Source: Manis javanica
Taxonomy: Eukaryota > Chordata > Mammalia > Pholidota > Manidae
DNA length: 64,000 nucleotides
NCBI RefSeq assembly: GCF_040802235.1
Contig: NC_133158.1
Span: 25,423,001-25,487,000 of the forward strand
Direction: 5' to 3'
A model generated the notes under the pieces. It worked only from the letters and a program-made list of their open reading frames with translations, made no database searches and was not told the DNA's origin. The position numbers were made by a program, and so were the translations under genes. This document shows positions 1-64,000 of this stretch, in pieces. Position 1 is the stretch's first letter. Each line of letters begins with the position of its first letter.

Positions 1-2215
1 TCATTGCTAGTATATAGGAATGCAACAGATTTCTGTGTATTAATTTTGTATCCTGCAACTTTGCTGAATTCAGTTATTACTTCTAGTAGATACCTGGTGG
101 TGTCTTTAGGGTTTTCTATGTACAATATCATGTCACCTGCAAATAGTGAGACTTTAAGTTCTTCCTAACAAATTTGCAAGCATTTTATCTCTTTGTGTTG
201 TCTGATTGTGGTGGCAAGGAACTCCAGTGCTATGTTTAATAAAAGTGATAAGACTAGGCATCCTTTTCTTGTTCCTGATCTTAAAGGAAAAGCTTTCAGC
301 TTTTCCCTATTAAGTATGATATTGGCTGTGGGTTTGTCATATATGGCCTTTATTATTTGAGGTACTTATCCTCTGTACCCATTGTGTTGAAAGTTTTTAT
401 CATGAATGGATGTTGAATTTTATCAAATGCTTTTTCAGCAATCTATGGAGATGATCAAGTGGTTTTTGTCCTTCTTTTTGTTGTTGTGTATGATGTTGAT
501 AGATGCTCGTATATTGTTGCATTCTTGCATCCCTGGAATAAATCCCACTTATTCATGATGGATGACCTTTTTCATGTATTTTTGGATTTGGTTTAATAAT
601 ATTTTGTTAAGGATTTTTGCATCTGTGCTCATCAGGGATATTGGTTTGTAATTTTCTTTTCTTGTGGTGTCATTGGTTTTGGTATTAGAGTGATGCTGGC
701 CTCATAGAATGAGTCTGGTGATATTCTCTCCTCTTCTACTTTTTGGAATGCTTTAAGAAGGATGGGTACTAGCTCTTTTTAAATGTTGGTAGAATTCAGC
801 TGTGCAGCCATCTGGAGCTGGAGTTTTGTTATGGTGGAATTTTTGATTACCAACTTGGTTTCATTGCTGGTAATTGGTCTGTGCATGTCTTCTGTTTTCT
901 TCCTGGGTCAGTCTTGAAATGTTTTATTTTTCCAGGAAGTCCATTTCTTCAAAGTTTTTCAATTTATTGGCATATAATTTTTCATAGTATTCTCATTTAA
1001 TAATTATTCATATTTCTGCAGTATCCATTGTGATTATTCTTCATTTATGTTTATGTTTATGTGGATACAAACTCTTTTTCTCTTGATAAGGCCGGCTAGA
1101 GATTTATCTATTTTATTTATTTCCTCAAAGAACCAGTTCCTGCTTTCATTAATTTTTCCTATTATTTTATTCTTCTCTATTTTATTTATTTCTTCTCTGA
1201 TCTTAAATTTTGTCCTCTCCTTCTACTGATTTAGGGTTTCATTTGTTCTTTTTCAGTTTCTTTAATTGTGATTTTAGACTGTTAATTGGGGATTGTTTCT
1301 TGAGGTAACCCTGTACCCTGTATTGCTACATACTTTCCTCTTAGAATTGCCTTTGCTGTATCCCAGATTTTGGGCTGCTGTGTTTTTGTTTTCATTTGTC
1401 TCCATGTATTGCTTGATTTTTGTTTTAATTTGTTCATTGATCCACTTATTATTAAAAGCATGTTATTTAACCTCCATGTGTTTGTAACTCTTTTGTTTTC
1501 TTTGTGTAATTTATTTCTAGTTTCATACCATTGTGGTCTGAGAACTGCTTGATACAATTTTAATCTTTTTGAATTTATTGAAGCTCTTCTTGTGGTCTAG
1601 TATGTGATCTGTTCTGGAGAACATTCCATGTAGACTTGAGAAAAATGTGTATTCTGCTGCTTTTCAGTGGAGTGTTCTATAGATAACTGTAAAGTCCATT
1701 TGACCTAACATATCATTCAGTGCTTCTGTTTCCTTATTTATTTTATGTCTGGTTGATCTGTCTATTGATTTGAATGGGGTGTTAAAGTCTCCTAAAATGA
1801 ATGTGCAACCTATATCCCCCTTTAATTCTGTTAGTATTTGTTCTACATATTTAGGTGCTCCTATGTTGGGTGCATAGATATTTATAATGGTTGTATCCTC
1901 TTTTTGGACCGATCCCCTTTATCATTATGTAATTTTCCTTCTTTGTCTCTTGTTACTTTCTTTGTTTTGAAATACATTTTGTCTCGTATCAGTACTGCTA
2001 CTCCTGCTTTTTTCCCCTTATTATTTGCCTGGAATATCTTTATCCATCCCTTCACTTTTAGTCTGTGTATATCTTTGGGTCTGAAATGAGTCTCTTGTAG
2101 GCAGCATATAGACGAGTCTTGTTTCCTTATGCACTCTGCCACTCAATGTCTTTTCATTCATGCATTCAGTCCATTTACATTTTAGGTGATTATTGATAGA
2201 TATATACTTATTGCC
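1..2215 (-). pseudogene. L1 ORF2 remnant (endonuclease plus part of reverse transcriptase)
   Basis: ORF2p is the L1 endonuclease and reverse transcriptase that nicks target DNA and primes cDNA synthesis. The minus-strand translation is recognisable but broken into pieces by stops and frameshifts. The endonuclease start lies near 2190-2215, and pieces such as 1882-2142 carry the QETHFRPKD and HRLKVKGW blocks. The reverse transcriptase active-site block lies at 133-144 but reads FAGD rather than the usual F/YADD, so one catalytic aspartate has become glycine. The thumb, C-terminal cysteine region and 3' UTR are beyond position 1. This copy cannot encode an active enzyme. Confidence 0.9.
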
Positions 2216-2689
2216 ATTTTATTAACTGTTTTCTGCTGTTTTTTTATCTCCTCTCTGTTCCTTTCTTCCTCACTTATATTCTTCTCATCATTGATGGCTT
2301 TTTTAGTGTTGTAATTGTATTTCTCCCTTTAAAATTTATTTTTGTGTGTGTGCATTTATTGTAGGCTTTAGCTTTGTGGTTACCAAAAGTTCAAGGATAG
2401 CTTCTTTAATATATAATAATCTATCTTAAATTGCTGAGTACTCTATTTTAAACACAATCTAAAGGTACCTTTTTCCTTCTTCTTCCTGAACATTTTTCAT
2501 ATTAGATGTCATAATCTGTACTTTTTGTGTATCCCTTGATTGATTTTGTGTATAGTTGATTTTGTTTCTTTTGTTTTAATTAAATACTTGCTTGTAATTA
2601 GTTGGTCTACTACCTTTACAGTGGGTTTACTTTCACTGGTGAAAAAGCTATTTAGCCTTAGGGTCATTTTCATCTACAGCAATCTCTTT

Positions 2690-3572
2690 AAAATATCAAA
2701 TATCATGTAAGACTGGCTTAGTGGTGGTGAATTCCTCCAACTTTTGTTTAACTGGAAATTGTTTGATACATGCTCCAAATTTAAGTGATAATCTTGCTAG
2801 ATAGAGGACGCTTGGTTGGAGGTCCTTCTGTTTCAGGACATTAAATTTATCATGCCACTCCCTTCTGGCCTGAAGAGTTTCTGTTGAGAAGTCTGCTGAT
2901 AGCCTGATGGGATTTCCTTTATAAGTAATCTTTTTTGACTCTGGCTGCTTTCAACACTCCCTTCCTTATTCTTGATTGTTGCCATTTTAATTATTATATA
3001 TCTTGGTGTTATCTTTCTGGGGTTCCCTTTGTTTTGGGCTCTTTGTACTTCCATAACCTGAGTGTCTTTCCTTCCCCAGATTAGGGAAGTTTTCAAGAAT
3101 TATTTATTTCAAGAGATTTTCTATCCTTTTGTCTTTCTCTTCTCCTTCTGCTACCCCTATTATGCAATTATTGTTTCAAATGAATTGGTCACATAGCTCT
3201 ATTATCATTCCTTCATTCCTAGAGATCCTTTTTTCTCTCTGTTCCACAGCTTCTTTGTTTTCCTGTTCTCTAATTTCTATTTTTCATTTACCATCTCCTC
3301 TACATGATCTAATCTACCTTTAAATTCCTCCATTGCATGTTTCATTTCAGATACTGTATTCTTCAACTCTGAGTGGCTCTTTTTCAGTTTTCTATCTCTT
3401 TGTTGAAGTCCTCTCTGTGATCTTCAATACTTTTCTGTAAATTTGTGAGCATGTTTATGACTTTTATTTTGAAATCTTTATCAAGAAGATTGGTGATATC
3501 TGTTTCATTTAGCCCTCTTTCTGTGGTCCTGTCTTGTAGTTTTGATAGGATCAAATTCCTCTGCCTGCTCAT
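2690..3572 (-). pseudogene. L1 ORF1 remnant
   Basis: ORF1p is the L1 RNA-binding coiled-coil trimer. The amino end is readable from a methionine at 3572 (MSRQRN..., running into a DKDFKIKVINML block like the one in the intact ORF1 at 40566), open to 3384. The RNA-recognition region is readable at 2833-3096 (TPRYIIIKM). The C-terminal KQKLEEF block is still visible to about 2690. Stops and frameshifts separate the pieces. The match with the intact ORF1 at 40566-41471 is in the same order and spacing, which fixes the identity. Confidence 0.85.
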
Positions 3573-4760
3573 TTTGTCAGGGATTCTGTGTTTCTTCCTT
3601 TGTATTAGATGTCTCTGCTATGTTTTCTGGTCTAAAGAGTAATAGCTTCATGAAGAAAGTATGCTATGGTTCCCAGAAGCTGAAGATTCTTTACCCTCTC
3701 ATGCCTGGTTCTATTTTGTGGGAAGCTCACCTGTTGACATCCCTTGGGTGGGACACCTTTCTGTCTGGCATCTGTAGTTATCTAAGTCTGGGTGGGAAGT
3801 TTGCTTGAGCTGCTGCCTTTGTGATCAGCTCAGGAATCTCTGTTGAGCTCACTGTGTGTGGGGCCACCCTCTGCCTGGCCTGTAGCAATGGTGTGGCTAC
3901 AGGGCTAATGGGGTGGGTAGACCAATGTGCCCCAGCCAGATGCACAGCACCAGCTTTGGACAGCTGCAGGGAGGAAGGAGCTCTTGGGGATGGCTCCTGC
4001 AGGCACCTTCCTGGTTGGGCTAAATGGAGCCAAGTGATCTGGAAGAGTCTCCCTCTACCTGCGAGGCAGCAAAGTCTGATGCTGATGCTTGGCCAAGTGG
4101 GTTGGTTCCCAGCAGCAAGCAGGGAGGTGCCTCTGGACTGCCTGCCAGCAAGCAGGATGGAGTGTCTGGAGCTCCCAAGAGTTCCCAATCAGTTGGGCTG
4201 AGGAAGAGCTGGAGAGGTATCCTCCACCTGCCCTTTCTCCTGAGGAGAGAGCTCCATCCAACCCTTGTTACCTCTGGTACCCCTCTCACTGCTGGCAAGT
4301 CTTTCAAAATGCTACCTTTGCTTTGAGTCTCAGGACTGGTGGAGTGTGCCTGCCCTCCATACTGGCTGGAGTCTCAGCCTCCCAGAGTGTTCTGCCTGCA
4401 CCTGGTGTTCAGCTCCAATAATTACCAAGAGCCAATGTAATGTGGGCTCATCTCCCAGAGCAGATCTACAGGGCCAGGGGTACAGTGCTCCTGGGGTCCT
4501 ACCCCCTCCCTGCTCTGTTCTTCTTTCTCCCACTGTAGGCTAAATTCAGGGGAGCACCTGGGTCCCACTTGATCTTGGCTTTTTTGGGTTCCACTTGCCT
4601 CACCCTTTTCTGTGTGGTCCTCTCTTCTTCCTCAATTATAGGGAGTCTGTTTTGAAGTTTTCAGTTCATTTTCAGTTCTTGTTGCATTTGCTGTATTTTT
4701 CTCTTTTATGTGTTTTTGGGAGGAGGTTTCCATCTTGCCTTCCTATTATGCCATCTTTAA
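3573..4760 (-). promoter_or_regulatory. L1 5' UTR / internal promoter region
   Basis: This roughly 1.2-kb GC-richer block precedes ORF1 on the minus strand and is the expected place of the L1 internal promoter. Two YY1-like sites (AAGATGGC at 4750-4757 and CAAGATGG near 4730-4737, minus strand) sit at its 5' edge; YY1 positions L1 transcription starts in primates. It holds several overlapping open frames on both strands, which I attribute to GC content rather than to genes. It does not look like the shorter 5' UTR of the L1 at 39785 beyond the first few dozen bases. Confidence 0.7.
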
Positions 4761-5339
4761 TCTGTTAATCCTTCCCTGACTTTCAATATACACATTTCAT
4801 ACTGTATACAGCTGACTCTGAGTCCAAATTTCCCTCATCCTACACTAGAACAGGCACACATCCTCTAACAGAAGATGGCAGGGGAATGATACTGTGGATA
4901 ACACTACTGTTCCAACTAAGTTTATGGAAAGTGGCTCCCGGGAGACCAATTAGAGTCAATACCCAACTCTTACTAATAGTGGTGGCCAAGTTCTCTGATC
5001 TCCATCACCTTTATGCAGCTCTGCTTCATTGCCTCTCTAGATCACATGTAAGGGGAATTTAAGGTTGGTGGAAAATGTGGTTACTAAGAAGTTCAAACAC
5101 CTGCTCTCTCTAAGTAAAGGACATTTAATATTCTTTCCGCCAGCTTTCCAATGACCCAACTGCTTTAAAAAAAAAAAAACACTGTAAGTTCTCACAATCC
5201 TGACATGTCAGTTCCTTTAAATGGATCACTTTATGTAATAACAGAAGTACCAGAGGCAGTGCCAGCAGTAACTAGATGCCTCTTAGAACCATTACTAGAT
5301 GTCAGCCAGCAAGAGGAGCCCCTACATGTTTTGTTTCAC
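4761..5339. other. No gene recognised
   Basis: Unique-looking sequence next to the L1 5' end. The only marked feature is a run of 13 A at 5167-5179, without a recognisable retrotransposon body before it. Confidence 0.5.
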
Positions 5340-5470
5340 AAACCAAATTACAACTAGGGAAATTGAGGCTCTGAAAGGTGAATTACGATGATTAAGGAAA
5401 AGGTACAAAATGAGAATCAAACCTGGATGCAAAGAGTATACCCAAAAACTACTATGTTATGTGACCTTCA
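5340..5470 (+). repeat. MIR SINE fragment
   Basis: The order 'gaaattgaggctctgaaaggtgaa' to 'tgagaatcaaacctggatg' follows the central part of the ancient MIR consensus in sense orientation. It is heavily diverged and truncated. Confidence 0.55.
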
Positions 5471-5874
5471 TCATCAAGAAAGGGTGATGATTGGTATATA
5501 AAGCAAATAAGATGAAGACAATAACTAGCCTCTAGGAAAAGCTCCAAATGAAATAAAGCCAGTAGAGGACATACAGAGAGATAAGTAAAATGCCAGATAA
5601 ATAAACACACACTGCATATTTCTCCCTGGCTAGTCTAAACTTAGAGGTCAGGGTTACCATTGTTTCTTCCTGCATTCTTTTCTAATTGTCACATGCATAT
5701 ACTGCCCACTACACCAATAATCTGGCATGTGAGATCCTGTGATGAGCCTTTGACAATCCACCTTTGTTTTAAATGTCCACAGCCCCAGAAGCCAAGGTAA
5801 GAAAACACTACAGCTTGTCTCAGTCATTTCATTCCTCCTGAGAGTTTCAGCTTCTTTCCCTTCTAACTGGGTAG

Positions 5875-6050
5875 TATGAGGCAAATTATTTAACCTCTGT
5901 GAGCCTTAGGTTTTTCAACTATGAAATTACCTTCCTTAAGGAGTTGCTGTGGATTACATGAAATAATTCATACTTAGCATTTGTCATTTGTCATCATGCA
6001 TAGCATACAGTAAACATTTAATAAATTCCAGCTATCACTGGCCATATTAT
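5875..6050 (-). repeat. MIR SINE fragment
   Basis: Antisense MIR: 'ttatttaacctctgtgagcc', then 'ggattacatgaaataattc' and 'cagtaaacatttaataaat' occur in consensus order. Diverged as expected for an ancient element. Confidence 0.7.
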
Positions 6051-6232
6051 TATGTATAAGATCTTCCAAGAAAATATAATGTATGAAAAATCAAAATTTC
6101 CAAATATGTGTATTAAACTTAAAGATTATTAACAATATTAAAAGAATCTTCATTTTACAAGGATTTTCCATAGGAATCTTTTTTATTTTTAGATAGAAAT
6201 CTTCCCTAGAGCATTACAAATGGGATTAGGTC

Positions 6233-7030
6233 TGTGCTACTCACTACACTTCTGACACCACATGTGTGGTTTTTTTCCCTCACACCAACCAATCTCCAGC
6301 TTTCTAGACACCAAATGGGTGTCCTACAATTCAATTCTGACACTATGTGGAGTTAGCAACAGACTTCACAGGCTTAAGGGCTCAATCCCACAAGACTGGC
6401 CTCACTTCACATGGCAGTTACACGTATTTGGGGTCCAGGGTACCCACACTGCTATCTGACTTGGCTACAAAGCTGAGCGTTTCCACAAAAAGCCCTTTCA
6501 GGTTCGGTAATTTGCTAGAACAGCTCAAAGAACTTAGGGAAGCACTCTACTTAACATTTACTGGTTTACTATAAAGGATACAGCCCTAGACCAGCCAGAT
6601 GGAAAGGATGCACAGGGCAGGGTGCAGGGTACAGATTTTCCATGTCCTCTCTGGGTGTGCCACCCTCCTACTACCTCGGCATATTCACCACCCCAGAAGC
6701 TCTCCAAACCCTGTAGCTTATGGATTTTTAAGGAAGTTTCACTATGTAGGAATGGTTGATTAAATCATTGGTCATTGGTGATTAACTCAATCTCCAGCTC
6801 CTCTCCCAGTCCCAGAGGTTGGGGACTGGATTGAACGCTCCAGTGGTCTAATCATGCCTTGGACTTTCTGGTGACCAGCATTCATTCTCAAGTTATCTGG
6901 TCCCCGGCCACCAGCCATCTCATTAGGATACAAAAGGCACTCTGATCACTCCACAGACTACAGGATGTTAGGACTTGTGTGCCAGGGACCTAGGACAAAG
7001 ATCAAATATATATTTCTTACAGTACCCACA
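6233..7030. repeat. Probable old solo LTR (ERVL-like), family not assigned
   Basis: A roughly 800-bp block that starts with TG and ends with CA. It contains phrases I associate with an old mammalian LTR family ('agaagctctccaaaccctg', 'gattaaatcattggtcattg', 'catctcattaggatacaaaa'). I see no flanking duplication and no internal retroviral coding sequence. Open frames inside (such as 6262-6459) have no protein resemblance. The boundaries and orientation are uncertain. Confidence 0.45.
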
Positions 7031-8029
7031 CTTGGGTACCCAAAAGTTAACTTACTATAACTCTGAAAAAAGTTTGTTGTATATAGAGAAGTATATTTAA
7101 ATGACAGTGTTTAATAACCCTATGTCCAAAAAAGATCTCTAGAAGGGAAAAGATTACCAAAAAGATCTGCCATTTCTAGAGAAATCAAGCCAGCTAACAG
7201 ATATTCCCAAATAATTCACCATACAAGAGAACCACAGAAAGTAAAAACTTCCATCCTGGAACAAACCAAAGAGCTGACTTGTTAAAGGCTGAACACCACA
7301 AGGTTTGAGAGATGAGAATGAATTAAGCTCAAGAAAGTGAGAAAAAGGAATGAGATATAATCAACCACATAATCTTAGCTGGGTTGCATAAACTTTATGG
7401 ACTTGAGTTTCCTCACTGATGAAATAAGATTAGTTGTACATAGATGATTTTTCAGGGTACTTTTCAGGCCTGTTTTTGCTTTCCAATGCAGTAACCCTCG
7501 AAAGGCTACCACTGCCTAGGGAAAATAATACAGAGAATTTGTCTCAGGTAACAGCACTCTTCAAGTGGAAAGCATGCTATTTAACTTGGACTGATGATTT
7601 TGAGCAGGTCACAGAGGTGTTTGCCATCCTGACTGCCTGCTATTGTGCCCCTTCCTGCTTATGCATGCAAAGAAGGAGATACCCTCTTTTTTTTTTATGT
7701 CCAGTTTTAGCAATAAGTAAGTTCTAGGAAGAGAGAGTCTCCTTGAGCAGTCAGGGGCAGGTATAACAGCTTTCATTTAAGAAACCACTATACCTTGATA
7801 ACAGATAGCTCTTCATGTTGGAAAGCACTGCATTTATTGAAGAGTAGGTCAACAGTACAAGCTGTTCTCCTGGCAAGGGAAGATCCTGGCAGTGAGAGGT
7901 AAATAGGAATGTCATGTGGGCATCTGGGATATAAACATCACCCTACCTTATGCCATGATCATAAAGACTGTATCAACTCTCACAGTGATCTCATTATAGA
8001 GAAAATCATTCCAGGTTTATTAAACCTAG
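7031..8029. other. No gene; weak antisense MIR near 7370-7480
   Basis: Mostly unrecognised. The stretch around 7370-7480 ('ggacttgagtttcctcactgatgaaa') resembles an antisense MIR core. The open frame at 7434-7727 begins inside that MIR and shows no domain. Confidence 0.4.
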
Positions 8030-8165
8030 GGAAAATATGCATTCCTTAATCTGTCAAGTGGCCAAGAGTATAAGTGCTGCTGGGAAGAATTAACTAAATG
8101 AGAATGATCAGAACAGCTAGGATTAGCAAATACCCAACGTATATTCTTCTTGATGCCTCATTGAT
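8030..8165 (-). repeat. Possible MIR fragment
   Basis: The antisense order 'ccttaatctgtcaagtgg', 'gaattaactaaatgagaatg', 'cagctaggattagcaaatac' loosely follows the MIR 3' half. Strongly diverged. Confidence 0.35.
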
Positions 8166-10139
8166 AAATGTAAGTGGAGCCCATTTCAGGCCATTAGACT
8201 TGGGATACATGCATCATAGTTCTTGATTTTAAGAAAGAGAATTGACCCTGACTAAATCAAAAGCAAACACATTCTGGATGGAGAGTGTCATAGAACAAAG
8301 AGGAGCCTAGAGAAATTTATCACCAGGCCAAGAGAACCAAGGGAACCCAGAAGCCAAAAAGTGGGAAGCACATTAAGCACACAGCTGCAGCTGGGAGGGG
8401 ATGGCTCTGCAGCTGCTCTCCCTGAGGACGGACTGACAACTGTAGTTTGTGTCCTCACTCACTCAGGAGAGAAAAAGAATGTGACCACCAGGGCTAGGTT
8501 GCATGTCAGTGCCCTAAGAGCAGAGAACAGAAGGCTTTGTCTTCTTCAGATCCCGTGGAGGGATAATGCACCTGGTAATTTACCATCCCAACAACACTAC
8601 ATAAAATGATGGAGGGCAGGTCTCCCAAAGAAAATCAGGGTATTATTCAGAAAGAAGAATTTATGCTTGCTTGCAACCAAAAGAAACAAAGAAGGAAAAA
8701 CAAGGTAAAAACAAAAGTTTGTATGTATGTTCATTATTTAATAAACCTTTCAAGGGTATGTGATATTATAACAAAGACAATCCCAGGGCATAAAAGATCT
8801 TACCAACCAAGAAGTACAATATCTAATACACTCTTACTACCTTAGGTATCCCAAGTTGTTGTGCATTAAGAAAGGGATGCTAATGTAGTTGCAATGCCTG
8901 TACTCAAAAGTGTCCAAGAACTGGGTTGCTGGACCAATTTTGACAAGATCAGTGGGTTACTGTCCTTCCTTTCCTCTCTCATTTAAAGATGGGTAAAAAA
9001 ATGCAAGAAATCCCACAGGCCTCACCAAGCAAGAGTCCCTAGCTCTCGAACTGAGTTATTTCACATGTGCAGCAGCAGTTAACAAAAGTCTATAGATTCA
9101 AGTAAGGAAAATATCTGTACCCTCTCCTAAGCCAGGTTTTCAATAGCCAGGAATCCAGAACAAATGATCTGGACTTAGGAAGATTCATCCTCATACCAAG
9201 GCCCAAACGGGATGTTTGGTGGCAGTGTACCCTTTGCAGATCAATGGATAAACATTACACCTTCTGTGGGAGTTCAGACAGCATTTAACCTGAGATCTGA
9301 AGATGGCATCATGAGGGATGTCATCACGGCCTGAGTTGATGTGCTTCAGAAACCACCTACTTCCAATCTTCCTACTTCACTGAACAATGAGGTATAAGTT
9401 ATAGTAATGAAAATCCTTCTAAGGAGTTTTTGCCTACAGTGGGCAATTTTCTTTTTTTTTATAAATCATTTTAATTTTTGTATTTAATTATCACAATCTG
9501 TTCTTCCTTTTCCATGATAAAATAGTCAACCTAGATGCTTTCAGTCAGCAATTACTAAACCATAAAAAGTACAAATATAATTTGGTGTGTTTTTTAATAT
9601 CCACAAAAGACTACCCTGTTCTATTAACATAACACACAAACAATATGAATTGTTTAAAATAAAGAATGAAATTCAGTAAGGCCTTAAAACATCATGCTGC
9701 AGTTTCAAAATGTTTGAATCATGAAAAATTGTTGGGCACAGATGAGCGGACATGAAATGCTGTTACTCAAGGGAGTCCCTGAATCTGTGTTAGGTGAGGA
9801 CAAGAGTTATGAAACTGAAGTCAATATTAAATGAGCACCAGAAAAAAGGGCATATGGGAAAATCAGGGTACTGCTGTTTGCTTTCCCAGTGTTTCTACTC
9901 ATGCACCAATAAATATTTTGTTGTACCCAGAGGTGCCCAATATTTACCCAGTTCTTCCAGGAACTAACTTGATCACTCCTGCCTCATTAGTTAACTTTTT
10001 GTTGTTCATCAGTATTCCATACGAACTGAAGTGATTACACTTAATCTAAAGAATTATAGCCAATTTCCTAACATGCCTAAGTTGGTAACTTGCATAATTT
10101 TGAACAGGAAGCATAATCTTATTTGATGGATACTTAATT
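8166..10139. other. No gene or repeat recognised
   Basis: About 2 kb of AT-rich sequence. Short open frames at 8361-8609, 8606-8845 and 9831-10034 have no recognisable domain, no splice-site context I can support and no relation to each other. T-rich stretch near 9450-9490. Confidence 0.5.
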
Positions 10140-10275
10140 CATATGTAGTGCCTAAAAGTGAAGAGAGCTGGGATCTGGTCCTGACTCTATTTCTAGAACA
10201 AGTCAACCTCTCTGAACCTCTGTTTTCTATTTTAAAACCAGAGATTGAACTACATGAATATGATTAAATATCTCT
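10140..10275 (-). repeat. MIR SINE fragment
   Basis: Antisense MIR core: 'gggatctggtcctgactct', then 'caacctctctgaacctctg' and 'gattgaactacatgaatatg'. Confidence 0.5.
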
Positions 10276-10679
10276 ATTAATTGATTTAACATTCAGAGAA
10301 AGGAATCAACTTATCAAAGATCAAAGGGAATATGGATTATTAGATGTCTTTTTTACTTCAAGCAGAAGTACCAATTGGAAACTTTACCTTCTGGTATTAA
10401 ATGTTTTCTTTCACAGTCCTACTTTTATTTTTTTTTCCCACAAGCTTCTTTGTAATGCCAAAGTTTTATGGAGAAGCTGGATGAACTCTTTCCATGCTTA
10501 TCCATGTATTCGTATGTGTGTACATTCATGTATGTACAGAAGTCACAGTCTACTAGGACCAAATATGCAAACAAGAATTACTATACAGCATGATATTTGC
10601 TCTGATGGAAGAAGTAAAAACGTTTCCCTGGGGATATACTTATTCCAGATGGTACAGTTATGGTACCTATGCCAGACTC

Positions 10680-10870
10680 TAATGATCAAGGGAGGATTCA
10701 GAGAAATAGAGATATGTAAACCAAGCTGAGACACAAAAGATGAGAATGAATTACCCATTAAAAGGGGGTAGTAGGAATAGCCCAGGCAAAAAAAAAAAAA
10801 AACAACTTGTGACATTCCAGAAGCAAAAGAGAGCATCGTAGAGTCAAGAATAAGAAACAAATTCTTCTAG
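10680..10870 (+). repeat. Possible L2 fragment with A-run
   Basis: 'aagctgagacacaaaagatgag' followed by 'acattccagaagcaaaagag' is reminiscent of the L2 3' region in sense orientation. A run of 14 A at about 10790-10803 interrupts it. If real, it is the upstream part of the L2 that resumes at 11540. Confidence 0.35.
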
Positions 10871-10977
10871 CAAGAGTTAAGGTTGTCTGCAAGCACATGT
10901 CATCAAGGGCCTGTGGGTGTATGAATATATGGAGATGAAATAGATGCATATGTAGATATATACAGATATCTCCATGT

Positions 10978-11502
10978 TGTGATGGTTAAGCTTATGGGTC
11001 AACTTGACTAGACTAAGGGATGTTCAGATAGCTGGTAAGACATTACTTGTGGGTGTGTCTCTGAGGGTGTCTTTGAGAGAGATTAGTATTTGAATCCACA
11101 GCCTGACTAAAGTAGATGGCCCTTACCAACACAAGTAGACATAATCCAATCTGTTGAGGGCCTGAATAGAAAACACAAAGGAAGGGAAAATCCATTCCTT
11201 ATGCTTTAGCTGAGACATTTTCTCCTGCATTCATCCATGAGTGCTCCTGGTTCTTGGACTTTTTGGACTGAGACCAAGACTTATACCACCAGTCCCCTGA
11301 TTCTCACACCTTGGCACTCAAACTGAATTACACCACCATTTTCTGGTTCTTCAGCTTGCAGATAGCAGATTGTGGAACTCTTCAGCCTTCAAAACCACAT
11401 GAGCCAGTTCCTATAATAAACCTCCTCATACATATCTATTTCTCTATATCCACATCCATCTATCTATATATATCACTGGTTCCATTTCTTGTAACTAATA
11501 CA
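10978..11502 (+). repeat. Solo LTR-like repeat (ERVL/MaLR-type), family not assigned
   Basis: Starts 'tgtgatggttaa', has the inner landmarks 'gtcaacttgac', 'gggtgtgtctctgagggtgt', 'tttgaatccacagcctgac' and 'gagccagttcctataataaa', and ends 'gtaactaatac'. This is a widespread mammalian interspersed repeat of LTR type in my memory. The TATC-rich stretch near its end (11440-11475) is a usual decayed microsatellite. It separates two L2-like pieces. Confidence 0.55.
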
Positions 11503-11539
11503 TACATTTACATATCAGAGATTAAGCAGGAGAGTAACA

Positions 11540-12010
11540 TTGATTAAACTTAACATTTTAGAAAGATTGTTCTGTCTGCAGTGCAATGAATAAATATGAA
11601 GAGAGTACCACTGGAGGGAGAGAATCCAGATGAGAAACAGTAGTGGCCTGGGCAAGGACAACAGTGATAGAGATAGAGAAAAGTGATAGAACAATAAAAA
11701 ATTATGTAGCAGGGAGCATCAACAGGGCTTAATGATTAACTAGGTGTGCGGGAATAAAGGAGATGGAGGAGTCAAGGTTGACACCAATTTCTTCACCCGA
11801 GCAATTGTTTAATGGTACCATTCTGGAGGGAAAGGAAAAGTATACTTGTGAGTTTCATAAGTTTGAGGCACCTGTTCAGGAGGGTAATATCAGACTAGAC
11901 TAGAAATACAGATTTGGGAGTTATCAGCATACTGAAGGTGAGATCAACTAGGGAGAATGGGCTAAGGAAGAAGAAAATAGGGTGCAGATAAAAGCTCTTG
12001 GGGATAATCA
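11540..12010 (+). repeat. L2 (LINE-2) fragment
   Basis: Sense L2 landmarks in consensus order: 'gaaagattgttctgtctg' (site of 'atcactctggctg'), 'gatggaggagtcaaggttg', 'tttgaggcacctgttcagg' and 'gggagttatcagcatactg'. Diverged at the level expected for L2. Confidence 0.7.
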
Positions 12011-12278
12011 GTAAATGGCTAAATTAACTATTACACAATCTGTAGAAACTATGCAAGTAGTGACACTATGATTAGGGAAAGTGCTTCACGATATTCAGTT
12101 GGACTTAAAAGGCATACCATAAAACTGAACGTATTACCACTATGTACTTACAGGGAGCACCCCGGGCCCTTCTTTGGGCTTTCTTAGAGGAACTCATGCC
12201 GTCATGTTTCTTATAGCAGTGTAAGGTTGGGACAAAAAGTAAGGGAAGCTATGTGCTGACATTTTTTTAATGTGTAAG
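12011..12278. other. No feature recognised
   Basis: Short unrecognised stretch between the L2 piece and the L1 target site. Confidence 0.4.
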
Positions 12279-12292
12279 CATCTCAGATCTTT
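12279..12292. repeat. Target-site duplication (left) of minus-strand L1
   Basis: catctcagatcttt here matches catctcagaccttt at 14084-14097 in 13 of 14 positions, and the two bracket the L1 exactly. Confidence 0.75.
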
Positions 12293-14083
12293 TTGTTTTT
12301 ATTTTGTTGTATTAAATTATCATTGATATACAATCTTATATTGGTTTCAAGTATACAACACAATGGTTCAACCACTACCCATATTATTAAATCTTCATCC
12401 CCCTTAGTACAATTTCTATTTGTCAACATAGGAAGACGTTATATAATCATAGGCTATGTTCTCTATGCTGTACTACCATCCCTGTGACCAACTTATATTA
12501 TGATTGAGAATTTTTGTTCTCTTTTATACCCCTCACCCTCCCACCTACCCACCCCAAACCTCCCCATGGTAATCACCAGTCACTTTCAGTATCTACAAAT
12601 CTACTGCTACTTTATCCATTTTGTTTTGTTTTTATACTCCACAAATAAGTGAAATCATTTGGTATTTGTCTTTCTCCACCTGGCTTATTTTACTGAGCAT
12701 AATACCCTCTAGATCCATCCATGTTGTTGCAAATGGCAGGATTTTTTTTTATGGCAGAGTAATATTACATCGTGTGTGTGTACCACCTCTTCTCTGTCCA
12801 TGCATCTATTGTTGGACATTTAGGTTGCTTCCATAACTAGGCAATTGTAAATAATAGAGCAATAAACATGTGGTGCACGAATATTTTCAAATAATGAATT
12901 TTGTTTCCTTCAGATAAATTCCTGTAAGTGGGATTACTGGGTCATATGGTATTTCTATTTTTAGTTTTTTGAGGACCCTCAATACTGCTTTCAACAGTGG
13001 CTGTGACAATTTACATTTCCATCAACAGTGTAGGAGGGTTCCATTTTCTCTGCATTCTCGCCAACATTTGTCATTTCTTGTTTTTTGGATAGTGGCCGTT
13101 ATGGCTGGTATGAAGGAATATCTCATTGTGGTTTTGATTTGCATTTTCCTGTGGAGCATCTTTTCATGTACCTGTTGGCCATCTGTATTTCTCCCTTGGA
13201 AAAATGTCTATGGTCCTTCACCCATTTTTAATCAGATTATTTGTTTTTCAGTGTTGAGTCGTATGAGTTCTTTATATATTTTGGATGTCAACTCCTTATC
13301 AGATAAATCATTTATAAATACATTCTCCCATACTGCAGATTGCCTTTTTGATCTTCTGATGGTGCCCTTTGCTGTGCAGAAGCTTTTTAGTTTGATGTAG
13401 TACCACTTGTTCATTTTTTATTTTGTTTCCCTTGCCCAAGGAGATATGTCCAGGAAAAAATTGCTCATGCTTATGTTCAAGAGATTATTCTTGTTTTCTT
13501 CTAAGAGTTTTATGGTTTCATATCTTACATTTAGATCCTTGATTCATTTCAAGTTTACTTTTGTGTATGGATTTAGACAATAATCCAGTTTCATTCTCTT
13601 GCATGTATCTGTCTGCCCAGTTTTCCTACCAGTTATTGAAGACATTGCCTTTTCTCCATTGTATATTCATGGCTCCTTTATCATCTATTAATTGGCCATA
13701 TATGCACGGGCCCAGATGTAAACTCTGGGCTCTCTATTGTTCCACTGATCTATGGGTATTTTCTTGTGCCAATACCAGACTATTTTGATTAGTGTAGCTC
13801 TATAGCATAGCTTGAAGTCAGGGAGCATAATACCCCCAGCTTTGTTCTTCTTTCTCAGGATTGCTTTGTCTATTTGTGATCTTTTGTGGTTCCATATGAA
13901 TTTTAGGATTATTTGCTCTAGTTCATTGAAAAATGCCATTGGTATTTTGATAGGGATTACATAAATCTGTAAATTGCTTTGGGCAGGATGGCCATTTTGA
14001 CAATATTAATTCTGCTTATCTATGAGCGTAGGATAAATTTCCTTATTTGTGTCTTCTTTCATTTCTCTCATGAGTGTCTTATA
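12293..14083 (-). mobile_element. 5'-truncated L1, 1.8 kb, with TSD
   Basis: Minus-strand L1 comprising ORF2 from the thumb region onward plus the 3' UTR. The left edge carries T-rich sequence corresponding to the A-tail on the minus strand. The right edge is the truncation point inside ORF2. A 14-bp duplication with one mismatch flanks it, as expected of endonuclease-dependent integration with incomplete reverse transcription. Its divergence suggests intermediate age. Confidence 0.9.
12640..14083 (-). pseudogene. L1 ORF2 C-terminal remnant
   Basis: Minus-strand translation gives ORF2 pieces: 13688-13939 ([18 protein letters not shown], then [19 protein letters not shown]) and 13232-13414 ([17 protein letters not shown], then a [12 protein letters not shown] block). 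Stops and frameshifts lie between the pieces. At the codon equivalent to the TGA at 44342 in the long L1, this copy has CAA (near 13874), the other transition product of an ancestral CGA. The reverse transcriptase catalytic half is missing through truncation. Confidence 0.85.
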
Positions 14084-14097
14084 CATCTCAGACCTTT
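14084..14097. repeat. Target-site duplication (right) of minus-strand L1
   Basis: catctcagaccttt; partner of 12279-12292 with a single T/C difference. Confidence 0.75.
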
Positions 14098-14524
14098 GTG
14101 AATTGATATTACTAGAGAATAAGTGTCATCTCTCTCCCTTCTTTTCATTAAATGTTACCCTGTATTACGGTTCCCTCCGCCCCCACCATGTCCTTTCATC
14201 TCTGAGGTGGTTCCCATGACAACAGTGAGGTACTGAGGAGGTAAGACAAACGCACCACTATCCCAAGGTTTATACATGAAATGTTTAATACATTAAAAGT
14301 GAGATACCAAAATTTACTTTAAAAGCTATAAAGGAAACTACTAGGAAAAGTATATAGCCAACAAAAAAGACGATAACAAATGTAAATTGGATTCCTCATC
14401 TTTCATAGCACAGCATCAGTATAAACTTCCTGAAGCTAAGAAATCAAGCATTAGAGATACAAACAGCTCAAAAGAGAAAAAAAGAAAACTAAAAAGAGAA
14501 ATGAGAAATGGCCAAAAATGGATT
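14098..14524. other. No gene recognised
   Basis: Unassigned sequence between two L1 fragments. An open frame on the minus strand (14451-14774) runs across the L1 edge and has no domain. Confidence 0.4.
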
Positions 14525-15870
14525 TTTTTCTAATGAGTGTGCCTGTAGAAGGGTAGTGGGAGAAAGGGACTCCCCCCGCCCCATTTTCTAGAGCAATTTT
14601 AGGTACAGCAAAACTGAGTGGAAAGTACAAAGAGGTCCTATATCCGCTACCCTCATCCCAAGCACACACAGTATCCCTGAATGAGAGTGGCAGATTTGTA
14701 ACAATCAATGAACCAGCACTGACAGACACATCATTACCACCCAAAGTCCATAATGTACATGAAGGTACACTCATGGTGCTCTACATTCTGTGGGTTTGGA
14801 CAAATGTTTAATGGTATGTGTCTAACATTATAACATCATACAGAATAGTTCCAATGCCCTAAAAATCCTCAATGCCTAGTCTATTCATCTCTCCTCCCAT
14901 TTCCCATACTCTGGTAAAACCATAGTTTTACCTTTTCCAGAACATCTTAACTTGGAATCATACAGTATGTATGATTCAGACTAGTTTCTCCCACTCACTT
15001 AAGCACTTAAGGTTCCTCCATGTCTTTTCATGGTTTAACAGTTCATTTATTTTTAGCACTGAATAACATTTCATTGTCTATATATATATCACTATCAGTT
15101 CACCTACTGAAATACTTGTTTGTTTCCAAGTTTTGGTAATTATGAATAAAGCTTTATAAACATCCATGTGCAAGTATTTGTGTTTTCACAAATTTTCGAC
15201 TCCTTTGAGTAAATATCAAGGAACACAACTGCTGAATCATAGAGCAAAAGTGTGTCTAGTTTTCTAAAAATATGCCAAATTGTCTTCCAAGGTGGCTGTA
15301 TCACTTTGTATTCCCATCAGCAATGAATGAGAACTCCTGTAGTTCCACATGCTCACTAGCAATTGGTGTAGTCAATATTTTGGATTGTTGCCATCCTACT
15401 AGGAGTGTAGTGGTATCCATTGTTTTAATTTGTAATTCCATAATGACATATTTTGTTGTTCATTTTTTAATATGTTTATTTGCTAACTATGTATCTTCTT
15501 TGGTAAGGTGACTACAGATATTTAGCAATTTTTCTATTAAATTTTTCATTTTTTTATTATTGAGTCTTAAGAGTTTTTGAATATTCTGAGTAACAATCCT
15601 TTATCAGAGATGTCCTTTGCAGATACTTTTCCCAAGTTGATGGTCTGTCTTCTCATTCTCTTGATACAGTCTTTGTAAAACAAGTATTTTATTTTAATGC
15701 AGTCTGACTTAACACTTATTTCTCTAATAGATTGTGCCTTTGATGCTGTATTTAAAAAGTCATCACCACACCCAAGGTCATCTAGATTTTCTCTTATTAT
15801 ATTCTGGATGTTTTATAGATTTGCATTTTACACGTAGGTCTATGATCCCTTTTGAGTTAATTTTTATGAA
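14525..15870 (-). mobile_element. Old L1M-type fragment (3' UTR and ORF2 end)
   Basis: Antisense hallmarks of an old L1 3' region: 'cttggaatcatacagtatgt', 'caccattgaataacatttca'-like text at 15055-15075, 'gtaattatgaataaagctt' and 'ttgagttaatttttatgaag'. It corresponds to the familiar L1 ORF2 tail phrases (for example YMNKAL-type and NNGIPKHF-type regions) read on the minus strand, with many stops. No TSD seen. Confidence 0.8.
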
Positions 15871-16009
15871 GTTAAAAAAAATGCTTTAATTTTTTTATCT
15901 TGAAACCTTTCGTACTATTTTATTTTTGTTTCCACTTGTATGTCTTATTTTTAGGATAATATTTTTTTCATTATTGCCCACAAACTTGATGATACAGCTT
16001 CTAAGTAAT

Positions 16010-16290
16010 TATCATAGGAAAATAACCAGAGGTTTTGACAAATGTGCTCATCCAAAACTATTTATAATAGTAAAATTTTGGAGACAACCTAAGTACAGAA
16101 AATTACAAGAATGGTTAGATAAAGTATATTATACTCAGATGATGGAATGTTACAAAGCTATTTAAAATAATGTTTACTTCCCTGGAAGGAATTGTACCAA
16201 ATGTTATCATTAGAATATGAAGTGTGAATTATTTATATATCATTCTTTATACTTTTCTATATTACGTGAATTCATTTTATAATCAGAAAA
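16010..16290 (+). mobile_element. Old L1M 3' fragment, plus strand
   Basis: 'aactatttataatagtaaaa', 'ggagacaacctaagtacag' and 'gatggaatgttacaaagcta' are the sense-strand L1 ORF2 end. The 3' UTR-like 'tttctatattacgtgaattc' follows. It is short and highly diverged, and opposite in strand to its left neighbour. Confidence 0.65.
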
Positions 16291-16799
16291 GGATTAAGAT
16301 TTTCATTAAGGCCCTCAGAATAAGATTTACAGTGACAAACATATTTTTCAGGACATGGAACCAAAATAAAGATCTGATGCCCTTTCTCACTATTATCCTG
16401 AAGTAGATTTAAGCATCCAAAATACATATAAGTCTCCAAAGCAGGTATCAGTGGAAAATAATTAGTGAAGCTTAGTTTATTAAGAAGAGAATTTAGATAA
16501 TTAGAAGGGAGATTTGGGGATTAGAAAGGATAAATGAGACAACTATAGTTGGGAACAAGAAAGAGCTCTTCAAAGTCTCTTTATAAACATGGTATCTCAA
16601 CAGACAGCAAAGGATCTTCAACTTCTGAAACTCTGTGATATAAACTACATCCAGCCTATCTTGATAGCAGTCATTTATCTTAACTGTGGGACAAAGGCCT
16701 ACCATATGAAATTTCACTGAGCCTTGTTGCCAAATAATGTCTACTTAGAGAAGAAGCTTTGTATTGGTAGGATAGGTCCGGAACTGAAAGTTAAAGGCT
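16291..16799. other. No gene recognised
   Basis: AT-rich, unassigned. The minus-strand open frame at 16493-16717 has no recognisable content. Confidence 0.4.
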
Positions 16800-16990
16800 A
16801 AAGTTTAAGCCCCAGCACAACTGCTTGTTTAGGGTATGATTTGAGCAAGTCATATAACCAATATGGGATGGGACAGTTATCTCATGTGTTAATGATACCA
16901 GCTCTGTCTCTATCAAACAGTTGTTATGAGGATCAAATGAGATCATATAAATGAACTAAGAAGTGCTATACAAAATGAATCTTTTATAAA
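16800..16990 (-). repeat. MIR SINE fragment
   Basis: Antisense MIR: 'gatttgagcaagtcatataacc', then 'cagttgttatgaggatcaaatgag' and 'gaagtgctatacaaaatg', in consensus order. Confidence 0.65.
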
Positions 16991-17259
16991 AAAAAAACCT
17001 CTCACTCTAGCAGTAATGGTTTGCCCTCCAATAGTAATTCAGAAGATCAAAAACTGAATCCCTGGTTGAAAGGGCAACTAACTAATATGGCTGCTGAGGC
17101 AAGCAACCTCTTGCTCTTCCTCCCTGGCCACTCCACGTCCAGCACAAATGAATCTGATTTCAAAAAGCAGATGACCTCAGGCAGCTGAGGGTCATTTGCT
17201 AGCTGAGGTTTACATGTACCAGACTGGAACTACCAAACACCTGCTCAAATCCACATCTA

Positions 17260-17800
17260 TACTGTTGATTGATCTGTTCATTCATTTATTACTGAGGGCA
17301 GATTATGTGCCAGGTACTGTAAACAAACAATTAGGAAGAGAAATTGGACAAAGATCTGCACACTTGGAGCTCATACCAAGAGGGGAAAAAACATTAATCA
17401 CAGAAACATACACAAAATTAAAATGAAAATTTTTATGACAATATAAAGAAAGAATAGAGTTGGAGGAACTAAGTGAATAGAGGAGTATAGAAGAGTCTTT
17501 CCTGGGTTGCGATTTGAGGTGAATAGTTGAGGAGAAAAGAATAAAGTGATCAAGTAGAAGGATCAGCATTAATAAAGGTCCTGTTGCATAAGACAGTGAC
17601 ATTCAAGAAACTGAAAAGAGGAAAGTCAATCTGCAGCACAGAGAGTGAAAATGAATGAGGTGTAAAATGAGAGTAAAAAAGTAGACCATGTTAAAGATTT
17701 CTGTCTGTATTCTGAGAGCAATGAGGGCCACTGAAAGCCACCGAACAGAGAAGTGACAAGATACACTTTGGATTTTTAAAGACTGCTCAAACTATAATGT
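17260..17800 (+). repeat. L2 (LINE-2) fragment
   Basis: Starts at 'ttcattcatttattactgag', continues 'attatgtgccaggtactgt' and 'cacacttggagctcatacc', and ends with 'tctgtattctgagagcaatg', 'cagagaagtgacaagatac' and 'tttaaagactgctcaaact'. All follow the L2 3' region in order. Confidence 0.7.
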
Positions 17801-18350
17801 ATCAGGACACCAGGTGTATCTCTGGAAGGAGGGGGTTCCCTGCCTGAGTCAAGTTCTCTATGAATTCAGTGAGACCACATAAAGGCAAGGGCAAGAAGAT
17901 GGGGCTTAAAGGGGGTTACCATGGTTTTTCTCAAGGCAGCAGACCTCAGTCTCTCCTTGTTCCCTTCTCTCCTGGCCATACACCAAGCTCCCTGCTCCCA
18001 CACTTGGGCCTAATTCCCTGGGAGCACCAAAACTCCATGGCTGTCTCCCCACACTCCCAGCAGCCTGCTCCTTCCCCACCCCTCACACCAGGAGGAACTT
18101 TGTGGGAGGGTCTCTGGCAACTGGCAGACACCTGACCAATTATGTACCAAGAACACAGGGAGAGAAGAGAATGGGTATTTCCTCTCTACCCCTCCCCTGG
18201 ACAGGTACTCCCATGACTGACCAGTGGTTCTGTCCCCAGTAAACATCCCATAGATGTGCAAACAGGCTCTTATATGAATATACAATGAGGACTATTAAAG
18301 CCAGGCAGGAACCCTGGTCAGAAATATCCATCTTCCCCACACGAGGTCAG
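17801..18350. other. GC-richer block, probable unassigned repeat
   Basis: This stretch is visibly richer in G and C than its neighbours ('caccaagctccctgctccc', 'ccttccccacccctcacacc'). It gives open frames on both strands (17860-18135 plus, 18010-18285 minus) with no recognisable domain. The text style (purine-rich run near 17880-17920, pyrimidine-rich body) recalls an endogenous-retrovirus LTR, but I cannot name a family or find edges. Confidence 0.35.
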
Positions 18351-18910
18351 TGTATATGATATTTATATACAGATTTAAAACACACAGAGTTACATACAGG
18401 ATCCTTCAGATAAAAACTTTCTATTTAAGTTCTAACTTCAAAAAAACCACTGTAACTCCTTGACTCTACTTCTACAAGACAATATAAATGACCAAAAGCA
18501 AGAGACTGCTGATGAAGCCTAACCTAATTAATACTACCTGGGAAGAATTAATAAAATGTAATGAGTTTGGGGCCTCATTTTTCTCACATTTTTCCAGCAT
18601 GGTACACCAACAGGTTTGGTTAATGAAAAAGAAGAGATAGATTAACAGAGGCAAGGGTCAAAAAGTCTGAGAACAACTGGAAAACTCTAGCGAGCACTAT
18701 GAGTACAAGCATCAACATCTACCATGGAGTTCTTCCCCACAGTATTAAGATACACTAATGTATCAACCAACAGTGAGACATCAGAAGTAACTGGATTCTA
18801 ACAATAGCCCAAATACCAATGTTCTGCAGTTAATGGATGATCAGCCTTTTCATGGATATCCCTGTAATAACTTCACTCTCATTCATATCCAGTCTATATT
18901 TAAACATTTT
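18351..18910. other. No feature recognised
   Basis: AT-rich and unassigned; nothing supports a gene. Confidence 0.4.
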
Positions 18911-19207
18911 TCATTGAAATATAGTTGATATACAATATTATACTGGTTTCAGATGAACAACTTAGTGATTCATCATTATATACATTATTAAATGTTCACC
19001 ATAATAAGTATAGTTCCCACCTGTCACCATACAAAGATTTTACAATGTTATGAGCTATATCCCTCTGCTATACTTCCATCCCTGTGACTAAATTTTCTTA
19101 TAATGTGACATTTGTATCTCTTTATCCCCTTTACCTACTTCACCCATCCCCTTGTCCTATGGTAACCAACTGTCTGTTCCCTCTGTTTATCACTCATATC
19201 CATTCGG
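18911..19207 (-). mobile_element. L1 3'-UTR fragment, minus strand
   Basis: Antisense 3' UTR text: 'tcattgaaatatagttgat', 'atacttccatccctgtgac' and 'ctatggtaaccaactgtctg'. It matches the corresponding part of the minus-strand L1 at about 12300-12570. A short flanking identity aaacatttt (18902-18910 and 19208-19216) may be a degenerate TSD. Confidence 0.75.
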
Positions 19208-19451
19208 AAACATTTTCCTGAATAAAGGAAAAAGGAGCTGTTAGAGCACTGGGGCACTGAAGCACACACAACCCATAAATGTTTCTCATTTGTGCTAAAA
19301 ACTTCACTGTGTTCTCACTAACATACAATTGGTAGTTGAAACCATTTAAAAGTTATTGTACCATGTGCTATCTGTAACTTATTCTTCTTTTTTCTTACAC
19401 AGGTATAAACATGTAACAGTAAAGCAAGCACAGATTAAGGAAGCTTGAATA

Positions 19452-19554
19452 GGTGCTCACTTTGGCAGCACATAGACTAAAACTAGAATGATACAGAGAC
19501 TAGCACGGCCACTGTGGAAGGATGACAACAAATTTGCAAAGGATTCCATAAAAA
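19452..19554 (+). pseudogene. U6 snRNA retropseudogene
   Basis: The sequence begins 'gtgctcactttggcagcac' and continues 'gatacagagactagcac', 'aaggatgacaacaaattt' and 'gattccat', the order and near-full length of U6 snRNA (about 106 nt). Several substitutions and small deletions are visible. The terminal T run of a real U6 gene is replaced by an A-rich tail, the mark of L1-mediated retroposition. No proximal sequence element or TATA box typical of an active U6 promoter is evident upstream. Confidence 0.9.
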
Positions 19555-19577
19555 AAAAGAAGAAGAAGAAGAAGAAA
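19551..19577 (+). repeat. A-rich tail grown into (GAA)n microsatellite
   Basis: After the U6 copy come nine A and then five or six GAA units. Microsatellite growth from a retroposon tail is common. Confidence 0.8.
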
Positions 19578-20639
19578 GATGAGTGGTACACACACATTTA
19601 CCTAAGGCATGAGTGAAAATGATGCTAAAAACACTTCAGCTACAAATGGCACATTTATCATTTCTAGGTCAAAACCACGTGACAATACAAGTGAACTTTG
19701 TAGGAATGCTAGTCACACAGATAACACATAAAATCTTGCAATTATAAGCTTTACAATCATCACAATAAAGCAAAGATTTTTATGTTTAGTTTTTGGTGGT
19801 ATATACTTGCTTGCTTCATTACCTAGTAGAGTATAACTTCTTAAGTGAATCTAAAAATCAAATTAGTCATGTTAACTGATTTTCCTGTGCAAATCATACT
19901 TTTAAGATCATAAAATGGTACACTGTATCACTGACATGTCAGCAGAATATCTTAATGAATGTCATGCCAAGTGAATACAAATGGTGGTACTATTTGCTTA
20001 TTTAGTTTGGATTTTATCCAAATCTGGGTATACTTGTGGAAGGGTAATATGCACCCATCCTATGCATCATCTAGGAAAAGTCTGATGTTCAGAGACCTTG
20101 GCAAGGGAAAGTGAAGTGGGCAGGAGATGAGCATAAGTGAGAAAGAGCAGGGAGGCATCAAAAGATCTTCCAGGATTCTGGCTTTTAGCACAGTATGGGC
20201 ACTATAAACCTGGTGGTGAGGGTGCAGGGAGCAAGGAATGGGAACATCAGCTCAAACAAGGAATCGTAGAAGCACTGACCCAGACACCGAGAGTAACAAG
20301 AACAAGAATCAAAGAAGATAGTGAAAGGAATCAGAGACCAAACCTTGAGAATGCAGAGATAAGTCTTCAGCAGAAGGGGCAGGCAGGACTGAATAAACTG
20401 AAAGTTGAAACAGAGTGGTGATGAACCTGATCTCAGTCTTGATTGTGTGCCCTGTCTCAGGGCAAGAGGATAAAGATATACTGGTAGCCACAGAGGGACA
20501 TATGTTCCTTATGACTAGAAAGTTCAACCTTCTAAATCTGATCTAGGGAATCAAGAAAAATCAGGGCAAACCTAAAAAGAGCAGAGTAACAACTGGGAAA
20601 GATTCATTGTGTGAGATGCTTTAGACAGAGGGATGGAGG
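19578..20639. other. No gene recognised
   Basis: Unassigned sequence. An open frame at 20137-20421 (plus) is lysine- and glutamate-rich only because of purine-rich DNA and shows no domain. Confidence 0.45.
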
Positions 20640-20850
20640 AACCACCCCTGGGTTCAAATCCTGTCTCTATTACTAATAGCTCAAATTTAGGTTAGTTATT
20701 CAATCTCTGTTCACTTCAGTTTCCTTCTATACACAACAGGGTATACAAAAGCTAGTAATTCCCACTTCTCAAAGATATAAAGGAGATTAAATAGAAGAAC
20801 ACAAAATAAATAATCATTTCTGCTCCCTTATATCTACCAATAACTGCTAC
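20640..20850 (-). repeat. MIR SINE fragment
   Basis: Antisense MIR: 'tgggttcaaatcctgtctct', 'caatctctgttcacttcag', 'aaaggagattaaatagaag'. Confidence 0.65.
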
Positions 20851-21183
20851 CTTTCAGCAACAGAAAAATACTGCCGATTTCTGTTCCATATGTATATTAC
20901 AAATACTGCCTTTCCTAAGTATTTGTTATTCCCACCTTGATGCTATGTGATGCTTCTTTCCTTACGATACATGTTATCATAATTGAACAACTTAGTCTTA
21001 GAAGTGAGTGCCTTTTGCTTGGAATAATCTGGTCACTAGCTGAACAGTGTGTTATTTGAGGGACAACTGAAAATATTCATTAGTCTGAACCTCTCCTTTT
21101 TGCCGAGGTGGCTTCAATGTTCAAAGTAGCTAATTGGCTCTAGGAGACTTGTCTACCAAAATCATACATTTTATCTGAATGGC
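20851..21183. other. No feature recognised
   Basis: Unassigned AT-rich spacer. Confidence 0.4.
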
Positions 21184-21725
21184 AGGCCAAAGAAACAGAG
21201 AAAATATGGAAGCAACCTAAGTGTCTGTCAATAGAGGGATGGCTAAGAAGACATGGTACATATATACAAGGAATATTCTGCAGCCATAAAAAGAGTGAAA
21301 TCTTGCCATTTGCAACAACATGGATGGACCTAGAGGATATTATACTAAATAAGGCAGAGAAAGACAAATACTGTATGGTTTCACTTATATGTGGCACTAA
21401 AACACAAAATAAATGAACAAAGAAACAAACAAAACAGAAACAGACTCATAAATACAGAGAACAGACTGGTGGTTGCCACAGGGGAGGGAAGGTAAGAGAA
21501 TGAGCAAAATAGGTGATGGAGATAAAGAGGTACAAACTTCCAATTCTAAAATAAATTAGTCATGGGGAATGTAGTCAATAATATTGTAATATTTTGTATG
21601 TTGACAGCTAGTAACTATACTTACTGTGGTGAGCATTTTGTCATGTATATGACTGTCAAATCATCATGCTGTATACTTGAAACCAAAATAATATTGTACG
21701 TCAACTATAATTCAATAAAAAAGAA
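21184..21725 (+). mobile_element. 5'-truncated L1 3' end (L1MA-like)
   Basis: Sense-strand ORF2 tail ('tatggaagcaacctaagtg', 'gccatttgcaacaacatgg') followed by an L1 3' UTR with 'gactggtggttgccacagg', 'catgctgtatacttgaaac' and a terminal 'caactataattcaataaaa'. This 3' UTR belongs to a different, older lineage than the G-rich 3' ends at 29521, 45571 and 51481. Confidence 0.85.
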
Positions 21726-23770
21726 GCTGGATTATAACAATCCAAAATCACTGTTGCTTCTAAAAACAAACAAACCAATTTCTCCCATTTTTGTACAAAT
21801 AGCTTCAAATGCAGGTAAGCATGGTTCACTGAAAACAGCACGTGAATCATAGCATTATCTAAACTGGCTCTGTTGGGAGCAGAAAGTCTGAGAGAGACAT
21901 ATAGAAAATGAAGGATTTCTTTAAAAAAGGTTAATCATAAAGGTGTTTAGGTGGCTACTACCTATACTTTGTGACAGTAAATACATCTGTTTCCCCACAA
22001 ACTGTCATTCTGAAGCATCCAACCCTAAAATCAGCTCTGAAACCTCTATGACAATCAAATTTTGCCTTAAGTCTGGCAATCAACAAGCAATCACGGCAAA
22101 TAAAAACTACAAGGCATTACAACATATAATCCCTGTATTTGCATTGTAATTATTAATTGTTATAGTCATTCATCCAATTTCACAAATAGTTATTGAGTGC
22201 CTACCACATACACAGTATGGTGGTATATAACAAATTATAATTTTGTCCCTTGAATTAAAAGACAAAACACAAAAGCAAAAAGGTATTGAGAGTCAAAGGA
22301 AGAAAACTGGAAAACCCGGCATTGAAAAAGTTTTTTAATTTTTAATTAACTACCCAAGTAACAGTATATCTCCCTCATTCACAGTCTATTTCAAATCCCT
22401 AGTCCCTGTAAGAGTTAAATAATCCTGATAATTAATTTACTGAAACTGTGATCCTGTTCTCTCAGCAGAGTTGTATCTATCTTTCTGAGGTAATTACGAG
22501 GACCTCTTCTGTCTGGCACATGGTGGGAACCAGTTGCTCATTTGTAACATTTCTGGGAAATTACATCTGTCTTTGATCCCATGATAGAGAACCTTGTTAA
22601 AGTACTTCCTCCAGACCCCATATCTTTTGTTATTTTGTGTACTGATGTAATAACATTTTCATATCTTTGGCCATAATTTGTATTAAAGCTGGCCTTGGCG
22701 TATGACCTTTTGATACAGGGATTCATTAGAAACTCCCAAACTCACTCATTTTTCCTTTTTAATTGCCATTGTCATTCTGAGCTTTTTGTTTCTCTTCCTG
22801 TTTCCTGATGTCTTTTATTGAAGATATTTCACAAGCTACCAAGAGAAGTGGTTAAGTTGCCAGCTTTAGACAAGCATCCCCCAAATCTTAACATTTCCAT
22901 GTTGCCCTATGACCCAAGAATAAGGGCATTACAACAGTAGTCTGAGCAAGTATAGCACTAATTCTGAAGGTCACAGATCCACTGCTTTTTTAATTACATG
23001 TGTTTTTAACATGCATTTCATTTTGGTTAATTTCAACCAATTTTTTTTCAGGGTTATCATAAGCAACTGATTTCAAGCTATATCTATGAGATGACTGCAT
23101 GTTTTAAGTATTAATTTCCATCCTGCTTCTTCAGTGGATCCATCAAATAGTAAAAGAATATGGCAATACAAGGCAAAAGGAGGCATATATTTTGCACTGC
23201 CCCGTTGCCCAGATGGTGAAACAGTGAATCAGCAGCACAAGTGAGAACAGAGCCAAGGCCAACTACTTAATGCACTGTGCAATGGACCTTGCATGAAAGA
23301 TACAGCACTTGGGGATATGTGCTCTACAGTTGCCACATTTGACTCAGTCTGCTCTGCGCTGATATGTCCTTGATATTCCCAAGAACAACAAAAACCATTA
23401 ATTCAACTCTTCAACTCTATATTACACTGAAATCAATAGGCTTCAAAATACCAATGAAGATTTCTATGTAAAGCTATTAAATCAATATTAGGTTCTAAAA
23501 TTAGAATTCAGGATCTTGGAAGGTGGCAATGGTCAGTTTTCACTACATTAATCATTCAGAATAACTCAGTAAACAGGAAGAGGATGATTAGATGGGGTGA
23601 GAGGCCCAGCTGAAGACCTGCAATGCTAGCTGGAGGCAAGGGGCTTAGATATATAGACTAAGGAAAACATAAGTTGAAGCAAGAAGTTGACATACAAATT
23701 AAATTAGAGGAACAAGTTTTGACATAGACAGGGAGAGTCAGCCCAGAACTAAAGGAAGAGCAGTGGCAAA
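21726..23770. other. Mostly unrecognised; short L2/MIR-like piece near 22160-22250
   Basis: 'catccaatttcacaaatagttattgagtgcctac' style text near 22170-22210 looks like the start of an L2 or MIR 3' end. The rest is unassigned, and the open frames present carry no domain. Confidence 0.4.
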
Positions 23771-23859
23771 GGTCTAGCAAAGCATTAAGCAGTATAAAGC
23801 ATTATTTGCGATAGTAAATACATCTCTTTTCCCACTAGGTCTAGCAAAGCATTAAGCAG
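23771..23859. repeat. 22-bp direct repeat pair flanking a 45-bp insert
   Basis: The same 22 bases beginning ggtctagcaaagcattaagc occur at 23771-23792 and 23838-23859, identical. They enclose 45 bp (23793-23837) that include a stretch similar to 21971-21998. Confidence 0.85.
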
Positions 23860-23929
23860 AAGATTGCAATGACCGAGACAAGTTGCTACAGACCTACTGA
23901 TCCAGAAACCCAAGGTTTTGATGAAGTGC

Positions 23930-24190
23930 AAAGAGCACATGGAAGCAAAATGCCTCAGTTCAAGACTAGAATCAAAATCTCATGACACAGGTGACCTTGG
24001 TCTCTCTGAGTCTCAATCTTCTCATATTAAAGGGGAATTTTAAAAAGCTGCTTTGAAAAGTCATGGAAGGAATTAAGTGTTTCATCAGAAAATAGTTTGT
24101 AAGCTGCAAACTGGCACACAAAAGTAAAGTTGTCGTGGTAGCATTACTGTGGCTTTTGATATTACTAGTACTGATTTGATGGAATAACAT
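23930..24190 (-). repeat. MIR SINE fragment
   Basis: Antisense MIR-like order: 'gtgaccttggtctctctgag', 'ctcaatcttctcatattaaa', 'gcaaactggcacacaaaag'. Confidence 0.5.
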
Positions 24191-26321
24191 TTTGAATATT
24201 GTCTTACATATTTTCATCCTGCGTAAGTCTTGCTGATCCTGTGACCCTCTAGCCATTGAGGTTGAAGCATCTGCTGCTGGAGGGCAGATAACAAATAAGT
24301 CACTTGCTCAACCTTGATTTTTTTTAAGTCATAAAAAGTGTAATCATCATGAAGGCAACAGGTCTCAACTGCTAGAGTCATACACTTGGAAGGTTTTCTA
24401 AATTCCAAAAGCTTCCCTTTATAGTAAGAACTGGAGACTGACTAATTTAAGGCATCTGTTGGTTTCTTCCCATAAGCAGTAGAGTAAGAAAGATAATGAG
24501 ATGATGAAAAGCAATTTTCTGCTACAAAGGAAAGCCATCAAAACCATTCCTAGGCTGGATTAAGGAGCTAAGAGGAAAAAAAAGAGGAGTTAGATACAAG
24601 TGAGGGTTTCCTTCACACCCTCCTACCCATCTCCCACAGACCCAGAGTTTCATTCCAGGAATGGGCAAATGTGCACTAGAAACATTCCACCCCTCAGCTA
24701 CACTTTGAGGATCTAAGAGTTAGAAGGGACTTTTTTCCCGCTTCCACCTAGGATCTTGGAGGATGCAGTCTTTCAGAGTATGCTCCACTAACATGGGGAG
24801 GCTGTAGTAGAGCAAGACGATGGCTCTAGACAGAGGGAGAGACAGCACTGGCAGAGAAAGGGTTTGAGAGCAACATGTTCCTAGAGCCTACATGTAGTAT
24901 GGAAGAAAACCAGACATTTCCAACCACCCCACTGGGAACTTCAGACTTCCTGAGAGGATCAGCAAAGAGGCCTGGTCTAGGATCAGGGGGACACAGCACC
25001 AGAGGCCATAGCAGCCCATGGGCATGAGCTTTTGTCCCCTCTACCTTTCTCACTGAGTGGCACCTGTTGATGTCCCTGGAGCCACTTAGCTCACATGACA
25101 GAAGGGGTCTCCTCTGTCTTCCTATTGGATTAGTGTGCAAAATTAGCAGGGAAAAATAAGCTGTGTTCTCTAGCAGAGTTGGGTGCCATTTGTCTTTGAC
25201 ATTTATAAAATTAAATATTAAGGGAATTTTATTTGACTATGAACTATGCATTCTACTGGTCCTCCATCCTAATTTCCTCATTGCCCTTGTATCACTGACC
25301 TAATTAAATGAAGAAATGGGTGATGTGGGCTGCTTTACACTTTTGTTTAAAAATTACTGTTTCTGAAAAAGCACACAATCCCCTGCAAAATATACAGTAT
25401 CTGCAAAGATTTAAATATTTGAACTATGTCCTTTTCTTCTCCTCGGGCTGCATAAGAGTCATCTCTGGGACAACCAAATCCCCTGAAAAGTCAACAAAAA
25501 AGTAGCAAATAATAGTTCTGCAGAAGGTTTTGGATTCCTCTTCAAATATGCATGTGTGCATGCACATGTGCACATGTACACACACCTCTGCCTCCCATGA
25601 GCTGTTTAAAAAACATTTACACAACCTCCTCACATTATCTATTATCCCAAAATACAAAAGTAAAATAATCCCTAAATAGATTCACCCTTTTGAAACTGTT
25701 GAACTTGCAAATAAAAACCCTGAGTAGCAGGACTGGAGAATGAGCACAGTGAAACTCATTACCAGCCTGCCTTTTTGCCTTTTTTGCAGGTACAATGAAC
25801 TCAAAGGTCTCAGGGAAAGAACCAAAACTAGGAAAGTTGTAAGTTTCAACCTCAGGCAATTTCCATCAAACCACTTTATTCCCAATTTGCTCCATGCACC
25901 CAGCCAACCTCTTCAATGAGGGAGAAAATCTGTTTTTCCAGAAGGTACAGTGGGAAATTATAGCAAAGCAAGGAACCAACCCTACCTCCAAGAAGAAAAT
26001 TGCCTGACTTGGAATATTCAGGCAATCAATATACAATCTGATTGTACCTGTGTTTCTTTATATTTAAATTGTTTACATTTAACAGAAAAATGCACGCTGA
26101 AACAAAAGTGTTCATAGTATATTCTAGTATATTCTTACCTAAAATGCTAACCTCTCCACTGCTCACTCTTCTCTGAAACCAGAATTAGGGAACATCTGAT
26201 TTAGATCATCTAACTTTTAATGCATCACCAATTAGACATTACAAGTTTTTCCATAAAGGTTTTCAATTTTTAAAAAATCCTGCTAAATTTATTTGACCAA
26301 AGAAGTGTTGTAAAAATATTT
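24191..26321. other. No gene recognised
   Basis: About 2.1 kb of unassigned sequence, slightly GC-richer at 24600-25140. A 104-codon open frame on the minus strand (24826-25140) has no domain. A short alternating purine-pyrimidine stretch (GT/AC and GCAT) lies at about 25547-25587. Confidence 0.45.
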
Positions 26322-26334
26322 AAAAAGGCACTGT
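26322..26334. repeat. TSD (left) of micro L1 insertion
   Basis: aaaaaggcactgt, repeated identically at 26392-26404. Confidence 0.8.
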
Positions 26335-26391
26335 CATGTTGCCCATGTGAAACCTTCATAAGATTGTATATCAATGATACCTTAATTTAAA
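26335..26391 (+). mobile_element. 57-bp L1 3'-end insertion
   Basis: The insert reads 'catgttgcccatgtg...', then 'gattgtatatcaatgatacc' and an A-rich tail. This is the last few dozen bases of the L1 3' end seen complete at 29521-29935 and 51481-51819. An exact 13-bp TSD brackets it, so it is a bona fide retrotransposition truncated to almost nothing. A short internal segment (about 'aaaccttcat') differs from the other copies. Confidence 0.8.
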
Positions 26392-26404
26392 AAAAAGGCA
26401 CTGT
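26392..26404. repeat. TSD (right) of micro L1 insertion
   Basis: aaaaaggcactgt; partner of 26322-26334. Its first As merge with the tail, so the edge is ambiguous by a few bases. Confidence 0.8.
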
Positions 26405-27839
26405 TAAAAAGCTTTTAAGACACAGTCCAATTTATGTAACTAATCCTTGGTCCACTTTTCACTGCTTGTGTTCCCTTCAAAGGGGATCATAAATTGAGGA
26501 TAAATTTTGCCTACCACCACCAGGTTTTTTCCATTGTTCCTATACTTCATGGCTATTGTAATTTTAACTTAGATAAACAGTCCCCTATTTGACCTGTATG
26601 GTACATACAGCAAAAGACAGCTTTCAGGGAGTCTGCAAATGTTTAAGTTGATATGATCATTCAACATAATATAAAAATCTCAAATGTGAATTATTTACTA
26701 GTTTCCGCCTTTTTGACAAATATTTGGATTGGATCTGGGATGTATAGCTTTTTTAGACTATGGGCTGGTTTTATTTTTATTTTATTTTTTTCTATCAACA
26801 AATCTCAGCACCTTGCCTTGTGGGTTATAAACAGCTCTAAATAATCTGGGAAGGGAACTGCAAGTCTTAAAATACCAAGCAATGAATAATTTTCCATTCA
26901 ACCCTCTTCGCCTGGAGCTCAGTAGTGGTAGCACAACGCCTAGTGGCAAAAGGGTGTTTTTGAAATAAATAACTTCCATTACATTTTTTCAGATTATAAA
27001 AATATCACTTACACTTAGGACAGCTGGAAAACACATTTTCAAAAAGAAGGAAAACACCCCATAACTATTGCCTAGAAACAAAGTTAGTGGTTTGTTTGGG
27101 GTTTTGTTTTGTTTTTTTTTGCAAACAAAAGGAGGTCAATAATATTGAAAACCTCAATTAACTGCAATGCTCAAGGGAAAGGTTGCAATTAAAGTGAGTT
27201 AGAAAATTTTCTCAAATGCTCTAATATATATACTGTTTTTGAACACAGAATGAAAAAGTGATAAAATACAATAATCTGTCTAGCTCAAAAATTAATGAAT
27301 AAGGCATAAATTTGACTCAGGAAATTGCAGTGCTTTTGGGTCATCAGGACAAAGATCAATTTTATAGTAGGAGTGAAATCATAGAAGAGATAGAATTGGG
27401 CTTGAAAATTCAAATGCTTATATAGGGACAAAGCAGGTAATGTAAATAAGCAGATAAAAAATCCTGTAGAAGACAACCAATAGGCACTACTCAATTCTGG
27501 CTAACAGCTGCCATGACAAGAAAAGCCCTAATGTTACCAAATTCTCCGGCTTTTTGTTGGTGGTAGTATTCCTTCAAGAGAGGTCAGAAATTTGTGTCTT
27601 TATGTGGCATTTCCCATCTATACATTTTGGATTAAAGAGATGTTTTTAGAACACATAAGCCAATCTATATGACAATGTGCCTAACCTGGCCTATCAGTTA
27701 CCAGTTTGCAGCCCCAGTTATCAGAGATTGAGTTCAATCTGGGTTGGACATAGATCATATTCTTGGTTTGTAGGACAGCACTGAGAAGATGGTAAGCTTC
27801 CAAAGCATAATTTAATATTGATAAAGAGTTAGGGGTTTA
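26405..27839. other. No gene recognised
   Basis: AT-rich unassigned sequence with T-rich runs at 26770-26800 and 27100-27120. Confidence 0.45.
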
Positions 27840-28316
27840 CTAATCAGGAGGCACACTAATGCCAAACCACTCCCACTCCAGGCCCTAGTCCCCAGAACCT
27901 GTGAATATGTTACCTTCTACGGCAAAAGAGACTTAGCAGATGTGATAAAAGTTAAGGACCTTGAAGTGGGGAGATTATCCTGGATCATCCTAGTGGGCTT
28001 AATGTAATCATGTGATGCCTTAAAATTAGAAGAGGAAAGAAGAATAGAGAGAGCTATGAAATGAGGGCTTGACCTAATGTTGGCTTTGAAGATGGAAAAA
28101 GGGGCCACAAGCCAAAGAACATAGTGACCTCTAAAAGCTGGAAAAAGCAAGTATCAGATTTTCCCCTAGAGCCTACAGAAAGAAAAACAGCCCTGCTGAC
28201 ACCCAGTGAGACCCGTATTGGACTACATACTTACAAAACTGTAGGATAATAAATTTGCATTGTTTAAGCCACTAAGTTCATGATCATTTATTATAGCAAC
28301 AATAGTAAACTAACAC
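27840..28316 (+). repeat. MaLR/MLT1-type LTR-like repeat
   Basis: Landmarks in order: 'aatatgttaccttctacgg', 'agacttagcagatgtgat', 'gggagattatcctggatca', 'aggggccacaagccaaag', 'ttttcccctagagcctac', and the terminal 'aataaatttgcattgtttaagcc', 'agtaaactaacac'. The polyadenylation-like AATAAA and the ending are typical of mammalian MaLR LTRs. The exact family is from memory and uncertain. Confidence 0.6.
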
Positions 28317-29504
28317 GGTGATCCTAATTTAACATTTTATATATTGGGAACCTAAGGTCCACAGAGTGTAATGACAAAGCCAGAAGGAAAATATATCTCA
28401 AGATTCCCAGAACAATAATCTTCCCACTATCTATACCAACCTGCCTTGACTGAAACATTCTGTTTAACTAGGAACTACTAGAGTAGTTAATGTTTGGTTT
28501 GGGATTCAGAGCTAGCTAAAAGGACAAGTAAGTGAAGGTAAGAAAGAGATGTATTCAGTTTAAAAATGCAAAGCCACTCCAATATGTAACCAGTCTATGT
28601 TTTTACTGTTACTTAAATGCCTGTCTTTGATCCTGTGCTGTCTACCAGTTTGGAATTGTAGAAATTAAAACAGCTGGGGCACGGGTTGCATGTCCTGCTG
28701 TCTCTGGAGGAAAAGGATCTGTTTGCCCATGGATTATGCACATTTTCTGTTGGCTTGGGTGTCAACCATCTGCAATATAACTGGAGCTGTGATATGCCTG
28801 CCGAGATCATGATTGCAATCACAGCTCGACGGCAACAGCAATGCCAGAGTCAGCAGCGTGAAGGACCTTCAGAGCTCAAGCCTGCTTGGAAAAATCTGTC
28901 ACTTTCACTTCTAATTCCCCTTCCAGTGTGTAGCAGAAGAGCAGCCTTGGTGCCACATACAGACTTCTCCCAATGGTCCTGCAATTAGCGCCTGTACTGC
29001 TGGTACCTAAGCACTGATGCAGGGAGACAGATGGCAGGGATAGGAATGTTTCTGCTCTTTGGTCCTTAAAGTCCACAATAAGAATCCCAATCCATTTCTG
29101 TAAACAGTCTACAGGTTGTCCTTTCCAGCTGTCCTTGATGCTCATTTTAGCCAGATTCCACAAGAAAAAATACTCTGGGATGAGAACAAAGGGAAGAAAA
29201 CCAAGCATATAACATGGTCTGTCCCTCCTTTTCTCAAATGGCCAAAGGTGACCACATTTCCAATCCTCCCTGTGCACTCAGAGCTGGTATAAGCAAAAGT
29301 ACATCTACGCCGTGTCTAATCCCAGGCAGAAGTTGAAAGGTGGAGTGGCTGCCATTCCTCTCCTAAAAATGCCCTTGAGGGTACCTGGAAGTGCCCTTTC
29401 CTTTGCCAGGTAGGGGGAAGCACATTGCTCAACAGAATCCCCAGAACATAACGGAGCTGAGCCCAATATAGCATATCAATCCTAGATAGCCTTCAAAGCT
29501 CATT
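28317..29504. other. Unassigned block with a 133-codon open frame
   Basis: The part at 28600-29290 is GC-richer and contains a minus-strand open frame (28876-29277, 133 codons) and a plus-strand frame (28686-28988, 100 codons). Neither shows a domain, and the frames overlap on opposite strands. It may be an old LTR or unique DNA; I cannot decide. Confidence 0.4.
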
Positions 29505-29520
29505 AAAAATAGCACCTCCG
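29505..29520. repeat. TSD (left) of 415-bp L1
   Basis: aaaaatagcacctccg; perfect 16-bp match to 29936-29951. Confidence 0.95.
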
Positions 29521-29935
29521 TATTATGCTCAGTGAAATAAACCAGGCAGAGAAAGACAAGTACCAAATGATTTCAGTCATCTGTGGAGCATAAGAACAAA
29601 GCAAAAACTGAAGGAACAAAACAGCAGCAGACTCACAGAACCCAAGAATGGCCTAACAGTTGCCAAAGGGAAAGGGACTTGGAGGGGGGCAGGTTGGGAA
29701 GGGAGGGAGAAGGGGAATAAGAGGCATTACGATTAGCACACATAATGTAGGGGGTTGCATGGGGAAGGCAGTATAGCATTGAGAAGACAAGCAGTGACTC
29801 TATAGCATCTTACTACGCTGATGGCTGATGAACAGTGACTGTAATGGGGTATATGGTGGGGACTTGATAATGGGGGGAATCTAGTAACCACAATGTTGCT
29901 CATGTAACCGTGTATTAATTATAACAACAAAAAAA
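29521..29935 (+). mobile_element. Young 5'-truncated L1, 3' end only
   Basis: Contains the last codons of ORF2 ('tattatgctcagtgaaat' onward), the G-rich 3' UTR, the terminal 'caatgttgctcatgtaacc' block and an A-tail. It has the same architecture as the 3' ends at 45571 and 51481. The perfect 16-bp TSD and intact tail mark it as one of the youngest insertions in the window. Confidence 0.95.
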
Positions 29936-29951
29936 AAAAATAGCACCTCCG
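29936..29951. repeat. TSD (right) of 415-bp L1
   Basis: aaaaatagcacctccg; partner of 29505-29520. Confidence 0.95.
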
Positions 29952-30179
29952 ACATTATGACTTCCCATTCACTTCTTTCTCTGAGTTCAAACCCTGACAC
30001 TTTGAGTATTTCTCTAAGTGAATTTTTCAGTGACAGAAACACAATTCAAAGTGACCAAAAAAAAAAACAAACAGGAATTATTGGCAGACATAACTAAAAA
30101 TGACCCACGATTATAATGGCAATTTCCAGTGTGGCTGGTACTTCAGCAAGGTCATTGGAAAGCTCTCTCTCTCTCTATC

Positions 30180-30420
30180 TTGCTTCTGCTTTCCCCCCAT
30201 TTGGCTTCATTCTCACCCAAGTGGTATCACAAAGGCTACCAGCAGCTTTAGGCTTATAATCTATTTTCTCAGCAACCCCAATGGAAAAACATGCTTCTTT
30301 TCCAAAAGTTTCAACAAGAATCACAGAATTGAGTCTTTGGTTCTGAATGGCCTGGCTTGACCATATGCCCATCCCTAAACCAATCATCACAGGTAGGATG
30401 ATGCAACTGTCCACTGGCAA
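30180..30420 (-). repeat. Ancient interspersed repeat, family not assigned
   Basis: Phrases such as 'aggcttataatctattttctc', 'cagcaaccccaatgg', 'cagaattgagtcttt' and 'catatgcccatccctaaacc' recall a widespread old mammalian repeat. The piece at 38150-38570 seems to belong to the same family. Strand and class are uncertain. Confidence 0.35.
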
Positions 30421-30724
30421 TGCCAGGGTCCTTCTAGATGCAGCAATAAGTCAGTTTCACACTGACCACATGGTCTAATAGTACTTTGTTTTTCCAGGGA
30501 AAAGAAGAGTGCTACTTAAGGAATAAAAAGCAATGAATGCAGGGCCAGAGTGATGGCAATAGCTCAATGAGAGGAAGAAACTTCCATGAGAAAAAGACCT
30601 GTTTTGCCTGTTTACAGATTTCCTATAATGTTACTATATTGCCTTTATTTTTAAAATGAGGTTGGAAGGCATAGGATAAAAGAAAATCAAAGCTAAGTTT
30701 TTAAAATAACTTTATATATGATAA
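30337..30724. repeat. Local duplication, copy A (388 bp)
   Basis: Nearly identical to 32331-32717: about ten base differences and one 1-bp indel. The match starts abruptly at ttggttctgaatgg and ends at tttatatatgata, and the flanks are unrelated. Copy A continues leftwards into the repeat at 30180, copy B does not, so A is probably the source. Confidence 0.95.
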
Positions 30725-31049
30725 TGTAAAGGTTTCCCTCAGAATAACAGTCTCCCATTTGTAATAGATATCATTGTTTCTAAGCCTTTCTGTATATATT
30801 ACCTCATTTGGTCAGTTTTAAGTCACTCCCTCAACATGAGTAAATAACACAAGTGACATTATGAACTAGTCTTCCAAATGAATTCTGCTTCACTGAATTG
30901 CATTTGCTCTGAAGCTAAGAGCATGACTCCAAAATAATTCGAGGAAAAAGTGTGTGACTTCTTTTAAAGTTAAGAAAAAATATTTCAACTGCTTCCAAAT
31001 GATATTGCAATAGATCTAGACCTATAGAATTCCTTAGCCCAGCAGATTC

Positions 31050-31470
31050 AAGACCCTCCTTGATCCTGCCCCTATTTGTCTATCTCAAGTTTTCACTGCT
31101 GGTACATGCAGCCATCTATCTGACACTCAACAGCAATGGCCTGTTTCTGTTCCAGCACCAAGCACTCTTAGGACTCCTGTCTTCTTTCACTCAATCCACT
31201 TACTAGGAAAGCCCTCGGCCTATTCTTAACCTACAAAACCCTTCTTATCTCTGAAGACATCACTCAAACACCTTTTATTCTAGGGAACATTTCTTGATCC
31301 CCTTTAAGTTATCTGAGCTCTCAGAGCATTCTATGAATATCCCTCTCTGACTCTCATTTCAGTCTGCCTTATATAATAGTTATGCACTATTAGTGGGCAA
31401 GGCTGTGTCACTTTCTACATATTTATTACCTCTTTCTCACCCCAAAGATTGTAAGTGGACTGCTTATTTT
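31050..31470 (-). repeat. L2 (LINE-2) fragment
   Basis: Antisense L2 landmarks: 'ctctgaagacatcactcaaac', 'gggaacatttcttgatccc', 'catatttattacctctttc', 'ccaaagattgtaagtggac'. Confidence 0.6.
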
Positions 31471-32330
31471 ATTCTATTTTACTTATTATATCATTAGTTG
31501 ATAAAAGACCCAAAAAAGAGAGAGTTGTTCCTCCAAAACCTGCAGATAAGAAAACATAGAGCAAATCTTTAGTGTTACGCACATAACATTTCCAGAGAAG
31601 TCTACCATTTTATTCCCATCTCCTAGTAGCAAATAGAAGAAAACAGTTATAAACCCTAGCAAATGGGGAAAAAAGTCTAAGACTGACACCAAGCTCTCCT
31701 CACTATGATCTGACTTCAGCAGCAATCATCTGGAATAGGGAGCAGAGTTAAAAATAAAGCTCTCACCCAAAAGGCAGTCAGGATACAACCCAGTTACTTA
31801 CGCTGAGCCAGCATCTTCTCAGAGCCACTTCCCAAGTGGTTAAAAACAGCCATGCACAGTCCACAGGGCCAGAGCCTGAGCTATTTAGGGAGTCCCTAGA
31901 AAGGAACAGTAAAACTTTTTAATAAAAGGGCCTCTTCAAAATGCCAAAATCCCTATCTTACCATCTAGCTTCACCACATGAACAAACATAGGAAAAGGGA
32001 GTTTGGGATGATGACAATTTTGTAGCATAAATGTTTTGTGATCTGCAGCATCAGAACACTTTTTTACAAAGGAAAAAACAGCAGGGAAAGGGACATTTTT
32101 ATTTTTACATAGATATGACTTGTAAATGTCTAACCCAGATGCCCTTGACTACCTTTAAAATGCTTCTCTTCTCAGAGAAATGACATGGTATCAAGGTTTT
32201 CCATCAAATTTGATTAATTGGGCAATAAAACAGATACTGTTACAAAGTACACCCTCAACGAGTAAGCTCTTTGTAAGTGGTAGAGATATGTCAGGGATGG
32301 GGAACCCGGACTCTCGCAGTCTATAAAGTG
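31471..32330. other. No gene recognised
   Basis: Unassigned spacer between an L2 piece and duplication copy B. Confidence 0.45.
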
Positions 32331-32717
32331 TTGGTTCTGAATGGCCTGGCTTGACCATATGCCCATCCCTAAACCAATCATCACAGGCAGGATGATGCAA
32401 CTGTCCACTGGCAATGCCAGGGTCCTTCTAGATGCAGCAATAGGTCAGTTTCACACTGACCACTTGTCTAATAGTACTTTGTTTTTCCAGGGAAAAGAAG
32501 AGTGCTACTTAAGGAATAAGAAGCAATGAATGCAGGGCCAGAGTGATGGCAATAGCTCAATGAGAGGAAGAAACTTCTATGAGAAAAAGACCTGTTTTGC
32601 CTGTTTACAAATTTCCTATAATGTTACTATATTGCCTTTATTTTTAAAATGAGGTTGGAAGGCAAAGGATAAAAGAAAATCAAGGCTAAGTTTTTAAAAT
32701 AAATTTATATATGATAA
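32331..32717. repeat. Local duplication, copy B (387 bp)
   Basis: Partner of 30337-30724 in the same orientation, 1.99 kb downstream. The left junction joins unrelated sequence ('gtctataaagtg') directly to ttggttctgaatgg. Confidence 0.95.
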
Positions 32718-33884
32718 ACTTAACTAATATCAGACATCAATACAGCAGCAAGTTCTAGCAAACCCAAGACCAACTCTCATCAGTTACTGTACAAGACAAA
32801 AATGTGTCCTCTGTATCTGGTAGGAGCAGGGAGAGCCTGGCTACGTTAATATTTTTGTTACTTTTGAATTCCTGCTTGTGTTTTCAGAGAATCTCAGGCT
32901 GATTATATTAAAGATAATCCAGCCAAACCCTGAACCCAGAAACCATAACTTGTGGGCCATACTTTTGTCCCTTTAAAATTCCTCTAGTTATTTCTAAGAG
33001 GGAATTTAAGTGTGGTTTGTCAATTCTTTGGTGATAATAATTAGGATTTCTCATATATAAATAACACTTTGTAGCTTACAAAACACCTTCTCACAAATGA
33101 TACTTAAATTTTCAGTGATGTCTGTTAACTGCTCCAATCTTACCTAACTGTCCCACAAATTATAGTATTTCATAAAAAAGTATTTTAAATCTTCCCTATT
33201 TTTAAGTAGTAACATACGATTTCTTTCTTTTAGAGAATGAAAGGATTACAGGATATTTCAGAAATCTAAGTGCTTAACTAGTCCATTATTAGCAACATGC
33301 ACTTATCCAAGTATATAATACAGTACATTGGAACTACGGCATTCCAAATTTCTTATATGCAGAAATGTAATTTTGATTTAGTTTAGTCATGAATCATAAT
33401 AGAGGATGTTCAGGAGACAGATACATCCAAATATAAAGCAATTTTATCAAAAGTGCCATAGTTCAAATTAGCTGGTATATGCAGAAGATAGGGCAGGATT
33501 AACAGGGGACAGGAAAGTTAATAAAGGCCACAAATAGGGGAAAGGAAGAATCAATGTGTGAAGCAGTCATCCTGACAATCAAAAATTCAAGTTTCCTAAG
33601 TCCAACAGTTATGCCCAAAGGCAAACAAGTAAACTCCTTATGCGGAATAATTTTGGAAGCCATGAAGAAACTAACAAGGACATTTCAACAGATGCTTCCA
33701 GCCAACTGGAAATCCACCAGAAGTGCATCTCTTTGATTTGGCCCTATTAGATTTCCATTCTTTTTAGAATGTAGCAGGAAACATAGGGTGTATAATACAA
33801 GCAGCTCCTGGTTATCTATACTCCGTGTAACTGACAATCTGAAAGAGGGATATTTTTGAAGGTCAAGAGCTGAGGAAAAAGTAA
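32718..33884. other. No gene recognised
   Basis: AT-rich unassigned sequence. The open frame at 33554-33736 has no domain. Confidence 0.45.
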
Positions 33885-34095
33885 TGCTACCTCATACTGA
33901 GTGAGTATTATGCACTAAGTGTTTTATAGCTACCATCTCATTTAATCCTCACATCAATGCTATGAGGTAGGTATTCTTAACCACCCTTTATATATAAGGA
34001 AACCAAAGCTCAGGGAAGTTAGATCATTCACTGAAGATTCAGGGGGAATAAATGAAGAATCTGGGGTGAGAGCTGGACCATCAGGAAAGCTAAAT
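33885..34095 (+). repeat. MIR SINE
   Basis: Sense MIR: 'tattatgcactaagtgtttt', 'catctcatttaatcctcac', 'ctatgaggtaggtattctt', 'aaccaaagctcagggaagtt'. One of the best-preserved MIR copies in the window. Confidence 0.8.
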
Positions 34096-34244
34096 TGATG
34101 TTAACTAATGCTGAGTCATTGGCTTTGGCTCCTGAAAAGAAGCCTCAGTATTGAAAGAATTAATCGCTGAAGAATGACTGACACATCAGGTGATAAAGTG
34201 GCCCCAGGTCTGAATCCAGAACAAAACAGGAAGACCAATGGAGA

Positions 34245-34312
34245 AAAGGTCTCCTCTTTTCTTTTCTCTCTCCTTTTCTCTCTTTCTCCTTCTCTGCCTA
34301 TCTATTTCTCCC
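34245..34312. repeat. Polypyrimidine (CT-rich) tract
   Basis: Nearly uninterrupted C and T ('cttttctctctccttttctc' and onward). Confidence 0.8.
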
Positions 34313-35114
34313 CTGCACACCACTTAAATTCGAAGCTCACTGATAGTCAGAAAACCTAAACTATCTAATAAGCAATGCATTTATAATTACACTTCCTAAT
34401 TCTTTAGGATTCTGCCACAACAAGGGTACATATTTACAGAGACAAAGGTAATTGAGTATAAAGGGAATTTTAATTCATGGCAAGATGAAAGTCATCAGAA
34501 AATAAATGGCACTGAACTTTGCCTCAGATATGAACAAAGGACACCACTGTGCAGGAAGCTCCCTAAATATAACTGGTATTAAAAATTAATCAGTTCTGGT
34601 AGCAGGAGATTTCCTGGTTTTGCCAAGCAAAGATGTTAGATAATTTAATATTAATATTAACAAAGATGAAGGGAGAGGTTATTTGATTTTCACTTTGTTA
34701 AGAACTTCCCTAGAGGGTTTTATATTCTTGAACAATAGCCCTGCTCCCAGGAGGAGAGTTTTGGACACCACAAAGTAAACCCAAATCATACAAAATGGAA
34801 ACTGGTCAAGTAGATTTGACTGCACTAATTACATAAATTGTCAAGATAGCAAATAGAACATATTTTTTAATCTGAATAGTAACACATATCAAAACCATTA
34901 ATAACAGTATTAAAAATGACTGGAAAAGAAGAGGAAGAAAACAAACCCTGAAATATGCCAAACTTAAAGTCACTGCAAATATTGTCAGCCTGATTCACTG
35001 ATGCTAATGTACATCATCAACCACATTCATGAGGATCCGTGTGGGTTTTCTTACAAATAAGAGTTTTCAACTCCTTGAAAAACCAAAAATGGAAATAGGG
35101 GAGCAAGGTACAAT
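34313..35114. other. No gene recognised
   Basis: Unassigned AT-rich sequence. Confidence 0.45.
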
Positions 35115-35255
35115 GAAAAAATGTTCAACCAAATTTTAGTCCTGGTTTTCCTTGGTGAACCAAGCACTCCAAGTCTTACACATATATTTCCACCTACAAA
35201 ATAAGGAGGTTGAACTACATAAATTCTGGGACCTAACATCTTCGGATTTTATAAG
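35115..35255 (-). repeat. MIR SINE fragment
   Basis: Antisense MIR-like: 'cacctacaaaataaggaggttg' followed by 'gaactacataaattctggg' and 'acctaacatc'. Confidence 0.5.
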
Positions 35256-36224
35256 TCTCCTTAAATGAGTTTTTAAAACTACACTTGGTTCAAATGCTTT
35301 TATACCATCAACTGAAATGTTAATTAAAAATTAAAACCATATCCCATGCTGAAAAACGTTCTTTGGAATTCTGCTTTTTCTAAACTTCATATTAGATGAA
35401 GTTTATTCCTACATATTCTACAGATCTCTGGATGACATAGGAAGACCCAACAAAAATATTTTTCCAGAGAACAAAGTGTTGAGAATGTCAGTAATAATTA
35501 AAATCTCTTTTATTTTCACCACATGGTTAGCAGTTTAACTAGCATCTCACTGCCCTCTCTTGGTAGACTGAGATAACAGAACCTGATTTCTAAGCAGGGA
35601 CTGGAATTTGGCTTCAGGCTTCATGAAGGTGCTCTAATTCTTGCCAGTAGAGGGATCTACTTAATAAAACAAATGTAAATGTAATCTGTAATATTTAAAG
35701 GTAGCAATTTGTTACTTTCAAGGCTGGTTTCCTCCAAGAGCCAACTCAGAGATAGAGAGTAACATGCAGAAAGCTAATTAGGGAGTGCCCTGGAGACTGA
35801 CCCTTCTTTGGGAGGAAGGGAAGAAAGGCCGGGGCTGGGCTGTAATGTAGTTCCAACAAGGGCCTCAATCAACCCCAAAGCTTTGAAGCTGGATGGCCCT
35901 TTAGAGCTGTCCTGACTTGGGGCAAAATGACTGAGCCTTCATAGTCTCACATCAACCAGTCAATGGGTACCGGCTGCCCTTGGGAAGGGTCACACCCTGG
36001 GTAGCTGATTTTTTAGTCAAGTGCAACTTCTGGAAAGGGCTGACATCTGAGGACTGTCAGCAAAACTCTTGCAAGCAGATGAAAAAAAACCTTCAATCCA
36101 GAAGGAAAACCTAGGTGTCACATCACATCTGCTACATAGTTACTCTATACTGTAGTTATTAACCTTCAGTTTCTTAATAAACACCTGCAACTACTCTTAC
36201 AATAATTATAAAGATCAAAGGAAT
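35256..36224. other. Unassigned, GC-richer block at 35730-36060
   Basis: The stretch 35730-36060 ('ctaattagggagtgccctgg', 'gaaaggccggggctgggctg', 'gctttgaagctggatggcc') stands out from its AT-rich surroundings and looks like an old repeat, probably an LTR. I cannot name it and see no open frame of note. Confidence 0.35.
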
Positions 36225-36811
36225 AAATACAAGAAATGGTGCAGCCACTTTGGAAAGCAGTTTGGTAATTACTTTAAAAAGTAAACATAAATTTACCATA
36301 TGATCTAGTAATTCCATTCCTAGGTAGAAGAGAAATGAAACACATGTCCACACAAATTCTTATATGAAAACATTCATAACAGCATTATTCATAATACACA
36401 AGAAATGGAAACAATTCAATGTCCATCACTGGTATTATATTCATAAAATGGACTAATATTCAGCAATAAAAAGGAACAAAGTACTGAAACATATGCACTA
36501 CAACATGGATGAATCTCAAAAACTTTAAGCTAAGTGAAAGACAAAAGCAAAAGACTGAATATAACATGAGTCCCTTTGTATGAAATATCTAGAAAAGGCA
36601 AATCTATAGAGAAAGCAGACCAAGGATTCCCTGAAACTGGAGGTAGAAACAGGAAGTGCCTGCAAATGGGCACAAGCAATATTTTAGAAGTGACAGAAAT
36701 GTACGAACAATGGATTGTGGTGATGGCACTACTATGTATATTTACTTAAACTCTTTGAATTATGTACTTAAAATGAGTAACTTTTATAATAAGTAGCTTA
36801 TACTCAATGAA
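36225..36811 (+). mobile_element. Old L1M 3' fragment
   Basis: Sense L1 ORF2 tail: 'ccactttggaaagcagtttgg', 'catatgatctagtaattcc', 'cattcataacagcattattc', 'acaacatggatgaatctc', then 3' UTR text ending 'gtagcttatactcaatgaaa'. Many stops; no TSD found. Confidence 0.85.
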
Positions 36812-36858
36812 AAGGAAGGCAGGGAGGGAGGAAAGAAGGATGGAAGGGAGGGAGGAAG
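36812..36858. repeat. GGAA-rich polypurine tract
   Basis: GGAAGG/GGGAGG units after the old L1 3' end, probably a grown-out tail. Only a single pyrimidine interrupts it. Confidence 0.75.
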
Positions 36859-37484
36859 TCATCATTATTCATCATTTACTAAGTGGCATGACATGAAAAG
36901 TGGATTTTTTCTGCAAACATAGGACCATGGGGTTAAGACATCATCCTAATCTGTATCTCTCAGAATATGTCAAATCAGCAATGTCCCTGAACCTCAATGT
37001 TAACTAAATTCATTTTAGAGAAGGCTCAACATAGATCAGGGCTCATAAACAGTATGACAAACACCTCCTAAGACAGCTGGTGAGACTGGCCTGTCAGTCA
37101 TAACAAAAACAAAGGAACAAACAACTCTGAGACACATATATTCAATGTACCTCTAATATCTCCATCTTCACACAGACTGACAAATGGCACTGTTCCTCCT
37201 CACTTATTTAGATCACTGTCTAATATAGATATACATATATATATACACATCTATTTATACACATATATATTACAATTGTAATTAAGTATATGCATAATTA
37301 TTGTACATATGCTTAATATATAAAAAAATACACACACACACATATACACTTAATAATGCCATGTTTGACTTTTTTCTCCCTTCAATATTGCCCATGATGT
37401 TCACTTTAACTTGACTTCACCAAGATACAAAATTCACAGGAGGCAAAGGCAGGTGTGAGAATGAGTAGAGAGAAGAAAGAGGAA
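36859..37484. other. AT/CA microsatellite patch in unassigned DNA
   Basis: At 37220-37350 there is a patch of ATATAC, TATATA and (CA)n repeats. The rest is unassigned. Confidence 0.6.
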
Positions 37485-37670
37485 TCTAACCCTTATCGAG
37501 CACATAGTATATTAAACATTGTCCTAGGGACTCTTCGTATACCATTTAGTTTTATCACAATTCTGTAAGGGAGATGACCATTTTTATTTCATGAATGAGA
37601 AAGCTGAGGTTCAGAGGATTAAACAACTCACCTGAAGACATTCAGCATGGTAATAAAACCATGGATGAAA
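37485..37670 (+). repeat. MIR SINE
   Basis: Sense MIR: 'cttatcgagcacatagtat', 'cattgtcctagggactctt', 'atgaatgagaaagctgagg', 'cagaggattaaacaactca'. The open frame 37595-37837 starts in it and is not a gene. Confidence 0.75.
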
Positions 37671-38149
37671 CTGTATATACCAGACAATACACAAATATCA
37701 GACTTCATGATTGCCTTTCATTTAGAAGTATGCAGCAAGACCCTGCCCCTATGAACTGGAATGGGGTTTCCCTTGAAAAAACTGAATACCCCACCATAAA
37801 ATATCCTGAGAAGAAGTTTTATCTGCTGCTGGAATGAATCTCCGGAAACAAAATCCTGTATGGTCAATGTGCTTAGGACACCAAAGTTAAGAGGGGTCTG
37901 GAATGATCATGAGAGCTGCTCCTGGCCACACAGAGACAAGACAAAAGTAAACAGGAAGCTGACCTGGAGTAAGTAACAGGTTGGATTCTCTAGTAGATGC
38001 CAGGATGGTGTTTGGAATGCAAGAGCCTGCCATGCTAGAATAATATATGCACGAGAGATACAGCCATTAGAGTGACTTCAGTCCAAGTACCGACTGTTTC
38101 AATGTGTTGAAAAAATGATACGTGTTGTCTCCTACACAGGGAAGTTCAG
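37671..38149. other. No gene recognised
   Basis: Unassigned sequence. Confidence 0.4.
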
Positions 38150-38570
38150 AGGTGGAGCCATACAAGACTTTCCATGATAAGGGCTCCTTTCCCACCTCTG
38201 TGATTATCTTGCTTCTTCTCTCCTGTGTTGGCTTCATCCTCAGACTTGTGGTAAATTAGAAGCTAGTTTCAGACAGAACATACAAATAGGAAAATGTCAA
38301 GAGACAGAAGAGGGATGGTCTCTTCTGGTATATTCTTCATAAGAGCAATAAAACCTTTCCCAGAACCCCCCACTTCCATCCAGTGGACCTTCCCTCACAT
38401 CTTATTGGCTAGAAAAAATGACATGTCACCCCTAAGACCAATCACTGGAGGGTGATCCATTTGGAATAATCATAATTGTCTCAGTCTAATCAGAATCCAC
38501 CTGCTCTACCAACAGGGCCAACTTTCCCTAAAGCACAGAGCTCTGGGATGGAAGGGTGGATATTTGGACA
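38150..38570. repeat. Ancient interspersed repeat, family not assigned
   Basis: 'cttcatcctcagacttgtgg', 'cccagaaccccccacttcc', 'catcttattggctag' and 'gaccaatcactggag' recall the same old repeat type as 30180-30420. Confidence 0.35.
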
Positions 38571-39767
38571 AAACTAGAATACTCTTGGGCAGAAAAGAAA
38601 AGCTAAATGTTGGCTGGGCATACAAACAATTATCATTCCCTATATGAGAGCTCCATTGTTGAAATCAGGAAATGTCACCTATGGTGCAAGGGTCAGAAGA
38701 ACAGAAGCAGCAGCTTAGGAACAAGAACAGAAAAATCATATTGGCTTGTTTCCGCTGGTATCCTAGTTTCCTTAGAGAATCTGCATCGTTAACAAATCTC
38801 CAAAGTAGCTAATTTTCCAAATCAGTTTGATTTCAGTATGGTGCTGGTTACCTTATACATGACAAGTGAAATCTTTGAACCTGATTTGTCTGGCTCCCAA
38901 ATTCATGAGTTTAAGCATGGGGCAGTTATTTTTCTCAAATCCCAAATACGCTGGGAGAGTTCATTTACCAGAACAACATTCTTTGACAAGAGATATGAAA
39001 GGCTCTTACATAGAAGATAATAGGACTGTTGTAGGAATGGGCAGAAACTATTACTTATTGCATTTCCTAAAGCAGGCTAAATATAGCAGTACATTGTAAA
39101 TATGGTTGTTGATTTAAATGAACAAATAGCCTGGAAGATATTATGTGACTCACTAAACAATATTTTAACTGATTTCCCTAAATACTATTTTTACATAAAA
39201 AAATGTAACTGTCTTTTACTATAACAAATGAGAATTTTGGGCTAATTAAAAATCAGAACATTCCACCAATACTTTGTTTAGGAGTAGCCCTGTTAATTTC
39301 CATTGTAAGAAGAAAATAAAAGAAACTCTATCCTTGTGGAAATTGTTTGTAATTCCAGCTCTGAAATTACTTATTGGATGGAGATCTTAAGCTCTTAGGG
39401 TGTCCTTGTTCCTTAATGTGTAAAATGCATATGATTATGAAGTTCCTTCTAAAGCTGACAAACTATGATTGTAAGATTTGCTTGACTCCAGAAGCCATAT
39501 TATGCAATATCATAAATTTTGCACACTTCTTGGAAGCAATAAACTATTTCTTTTGTTTTCTTATTTACCACATAGGGTTTAGTAGATTATAAGGAGATAA
39601 GGTATGTCTTTCATTAGTGGTTTTATATTCTCTAGGATTAATTGCAATACTGTGCATTTTATTATTGGTCACTCAGTTAAACTGAATCATTTTGTAAAAC
39701 ACAGCAGTGTTTAGAAACCTTAACAAAATAATTATACAAATCTGGACAAAAATATCCCCATGACCTT
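38571..39767. other. No gene recognised; left flank of the L1-retrovirus insertion
   Basis: No retroviral or L1 sequence is recognisable here. This argues against the L1 having landed inside a pre-existing provirus at this site. Short open frames (38607-38792, 38838-39020, 39374-39592) have no domain. Confidence 0.5.
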
Positions 39768-39784
39768 AAATAAATTCTTACTTG
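39768..39784. repeat. TSD (left) of composite L1-retroviral insertion
   Basis: aaataaattcttacttg, 16 of 17 identical to 47723-47739. The preceding TT gives TT/AAAT, close to the L1 endonuclease preference TT/AAAA. Confidence 0.85.
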
Positions 39785-40565
39785 AGGGCAGAGCCAAGAT
39801 GGTGGTGTGAGTAGAGCAGTGGAAATCTCCTCCCAAAACCACATATATTTTTGAAAATACAACAAAGACAACTCTTCCTAAAATAGAGACCAGAAGACAC
39901 AGGACAACAACCAGACCACATCCACACATGCGAAAACCCAACGCCTCGCAAATGGGATAAGATACAAGCAACGGCCCGGCAGGACCCGAGCACCCCTCAC
40001 CCCAGCTCCCAGCAGGAGGAGAGGAGTCAGAGTGGGGAGGGAGAGGGAGCCCAGGACTGCTAAATAGCCAGCCCTAGCCATCCGCACTAGAGCGCAGACA
40101 CAGTGCATGCGTGGGGTCCTGGATACTAGGGAAACAGGACAGTAAGACCTGTGAGTGAGTCCCTGCAGCCGGCGCCCCAGGGACAAAGAAAAGAGAGTGC
40201 TTTTTGGAAGTCTTAAAGGGACAGGGACCTCACAACTGGGAGGAAGCATCCGGGGACACTTAGTCCAGCAGCAGGGAACTCCAGGCACCTTAAACCCCTG
40301 GATAGCAGAGCAGCTCAGAGGCCCCTCATGGAGTAAAACAGCCTCCTGGCCATTCCCCCTCCAATGTGGCTCCACCATATCGGAGCAGCAGCCCGAGGCA
40401 GGCCACAGCCACAGGAAAAGCAGAGATAAACTCCATAGCAGCCGGGCAAGAATCAGAAGCCCCATCTGCGCACAGCTGCCCAGCACAAGCCACTAGAGGT
40501 CGCTGTTCTCCCAGTAGAGGAAGGCCACAAACCAACAAGAAGGGAAGTTCTTCCAGCCATCACTC
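39785..40565 (+). promoter_or_regulatory. L1 5' UTR / internal promoter
   Basis: This 781-bp GC-rich leader starts with a YY1-like ccaagatggtgg (about 39793-39804) in the position used in other mammalian L1s to set the transcription start. It still holds several CpGs. On the opposite strand a single open frame covers 39878-40486, which is described under findings. The 5' UTR is unlike that of the older L1 at 3573-4760 except at the extreme start, consistent with L1 families replacing their promoters. Confidence 0.75.
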
Positions 40566-41471
40566 ATGCCAGCTCTGCAAACTATCTCTATCGCCATGAA
40601 AAGGCAAACTTTGAGGCAAACAAAGATTACAGAGACAACACCTGAGAAGGAGACAGACCTAACCAGACTTCCTGAAAAAGAATTCAAAATAAAAATCATA
40701 AATATGCTGACGGAGATGCAGAGAAATATACAGGAGCTAAGGGAGGAAGTCTGGAGGGGGATTACAGACGTCTGGAGGAAGATTACAGACGTCCAGAAGG
40801 AGTTTACAGAAGTGAAACAAACTGTGGAAGAGTTTATAAGCAGAATGGATAAGATGCAAGACGCCATTGACGGAATAGAAACCAGAGAAAACGAATGCAT
40901 AGAAGCTGACACAGAGAGAGATAAAAGGATCTCCAGGAATGAAACAATATTAAGAGAACTGTGTGACCAATCCAAATGGAACAATAACCATATTATAGGA
41001 GTACCAGAAGAAGAGAGAGAAAAAGGGATACAAAGTGTCTTTGAAGAAATAATTGCTGAAAACTTCCCCAAATTGGGGGAGGAAATAATGGAACAGACCA
41101 TGGAAATACACAGAACTCCCAACAGAAAGGTCCCAAGGAGGACAACACCAAGACACATAATAATTAAAATGGCAAAGATCAAGGACAAGGACAGAGTTTT
41201 AAAGGCAGCTACAGAGAAAAAGGTCACCTATAAAGGAAAACCCATCAGGCTATCATCAGACTGCTCAACAGAAACCTTACAGGCCAGAAGAGAATGGCAC
41301 GATATATTTAATGCAATAAAACAGAAGGGCTTTGAACCAAGGATACTCTATCCAGCACAATTATCATTTAAATATGAAGGAGGGATTAAACAATTCCCAG
41401 ACAAGCAAAAGTTGAGGGAATTTGCCTCCCACAAACCACCTCTACAGGGTATTCTAGAGGGACAATTCTAG
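40566..41471 (+). CDS. L1 ORF1p, intact (301 codons)
   Basis: Encodes the RNA-binding, trimer-forming L1 protein that coats L1 RNA in the cytoplasm. ATG at 40566; a second in-frame ATG at 40596 (MKRQTLRQTK) matches the usual ORF1 start better, giving 291 codons. Layout: basic, disordered N-terminus (1-35); coiled coil (about 36-130) in which 21-bp units at 40749-40811 repeat a heptad (VWRGITD, VWRKITD, VQKEFTE); RNA-recognition domain (about 135-225) with REKG and TPRHIIIKM; C-terminal domain with ARREWHDIF and YPAQLSFKYEG. Stop TAG at 41469. No frameshift or stop. Divergence is low enough that loss of function is not obvious from sequence. Confidence 0.93.
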   Translation: MPALQTISIAMKRQTLRQTKITETTPEKETDLTRLPEKEFKIKIINMLTEMQRNIQELREEVWRGITDVWRKITDVQKEFTEVKQTVEEFISRMDKMQDAIDGIETRENECIEADTERDKRISRNETILRELCDQSKWNNNHIIGVPEEEREKGIQSVFEEIIAENFPKLGEEIMEQTMEIHRTPNRKVPRRTTPRHIIIKMAKIKDKDRVLKAATEKKVTYKGKPIRLSSDCSTETLQARREWHDIFNAIKQKGFEPRILYPAQLSFKYEGGIKQFPDKQKLREFASHKPPLQGILEGQF

Positions 41472-41758
41472 ATAGGCGCACTCCTAAGACTAAACAGATG
41501 TCACCAGAGAAAATAAAATCCCAGCAAAGAAAGCAGACCAACCAAATACTAACTAAAGGCAAAAAATAAGATCAACTACCCACTAAAAGCAGTTAAAGGA
41601 AACATGAAAGAGCACAGAATAAAACAACCAACATATAAAGAATGAAGGAGGAGGAATAAGAAGGGAGAGAAGAAAAGAATCTCCAGACAGTGTATATAAC
41701 AGCTCAATAAGTGAGCTAAGTTAGGCAGTAAGATACTAAAGAGGCTAACCTTGAACCT
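41472..41758 (+). other. L1 inter-ORF spacer
   Basis: A-rich spacer of about 290 bp between ORF1 and ORF2. L1 ORF2 is normally reached by low-efficiency reinitiation across such a spacer. Confidence 0.7.
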
Positions 41759-44700
41759 TTGGTAACCACGAATCTAAAGCCTGCAAGGGCAATAAGTACA
41801 TATCTTTCAATAGTCACTCTAAATGTAAATGGACTGAATGCACCAATCAAAAGACACAGACTAATAGAATGGATAAAAAAGCAAGACCCATCTACATGCT
41901 GCTTACAAGAAATTCACCTCAAACCCAAAGACATGCACAGACTAAAAGTTAAGGGATGGAAAAACATATTTCAGGCAAAAAACAGAAGGAAGAAAGCAGA
42001 GGTTGCAGTACTAGTATCAGACAAAATAGACTTCACAACAAAGAAAGTAACAAGAGATAAAGAAGGACATTACATAATGATAAAGGGCTCAGTCCAACAA
42101 GAAGATATAATCATTCTAAATATATATGCACCCAACACAGGAGCACTAGCATATGTGAAACAAATACTAACAGAACTAAAGGGGGATATAGAATGCAATG
42201 CATTCATTTTAGGAGACTTCAACACACCACTCACCCCAAAGGATAGATTCACCGGGCAGAAAATAAGTAAGGACACGGAGGCACTAAACAACACACTAGA
42301 ACAGATGGACTTAATAGACATCTATAGAACTCTACATCCAAAAGCAACAGGATATACATTCTTCTCAAGTGAACATGGAACATTCTCCAGAATAGACCAT
42401 GTACTAGGTCATAAAAAGAGCCTCGGTAAATTCCAAAAGATTGAAATTCTACCAACCAACTTTTCAGACCACAAAGGTATAAAACTAGAAATAAATTCTA
42501 CAAAGAAAACAAAAAGACTCACAAACACATGGAGGCTTAACAACATGCTCCTAAATAAACAATGGATCAATGAACAAACTAAAATAGAGATCAAGGAATA
42601 TATGGAAACAAATGACAACAACAATACAAAGCCCCAACTTCTGTGGGATGCAGCGAAAGCAGTCTTAAGAGGAAAGTATATAGCAATCCAGGCACACTTA
42701 AAGAAGGAAGAACAATCCCAAATGAATAGTCTAACATCACAATTATCGAAACTGGGAAAAGAAGAACAAATGAGGCCTAAAGTCAGCAGAAGGAGGGACA
42801 TAATAAAGATCAGAGAAGAAATAAACAAAATTGAGAAGAATAAAACAATAGCAAAAATCAATGAAACCAAGAGCTGGTTCTTTGAGAAAATAAACAAAGT
42901 AGATAAGCCTCTAGTCAAAGTTATTAAGAGAAAAAGAGAATCAACACACATCAACAGAATCAGAAATGAGAATGGAAAAATCACGACAGACTCCACAGAA
43001 ATACAAAGAATTATTAAAGACTACTATGAAAACCTATATGCTAACAAGCTGGAAAACCTAGAAGAAATGGACAACTTCCTAGAAAAATACAACCTTCCAA
43101 GAATGACCAAGGAAGAAACACAAAAGTTAAGCAAACCCATTACGAGCAAAGAAATTGAAATAGTAATTAAAAAACTACACAAGAACAAAACTCCCGGGCC
43201 GGACGGATTTACCTCGGAATTTTATCAGACATACAGAGAAGACATAATACCTATTCTCCTTAAAGTTTTCCAAAAAATAGAAGAGGAGGGAATACTCCCA
43301 AACTCATTCTATGAAGCCAACATCACCCTAATACCAAAACCAGGCAAAGACCCCACCAAAAAAGAAAATTACAGACCAATATCCCTGACGAATGTAGATG
43401 CAAAAATACTCAATAAAATATTAGCAAACTGAATTCAAAAATATATCAAAAGGATCATATACCATGACCAAGTGGGGTTCATCCCAGGGATGCAAGGATG
43501 GTACAACATTCGAAAATCCATCAACATCATCCACCACATCAACAAAAAGGACAAAAACCACATGATCATCTCCATAGATGCTGAAAAAGCATTTGACAAA
43601 GTTCAACATCCATTCATGATAAAAACTCTCAGCAAAATGGGAATAGAAGGCAAGTACCTCAACATAATAAAGGCCATCTATGATAAACCCACAGCCAACA
43701 TTATATTGAACGGCGAGAAGCTGAAAGCTTTTCCTCTGAGATCAGGAACTAGACAGGGATGCCCACTCTCCCCACTGTTATTTAACATAGTACTGCAGGT
43801 CCTATCCACAGCAATCAGACAAAACAAAGAAATACAAGGAATCCAGATTGGTAAAGAAGAAGTTAAACTGTCACTATATGCAGATGACATGATATTGTAC
43901 ATAAAAAACCCTAAAGACTCCACTCCAAAACTACTAGAACTGGTAACGGAATACAGCAAAGTTGCAGGATACAAAATCAACACACAGAAATTTGTGGCTT
44001 TCCTATACACTAACAATGAACCAACAGAAAGAGAAATCAGGAAAACAACTCTATTCACAATTGCATCAAAAAGAATAAAATACCTAGGAAAAAACCTAAC
44101 CAAAGAAGTGAAAGATCTATACCCTGAAAACTACAAGACACTCTTAAGAGAAATTAAAGGGGACACTAACAAATGGAAACTCATCCCATGCTCTTGGCTA
44201 GGAAGAATTAATATCGTCAAAATGGCCATTCTGCCCAAAGCAATATACAGATTTGATGCAATCCCTCTCAAATTACCAGCAACATTCTTCAAAGAACTTG
44301 AACAAATAGTTCAAAAATTCATATGTAAACACCAAAGACCCTGAATAGCCAAAGCAATCCTGAGAAAGAAGAATAAAGCGGGGAGGATCTCACTCCCCAA
44401 CTTCAAGCTCTACTACAAAGCTATAGTAATCAAGACAATTTGGTGCTGGCACAAGTACAGAGCCACAGACCAGTGGAACAGATTAGAGACTTCAGACATT
44501 AACCCAAACATATATGGTCAATTAATATTTGATAAAGGAGCCATGGACATACAATGGCGAAATGACAGTCTCTTCAACAGATGGTGCTGGCAAAACTGGA
44601 CAGCTACATGTAAGAGAATGAAACTGGACCACTGTCTAACCCCATACACAAAAGTAAATTCGAAATGGATCAAAGACCTGAATGTAAGTCATGAAACCAT

Positions 44701-45570
44701 AAAACTCTTAGAAAAAAACATAAGCAAAAGTCTCCTAGACATAAACATGAGTGACCTCTTCTTGAACATATCTCCCTGGGCAAGGAAAACAAAAGCAAAA
44801 ATAAACAAGTGGGACTATATTAAGCTGAAAAGCTTCTGTACAGCAAAAGTCACCATCACTAGAACAAAAGGTAGCCTACAGTATGGGAGAATATATATAT
44901 ACAGTGGTATAAAGGTCATACTATATGGGAGAATATAAAGAGCTCACCCACCTCAACAAACAAAAAACAAATAATGCAATTAAAAAATGGGCAGAGGAAC
45001 TGAACAGACAGTTCTCCAAAAAAGAAATTCAGATGGCCAACAGACACATGAAAAGATGCTCCACATCACTAGTTATCAGAGAAATGCAAATTAAAACCAC
45101 AATGAGATATCACCTCACACCAGTAAGGATGGCTACCACCCAAAAGACAAACAACAACAAATGTTGTCAAGGTTGTGGAGAAAGGGGAACCCTCCTACAC
45201 TGCTGGTGGGAATATAAATTAGTTCAACCATTGTGGAAAGCAGTATGGAGGTTCCTCAAAATGCTCAAAATAGACTTACCATTTGACCCAGGAATTCCAC
45301 TCCTAGGAATTTACCCTAAGAATGCAGCACTCCAGTTTGAAAAAGAAAGATGCACCCCTATATTTATCAAAGCACTATTTACAATAGCCAAGAATTGGAA
45401 GCAACCTAAGTGTCCATCAGTAGATGAACGGATAAAGAAGATGTGGTACATATACACAAATCCTACCATTTGCAACAACATGGATGGAGCTAGAGGGTAT
45501 TATGCTCAGTGAAATAAGCCAAATGGCGAAAGACAAATACCAAATGATTTCACTCATCTGTGGAGTATAA
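41759..45570 (+). pseudogene. L1 ORF2 (endonuclease-reverse transcriptase), near full length, disrupted
   Basis: Nicks target DNA and reverse-transcribes L1 RNA. No ATG lies at the expected start; the open frame begins upstream, and the codon at 41759 is TTG, probably a decayed ATG. Numbering from it, all endonuclease catalytic residues are present (N22, E51, D153, N155, D213, H238). Reverse transcriptase motifs AFD (43589-43597) and YADD (43877-43888) are intact. Breaks: TGA 43430-43432; TGA 44342-44344; a rearranged patch at 44882-44937 that shifts the frame (stop TAA 44936-44938); and a 32-bp deletion near 45458, shifting it again. The C-terminal cysteine motif has its last Cys changed to Tyr (45213-45215). 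The true end is TAA 45568-45570. Confidence 0.93.
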
Positions 45571-45903
45571 GAGCAAAGGAAAAACTGAAGGAACAAAACA
45601 GCAACAGAATCACAGAACCCAAGAATGGACTAACAGGTACCAAAGGGAAAGGGACTGGGGAGGATGGGTGGGTAGGGAGGGATAAGGGGAAGGGAAGAAG
45701 AAAGGGGGTATTATGATTAGCATACATAATGTGGGGGGTGGGAGAAAGGGGAGGGCTGTGCAACACAGAGAAGACAAGTAGTGATTCTACAACATTTTGC
45801 TATGCGGATGGACAGTGGCTGTAATGGGGTTTGTAGGGGGGACTTGGTGTAGGGGAGAGCCTAGTAAACATAATATTCTTCATGTAATTGTAGATTAATG
45901 ATA
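45571..45903 (+). other. L1 3' UTR with G-rich tract
   Basis: Begins after ORF2 and contains G runs at about 45645-45718 (several GGG/GGGG blocks with short loops) followed by the family-typical 'gattagcatacataatgtg' and 'cttcatgtaattgtagatt'. The 3' ends at 29521 and 51481 are homologous throughout. Confidence 0.85.
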
Positions 45904-45924
45904 ACAAAAAAAAAGAGAAATAAA
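45904..45924 (+). promoter_or_regulatory. L1 A-tail with AATAAA
   Basis: 'aacaaaaaaaaagagaaataaa': the L1's own short A-rich end, with AATAAA at 45919-45924. It is internal to the composite insertion, as expected if transcription read past it. Confidence 0.75.
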
Positions 45925-46064
45925 AGGGGGATTACTCCCTGATAGCATAAAACTAACTGTAAATTGCATGCCTTATATATCCTTAATTTTGATATTTTAA
46001 AGGGTGTCAGATGATCAGCTTTGGAAGTACGTTTTTCTGATAATATTCTTTTCTCTTAAAAAAA

Positions 46065-46235
46065 AAAGCAGTTCCTGTGTGGTGATCTCCAATAGGTTCT
46101 TCACAGTGGTATAAAGGTCATATCAAAGTGTGGGCAAAGGGTTTGTTTGTGTTTATACAGAGGATCAAAGCCTAATTTGGCTACCCAGAAAACGAATTAA
46201 AATACGCTATGAAGGAGAACTTCCAACATCAACAT
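46065..46235 (+). pseudogene. Retroviral integrase C-terminal remnant
   Basis: Integrase inserts proviral DNA into chromosomes; this is only the end of its C-terminal domain. A QWYKGHIKVW stretch (from about 46105) and, one base out of frame, a VCVYTEDQSLIWLPRKRIK stretch (to about 46199) have the WYKG, VCV and W(I/L)P landmarks of class II (betaretrovirus/ERVK-like) pol ends. The frameshift near 46134 and an upstream TGA disable it. The open frame continues past the usual pol end towards the env part. Confidence 0.7.
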
Positions 46236-46284
46236 CCTCTGGAAGAGTCCTTCCAGAAGATGATCATCAAAAAACTTCAACAAA

Positions 46285-46794
46285 GATCCTGGCGCTGTTG
46301 CAGTTGTAGCTGCATTCATCCCACCGGTTCCTGGACTTGCCATTGGAATGAAGAAGGAGATATCTAAGCTGGCCTGTGCATACAGTAAAACAACAAATTT
46401 GACTGGATCTATACTGTCGGAATTCAACCAAGAATTAGGAGAAGTGCAAGTTGCAGTGCTCCAAAATGGTGCGACTATAGACTATCTACTGTGAAAAGAA
46501 CATATGGGATGTGAACAGTTTCCAGGATTGTGTTGTTTTAATTTGTCTGATTTTTCTCAAACTATTCAAATTCAGTTAGACAATATCCATCATATCATTG
46601 ATAAGTTTTCACAAATGCCTACGGTGCCTAACTGGTTTTCTTGGTTTCACTGGATATGGCTGGTAATTGTAGGTCTGCTTTTGTTATGTAGCTGTATTCC
46701 TATTCTGTTAATGTGTGTATGCAATTTAATTAGTAGTTTGTTAAAACCTATACATGCTTATGTTACTCTACAAGAAGATATGTCAAAGAAATAA
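46285..46794 (+). pseudogene. Retroviral env transmembrane-subunit remnant
   Basis: Reading from 46285, one frame runs to a TAA at 46792-46794 with a single internal stop (TGA 46492-46494). In order: a hydrophobic, glycine/proline-containing stretch like a fusion peptide (about 46290-46350); a helical region ending in an LQN block; a CX6CC disulfide motif (C 46510, CC 46531-46536) followed by FNLSD; a tryptophan-rich pre-membrane segment; a membrane anchor (about 46645-46735); and a short tail. This layout is that of betaretrovirus-like env. The surface subunit is missing, so the piece joins almost directly to the integrase end. It cannot make a complete envelope protein. Confidence 0.82.
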
Positions 46795-47376
46795 TCAATC
46801 TTCCCATGTTTTCTTCCGTCTGCTACTTCCATAGCTTTTCTCCTTCCTTCCTAATTACAAACCTTTAGTAGAATTCATGCCTCATGTTGAAAATTACTGA
46901 GTATCGTAATTCTTCCAAGTGGTAAAGATACCTCAAGACAAATGCTGGGCATAGAAGCCACAGGGCATAAATATGCAAAGAAGTAAAAAGCTAACCTTTT
47001 CAAACAATATTGCTTCTCTCTCACTTACCAACTTTACATTTCCCTGTATGGCCCCGGAAGATGACTGGTTAGCCAGAGATGGGTAAGATTCCTTAAGGGA
47101 GGAACAACCTTAGACAGGCACAGTCACAGGGGGGCCATCAGGTGAGAAATTGGGGATCAACAGAGATGAGGCTTAGAACCTCACCCCTGTTTTGAGAGAA
47201 ATCTTCTGCATCTGTGGATGTTTTGTTGCCCTTGTCTAGCTTGGATTAATACTTAGTCTATAGGCACACACCTGATCATCTACATTTGCCCTCTTACAGC
47301 ACTGAATTATGTTTTCTACCTTTAACTTGCATCTACCTACCACTTCAGCATTTTATTAAAAAATAATAATAATTAT
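46795..47376 (+). other. Retroviral sequence between env and LTR
   Basis: Non-coding stretch of about 580 bp. No accessory reading frame is recognisable. The A/T-rich part at 47355-47376 immediately precedes the polypurine tract. Confidence 0.5.
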
Positions 47377-47386
47377 AAGGGAGAAA
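47377..47386 (+). promoter_or_regulatory. Retroviral polypurine tract
   Basis: aagggagaaa directly before the TG that opens the LTR; the expected position of the plus-strand primer in retroviral reverse transcription. Confidence 0.7.
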
Positions 47387-47698
47387 TGTGGGATTCACAT
47401 ATAAATCAAGTATAAAAATCAAACAAATAATCATATCTGACTTGATTGTTTACAGTTCATGGTGTGTGATCAAAACTGAAAGTTTCTGTGATATGACTGC
47501 CCTTGCACTGTTCACCATGTAAGAACTTATTCAATATGTAAGAACTTGTTCACCATGTAAGAACTTGTTCATTATGCTTCAGAAGATTGGAGACTGTTGA
47601 GAATTAGGCTTGGAGTTGATTGTGCATTGAGTCCCCTATACAGAATTTTATTGTTGTTAACAACCATTTGATCAATAAATATGAGAGATGCCCTCTCA
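47387..47698 (+). repeat. Truncated LTR (U3-R, no U5)
   Basis: Begins tgtgggattcac and contains three 19-bp tandem units (47511-47567) plus a partial fourth. It has AATAAA at 47674-47679 and ends about 19 nt further in ctctca, followed at once by an A-rich tail. The length, TG start and polyadenylation signal fit a class II LTR cut at its RNA cleavage site, so this end was copied from polyadenylated RNA and not from integrated proviral DNA. Confidence 0.8.
47511..47576 (+). repeat. 19-bp tandem repeat in LTR U3
   Basis: Units at 47511-47529, 47530-47548 and 47549-47567 share ttcaNNatgtaagaactt; a partial unit follows to 47576. U3 repeats of this size often act as enhancers. Confidence 0.9.
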
Positions 47699-47722
47699 AA
47701 AAATAAAATAAAATAAAATAAA
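47699..47722 (+). other. A-rich tail, (AAATA)n
   Basis: The tail following the LTR cleavage site; AAATA units suggest microsatellite growth of an original poly(A). Confidence 0.85.
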
Positions 47723-47739
47723 AAATAAATTCATACTTG
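47723..47739. repeat. TSD (right) of composite insertion
   Basis: aaataaattcatacttg; one T/A difference from 39768-39784. Its first As merge with the tail. Confidence 0.85.
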
Positions 47740-47852
47740 CAGTCTTCAGACTTTCTGATAGAAAGTAGAGGAGATGGAAGGCACAAAAAGATGAGATAAA
47801 ATAGCAGACACATAATTTTAGAACTGGAAAACACTGTGGAGGTAATCTAATA

Positions 47853-48056
47853 CAGTGATTCCAAACCTCTGATACGCAACCTAATTACCTATGGAACTGG
47901 TTTAGAATAAACTCTCTCCACAAACCCACCCCCATTCTCAGTCCCCCAAACCCCGAAAGAGATGCACTAGCTCTAAACTAAAGTGAGATTGTCTATGTGT
48001 GTTTTTATCAAATTCACTGGGTGATGTTGAAGCTCAGGCAGGTTTGGGAACCACTG
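47853..48056. mobile_element. MER5-like hAT-Charlie nonautonomous DNA transposon
   Basis: Starts cagtgattccaaacc and ends gggaaccactg, inverted termini of the CAGTGGTTC type, with a central 'ccacaaacccacccccattctc' block as in MER5A-type elements. The flanking 8 bp (atctaata / atataatc) agree at 6 of 8 positions, compatible with a decayed hAT duplication. Confidence 0.75.
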
Positions 48057-49084
48057 ATATAATCCAATCACATTATTTAGTAAATGAAAACATAAAATCC
48101 AGACAAAGAACAAAAGCAAAACCGAAATACTAAGGTTTCCTGAACCAAAAGTCTATTTCCTCATCAACATACATCATAATTACATAAAAATAATATGCTT
48201 AACATTAATTTAAGAACCAGTTGTAACTCTCTGAATCCAAGGAAAAGACTGCCCAAGAAAGAGCATGAAAATGAAGATTAACAAGGGAAACACAGCTGCA
48301 GACTATGAGTTAAAGCACACAGGGAGACCCAGACCTAACAAGAAGGACAGGGGGAACTGGAGGAAATGAAGCAGGAGATAGGAAAGGCATGGATGCTATC
48401 CAGGCTAGCAACAGAGAATAGGCAGACGCAGTATGACCTTGAATTAAACTAAAAATGAAAAACACATTCTTGACATCTAGAAAAATTCAAAGAACTAGCA
48501 TAAATGAGAATGACTTCACACATGCCATTTCTGTGTTATACTTTCTCATTCAGCATAATAATCTGAGAAATAATCTAATAATAAAAAGAGAGCTATAAGC
48601 AATCTTAGGGTTATCTCCACTGAAAAACAGCCCTACATCCAGGTCACTGGGAATACAGGAAGAGCTTCCTCTTGAGGTCTCATCACTTTCAGGCAAGTAA
48701 CTTTCAGCAGGACTTATCCAAAGATTTAAGGCATTGATTTTGTATTCAATCATCACTATCATCATCATCATCAAATATGTACTGGATAACCCACTCACTG
48801 TGCTAGGACCTAGAGATAAAGAGACAAGGGACTTGCTTCCTATTTGGGAAAGAAAGCTGAAAAGCTACAGAATTAGCTCCAAGAGACCTGAAAATAGTGG
48901 TGTGTTAGTAAGTATTTAATAAGCAAAAGAAAGCCCTGACTTACAGGATTTGCCAGTTTACACTGTGTAAATATTCCCACGATGGTCAGTTTCAGTCTAC
49001 CAGGATGATGCAAACAGCTAACAAAATATCTATAAATTTAGCAATTGACTCTATGGTATGATATCACTCCAGCACATCACTGCT
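48057..49084. other. No gene recognised
   Basis: Unassigned sequence with a short ATC/ATT-rich patch near 48750-48770. Confidence 0.45.
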
Positions 49085-49200
49085 TAAAGACTACATAACG
49101 AACACCTCTTCTCCCCATGTCCAATTCAGACAGAAAAATTAAAGACCAGAAAGAGAAAGTGACTTGTCAAAGGCCACACAACTAAGTTATACCAAACCTT
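49085..49200 (+). repeat. MIR SINE fragment
   Basis: 'gaaagtgacttgtcaaagg' and 'cacacaactaagttatac' are the sense MIR core. Confidence 0.5.
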
Positions 49201-49289
49201 AGAACCCACCTTTTCCACTTTAACTTTTTCCATGGTAACAATATAATGGAAAGATAAGTTCAAAGACACTGTTTCATAGCATCTGAATT

Positions 49290-49560
49290 TAGAGATTGAA
49301 AGCTCATGTTCTGAAGTGCACAGGCCTGGGCTCAAATTCCAGCTCCAATTAGGAAGACAGTGTGACCTTGGAAATTGACTGAAGTTTTCTGTGCCTTATT
49401 TTTGCTATCTGTAAAGTAGAGAAGATAATACTACCTATACCTTTCTTACTGGATTGTGGTAATGATTAAATTAGATAAAAACATGTCAATTGCTTGCCAA
49501 AGAGCCTGGCATACAATACAAATTTAACATATATTAGCAATGATTATTATCGCACATTAT
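49290..49560 (-). repeat. MIR SINE
   Basis: Antisense MIR over most of its length: 'gggctcaaattccagctcc', 'tgaccttggaaattgactg', 'gtaatgattaaattagat', 'agcctggcatacaatac'. Confidence 0.75.
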
Positions 49561-50305
49561 TATCTGTTTGGCCACTGCTACTCAAAGTGCTACCTGTTTG
49601 TTACTGGTCCTTGACAAGAAAACCATAGGATATGACAGTAAGTGTTTAGAAACTTCTTTAGCAATTTGGCAATGAAACAACATTCAAGCATGACATCAGT
49701 GAACTCATTTTAATAAATAAGGTATGAACAGTTTGGATGCTATCAAACTCAAGCAGTGAGCAGCATATGACATAAACTATATACTAGTTAAGCAGAGTAA
49801 GACTACTTATGACATCTGACATTTCAAGTTAGTTTATGACCTGCAACCCACAAGTAAGTAAAATGTATGTATTTTAAAAATTTGTTATTTTTACAATCAT
49901 TATGATTTCAGATCAAGCTTATTTTTTAAATTTGTATTTTAATAAGCTAAATTAGGAGAAGTATTTTATTAATTCTAATTCTAATACATGCCAAGATAAG
50001 TTTCACTGGACTTTTTTGTCCAGAATAGATACTCATTTTTATGAATGTAACATTGGTAGTAAATCAAATGATAATGATGGAAGTTATTCCAAATAAATGA
50101 GGATGTAGAGTTTATACTAATTCTATTAGGAATATATCTTGTATACTGACTTTAGTTGTGTAGCCATAATTGGTGAAGTACTCAAATCACAATTTGGTAT
50201 TTATAAAAATGTACTGAGTAATCAAAATTTAAATGGACCTTATATATAAGTCATTAATAAATAAGTTCAAAGCCAAAGAATTCTTTGAAAGAAAGGACCA
50301 TGAAT
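49561..50305. other. No gene recognised
   Basis: AT-rich unassigned sequence. Confidence 0.45.
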
Positions 50306-50314
50306 TAAAAAGCT

Positions 50315-51480
50315 TACTGGCACAAGAACAGATCCATAGACCAATTGAACACACTAGAGAGCCCAGATATAAACCCAAGCATATATGGTCAATGACTATA
50401 CAATAAAGGAGCCATGGATATACAATGGGGAAATGACAACCTCTTCAACAGTTGGTGTTACCAAAACTGGACAGCTAAATGCAAGAGAATGAAACTGGAT
50501 TATTGTCTAACTCCATACACAAAAGTAAACTTGAAATGGATCAAAGACCTGAATGTAAGTCATGAAACCATAAAACTTTTAGAAGAAAACATAGGCAAAA
50601 ATCTCTTGAATATAAACATGAACAACTTTTTCCTGAACGACTCTCCTTGGGCAAGGGAAACAAAATAAAAAATGAACAAATGGGACTATATCATGCTAAA
50701 AAGCTTCTGTATAGCAAAGGACACCATTAGCAGAACAAAAAGGCATCCTACAGTATGGAAGACTATATTCATAAATGACATATCTGACAAGGGGTTAACA
50801 TCCAAAATATATCAAGAACTCACATGCCCCAACACCCAAAAAAATCAAATAACCCTAATAAAAAATGGGTGGAAGATATGAACAGACACTTCTCCAAAGA
50901 AGAAATTCAGATGGCCAACAGGCACATGAAAAGATGCTCCACATCACTAATTATCAGGGAAATGCAAATTCAGACCACAGTGAGATATCACCTCACCCCA
51001 GTTAGGAGAGCCAACATAGAAAAGTCTAGGAAGAACAAATGCTGGTGAGGATGTGGAGAAAGGAGAACCCTCCTACATTGCTGGTGGGAATGTAAACTAG
51101 TTCAATCATTGTGGAAAACAGTATGGAGGTTCCTCAAAAAACTAAAAATAGAAATCCAATTTGACCCAGGAATTCCACTCCTAGGAATTTACCCTAAGAA
51201 TGCAGGACCCCAGTTTCAAAAAGACATATGTACCACTCTGTTTATTGCAGCACTATTTACAATAGCCAAGAAATGGAAGCAACCTAAGTGTCCATCAGTA
51301 GATGAATGGATAAAGAAGATGTGGTACATATACGCAATGGAATATTATTCAGCCATAAGAAGAAAACAAATCCTACCATTTGCAACAACATGGATGGAGC
51401 TAGGGGGCACTATGCTCAGGGAAATAAGCCAGGTAGGGAAAGGCAAGTACCAAACGATTTCACTCATCTGTGGAACATAA
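50315..51480 (+). pseudogene. L1 ORF2 C-terminal remnant
   Basis: Pieces 50414-50668 and 50672-50881 lie in one frame, separated by a TAA at 50666-50668. A frameshift near 50830-50880 moves to the frame of 50824-51048 and 51109-51480. A TGA at 51046-51048 sits at an arginine codon whose counterpart in the long L1 is CAA (45168-45170). The CX3CX7HX4C zinc-knuckle ligands are all present here apart from that stop. The protein ends SLICGT with TAA 51478-51480, showing the family's true C-terminus. Confidence 0.9.
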
Positions 51481-51819
51481 GAACAAAGGAAAAACTGAAG
51501 GAACAAAATAGCAGCAGACTCACAGAACCCAAGAATGGACTAACAGTTGCCAAAGGGAAAGGGACTAGGAGGGGGTGGGTGGAAAGGGAGGGAGAAGAGG
51601 AATAAGAGGCATTACGTTTAGCACACATAATGTAGCGGAGGGACACAGGGAAGGCAGTAGAGCACAGAGAAAACAAGTAGTGACTCTATAACGTCTTACT
51701 ATGCTGATGGACAGTGACTGTATTGGTGTATGTGGTGGGGACTTGATAATAGGCGGAATCTAGTAACCACAATGTTACTCATGTAATTGTATATGAATGA
51801 TACCAAAATTTAAAAAAAA
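50315..51819 (+). mobile_element. 5'-truncated L1, 1.5 kb, same family as the full-length copy
   Basis: ORF2 from the end of the reverse-transcriptase thumb onward plus G-rich 3' UTR and tail ('gaatgataccaaaatttaaa'). Short flanking identity taaaaagct (50306-50314 and 51820-51828) is a plausible TSD overlapping the A-tail. It aligns with 44450-45900 of the full-length L1 and so shows what that copy lost (the 44896-44937 segment and the 32 bp near 45458). Confidence 0.9.
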
Positions 51820-51865
51820 TAAAAAGCTACCAGAAGTAGATGTTCAAAATCTCACATACAAATAT

Positions 51866-53468
51866 TAGTGCTTCTCAACCTTTTTTTATGAAACACTTCA
51901 GGTTACTGAGACCAAAAAAATATATAGAAAAATGTTTCCTTGTTAATATAGGTGAATCTAAGGCAAAGAAAGTAGTTCAAATACCTTTTAATGACACAAT
52001 AGCCCAACAGGGCCAAGCACTCGCTAATGATACTGCAGACCAACTCATACAAAGCAAATAAAACCAGCCAAGTATTTTTCATTGTTAGGATGGCAATTTT
52101 TAACTGTATGTCTAATTCTTTTCCAGCTTTACTGAAGATAAACAAAACTAGTTCTGAACTGTATAAAATTATAAGTTGTGAAAATTGTCAAATCATGTGA
52201 TTTGGAATTTAAATTTCCTATATGAGCGTGTTCAGATGGCATGGCTTCAATGACAGGATATGTTTTAGGAATAGCTACCCATATTAAGGAGTTTGAGCTG
52301 AAATGTAAACTACTGTACTACTTCATTGTGAGAGTCATTTCTCAAAAAAAAAAGGTCGACAGAATTAAATAATATGCTTAGTTAGGAACATCATGAAAAT
52401 TATGTCACCATAAATGTTAATTCACCCAAATTGTATATTACTCCTTTAATGTGGTAATATAAAAACTGATAATTAAAATACTTGCATGCAGAAGTACAGT
52501 GGTTATCAACAGGAAGAAGTCTATAAAGAATGTTGGACCTCAAAAATGAACTTCTTGTGTTGTTACAACATAAGAAAGCAGGGCGGTCCCAAACTTTTAA
52601 AGATGTAAAATAACCAGACTTGCCTATTTGTCTACTATATGTGGTACTTTTAATTTTCTTAATATTTCCATAGAGAAAAGGAGGACAACAGCTTTTTTAT
52701 GACAGATAATATCAAAAGACAAAAGAAATTTTAAGCTTAGAAGTAAACATTATGACATGCTATGTAATTTATCAGTGACTATCAGTAAAATAAATAGGTG
52801 ATGCTCTTGATGTTGCACCAAAAATCTAATTTGATGCAAATTTTAAATCTTAAGTTTCCATTAAAAGGAGATGCATTCACAAGCAATTCATGCATTTGGA
52901 GTTACTTTCATTACTTGCACTGATTTAGCTATAACATTAAATGATAAATTGTTAAAATTTATGAAGCTGATGAAAAATTAAAGGTAAATTTTGAAAATAA
53001 AGGATCACTTGCTTAATTTTGAGTAAAATTTTTTAAATGAATATCCTGAGTTTGATGAACTTGTATTAAAATCTGTTCTTACATAGCCATCAAATTCTAT
53101 AAGGCTGTTTTCTCTCTATTAGAGTATTATTGAAACAGATGATAGAAACAGTTCAGATATACATTATCTCCTAGAAGTAGCATTATCATCAATCTAACTC
53201 AGATTGAATAAATTAACAAGCAAAAGCAAGTCACACTGAATTTCAATATGACATATCTGTCACACTGAAAATGTTAGATTTTGATATACATGGTATTTTT
53301 TCAAAGTCAGCATATATGCATTTAATACAAAAAAATTGTTTCACTTATAATACTTTTTGTACTTAAATGGTGGAAAAATAAAAACTTGTAAGAAATTCTC
53401 TATGTTAGCTGTTCTCAAAATATTTTGGTCCCTTTAATTCTAAGGATTACTAATTTTAAGGACCACTG
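51866..53468 (+). mobile_element. Decayed hAT (Charlie-like) DNA transposon
   Basis: Opens tagtgcttctcaacc and closes aaggaccactg, diverged hAT-type ends. Inside, short translated stretches resemble hAT/ZBED-type transposase: IPFNDTIAQQGQALANDTADQ near 51985-52050, and VALSSI with LRLNKLTSKSK near 53175-53225. Frames are shattered, so it is an ancient fossil. No convincing 8-bp duplication remains. Confidence 0.6.
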
Positions 53469-53884
53469 CTCTATATTAATCATCTAGTCTTTGTATTCTT
53501 TATGACTTTCTGAATTCCATTTTTCTTATAATTTCTATTTACTGCATTTTACAAAAGTATTGATCTGTAAAAGATTAGAATTTTGTTTCAATGAGTCTTT
53601 TTCACCACAGCTAGTTTGAAACCAGTTCCTCTAATTCCACCCTGTATAACTAGGTCAGACATTTCTATTTTGACACTGAACAATTCATCAGCCACTTCAT
53701 TTGATAGATTATTAGTATTACATTGAATACTATATGAAAGTCATAATAACCTAAAAAAAGCTCATTAAAAGCCAGGTATGTGAAGGAAATCATCAAAATG
53801 TCCTTAACCTTTTATTCTGTTAATTGAAGATTTAAAAATGTCAAACATAATAAGTCTAGTCTCTTTAGGTAGTCACATGTGTGT
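53469..53884. other. No gene recognised
   Basis: AT-rich unassigned sequence. Confidence 0.4.
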
Positions 53885-54240
53885 TTTTAATAAGTAAAAG
53901 AACAGAAACAACCCACATGTCCAACAACAATTAAGTAAATTACGACACATGCATGTGACAGAATACTACAGAGCCATGAAGAATGAGGTAGCTCTATACA
54001 TGTTGAGGCACAATTATCTCTAAGATAAATCAGAAATTGCATAAGCAAATTACAGAGAATTATGTACCATAATCCCATTTATATTTAAAAACCTGGGGAA
54101 TGTGTATATATAGCTCTATGATTATATACAGAGATTTTTCTGGAAGGATTCTGGGAACAGAAGTCTGCATGTGCATTTGATTTTCAAAAAGAACTAACTA
54201 ATTTATAAAGTGAATTGCCTAACCTTAAAAAAAGAGGTTA
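53885..54240 (+). mobile_element. Old L1M 3' fragment
   Basis: 'cccacatgtccaacaacaatt', 'gacagaatactacagagcc', 'gaatgaggtagctctatac' and 'atttttctggaaggattctg' follow the 3' end of an old L1 lineage in sense orientation. Confidence 0.75.
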
Positions 54241-54679
54241 AAGTAGAAATTGAAAGAAAATGCTGCTAATGAAGGTCCCCTTAATGAGAGTACAAATATC
54301 TGTTCAGGACCTTTTATGTGTCAGATACTATTTCCAAAGTTTGATAGCTGTACTACATAAAGATATATAACAACTAAAGAGAATGTATGATCCTTGATTT
54401 GATTCTGGATAAAAAAAAAATCCTCTTTAAGAACATTGTTAGGTCAACTGGGGAAATCTGCATATGGACTACATATTTGATAAGAATATTGCATCTTTAT
54501 TAAATTTCTTGAGTGTTATAACTGCACAGTAGTTATATGAGAGAATGTCTTTGTTTTTAGGGGTATTTAGCTGAAATATTTAGGGGTAATGTGATGATAT
54601 ATAAATTATCTCAAATGGTTCACTTACAACCAAAAATTGGTATGTTGGTGTCATATATACATAAATGCATAAACTGTTA
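54241..54679. other. No gene recognised
   Basis: AT-rich unassigned sequence with an A run near 54410-54420. Confidence 0.4.
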
Positions 54680-57600
54680 TAAATTTAAATCATTTATGTA
54701 AGACTCATGGTAATCACAAAGCAAAAACTTACAGTAGATTTTGAAAGAGAAAGAGAATGATTTACCTGTACAGAAAATCATTAACTCACAAAGGAAGAGA
54801 GCAACAGAAGAAAGGAAGACAGGAATTAGAAAACAACAAGTGCAATTAGTAAAATGACAAAAAGTCCACACCTACCAATAATTACATTAAATGTAAATGG
54901 ACTAAATTCTCTAATCAAAAGACACAGAGTGAGTGAATGGATAAAAAAAAAAACAAGACCCATCTATATGCTGCCTCCAATAGACTCACTGCAGATGTAA
55001 GCACACCGATAGACAGAAAGTGAAGAGATGAAAAAAAGATATTCCATGTAAATGGAAACCATAAAAATTTGGGGTAGCTATACTCATATCATAAAAAAGA
55101 CTTTAAGACTAAGACTGTAATAAGAGACAAAGAAGGACATTACATAATGATAAAGAGGTCAATCCAATGAGAGTCTATAACATTTGCAAATATTTATATA
55201 ACAAACATAGGAGCACCTAAGTATATAAACCAAATATTAACAGATCTAAAGTGAGAAATAGACAGCAATGTAACAATAGGGGCTTTAATATCCCACTTTC
55301 ATCAATAGATTGTCCAACCAGAAAATCATTAAGGGAACACTGATCTTAAACAACACATTATACCAGATGGACTTCACATATACAGAACATTCCATCCAAA
55401 AGCAATGAAATACACATTTTTCTCAGCCACACATGGAACATTCTCCAGAATAAGTAATATATTAGGCCAGAAAATAACTCATAATAAATTTAAGAAGATT
55501 GAAAGTATATCAAGAATCTTGTCCAACCACAGTGGTATGAAAACAGAAATAAGTTATAAGAAAAATAGAAAATTCACAAATATGCAAAAATTGAACAACA
55601 TGCTATCAAACAACCAATGGGTCAAAGAAGAACTCAAAAGAGAAATTTTAAATCTTGAGACAAATGAAAATGGAAATACAACATACTGAAACTTATGGGG
55701 TATAGCAAAAACAGTTGTAAGAGAGACATTCATAGCAAATGCCTATGTTAAATAATAAGAAAGATCTTAAATAGACAACCTAACTTTACACCTCAAGGAA
55801 CTGGAAGAACAAACTAAGCCCAAAGTTAGTAGCTGGAAGGAAATAACAAAGACCAGAGTAGAATAAATGAAATGGATGAAGGGCCAATAGATAAGGTCAA
55901 TGAAACTAAGAGCTGCTTCTTTGAAAAGATAAAGAAAATTGACAACCTTTAGCTAGACTCATCAGGAGAAAGAGAGAGACAGAACCCAAATTAATAAAAT
56001 TGGAAATGAAAGAGATGTTACAACTACACCGCCAAAATACAAAGAATCATAAGAAATTTCTACGGATGACTAAACACCAAGAAACTGGACAACCTAGAAG
56101 AAATGGAAAAATTCCTAGAACACCACCTACTAAGACTGAATCATGAAGAAAAAAAATTTGAACAGACCAGTTACTAGTAAGGAAATTTCATGACTAATCA
56201 AAACATCCCAAGAAGCAAAAATCCAGAACCAGACAGCTTCATTGGTGAATACCAACAAACACTTAAAGAAGAATTAATACCAAACATTGTCAAAATCTTC
56301 CAAAAATGAGAAGAGGAGGGAATGCTTCCAAATGCATTTTATCAGGCCAGCCATACCCTGGTACCAAAACCAGATAAGGCTACTACAAGAAAAGAAACTT
56401 TTAGGTCAATAACCCTCATTAACACAGATGGAAAATCCTCAACAAAATATTACCAAATGGATTTCCTAATATATTATAAAGATCATATACCACACTCAAC
56501 AGGGATTTATTACAGGGCAGCAAGAATGGTTCAACATCCACAAATCAGTCAATGTGATATATCACATTAAGAAAATTAAAAAAAGAATTCATTTGGCCAT
56601 CTAAATAGATACAGAAAAAGTATCTGACAAAATTCAAGATCCATTCATGACAAAACTCTCAACAAAACAGATGTAGAAGGAAAATACTTCAACATAATAA
56701 AGGCCATATATTACAAGCCAACAGCTAGTATCATATTCAACGATGACAAGCTAAAACTTTTTCCTCTAAAATCAGGAGCAAAAAAAGATGCCCACTCTCA
56801 CCACTTTTACTCAACATAGTATTGGAAGTCCTAGCCAGAGAAATTAGGCAGAAAAGGAAATAAAAGGCATCCAAATCAGAAAGGAAGAAGTAAACTATCA
56901 CTATTTGCAGATGACATGATATTATATACAGAAAACCCTAAAGACTCTACCAAAGAATTCAGAATCAATAAATGAATTCAGTAAAATTACAGGATACAAA
57001 AATGAACAAATAAAAATGTGTTGTTTTTATATACTAATAATAAATATCAAAAACAGAAATTAGAAAAACAATCCTACTTAACAATTGCATAAAAAATAAT
57101 AAAACACCTAGGAATAAATTTAACTGATGAGCTTAAAGAGCTATACACTGAAAAGTATAAGACACTGATGAAAGAAAATAAAGAAGATACAAATAAATGG
57201 GAAGATATTCTGTGTTCATGGAGGATAAGAATTAACATTGTTAAGTCTACTTGACCCAAAGCAATCTGCAGAATAATGTAATCCCTATCAAAGTTCCAAT
57301 GGCATTTTTCACAAAAAAAGAACAAATAATCCTAAAATCCATATGGAATCACAGAATATCCCAAAAGCAAAAGCACTATTCAGAAAGAACAACAAAGTAG
57401 TAGGCATTACACATCCTGATTTCAAACTATATTACAAAACTACAGTAATCAAAGCAGTATGGCATTGGTGGGAGAAAACAGATACACAGATCAATGCAAT
57501 AAAAGAAAGTGACCAGATATAAACCCATGTATATATGGTCAATTAATTTACAACAAAGGAGCCAAGAATATACAATAGGGAGAACACTGTCTCTTCAATA

Positions 57601-58165
57601 AAGGGTGCTGGGAAAAGCAGACAGCCACATGCAAGGAATGAAACTAGACTGCTATCTTACACCACACACAAAAATCAACTCAAAATGGATGAAAAATTTG
57701 AACTTGAGTCCTTAAACAATAGATGGTGAGATAAAGAAAACATAGGTGGTAGGCTTCTTGACATAGGTATTGATGATAATTTTTTGGATTTGACAACAAA
57801 AGCAAAGATAAATTAAATAGGACTACATCAACCTAAAAAATTTCCACACTAACAAAACCACCAACAAAATGAAGAGGCAAATGGGTGAAGAGATTCAAAA
57901 TGTAAAAACTTCCAGTTACAAAATATAGTAGGTTATGGGGATGTAATGTACCGATGGCAACTAATAGTCAATAATACTGTATTTGAAAGTTGATAGAGTA
58001 GGTCTTAAAACTTTCCATCATAAGAATGATAAATGTGTAACTAAGTTAACAGATGTTAACTAGACCTACTGTGGTGATTATATTGCAAGATATACAAATA
58101 AGAAGTCATTATGTTATATACTTGAAACTAATGTGATGTTATAATATCAATTACACCTCAATACA
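54680..58165 (+). mobile_element. Old L1M element, ORF1-ORF2 spacer to 3' end
   Basis: Begins in the inter-ORF spacer ('gactcatggtaatcacaaag', 'cacaaaggaagagagcaac'), covers the ORF2 endonuclease and reverse transcriptase, then jumps near 57880 from mid-ORF2 C-terminal text to the 3' UTR ('aaaaacttccagttacaaaa', 'ggtcttaaaactttccatc', 'tatacttgaaactaatgtg'). About 1 kb of ORF2 3' end is therefore missing. Ends near 58165 in 'ttacacctcaatacaaataa'. Confidence 0.88.
54880..57880 (+). pseudogene. L1M ORF2 remnant
   Basis: The sense translation is recognisable but shattered. Endonuclease start block near 54885 (LNVNGLNSLIKRHR-like), the YTFFSATHGTFSRIS block in 55405-55689, the LVPKPDKATTRKE reverse-transcriptase block in 56322-56570, and an FADD active-site motif still reading correctly at 56904-56915. 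Many frameshifts and stops; non-functional. Confidence 0.85.
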
Positions 58166-59510
58166 AATAACAAATCCTAAAGAATCTACTCACACATACA
58201 CAAAAACTATTAGAATTAATACACTAACTCAATAAGATTTCAGGATACAAGATCAGTATATAATACTATAAGTTGTTGTTTCTATACCCTAGCAATGAAC
58301 CATCTGAAAATGATATTAAGAAAACAATTCCATTTACAATAGCATCAAAAAGGATAAAGTATATAGGAATAAATTTAACAAATTGAAATATTAGTACACT
58401 AAAAACTACAGAACAGTGTTGAAAGATATTAAAGACCTAAATAAATGGAAAGATATCCCATATTCATTGATTGGAAGACACAATATTATTTAGATGGTAA
58501 TCTTTGTGACTTCAGATTGAACAATGATTTTTTACATATCTAAAAACCTAAAGCACAATGAAAATAAATAAACAATATAGCATCAAAACTTAAAACTTCT
58601 GTGCATGAAAAGACACTATCAAGAAAGTGAAAAGACAAGCCACAGAATGGGAGAAAATATTTGCAAATCGTATAACTGGTAAAAGTCTAATATCAAGAAT
58701 GAAAAACTGCTAGACTTCAGCAATGAAAAGACAATCCAATTTAAAAATGAGCAAATAGATAATAAACACATAAAGATACTCAGCATCATCAATCACTAAG
58801 GAAATGTAAATCAAAGTCATAATGAGATACCAGTAGGATGGCTATAATAAAAGACAGACAATAACAAGTGTTGACAGTGATACAGAAAAAATATTCATGC
58901 ATTGCTCTTAAGAATGTAAAATGATACAGCTGCTTTAAAACAGTTTGACAATTCCTCAGAAAGTTAAACATAATATTTCCATATGGCCCAGCAATTCCAT
59001 TCCTGGAATTGAAAACCTATGTTCACATAAAAATTTGTACACAAATGTCCACAGCAGCATTATTCAAAATAGCCAAAATGTGGAAACAATCCAAGTGTCT
59101 ATCAGCTAATGAATGGATAAACAAAATGTGTATCCATACAATGGACTATTAGTTCATAAAAGGCATGAAGTATGACACATGCTAAACATGGGTGGAGCTT
59201 GAAAACATTATGTTAAGTGAAATATATTAGACACAGAAGGCCACATGATGGATGATTCCATTTATATGAAATGTCCACAGTAAGCAAATTCAGAGACAAA
59301 ATGTAGATTAGTAGTTGCCAGGGCCTGGAGAGAGGAAGGAATGGGGAGTGACTACTAACGGTATGGAGTTTCTTTCTGGGGCGATGAAAATGTTCTGCAA
59401 TTAGACAGTGGTGATAGCTGCATAATCTAATGAATATACCAGAACTATTGAATTGTATACTATAAAGGGTTGAATTTTATAGTATGTGAAATATATCTCA
59501 ATAAAATAAA
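58166..59510 (+). mobile_element. Second old L1M copy, 5'-truncated
   Basis: Starts inside ORF2 ('ctattagaattaatacac', 'atttcaggatacaagatc'), runs through the C-terminal region ('cccatattcattgattgg', 'agtgtctatcagctaatg') and ends with a 3' UTR carrying 'gtagttgccagggcctgg' and 'atatatctcaataaaataaa'. It repeats parts of ORF2 already seen in the preceding L1M, so it is a separate insertion in the same orientation. Confidence 0.85.
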
Positions 59511-60454
59511 TAGGTAATTAATTAAGGAGGTAGATTAGAAAGGTAATAGAGACAATAGGCTATGGTCAAGGCTATAACAATAATTAGGGCCAGCATTTGT
59601 ACTGTAAGTGGACATCTGACTAGACAAGATCTTGTTGACTTTACCCAATATTACTGGTTAAGGGGAAAAGAGTATTAGATATATATGGTGTGGTTGGAGA
59701 CTGTTGGGTGGAGAAGGTCCAACTCTGATCCTAATCTGAAGTAAATAGTTCCTGATAAGCATTAACACTGGAGCCCATTCGTGCTTGCAAGTCCAAGAGT
59801 TGACAAGAGAAAGCAGATAAAATGTGGGGCTTCATTCTTGCCAAGCCTATCATGGAACAGGACAGAAGAATGCGATATGCTGCTGCCAACTAGGGTCTGC
59901 CAGAGAATGTAGTCAAGTCCTGAAAGGGCCCATTATTGTCTAGGGGACATGAGGCTTGAACATACTTGAGACTGAGACATTTGTCAGCAGAGCCTGTTGA
60001 AGCCACCATACTTTCAGTGTTGCTCACTAACCAGAACGGTTAAAGCCAAAAAGCTTAAGTTAGAAATGAGATTGAAGCTTTTAAATAAAGAGGGCTGAGC
60101 TTTAAATAAATGGATGAGGTTGTTCTAGTAATGGAGTGTCTGAAAAATTATGCAATTGAGCTACATGTGCAGTAGAGCAGGGAAAAGGAATTGCATAAAA
60201 TGAGAATGGACAGATAACAGGAGCCTAGCTAGATCGTGAAGACTACCACAGACCCTTTCAAGTATATCCTCTTAGCAGGGGATAGAAGCTACAGAAAGAC
60301 CACTCCACTTGCGATGTGAAGAATAGATGGACAGGACTATGCTCGAGACACAGATACTATTTGTGAGATTACTGTAGCTTTAATTTAGGGAATGCATAAT
60401 GGAAAAGGGTAACTGCACTATGGGAGAGAAAAAGACCAGAGGAAAGGGAAGAGA
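59511..60454. other. No gene recognised
   Basis: Unassigned sequence after the L1M tail. Confidence 0.45.
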
Positions 60455-60670
60455 AACTGACATATATTGACTGCCTGGCATAGGCTACCAGGTGTAGATT
60501 ACCTTATTTAGTCTTCACAGCAACCCTATGCCAGAGGTACTGATGCTTCCATTTTAACAAATAAAGCAACTGAGACTTCAAGTTTAACCCAAGGTCACAC
60601 ACTTAGGAACCAATAGAGCCAGCACTCAAACACAGGTTTATCTAACCAAAAAGCCAAGAACTCTAATGAA
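60455..60670 (+). repeat. MIR SINE
   Basis: Sense MIR over most of its length: 'gattaccttatttagtcttc', 'cagcaaccctatgccagag', 'acccaaggtcacacactta', 'gccagcactcaaacacagg'. Confidence 0.8.
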
Positions 60671-63600
60671 AATGTTTATAGTTGAGGAGTAAGAGAAAGT
60701 AATTAGAAGAAATAACGAAGATTCAAAAGTCCATAAATATTAAGTGAACTCTTGGGGAAAAAACATGGCAGGGGAGAATAAATACATGAATTTACATAAA
60801 GAAACTGATTTACAAGAAACTAATAATAATGTTGTCACCTGGAGGGTAGAGTGTTGGGAGCAGAGAAAGAAGAAAAGTAGGAACAGGAGTAGGAGTGGGA
60901 ATCCTTACCACATTCTTTTTACACTGTTTCAATTTTTCATCTATGTGAACATACTTCCTTTTGGAAAAGCAGCATTAAACATTTTATAAAGGAAGAACAA
61001 TTCAGTACCACAGCTAAAACAAACCAGAATGCAGAGTATACAGATATTTAGAAGCTGACTTTGACCTTTGGGGTGTAAAAACCTACAATCTTAATTTTGT
61101 TTACTTAACATGACTGACCTATCATTATCATTCTATATTTTACTTAATGTTGTTTAGAGCAAAGAGAAAACAACTTTAAACACTCTGAGTGGGTTAAAAA
61201 TACAACTAAGCCCAGTAAAAATGTAGAAAAACTTACAACCAATAAACAGTCTCTATTATCATTTTGTCAAACCGTTAATGTCCATGAAATAAAATCAATG
61301 TATTTACCTAACCACAGAAAAAAAAATCACAATGAAATAAAGGGGTGGGGGTAGCTTTACCACAGTTTCACTGGAAATAATACCTTGTCACTAATAAGAT
61401 AAAATACTAAGAATTTTAAATGTTGCTGTCTAAAATTAAGAAAGACACAGTGGGAAAGAATGTAGAGTTAATGCTCTGCTATTCCTATTTAATTTCTATA
61501 GTCATTAAATACAACCAAAACTCGATTCACACAAACCCCCCAAGACTTCTCTACTCCACAATTTGTGCTTTAACCAGAGCAAAGAAATAGAACTTCTTGA
61601 TACTGAGAGTGGGAAAAAATCCTTATGGCAACACAAAGGGCTCTTAGACCACAGTTATTACTATTTCAACTCTTTTATACTAAATAACACTTCAGTGAAA
61701 ATGAAAATACCCAAACAACAGTGGAAGGTGAGAGAACTGTTACTTAGTCAATTCTTCTTTTAAAAAAAAGATCTCAAACAAAAATCTTACTTTAAAACAT
61801 AAAGGTCATAAACCACTTCTCTTAAAATAAGGTGTCTGTTTTTTGTCCTGCATCAATCATGTATTCCTTTCTCCTGCAAATGCTTTGGAGACATAATATC
61901 TCCAAACATACTGCCAAACAAGAATTCCAAAAATGTCTTTATTGATTGGATACTCTGCCCAGTGAAAAATTATTTTTTATTGGAAATGGCTGTCAGAGCT
62001 ATTTTTATTGCTCTCCTAAAGGCTCAATCTGTAATCATGTACTACACTTCTCTACACTGAGAACAAAATGAATTAGATGACTGCCTCTCTCTTTAAAGTT
62101 GCATACTGTGCCTTTTTAGGAGCTCAGACTGTGGATGCCTTTCCCTTGAGAATCCTGAGAACCTCAGAGAAATCACTAAGGAGACAAGGCCTGCAGATCT
62201 GCTTCAAGTATGTTCCTTTTAGTTTAAGTCTGTTCAGGAAAAATGGTTCCACATTCAACTTTTGAAGACAACAACAAAGTCTGTATAAACCTTGTGGAAA
62301 AGGAATTTCCACATGTCTAATCACACTAAAAGATACAATAGCACTTTCCCATTCTTCTATTCTTGCCAAAACAAAAGTACACATTCAACTGGCTCTGTCT
62401 GGCTGTATACAGAATGAACTGAGGAGTCAATGTTAGCCCTATTTCCAAATACCTTCTTCTCCTACCCATCTGAAAATTTAACATTAAATATTTGTTCTGT
62501 CTTGGTTAAAGCTTTGCCTTTGTAGAAACTTCTTGTCAAAAATCAAGTAGAAGTAAAAGATTAACAAATTAAAACATCCTAAAAAGCTAACATCTTTAGG
62601 GGAATTACTACATCAGCTTATTTTCAAACATGGTAAAAGAGAAAACGGCCAATAGTATTTGTAAGCTTTGGTAAAGAGAGAAAGCATAAGTAAGTTTTGG
62701 GTACCACATAAAAAATGCAGAGGTAGATGTTATTCACCACCAGAAAGGGACCCTAGAAAAAATATCAAGGAGGAAGCTAAGAATGGGGAATGCAAAGAGA
62801 AGATAGGAAAGTACAAAAAAATAGGCTTGCCTGCTTTTCTATTTTGCACACAGGTTGCCCTGCTATCAATTTCCCATTACCAGCTGACCTGTGAGTGATC
62901 CACTTAAATACTTTGACATATCGTTCGCTATAGTGTGGTATTTTCTTGCCACCAAAAAATAAGAAACATTTTTAAGCTGGCTCCTCCAAGGAACTCACAC
63001 TAGTATCAATAATTACTTAAAATTTTGAAGTGGAAGGGAAGACAAATCTATTGGAGAAAAAAGAGATTCCAACACAAAATATAAAGAAGGATGGGGTCAT
63101 TTGTTATTTTAGGTTATCCATGCCATGGTGCTTTTAAATGAAAAAAGGTAAGAGAAAGGGATTGTTTAATGTATTACTTTTCCTGTAATGGAATAATTAT
63201 CTTAGTAAGAAATGTTAATCAAATGCAAAGATTTAACTGACAACTTTTATATGGGCATATTTTTGATGATGGATTTGCTAAGTTTTCACCTCTCATGAGA
63301 AATACTGTCTTTAAAAATCAGCTGATAGTCCTTCTCTTCTCTAAAGTAAAATGAGGACTACTTCTCTATCTGAGCAGAACCTATCACATTCTTAGAACTT
63401 CATGAGTGAGATTCTCCTGTCCCTAAGCCACCAAGTAAGGGAGCTGCCTTAACTCATTCGCATTTCTTGGGCACAACTGTAAAGTTACACCCATAATCAT
63501 GGCCAAGTCACTATTACCCTTTAAACAACTTGTGCCTTAAAGTAACTAGACCTAACAGCATTTCCTCTTCCAAAATCACCAATGGCAATGAGTATATGTA

Positions 63601-64000
63601 ATACATGCATTTATTCATAGAATTGTACCTAAAATGAGTATCTTTACAAAGCACTTTTCAAAGGGCCTACTTAAAATAAGCCAAACACCAAAATATTAAT
63701 GATGGTAACTGGTATATGAAATTACAAGCAGTCTCTCTTCTTTGTGACTACCTAGAGTTTGTGACTGTTTCAAATTGAGAACTCATGACTGTAATAAGGA
63801 AACACATGCGGCTAATGTCAATCTCTGACAATGAAATTTCCCAAACAAAAGTAGTATCTCACCATGAATGCAAATTGTATGCTATTAATACTTATTTTCT
63901 AGTATTTAGTATTTCTTCCATATAATTTATTTCCTTGTGCAGACATATCATAGATTATAAGCACTCTGAGGATACATTCTACATCTTATATATATTTGTA
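60671..64000. other. No gene or repeat recognised
   Basis: The longest stretch without an identified element, AT-rich throughout. Open frames at 60744-60989, 61563-61763, 62077-62265, 62124-62384 (minus) and 62668-62898 have no domain, no mutual relation and no supported splice context. Without comparison to other genomes I cannot say whether it is intronic, intergenic or contains ancient repeats. Confidence 0.5.

Follow-up and report, generated by a model that had tools for sequence, protein, structure and literature searches.

The window, a 64,000-nucleotide stretch of the Manis javanica genome, contains an L1 retrotransposon followed by part of a retrovirus, and the locus raises the question of whether the two arrived together and, if so, where they were joined. 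The L1 (39785..45905; all features described here lie on the forward strand) is full-length, with a 5' UTR, ORF1, ORF2, and a proper 3' end in GATAAC, as judged by ORF and domain searches and by collinearity. ORF1 (40566..41471) is open for 301 aa and matches PF02994 (E 6.4e-23) and PF17490 (E 1.6e-22), and ORF2 (41759..45512), with its endonuclease (PF03372) and reverse transcriptase (PF00078), is in broken pieces, disrupted by stops plus a frameshift near 44925-44938. The RNA-binding domains of ORF1, the two enzymatic domains of ORF2, and an ORF2 that is open in some copies elsewhere place the element among L1s. The window copy is collinear with three other copies (L065-L067) across about 7.95 kb at 91.6-92% identity. 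An A-rich L1 tail and a run of G (45906..45930), found by copy comparison to be common to the family, form the junction with the retroviral part.

Comparison within the window shows that AAATAAATTCTTACTTG, at 39768..39784, is repeated at 47723..47739 with 16 of 17 bases identical, and this target-site duplication (TSD) encloses the L1 and the env-TM/LTR segment together, 39785-47722. When 2985 random flanks drawn from the window were compared with the real 3' end of the fused unit, none matched 17 bases with at most one mismatch, and the longest match was 14; the earlier claim of a 17-bp duplication with one mismatch, 7.9 kb apart, is confirmed. The top-strand TT/AAAT at the site fits the nick of the L1 endonuclease, as had been proposed. 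Around the A-rich end of the L1 itself (45895-45960), 5'-flank matches of at least 8 bases are absent, in agreement with the earlier statement that no duplication follows the L1's own A-tail. Sequence at the window locus alone could not exclude two separate insertions.

The junction, however, is not peculiar to this locus. It has 6,500 matches in the host genome (3192+3308, with up to two mismatches), against none for a reversed-pattern control, and all 29 other loci fetched, a subset of the 39 other loci scored, have the identical order of L1 3' end, retroviral piece, TM, and post-env region. The window copy therefore descends from an already existing fused family. The preliminary description had preferred a 3' transduction at the time of the window insertion, in which transcription of an L1 ran on into an adjacent defective provirus and the product inserted here. 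A single TSD enclosing the unit, with none at the L1's own end, would suit such an event, but the thousands of junction matches, and the same junction at every other locus fetched, refute it: they are not what a source L1 at one locus with an otherwise unique transduced piece leaves behind, and the fused family was already replicating. We regard this origin of the window copy as highly improbable. Its stated alternative, in which the L1 inserted first and a retroviral RNA was then copied into its A-tail, is barely credible. A second TSD (7 bases exact, or 10 with one mismatch) might be masked by the A-rich sequence on either side, and L045 and L083 seem to record later insertions into the family's A-rich sites or A-tails, but the junction letters are identical genome-wide, the TSDs of truncated copies enclose an L1 fragment plus the retroviral tail, and the family data reject two events at the window locus. 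What holds is that a single retrotransposition moved L1 and retroviral segment here together. We conclude with high confidence that the unit at 39785-47722 belongs to a large and long-lived family of L1s that have an SU-less retroviral segment as their 3' end and presumably propagate by read-through transcription, cleavage at the LTR poly(A) site, and target-primed reverse transcription.

Loci collected with other patterns behave consistently. Thirty loci found with a pattern at the start of TM comprise 23 with the standard junction, three in which L1 meets the retroviral part at a later point, and four without L1, all of which begin inside the retroviral part. One of these four, L042, begins in TM and has a perfect 15-base TSD, as expected of a 5'-truncated copy; in the other 29 loci the integrase remnant abuts TM. 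The same broad family also includes plain L1s: 13 of 16 loci with the exact L1 3' end, placed by position and including several apparent duplicate pairs, are plain and three are fused, so the tail is not required by all L1s.

The hallmarks of target-primed reverse transcription (TSD, A-tail, 5' truncation) occur in the window copy, in other fused copies, or in both. In a set of 30 loci compared at the 3' end, which includes the window copy, 24 have the LTR end with an A-rich tail behind it, and the LTR end was not found in the remaining six. Among nine 5'-truncated copies, seven have TSDs around the fused unit, those of L041 (11/11) and L013 (11/12) being weaker, with the chance control covering the window copy only. 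Longer stretches were fetched for L010, L019, L020, and L021 (as L065-L068); three are full-length, with TSDs in L066 (15/15) and L065 (10/10) and none in L067, while L068, which joins a different, older L1 upstream, was left out of this count. Use of the poly(A) site is not universal: L100 stops within U3, L009, L023/L031, and L024 stop close to U3 base 40-50, and L065 stops in the LTR and has no A-tail. L064 lacks an interval bounded by GT-AG, running from the L1 3' UTR to the integrase remnant (target 45637-46160), and may resemble the product of a spliced RNA spanning L1 and retroviral parts; ACAG on both sides of the join makes a microhomology deletion possible. Splicing was rejected for L061 and L062, whose joins lack GT-AG.

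The segment serving as the family's 3' end consists of an integrase end, TM, a post-env region, and U3-R. Its first 130 or so bases (45931..46057), common to copies, show no identified coding frame on inspection and may be retroviral or flank of the founding copy. A frameshifted integrase C-terminal remnant follows (46068..46281), placed by PF00552 plus judgment by eye: the Pfam match, E 0.0021 over 46127-46285, falls below the curated cut-off, and solved integrase structures match weakly (E 0.14-0.3). Its left end and its label as beta-type were judged by eye. Abutting it, with no SU, is an env TM remnant containing CX6CC (46282..46794), identified from its frames and from a structure-database match to the solved ASLV TM at E 0.0065-0.02; a Pfam search of this remnant gave no match, and in the window copy an in-frame stop lies at 46492. 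Coding selection on the TM frame was considered and rejected: codon-position rates (0.057/0.090/0.061 for 46282-46491 and 0.056/0.068/0.055 for 46504-46791) resemble those of a non-coding control (0.066/0.061/0.068), and the frame is open in 17 of 42 copies. The post-env region (46795..47386), delimited by the divergence profile, ends in a purine run and holds most of a conserved block discussed below. U3-R of the LTR (47387..47697), recognized by inspection and copy comparison, has AATAAA at 47674-47679 and stops 18 bases after it, giving way to the A-rich tail of the fused unit (47698..47722, from the same evidence). Because the segment stops at the poly(A) site, U5 is missing and the LTR is incomplete; the "retroviral LTR" of the preliminary description stands as U3-R and not as a whole LTR. 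Nor does the unit look like an endogenous provirus: the integrase remnant abuts TM, and a single U3-R lies within a 17-base TSD of L1 type, rather than two LTRs within a short TSD of integrase type. Pangolin ERV-Beta.a/b-Mpen are betaretrovirus-like ERVs with a gamma-type Env, combining betaretroviral pol with a CX6CC TM, a pairing that the window segment seems to share; the abstract and Results of PMC12584738 describe low-copy proviruses and no L1 fusion family. Viral contigs scanned with the TM piece, the integrase piece, and the LTR end yielded no confirmed relatives beyond the host.

Fused copies appear to form one clade. For 39 of them against six plain L1s, with near-duplicates L031, L075, and L077 left out, the tree constrained to keep the fused copies in one clade outscored the freely searched one by 2.17 log units (AU p 0.567), and monophyly is thus not rejected and slightly preferred on these alignments; in the free tree one fused copy, L051, falls among the plain L1s. 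The fusion would then date to a single event. Most probably, transcription of an L1 lying upstream of a defective provirus continued as far as the LTR poly(A) signal; for this founding event, and for it only, 3' transduction is our best guess. Pattern searches of the host genome found neither a founding provirus nor a single source locus. A pattern excluding one base upstream of TM had 631 matches, and its 17 exact-match loci comprised 14 joined to L1 and three starting inside the retroviral part; a pattern with a different base at the junction had 157 matches, and all eight short stretches read were L1-joined. Possible, though we think it unlikely, is a founding fusion of L1 RNA with polyadenylated retroviral RNA by template switching or RNA ligation instead of read-through at the DNA level. 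The A-rich stretch and G-run at the junction and a retroviral part that ends like an RNA would fit, and PMC13174262 gives this explanation for L1 chimeras; but a full-length founding L1 with an internal A-tail equally fits read-through of an ordinary insertion, and the chimeras in that account carry their partner 5' of the L1, in a survey that looked only 5'.

The family has young members. Among 77 other best matches to an ORF2 query, 59 have ORF2 open for at least 1283 aa, and the tail is present in six of six ORF2-open young copies read at the 3' end, which were picked by the analyst and differ pairwise by 0.0093 on average. The query came from a fused copy, so tail-less young L1 lineages could score lower and be missed. 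Of three young copies followed to their ends, two terminate at the family's poly(A) site. With the mammalian rate of 2.2e-9 substitutions per site and year, the young copies would date very roughly to 2 My ago, and an older burst, with a mean pairwise difference of 0.065, to about 15 My.

The tail has not diverged evenly. In a test of constraint that rests on a single young tail (L093+L099), 158 of 1752 tail columns separate it from at least 80% of 44 older copies, with 10 of 387 in the block 47001-47390 versus 148 of 1365 elsewhere (Fisher 3.3e-8, for a region chosen after the divergence profile) and one of 58 in the LTR poly(A) region, 47640-47705. A scan found an equally quiet 300-column stretch in none of 5000 permutations. 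Between older and young copies the tail is quiet only in this pre-LTR block and at the LTR poly(A) site; the LTR start, lying between them, is not quiet, and differences among the older copies are even along the tail (0.046-0.071).

Within the quiet block, folding prediction and copy comparison delimit a putative stem-loop of 112 nt (47039..47150), more stable than 500 of 500 shuffles (z about -4.2, with bounds chosen after the fold). AAGACA stands in this stem-loop in 39 of 44 older copies and in four of four young copies read. Rfam searches with the conserved block and with L099 gave only weak, unrelated matches (best E 0.34). A pre-LTR stem-loop with AAGACA recalls retroviral NXF1-binding export elements, and an export role may be taken as a lead only. 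The closest parallels are the constitutive transport elements (CTEs) of MPMV/SRV and the MLV gamma-CTE. The AAGACA stem-loop of the MLV gamma-CTE is reported to recruit NXF1 (PMC7551171), and the MPMV CTE is described in PMC11379458 as a structured RNA just upstream of the PPT and 3' LTR. The predicted stem-loop, if it forms, would have a similar place between env and LTR, and AAGACA is found in most copies read, but the predicted fold has one internal-loop region where the MPMV CTE has two internal loops. It is conceivable, if doubtful, that in one step an L1 captured a retroviral poly(A) signal and an NXF1-type export element as its 3' UTR, gaining better polyadenylation and export of its long RNA, and that these parts were carried into young ORF2-open L1s and retained by selection as the remaining retroviral tail decayed. 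We give serious weight, short of thinking it probable, to a tail that is a neutral passenger in which only the poly(A) signal matters, the quiet pre-LTR block coming from recombination with older copies; recombination between lineages could produce such a block. TM shows no third-position excess and is often interrupted, the window copy has lost AAGACA to TTAGACA, a longer piece of the block, 186 nt, folds with unremarkable stability (z -1.46, 15 of 200 shuffles as stable), and motif retention in the 44 older copies (AAGACAGG in 37, GGGTAAGA in 30) is about the level expected from decay alone, about 0.77. Against a passenger stand the two quiet blocks on either side of a less quiet LTR start and the stability of the 112-nt stem-loop.

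A tree compatible with one origin, a shared junction, a shared poly(A) end, TSDs around whole units, tailed young copies with open ORF2, and uneven tail conservation together support a fused L1 family. From these genomic traces we infer the transcription and processing of a fused RNA. Transcription would start at the L1 and run through the retroviral segment, the RNA would be cleaved at the LTR poly(A) site, and L1 proteins would copy it whole into DNA by target-primed reverse transcription; the resulting fused copies, full-length or truncated at the 5' end, would be flanked by TSDs. The tail may be kept because the poly(A) site helps the L1, as perhaps does a structured RNA element before the LTR, for which NXF1-type export is a tentative suggestion.

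Known systems share parts of this arrangement. The SINE-R of SVA covers env plus U3-R and stops at the LTR poly(A) site, and the fused family similarly has a retroviral 3' end that finishes at the LTR poly(A) site and moves as a unit. SVA is non-autonomous and lacks an L1 body, having hexamer, Alu-like, and VNTR parts at its 5' end, whereas the 5' part of the fused family is a full L1 with ORF1 and ORF2. L1-mediated HERV-W copies end at R plus an A-tail. These pseudogenes are likewise retroviral sequence mobilized by L1, but there the retroviral RNA moved without a fused L1. SVA of hominids is also a non-LTR element moved by L1 proteins with a retrovirus-derived 3' end (SINE-R, from HERV-K), and the number of junction matches found here exceeds the 1800-2800 copies given for LAVA/SVA (PMC7353768). 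Families of L1 3' transductions probably share the founding step, in which transcription passes the L1 end and uses a poly(A) signal further down; human transductions measure 8-997 bp, with a median of 63, in a method-limited survey (PMC9311842), whereas in M. javanica a piece of 1.8 kb is now a constant component of a large family. L1 chimeras with U6, U3, Alu, and mRNA are likewise fused units inside one TSD, but the catalog in PMC13174262 covers partners on the 5' side of L1, whereas the M. javanica fusion has its partner on the 3' side and multiplies as a family. Our literature search found no report of an L1 lineage with a captured retroviral TM-U3-R 3' end.

L1 lineages are known to swap untranslated regions, and to our knowledge the source of new ones is mostly unknown. 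The family described here has a retroviral env-U3-R segment as the 3' end of an L1 with its own ORFs, in thousands of copies, a parallel to the SINE-R of SVA, and its uneven conservation points to the poly(A) site and the pre-LTR block as possibly selected parts. Annotation may split the fused unit into an L1 and an ERV fragment, overcounting env/LTR insertions. The suggestion that L1 disperses env-TM plus LTR sequence proves right for env-TM and U3: the fused family spreads retroviral U3 sequence at L1 scale.

The fused unit in the window, an L1 followed by a retroviral tail (39785-47722), lies within a single target-site duplication (TSD). As the preliminary description had claimed, the 17-base sequence 5' of the L1 is repeated with one mismatch after the retroviral A-tail, and no duplication occurs 3' of the A-rich end of the L1 itself; none of 2985 random flanks from the window equalled this match to the real 3' end (longest 14). 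Of the two L1 reading frames, ORF1 is open and ORF2 is broken. The retroviral segment starts with the C-terminal part of an integrase (PF00552 at E 0.0021, which falls short of the curated cut-off) and continues through an env TM region lacking SU and a post-env region to U3-R, the TM showing weak matches to the solved ASLV TM and no match in Pfam. Because it stops 18 bases past AATAAA, the segment resembles a polyadenylated RNA at its end rather than an integrated LTR. In U3 a 19-base unit is repeated 3.6 times in tandem (47509-47576). A 20-base exact match joins 44901-44920, in L1 ORF2, to 46103-46122, in the integrase remnant (a length not reached in any of 500 shuffles, where the maximum was 17). 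Of 36 L1 rows representing 33 loci, the window copy alone shows it, next to a TATGGGAGAATAT repeat, which suggests a template switch specific to this copy inside the fused unit. Elsewhere in the window, a direct repeat of about 388 bases (30337-30724 and 32331-32717, 97% identity, 2 kb apart) matches neither the L1 nor the retroviral tail, and a U6 snRNA-like sequence at 19453-19555 (RF00026, 53.7 bits) is probably a retropseudogene.

Judged by sequence searches of the host genome (2.56 Gb in 63 contigs, the window being C3:25423001-25487000), the fused unit is a family and not a single-locus event. The query 45925-46300 returned 3388 first-look candidates; among the 40 of these that were scored, window included, alignments start at query base 1 in 35 and at bases 2-5 in five. 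From the 39 others scored, 29 loci were fetched, and in all 29 the L1 3' end abuts the retroviral piece on its 5' side, with TM and post-env sequence coming next. A 25-base pattern for the junction, allowing up to two mismatches, occurs at 6,500 places, and its reversed control at none. In a list of 100 of the 157 matches to a junction-variant pattern, the junction base is T in 46, A in 45 and C in 9; the T share exceeds simple G-to-A mutation and possibly marks a subfamily.

The proposal that the L1 and retroviral part were inserted together is borne out by TSDs around the unit at other loci. They flank seven of nine 5'-truncated copies with both ends within the fetched stretch (present in L011, L012, L013, L015, L041, L042 and L060, absent from L007 and L026), a count made without a chance control and including weaker cases in L013 (11/12) and L041 (11/11); L042 starts inside TM. 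Three of four longer stretches (L065-L068) hold full-length fused copies, about 7.95 kb at 91.6-92% identity to the window copy, and two of these three have TSDs. Another copy, L064, lacks a GT-AG interval running from the L1 3' UTR to the integrase remnant, which fits retrotransposition of a spliced RNA spanning both parts; a microhomology deletion, for which the ACAG on both sides of the join speaks, is possible. Copies L009, L023/L031, L024 and L100 terminate early within U3 and finish with an A-run, through internal priming or alternative polyadenylation. In L040, L048, L052, L083 and L045, other L1 or fused-element ends start right at A-rich spots of the tail or A-tail, which suggests that the family serves as a landing site for later insertions.

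The exact 22-mer of the L1 3' end occurs 3967 times in the host genome. Sixteen such loci, taken in positional order and including several probable duplicate pairs, comprise 13 with a plain A-tail and three that are fused. For the L1 part (39 fused copies and six plain L1s), constraining the fused copies to one group improves the fit over an unconstrained tree by 2.17 log units (AU p 0.567), in line with a single origin; the unconstrained tree places one fused copy, L051, with plain L1s in a poorly supported part. The pairwise difference between older fused copies, computed over 43 rows that include the window copy and one duplicate pair, amounts to 0.065 for the tail and 0.088 for the L1 end. 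The fusion probably began when an L1 was read through into an SU-less provirus lying downstream; founding by RNA or template joining is a less likely route.

An ORF2 protein search found an open frame of at least 1283 aa in 59 of the 77 other hits among the best 78 of 171,009 candidates; the query was the start of the window copy's ORF2, and because it came from a fused copy the hits are biased to its relatives, so that a tail-less young lineage could be missed. Six of the 59 were picked by hand, and each of the six 3' ends has the junction and retroviral tail seen in the other fused copies. Young copies differ from one another by a mean of 0.9%; over the first 376 tail bases their difference from the window copy is about 23%. 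Three were traced further: two stop at the same LTR poly(A) site and carry unbroken A-tails (about 30 and 10), and the third stops inside U3 with an A-run. The tail has therefore been passed down across turnover of L1 subfamilies. The 5' UTRs of three young L1s (L102-L104) repeat a motif of about 37 bases every 210 bases or so, and L083 has such a motif at 142-410 spacing; these recall the tandem promoter monomers of mouse L1.

Older copies diverge from one another to a similar degree throughout the tail (0.046-0.071), the pattern that decay following insertion should leave. The young-old comparison, which rests on one young tail (L093 and L099), is uneven: the difference is 0.18 for the integrase remnant, falls to 0.024-0.028 across 47001-47390, lies at 0.065-0.098 through most of the LTR and drops to 0.003 over the final 53 bases. 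The young tail departs from 80% or more of 44 older copies, one of them the window copy, at 10 of 387 columns in 47001-47390 and at 148 of 1365 outside it (Fisher 3.3e-8, the region being picked after seeing the difference profile); for 47640-47705 the count is 1 of 58. A fairer test, a 300-column scan, gives a minimum of 8 differences at 46919-47218, reached in none of 5000 permutations. TM looks neutral.

Within the conserved block, a long stem-loop is predicted at 47039-47150 (MFE z between -4.2 and -4.3 in each of three copies, matched in stability by 0 of 500 shuffles per copy), the lowest z among 32 windows of the young tail; its bounds were chosen after seeing how a longer stretch, 47030-47215, folds, and the latter is unremarkable (z -1.46, 15 of 200 shuffles as stable). 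AAGACA stands in the predicted internal loop in 39 of 44 older and 4 of 4 young copies and is altered in the window copy. Retention of AAGACAGG (37) and GGGTAAGA (30) in the 44 older copies is about the decay-only expectation, and the evidence for constraint therefore comes from the young-old comparison only. For the gamma-CTE (constitutive transport element) of MLV, an AAGACA stem-loop with NXF1 recruitment has been reported, and the MPMV CTE is a stem-loop of 150-175 nt with two internal loops (PMC7551171), directly before the PPT and 3' LTR (PMC11379458). The tail stem-loop fits these CTEs by position and AAGACA motif, but has one predicted internal-loop region, unlike the two of MPMV. An Rfam search of the block gave weak unrelated matches only. 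As an NXF1-type RNA export element, the predicted structure is a lead.

SVA elements share a retrovirus-derived 3' end with the fused L1, but without the L1 body (PMC7353768). A catalogue of L1 chimeras has partners 5' of the L1 (PMC13174262); human L1 transductions reach 997 bp in one survey, a method-limited maximum (PMC9311842), and dog L1s carry 3' transductions in about 1.8% of insertions differing between genomes (PMC12458276). A survey of Chinese pangolin ERVs reports betaretroviral elements whose Env is gamma-type, as well as one LINE-1 within a gamma ERV; no L1 fusion family appears in its abstract or Results (PMC12584738). Among the matches listed in a literature search by title and abstract start, no L1 with a retroviral 3' end is described.

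The family thus combines one insertion unit, a fixed junction, a fixed poly(A) end and persistence into young ORF2-open copies. Transcription would run through the L1 and retroviral tail as one unit. The fused L1 likely gains an advantage from the retroviral poly(A) site, and may also gain one from an RNA element in the tail.
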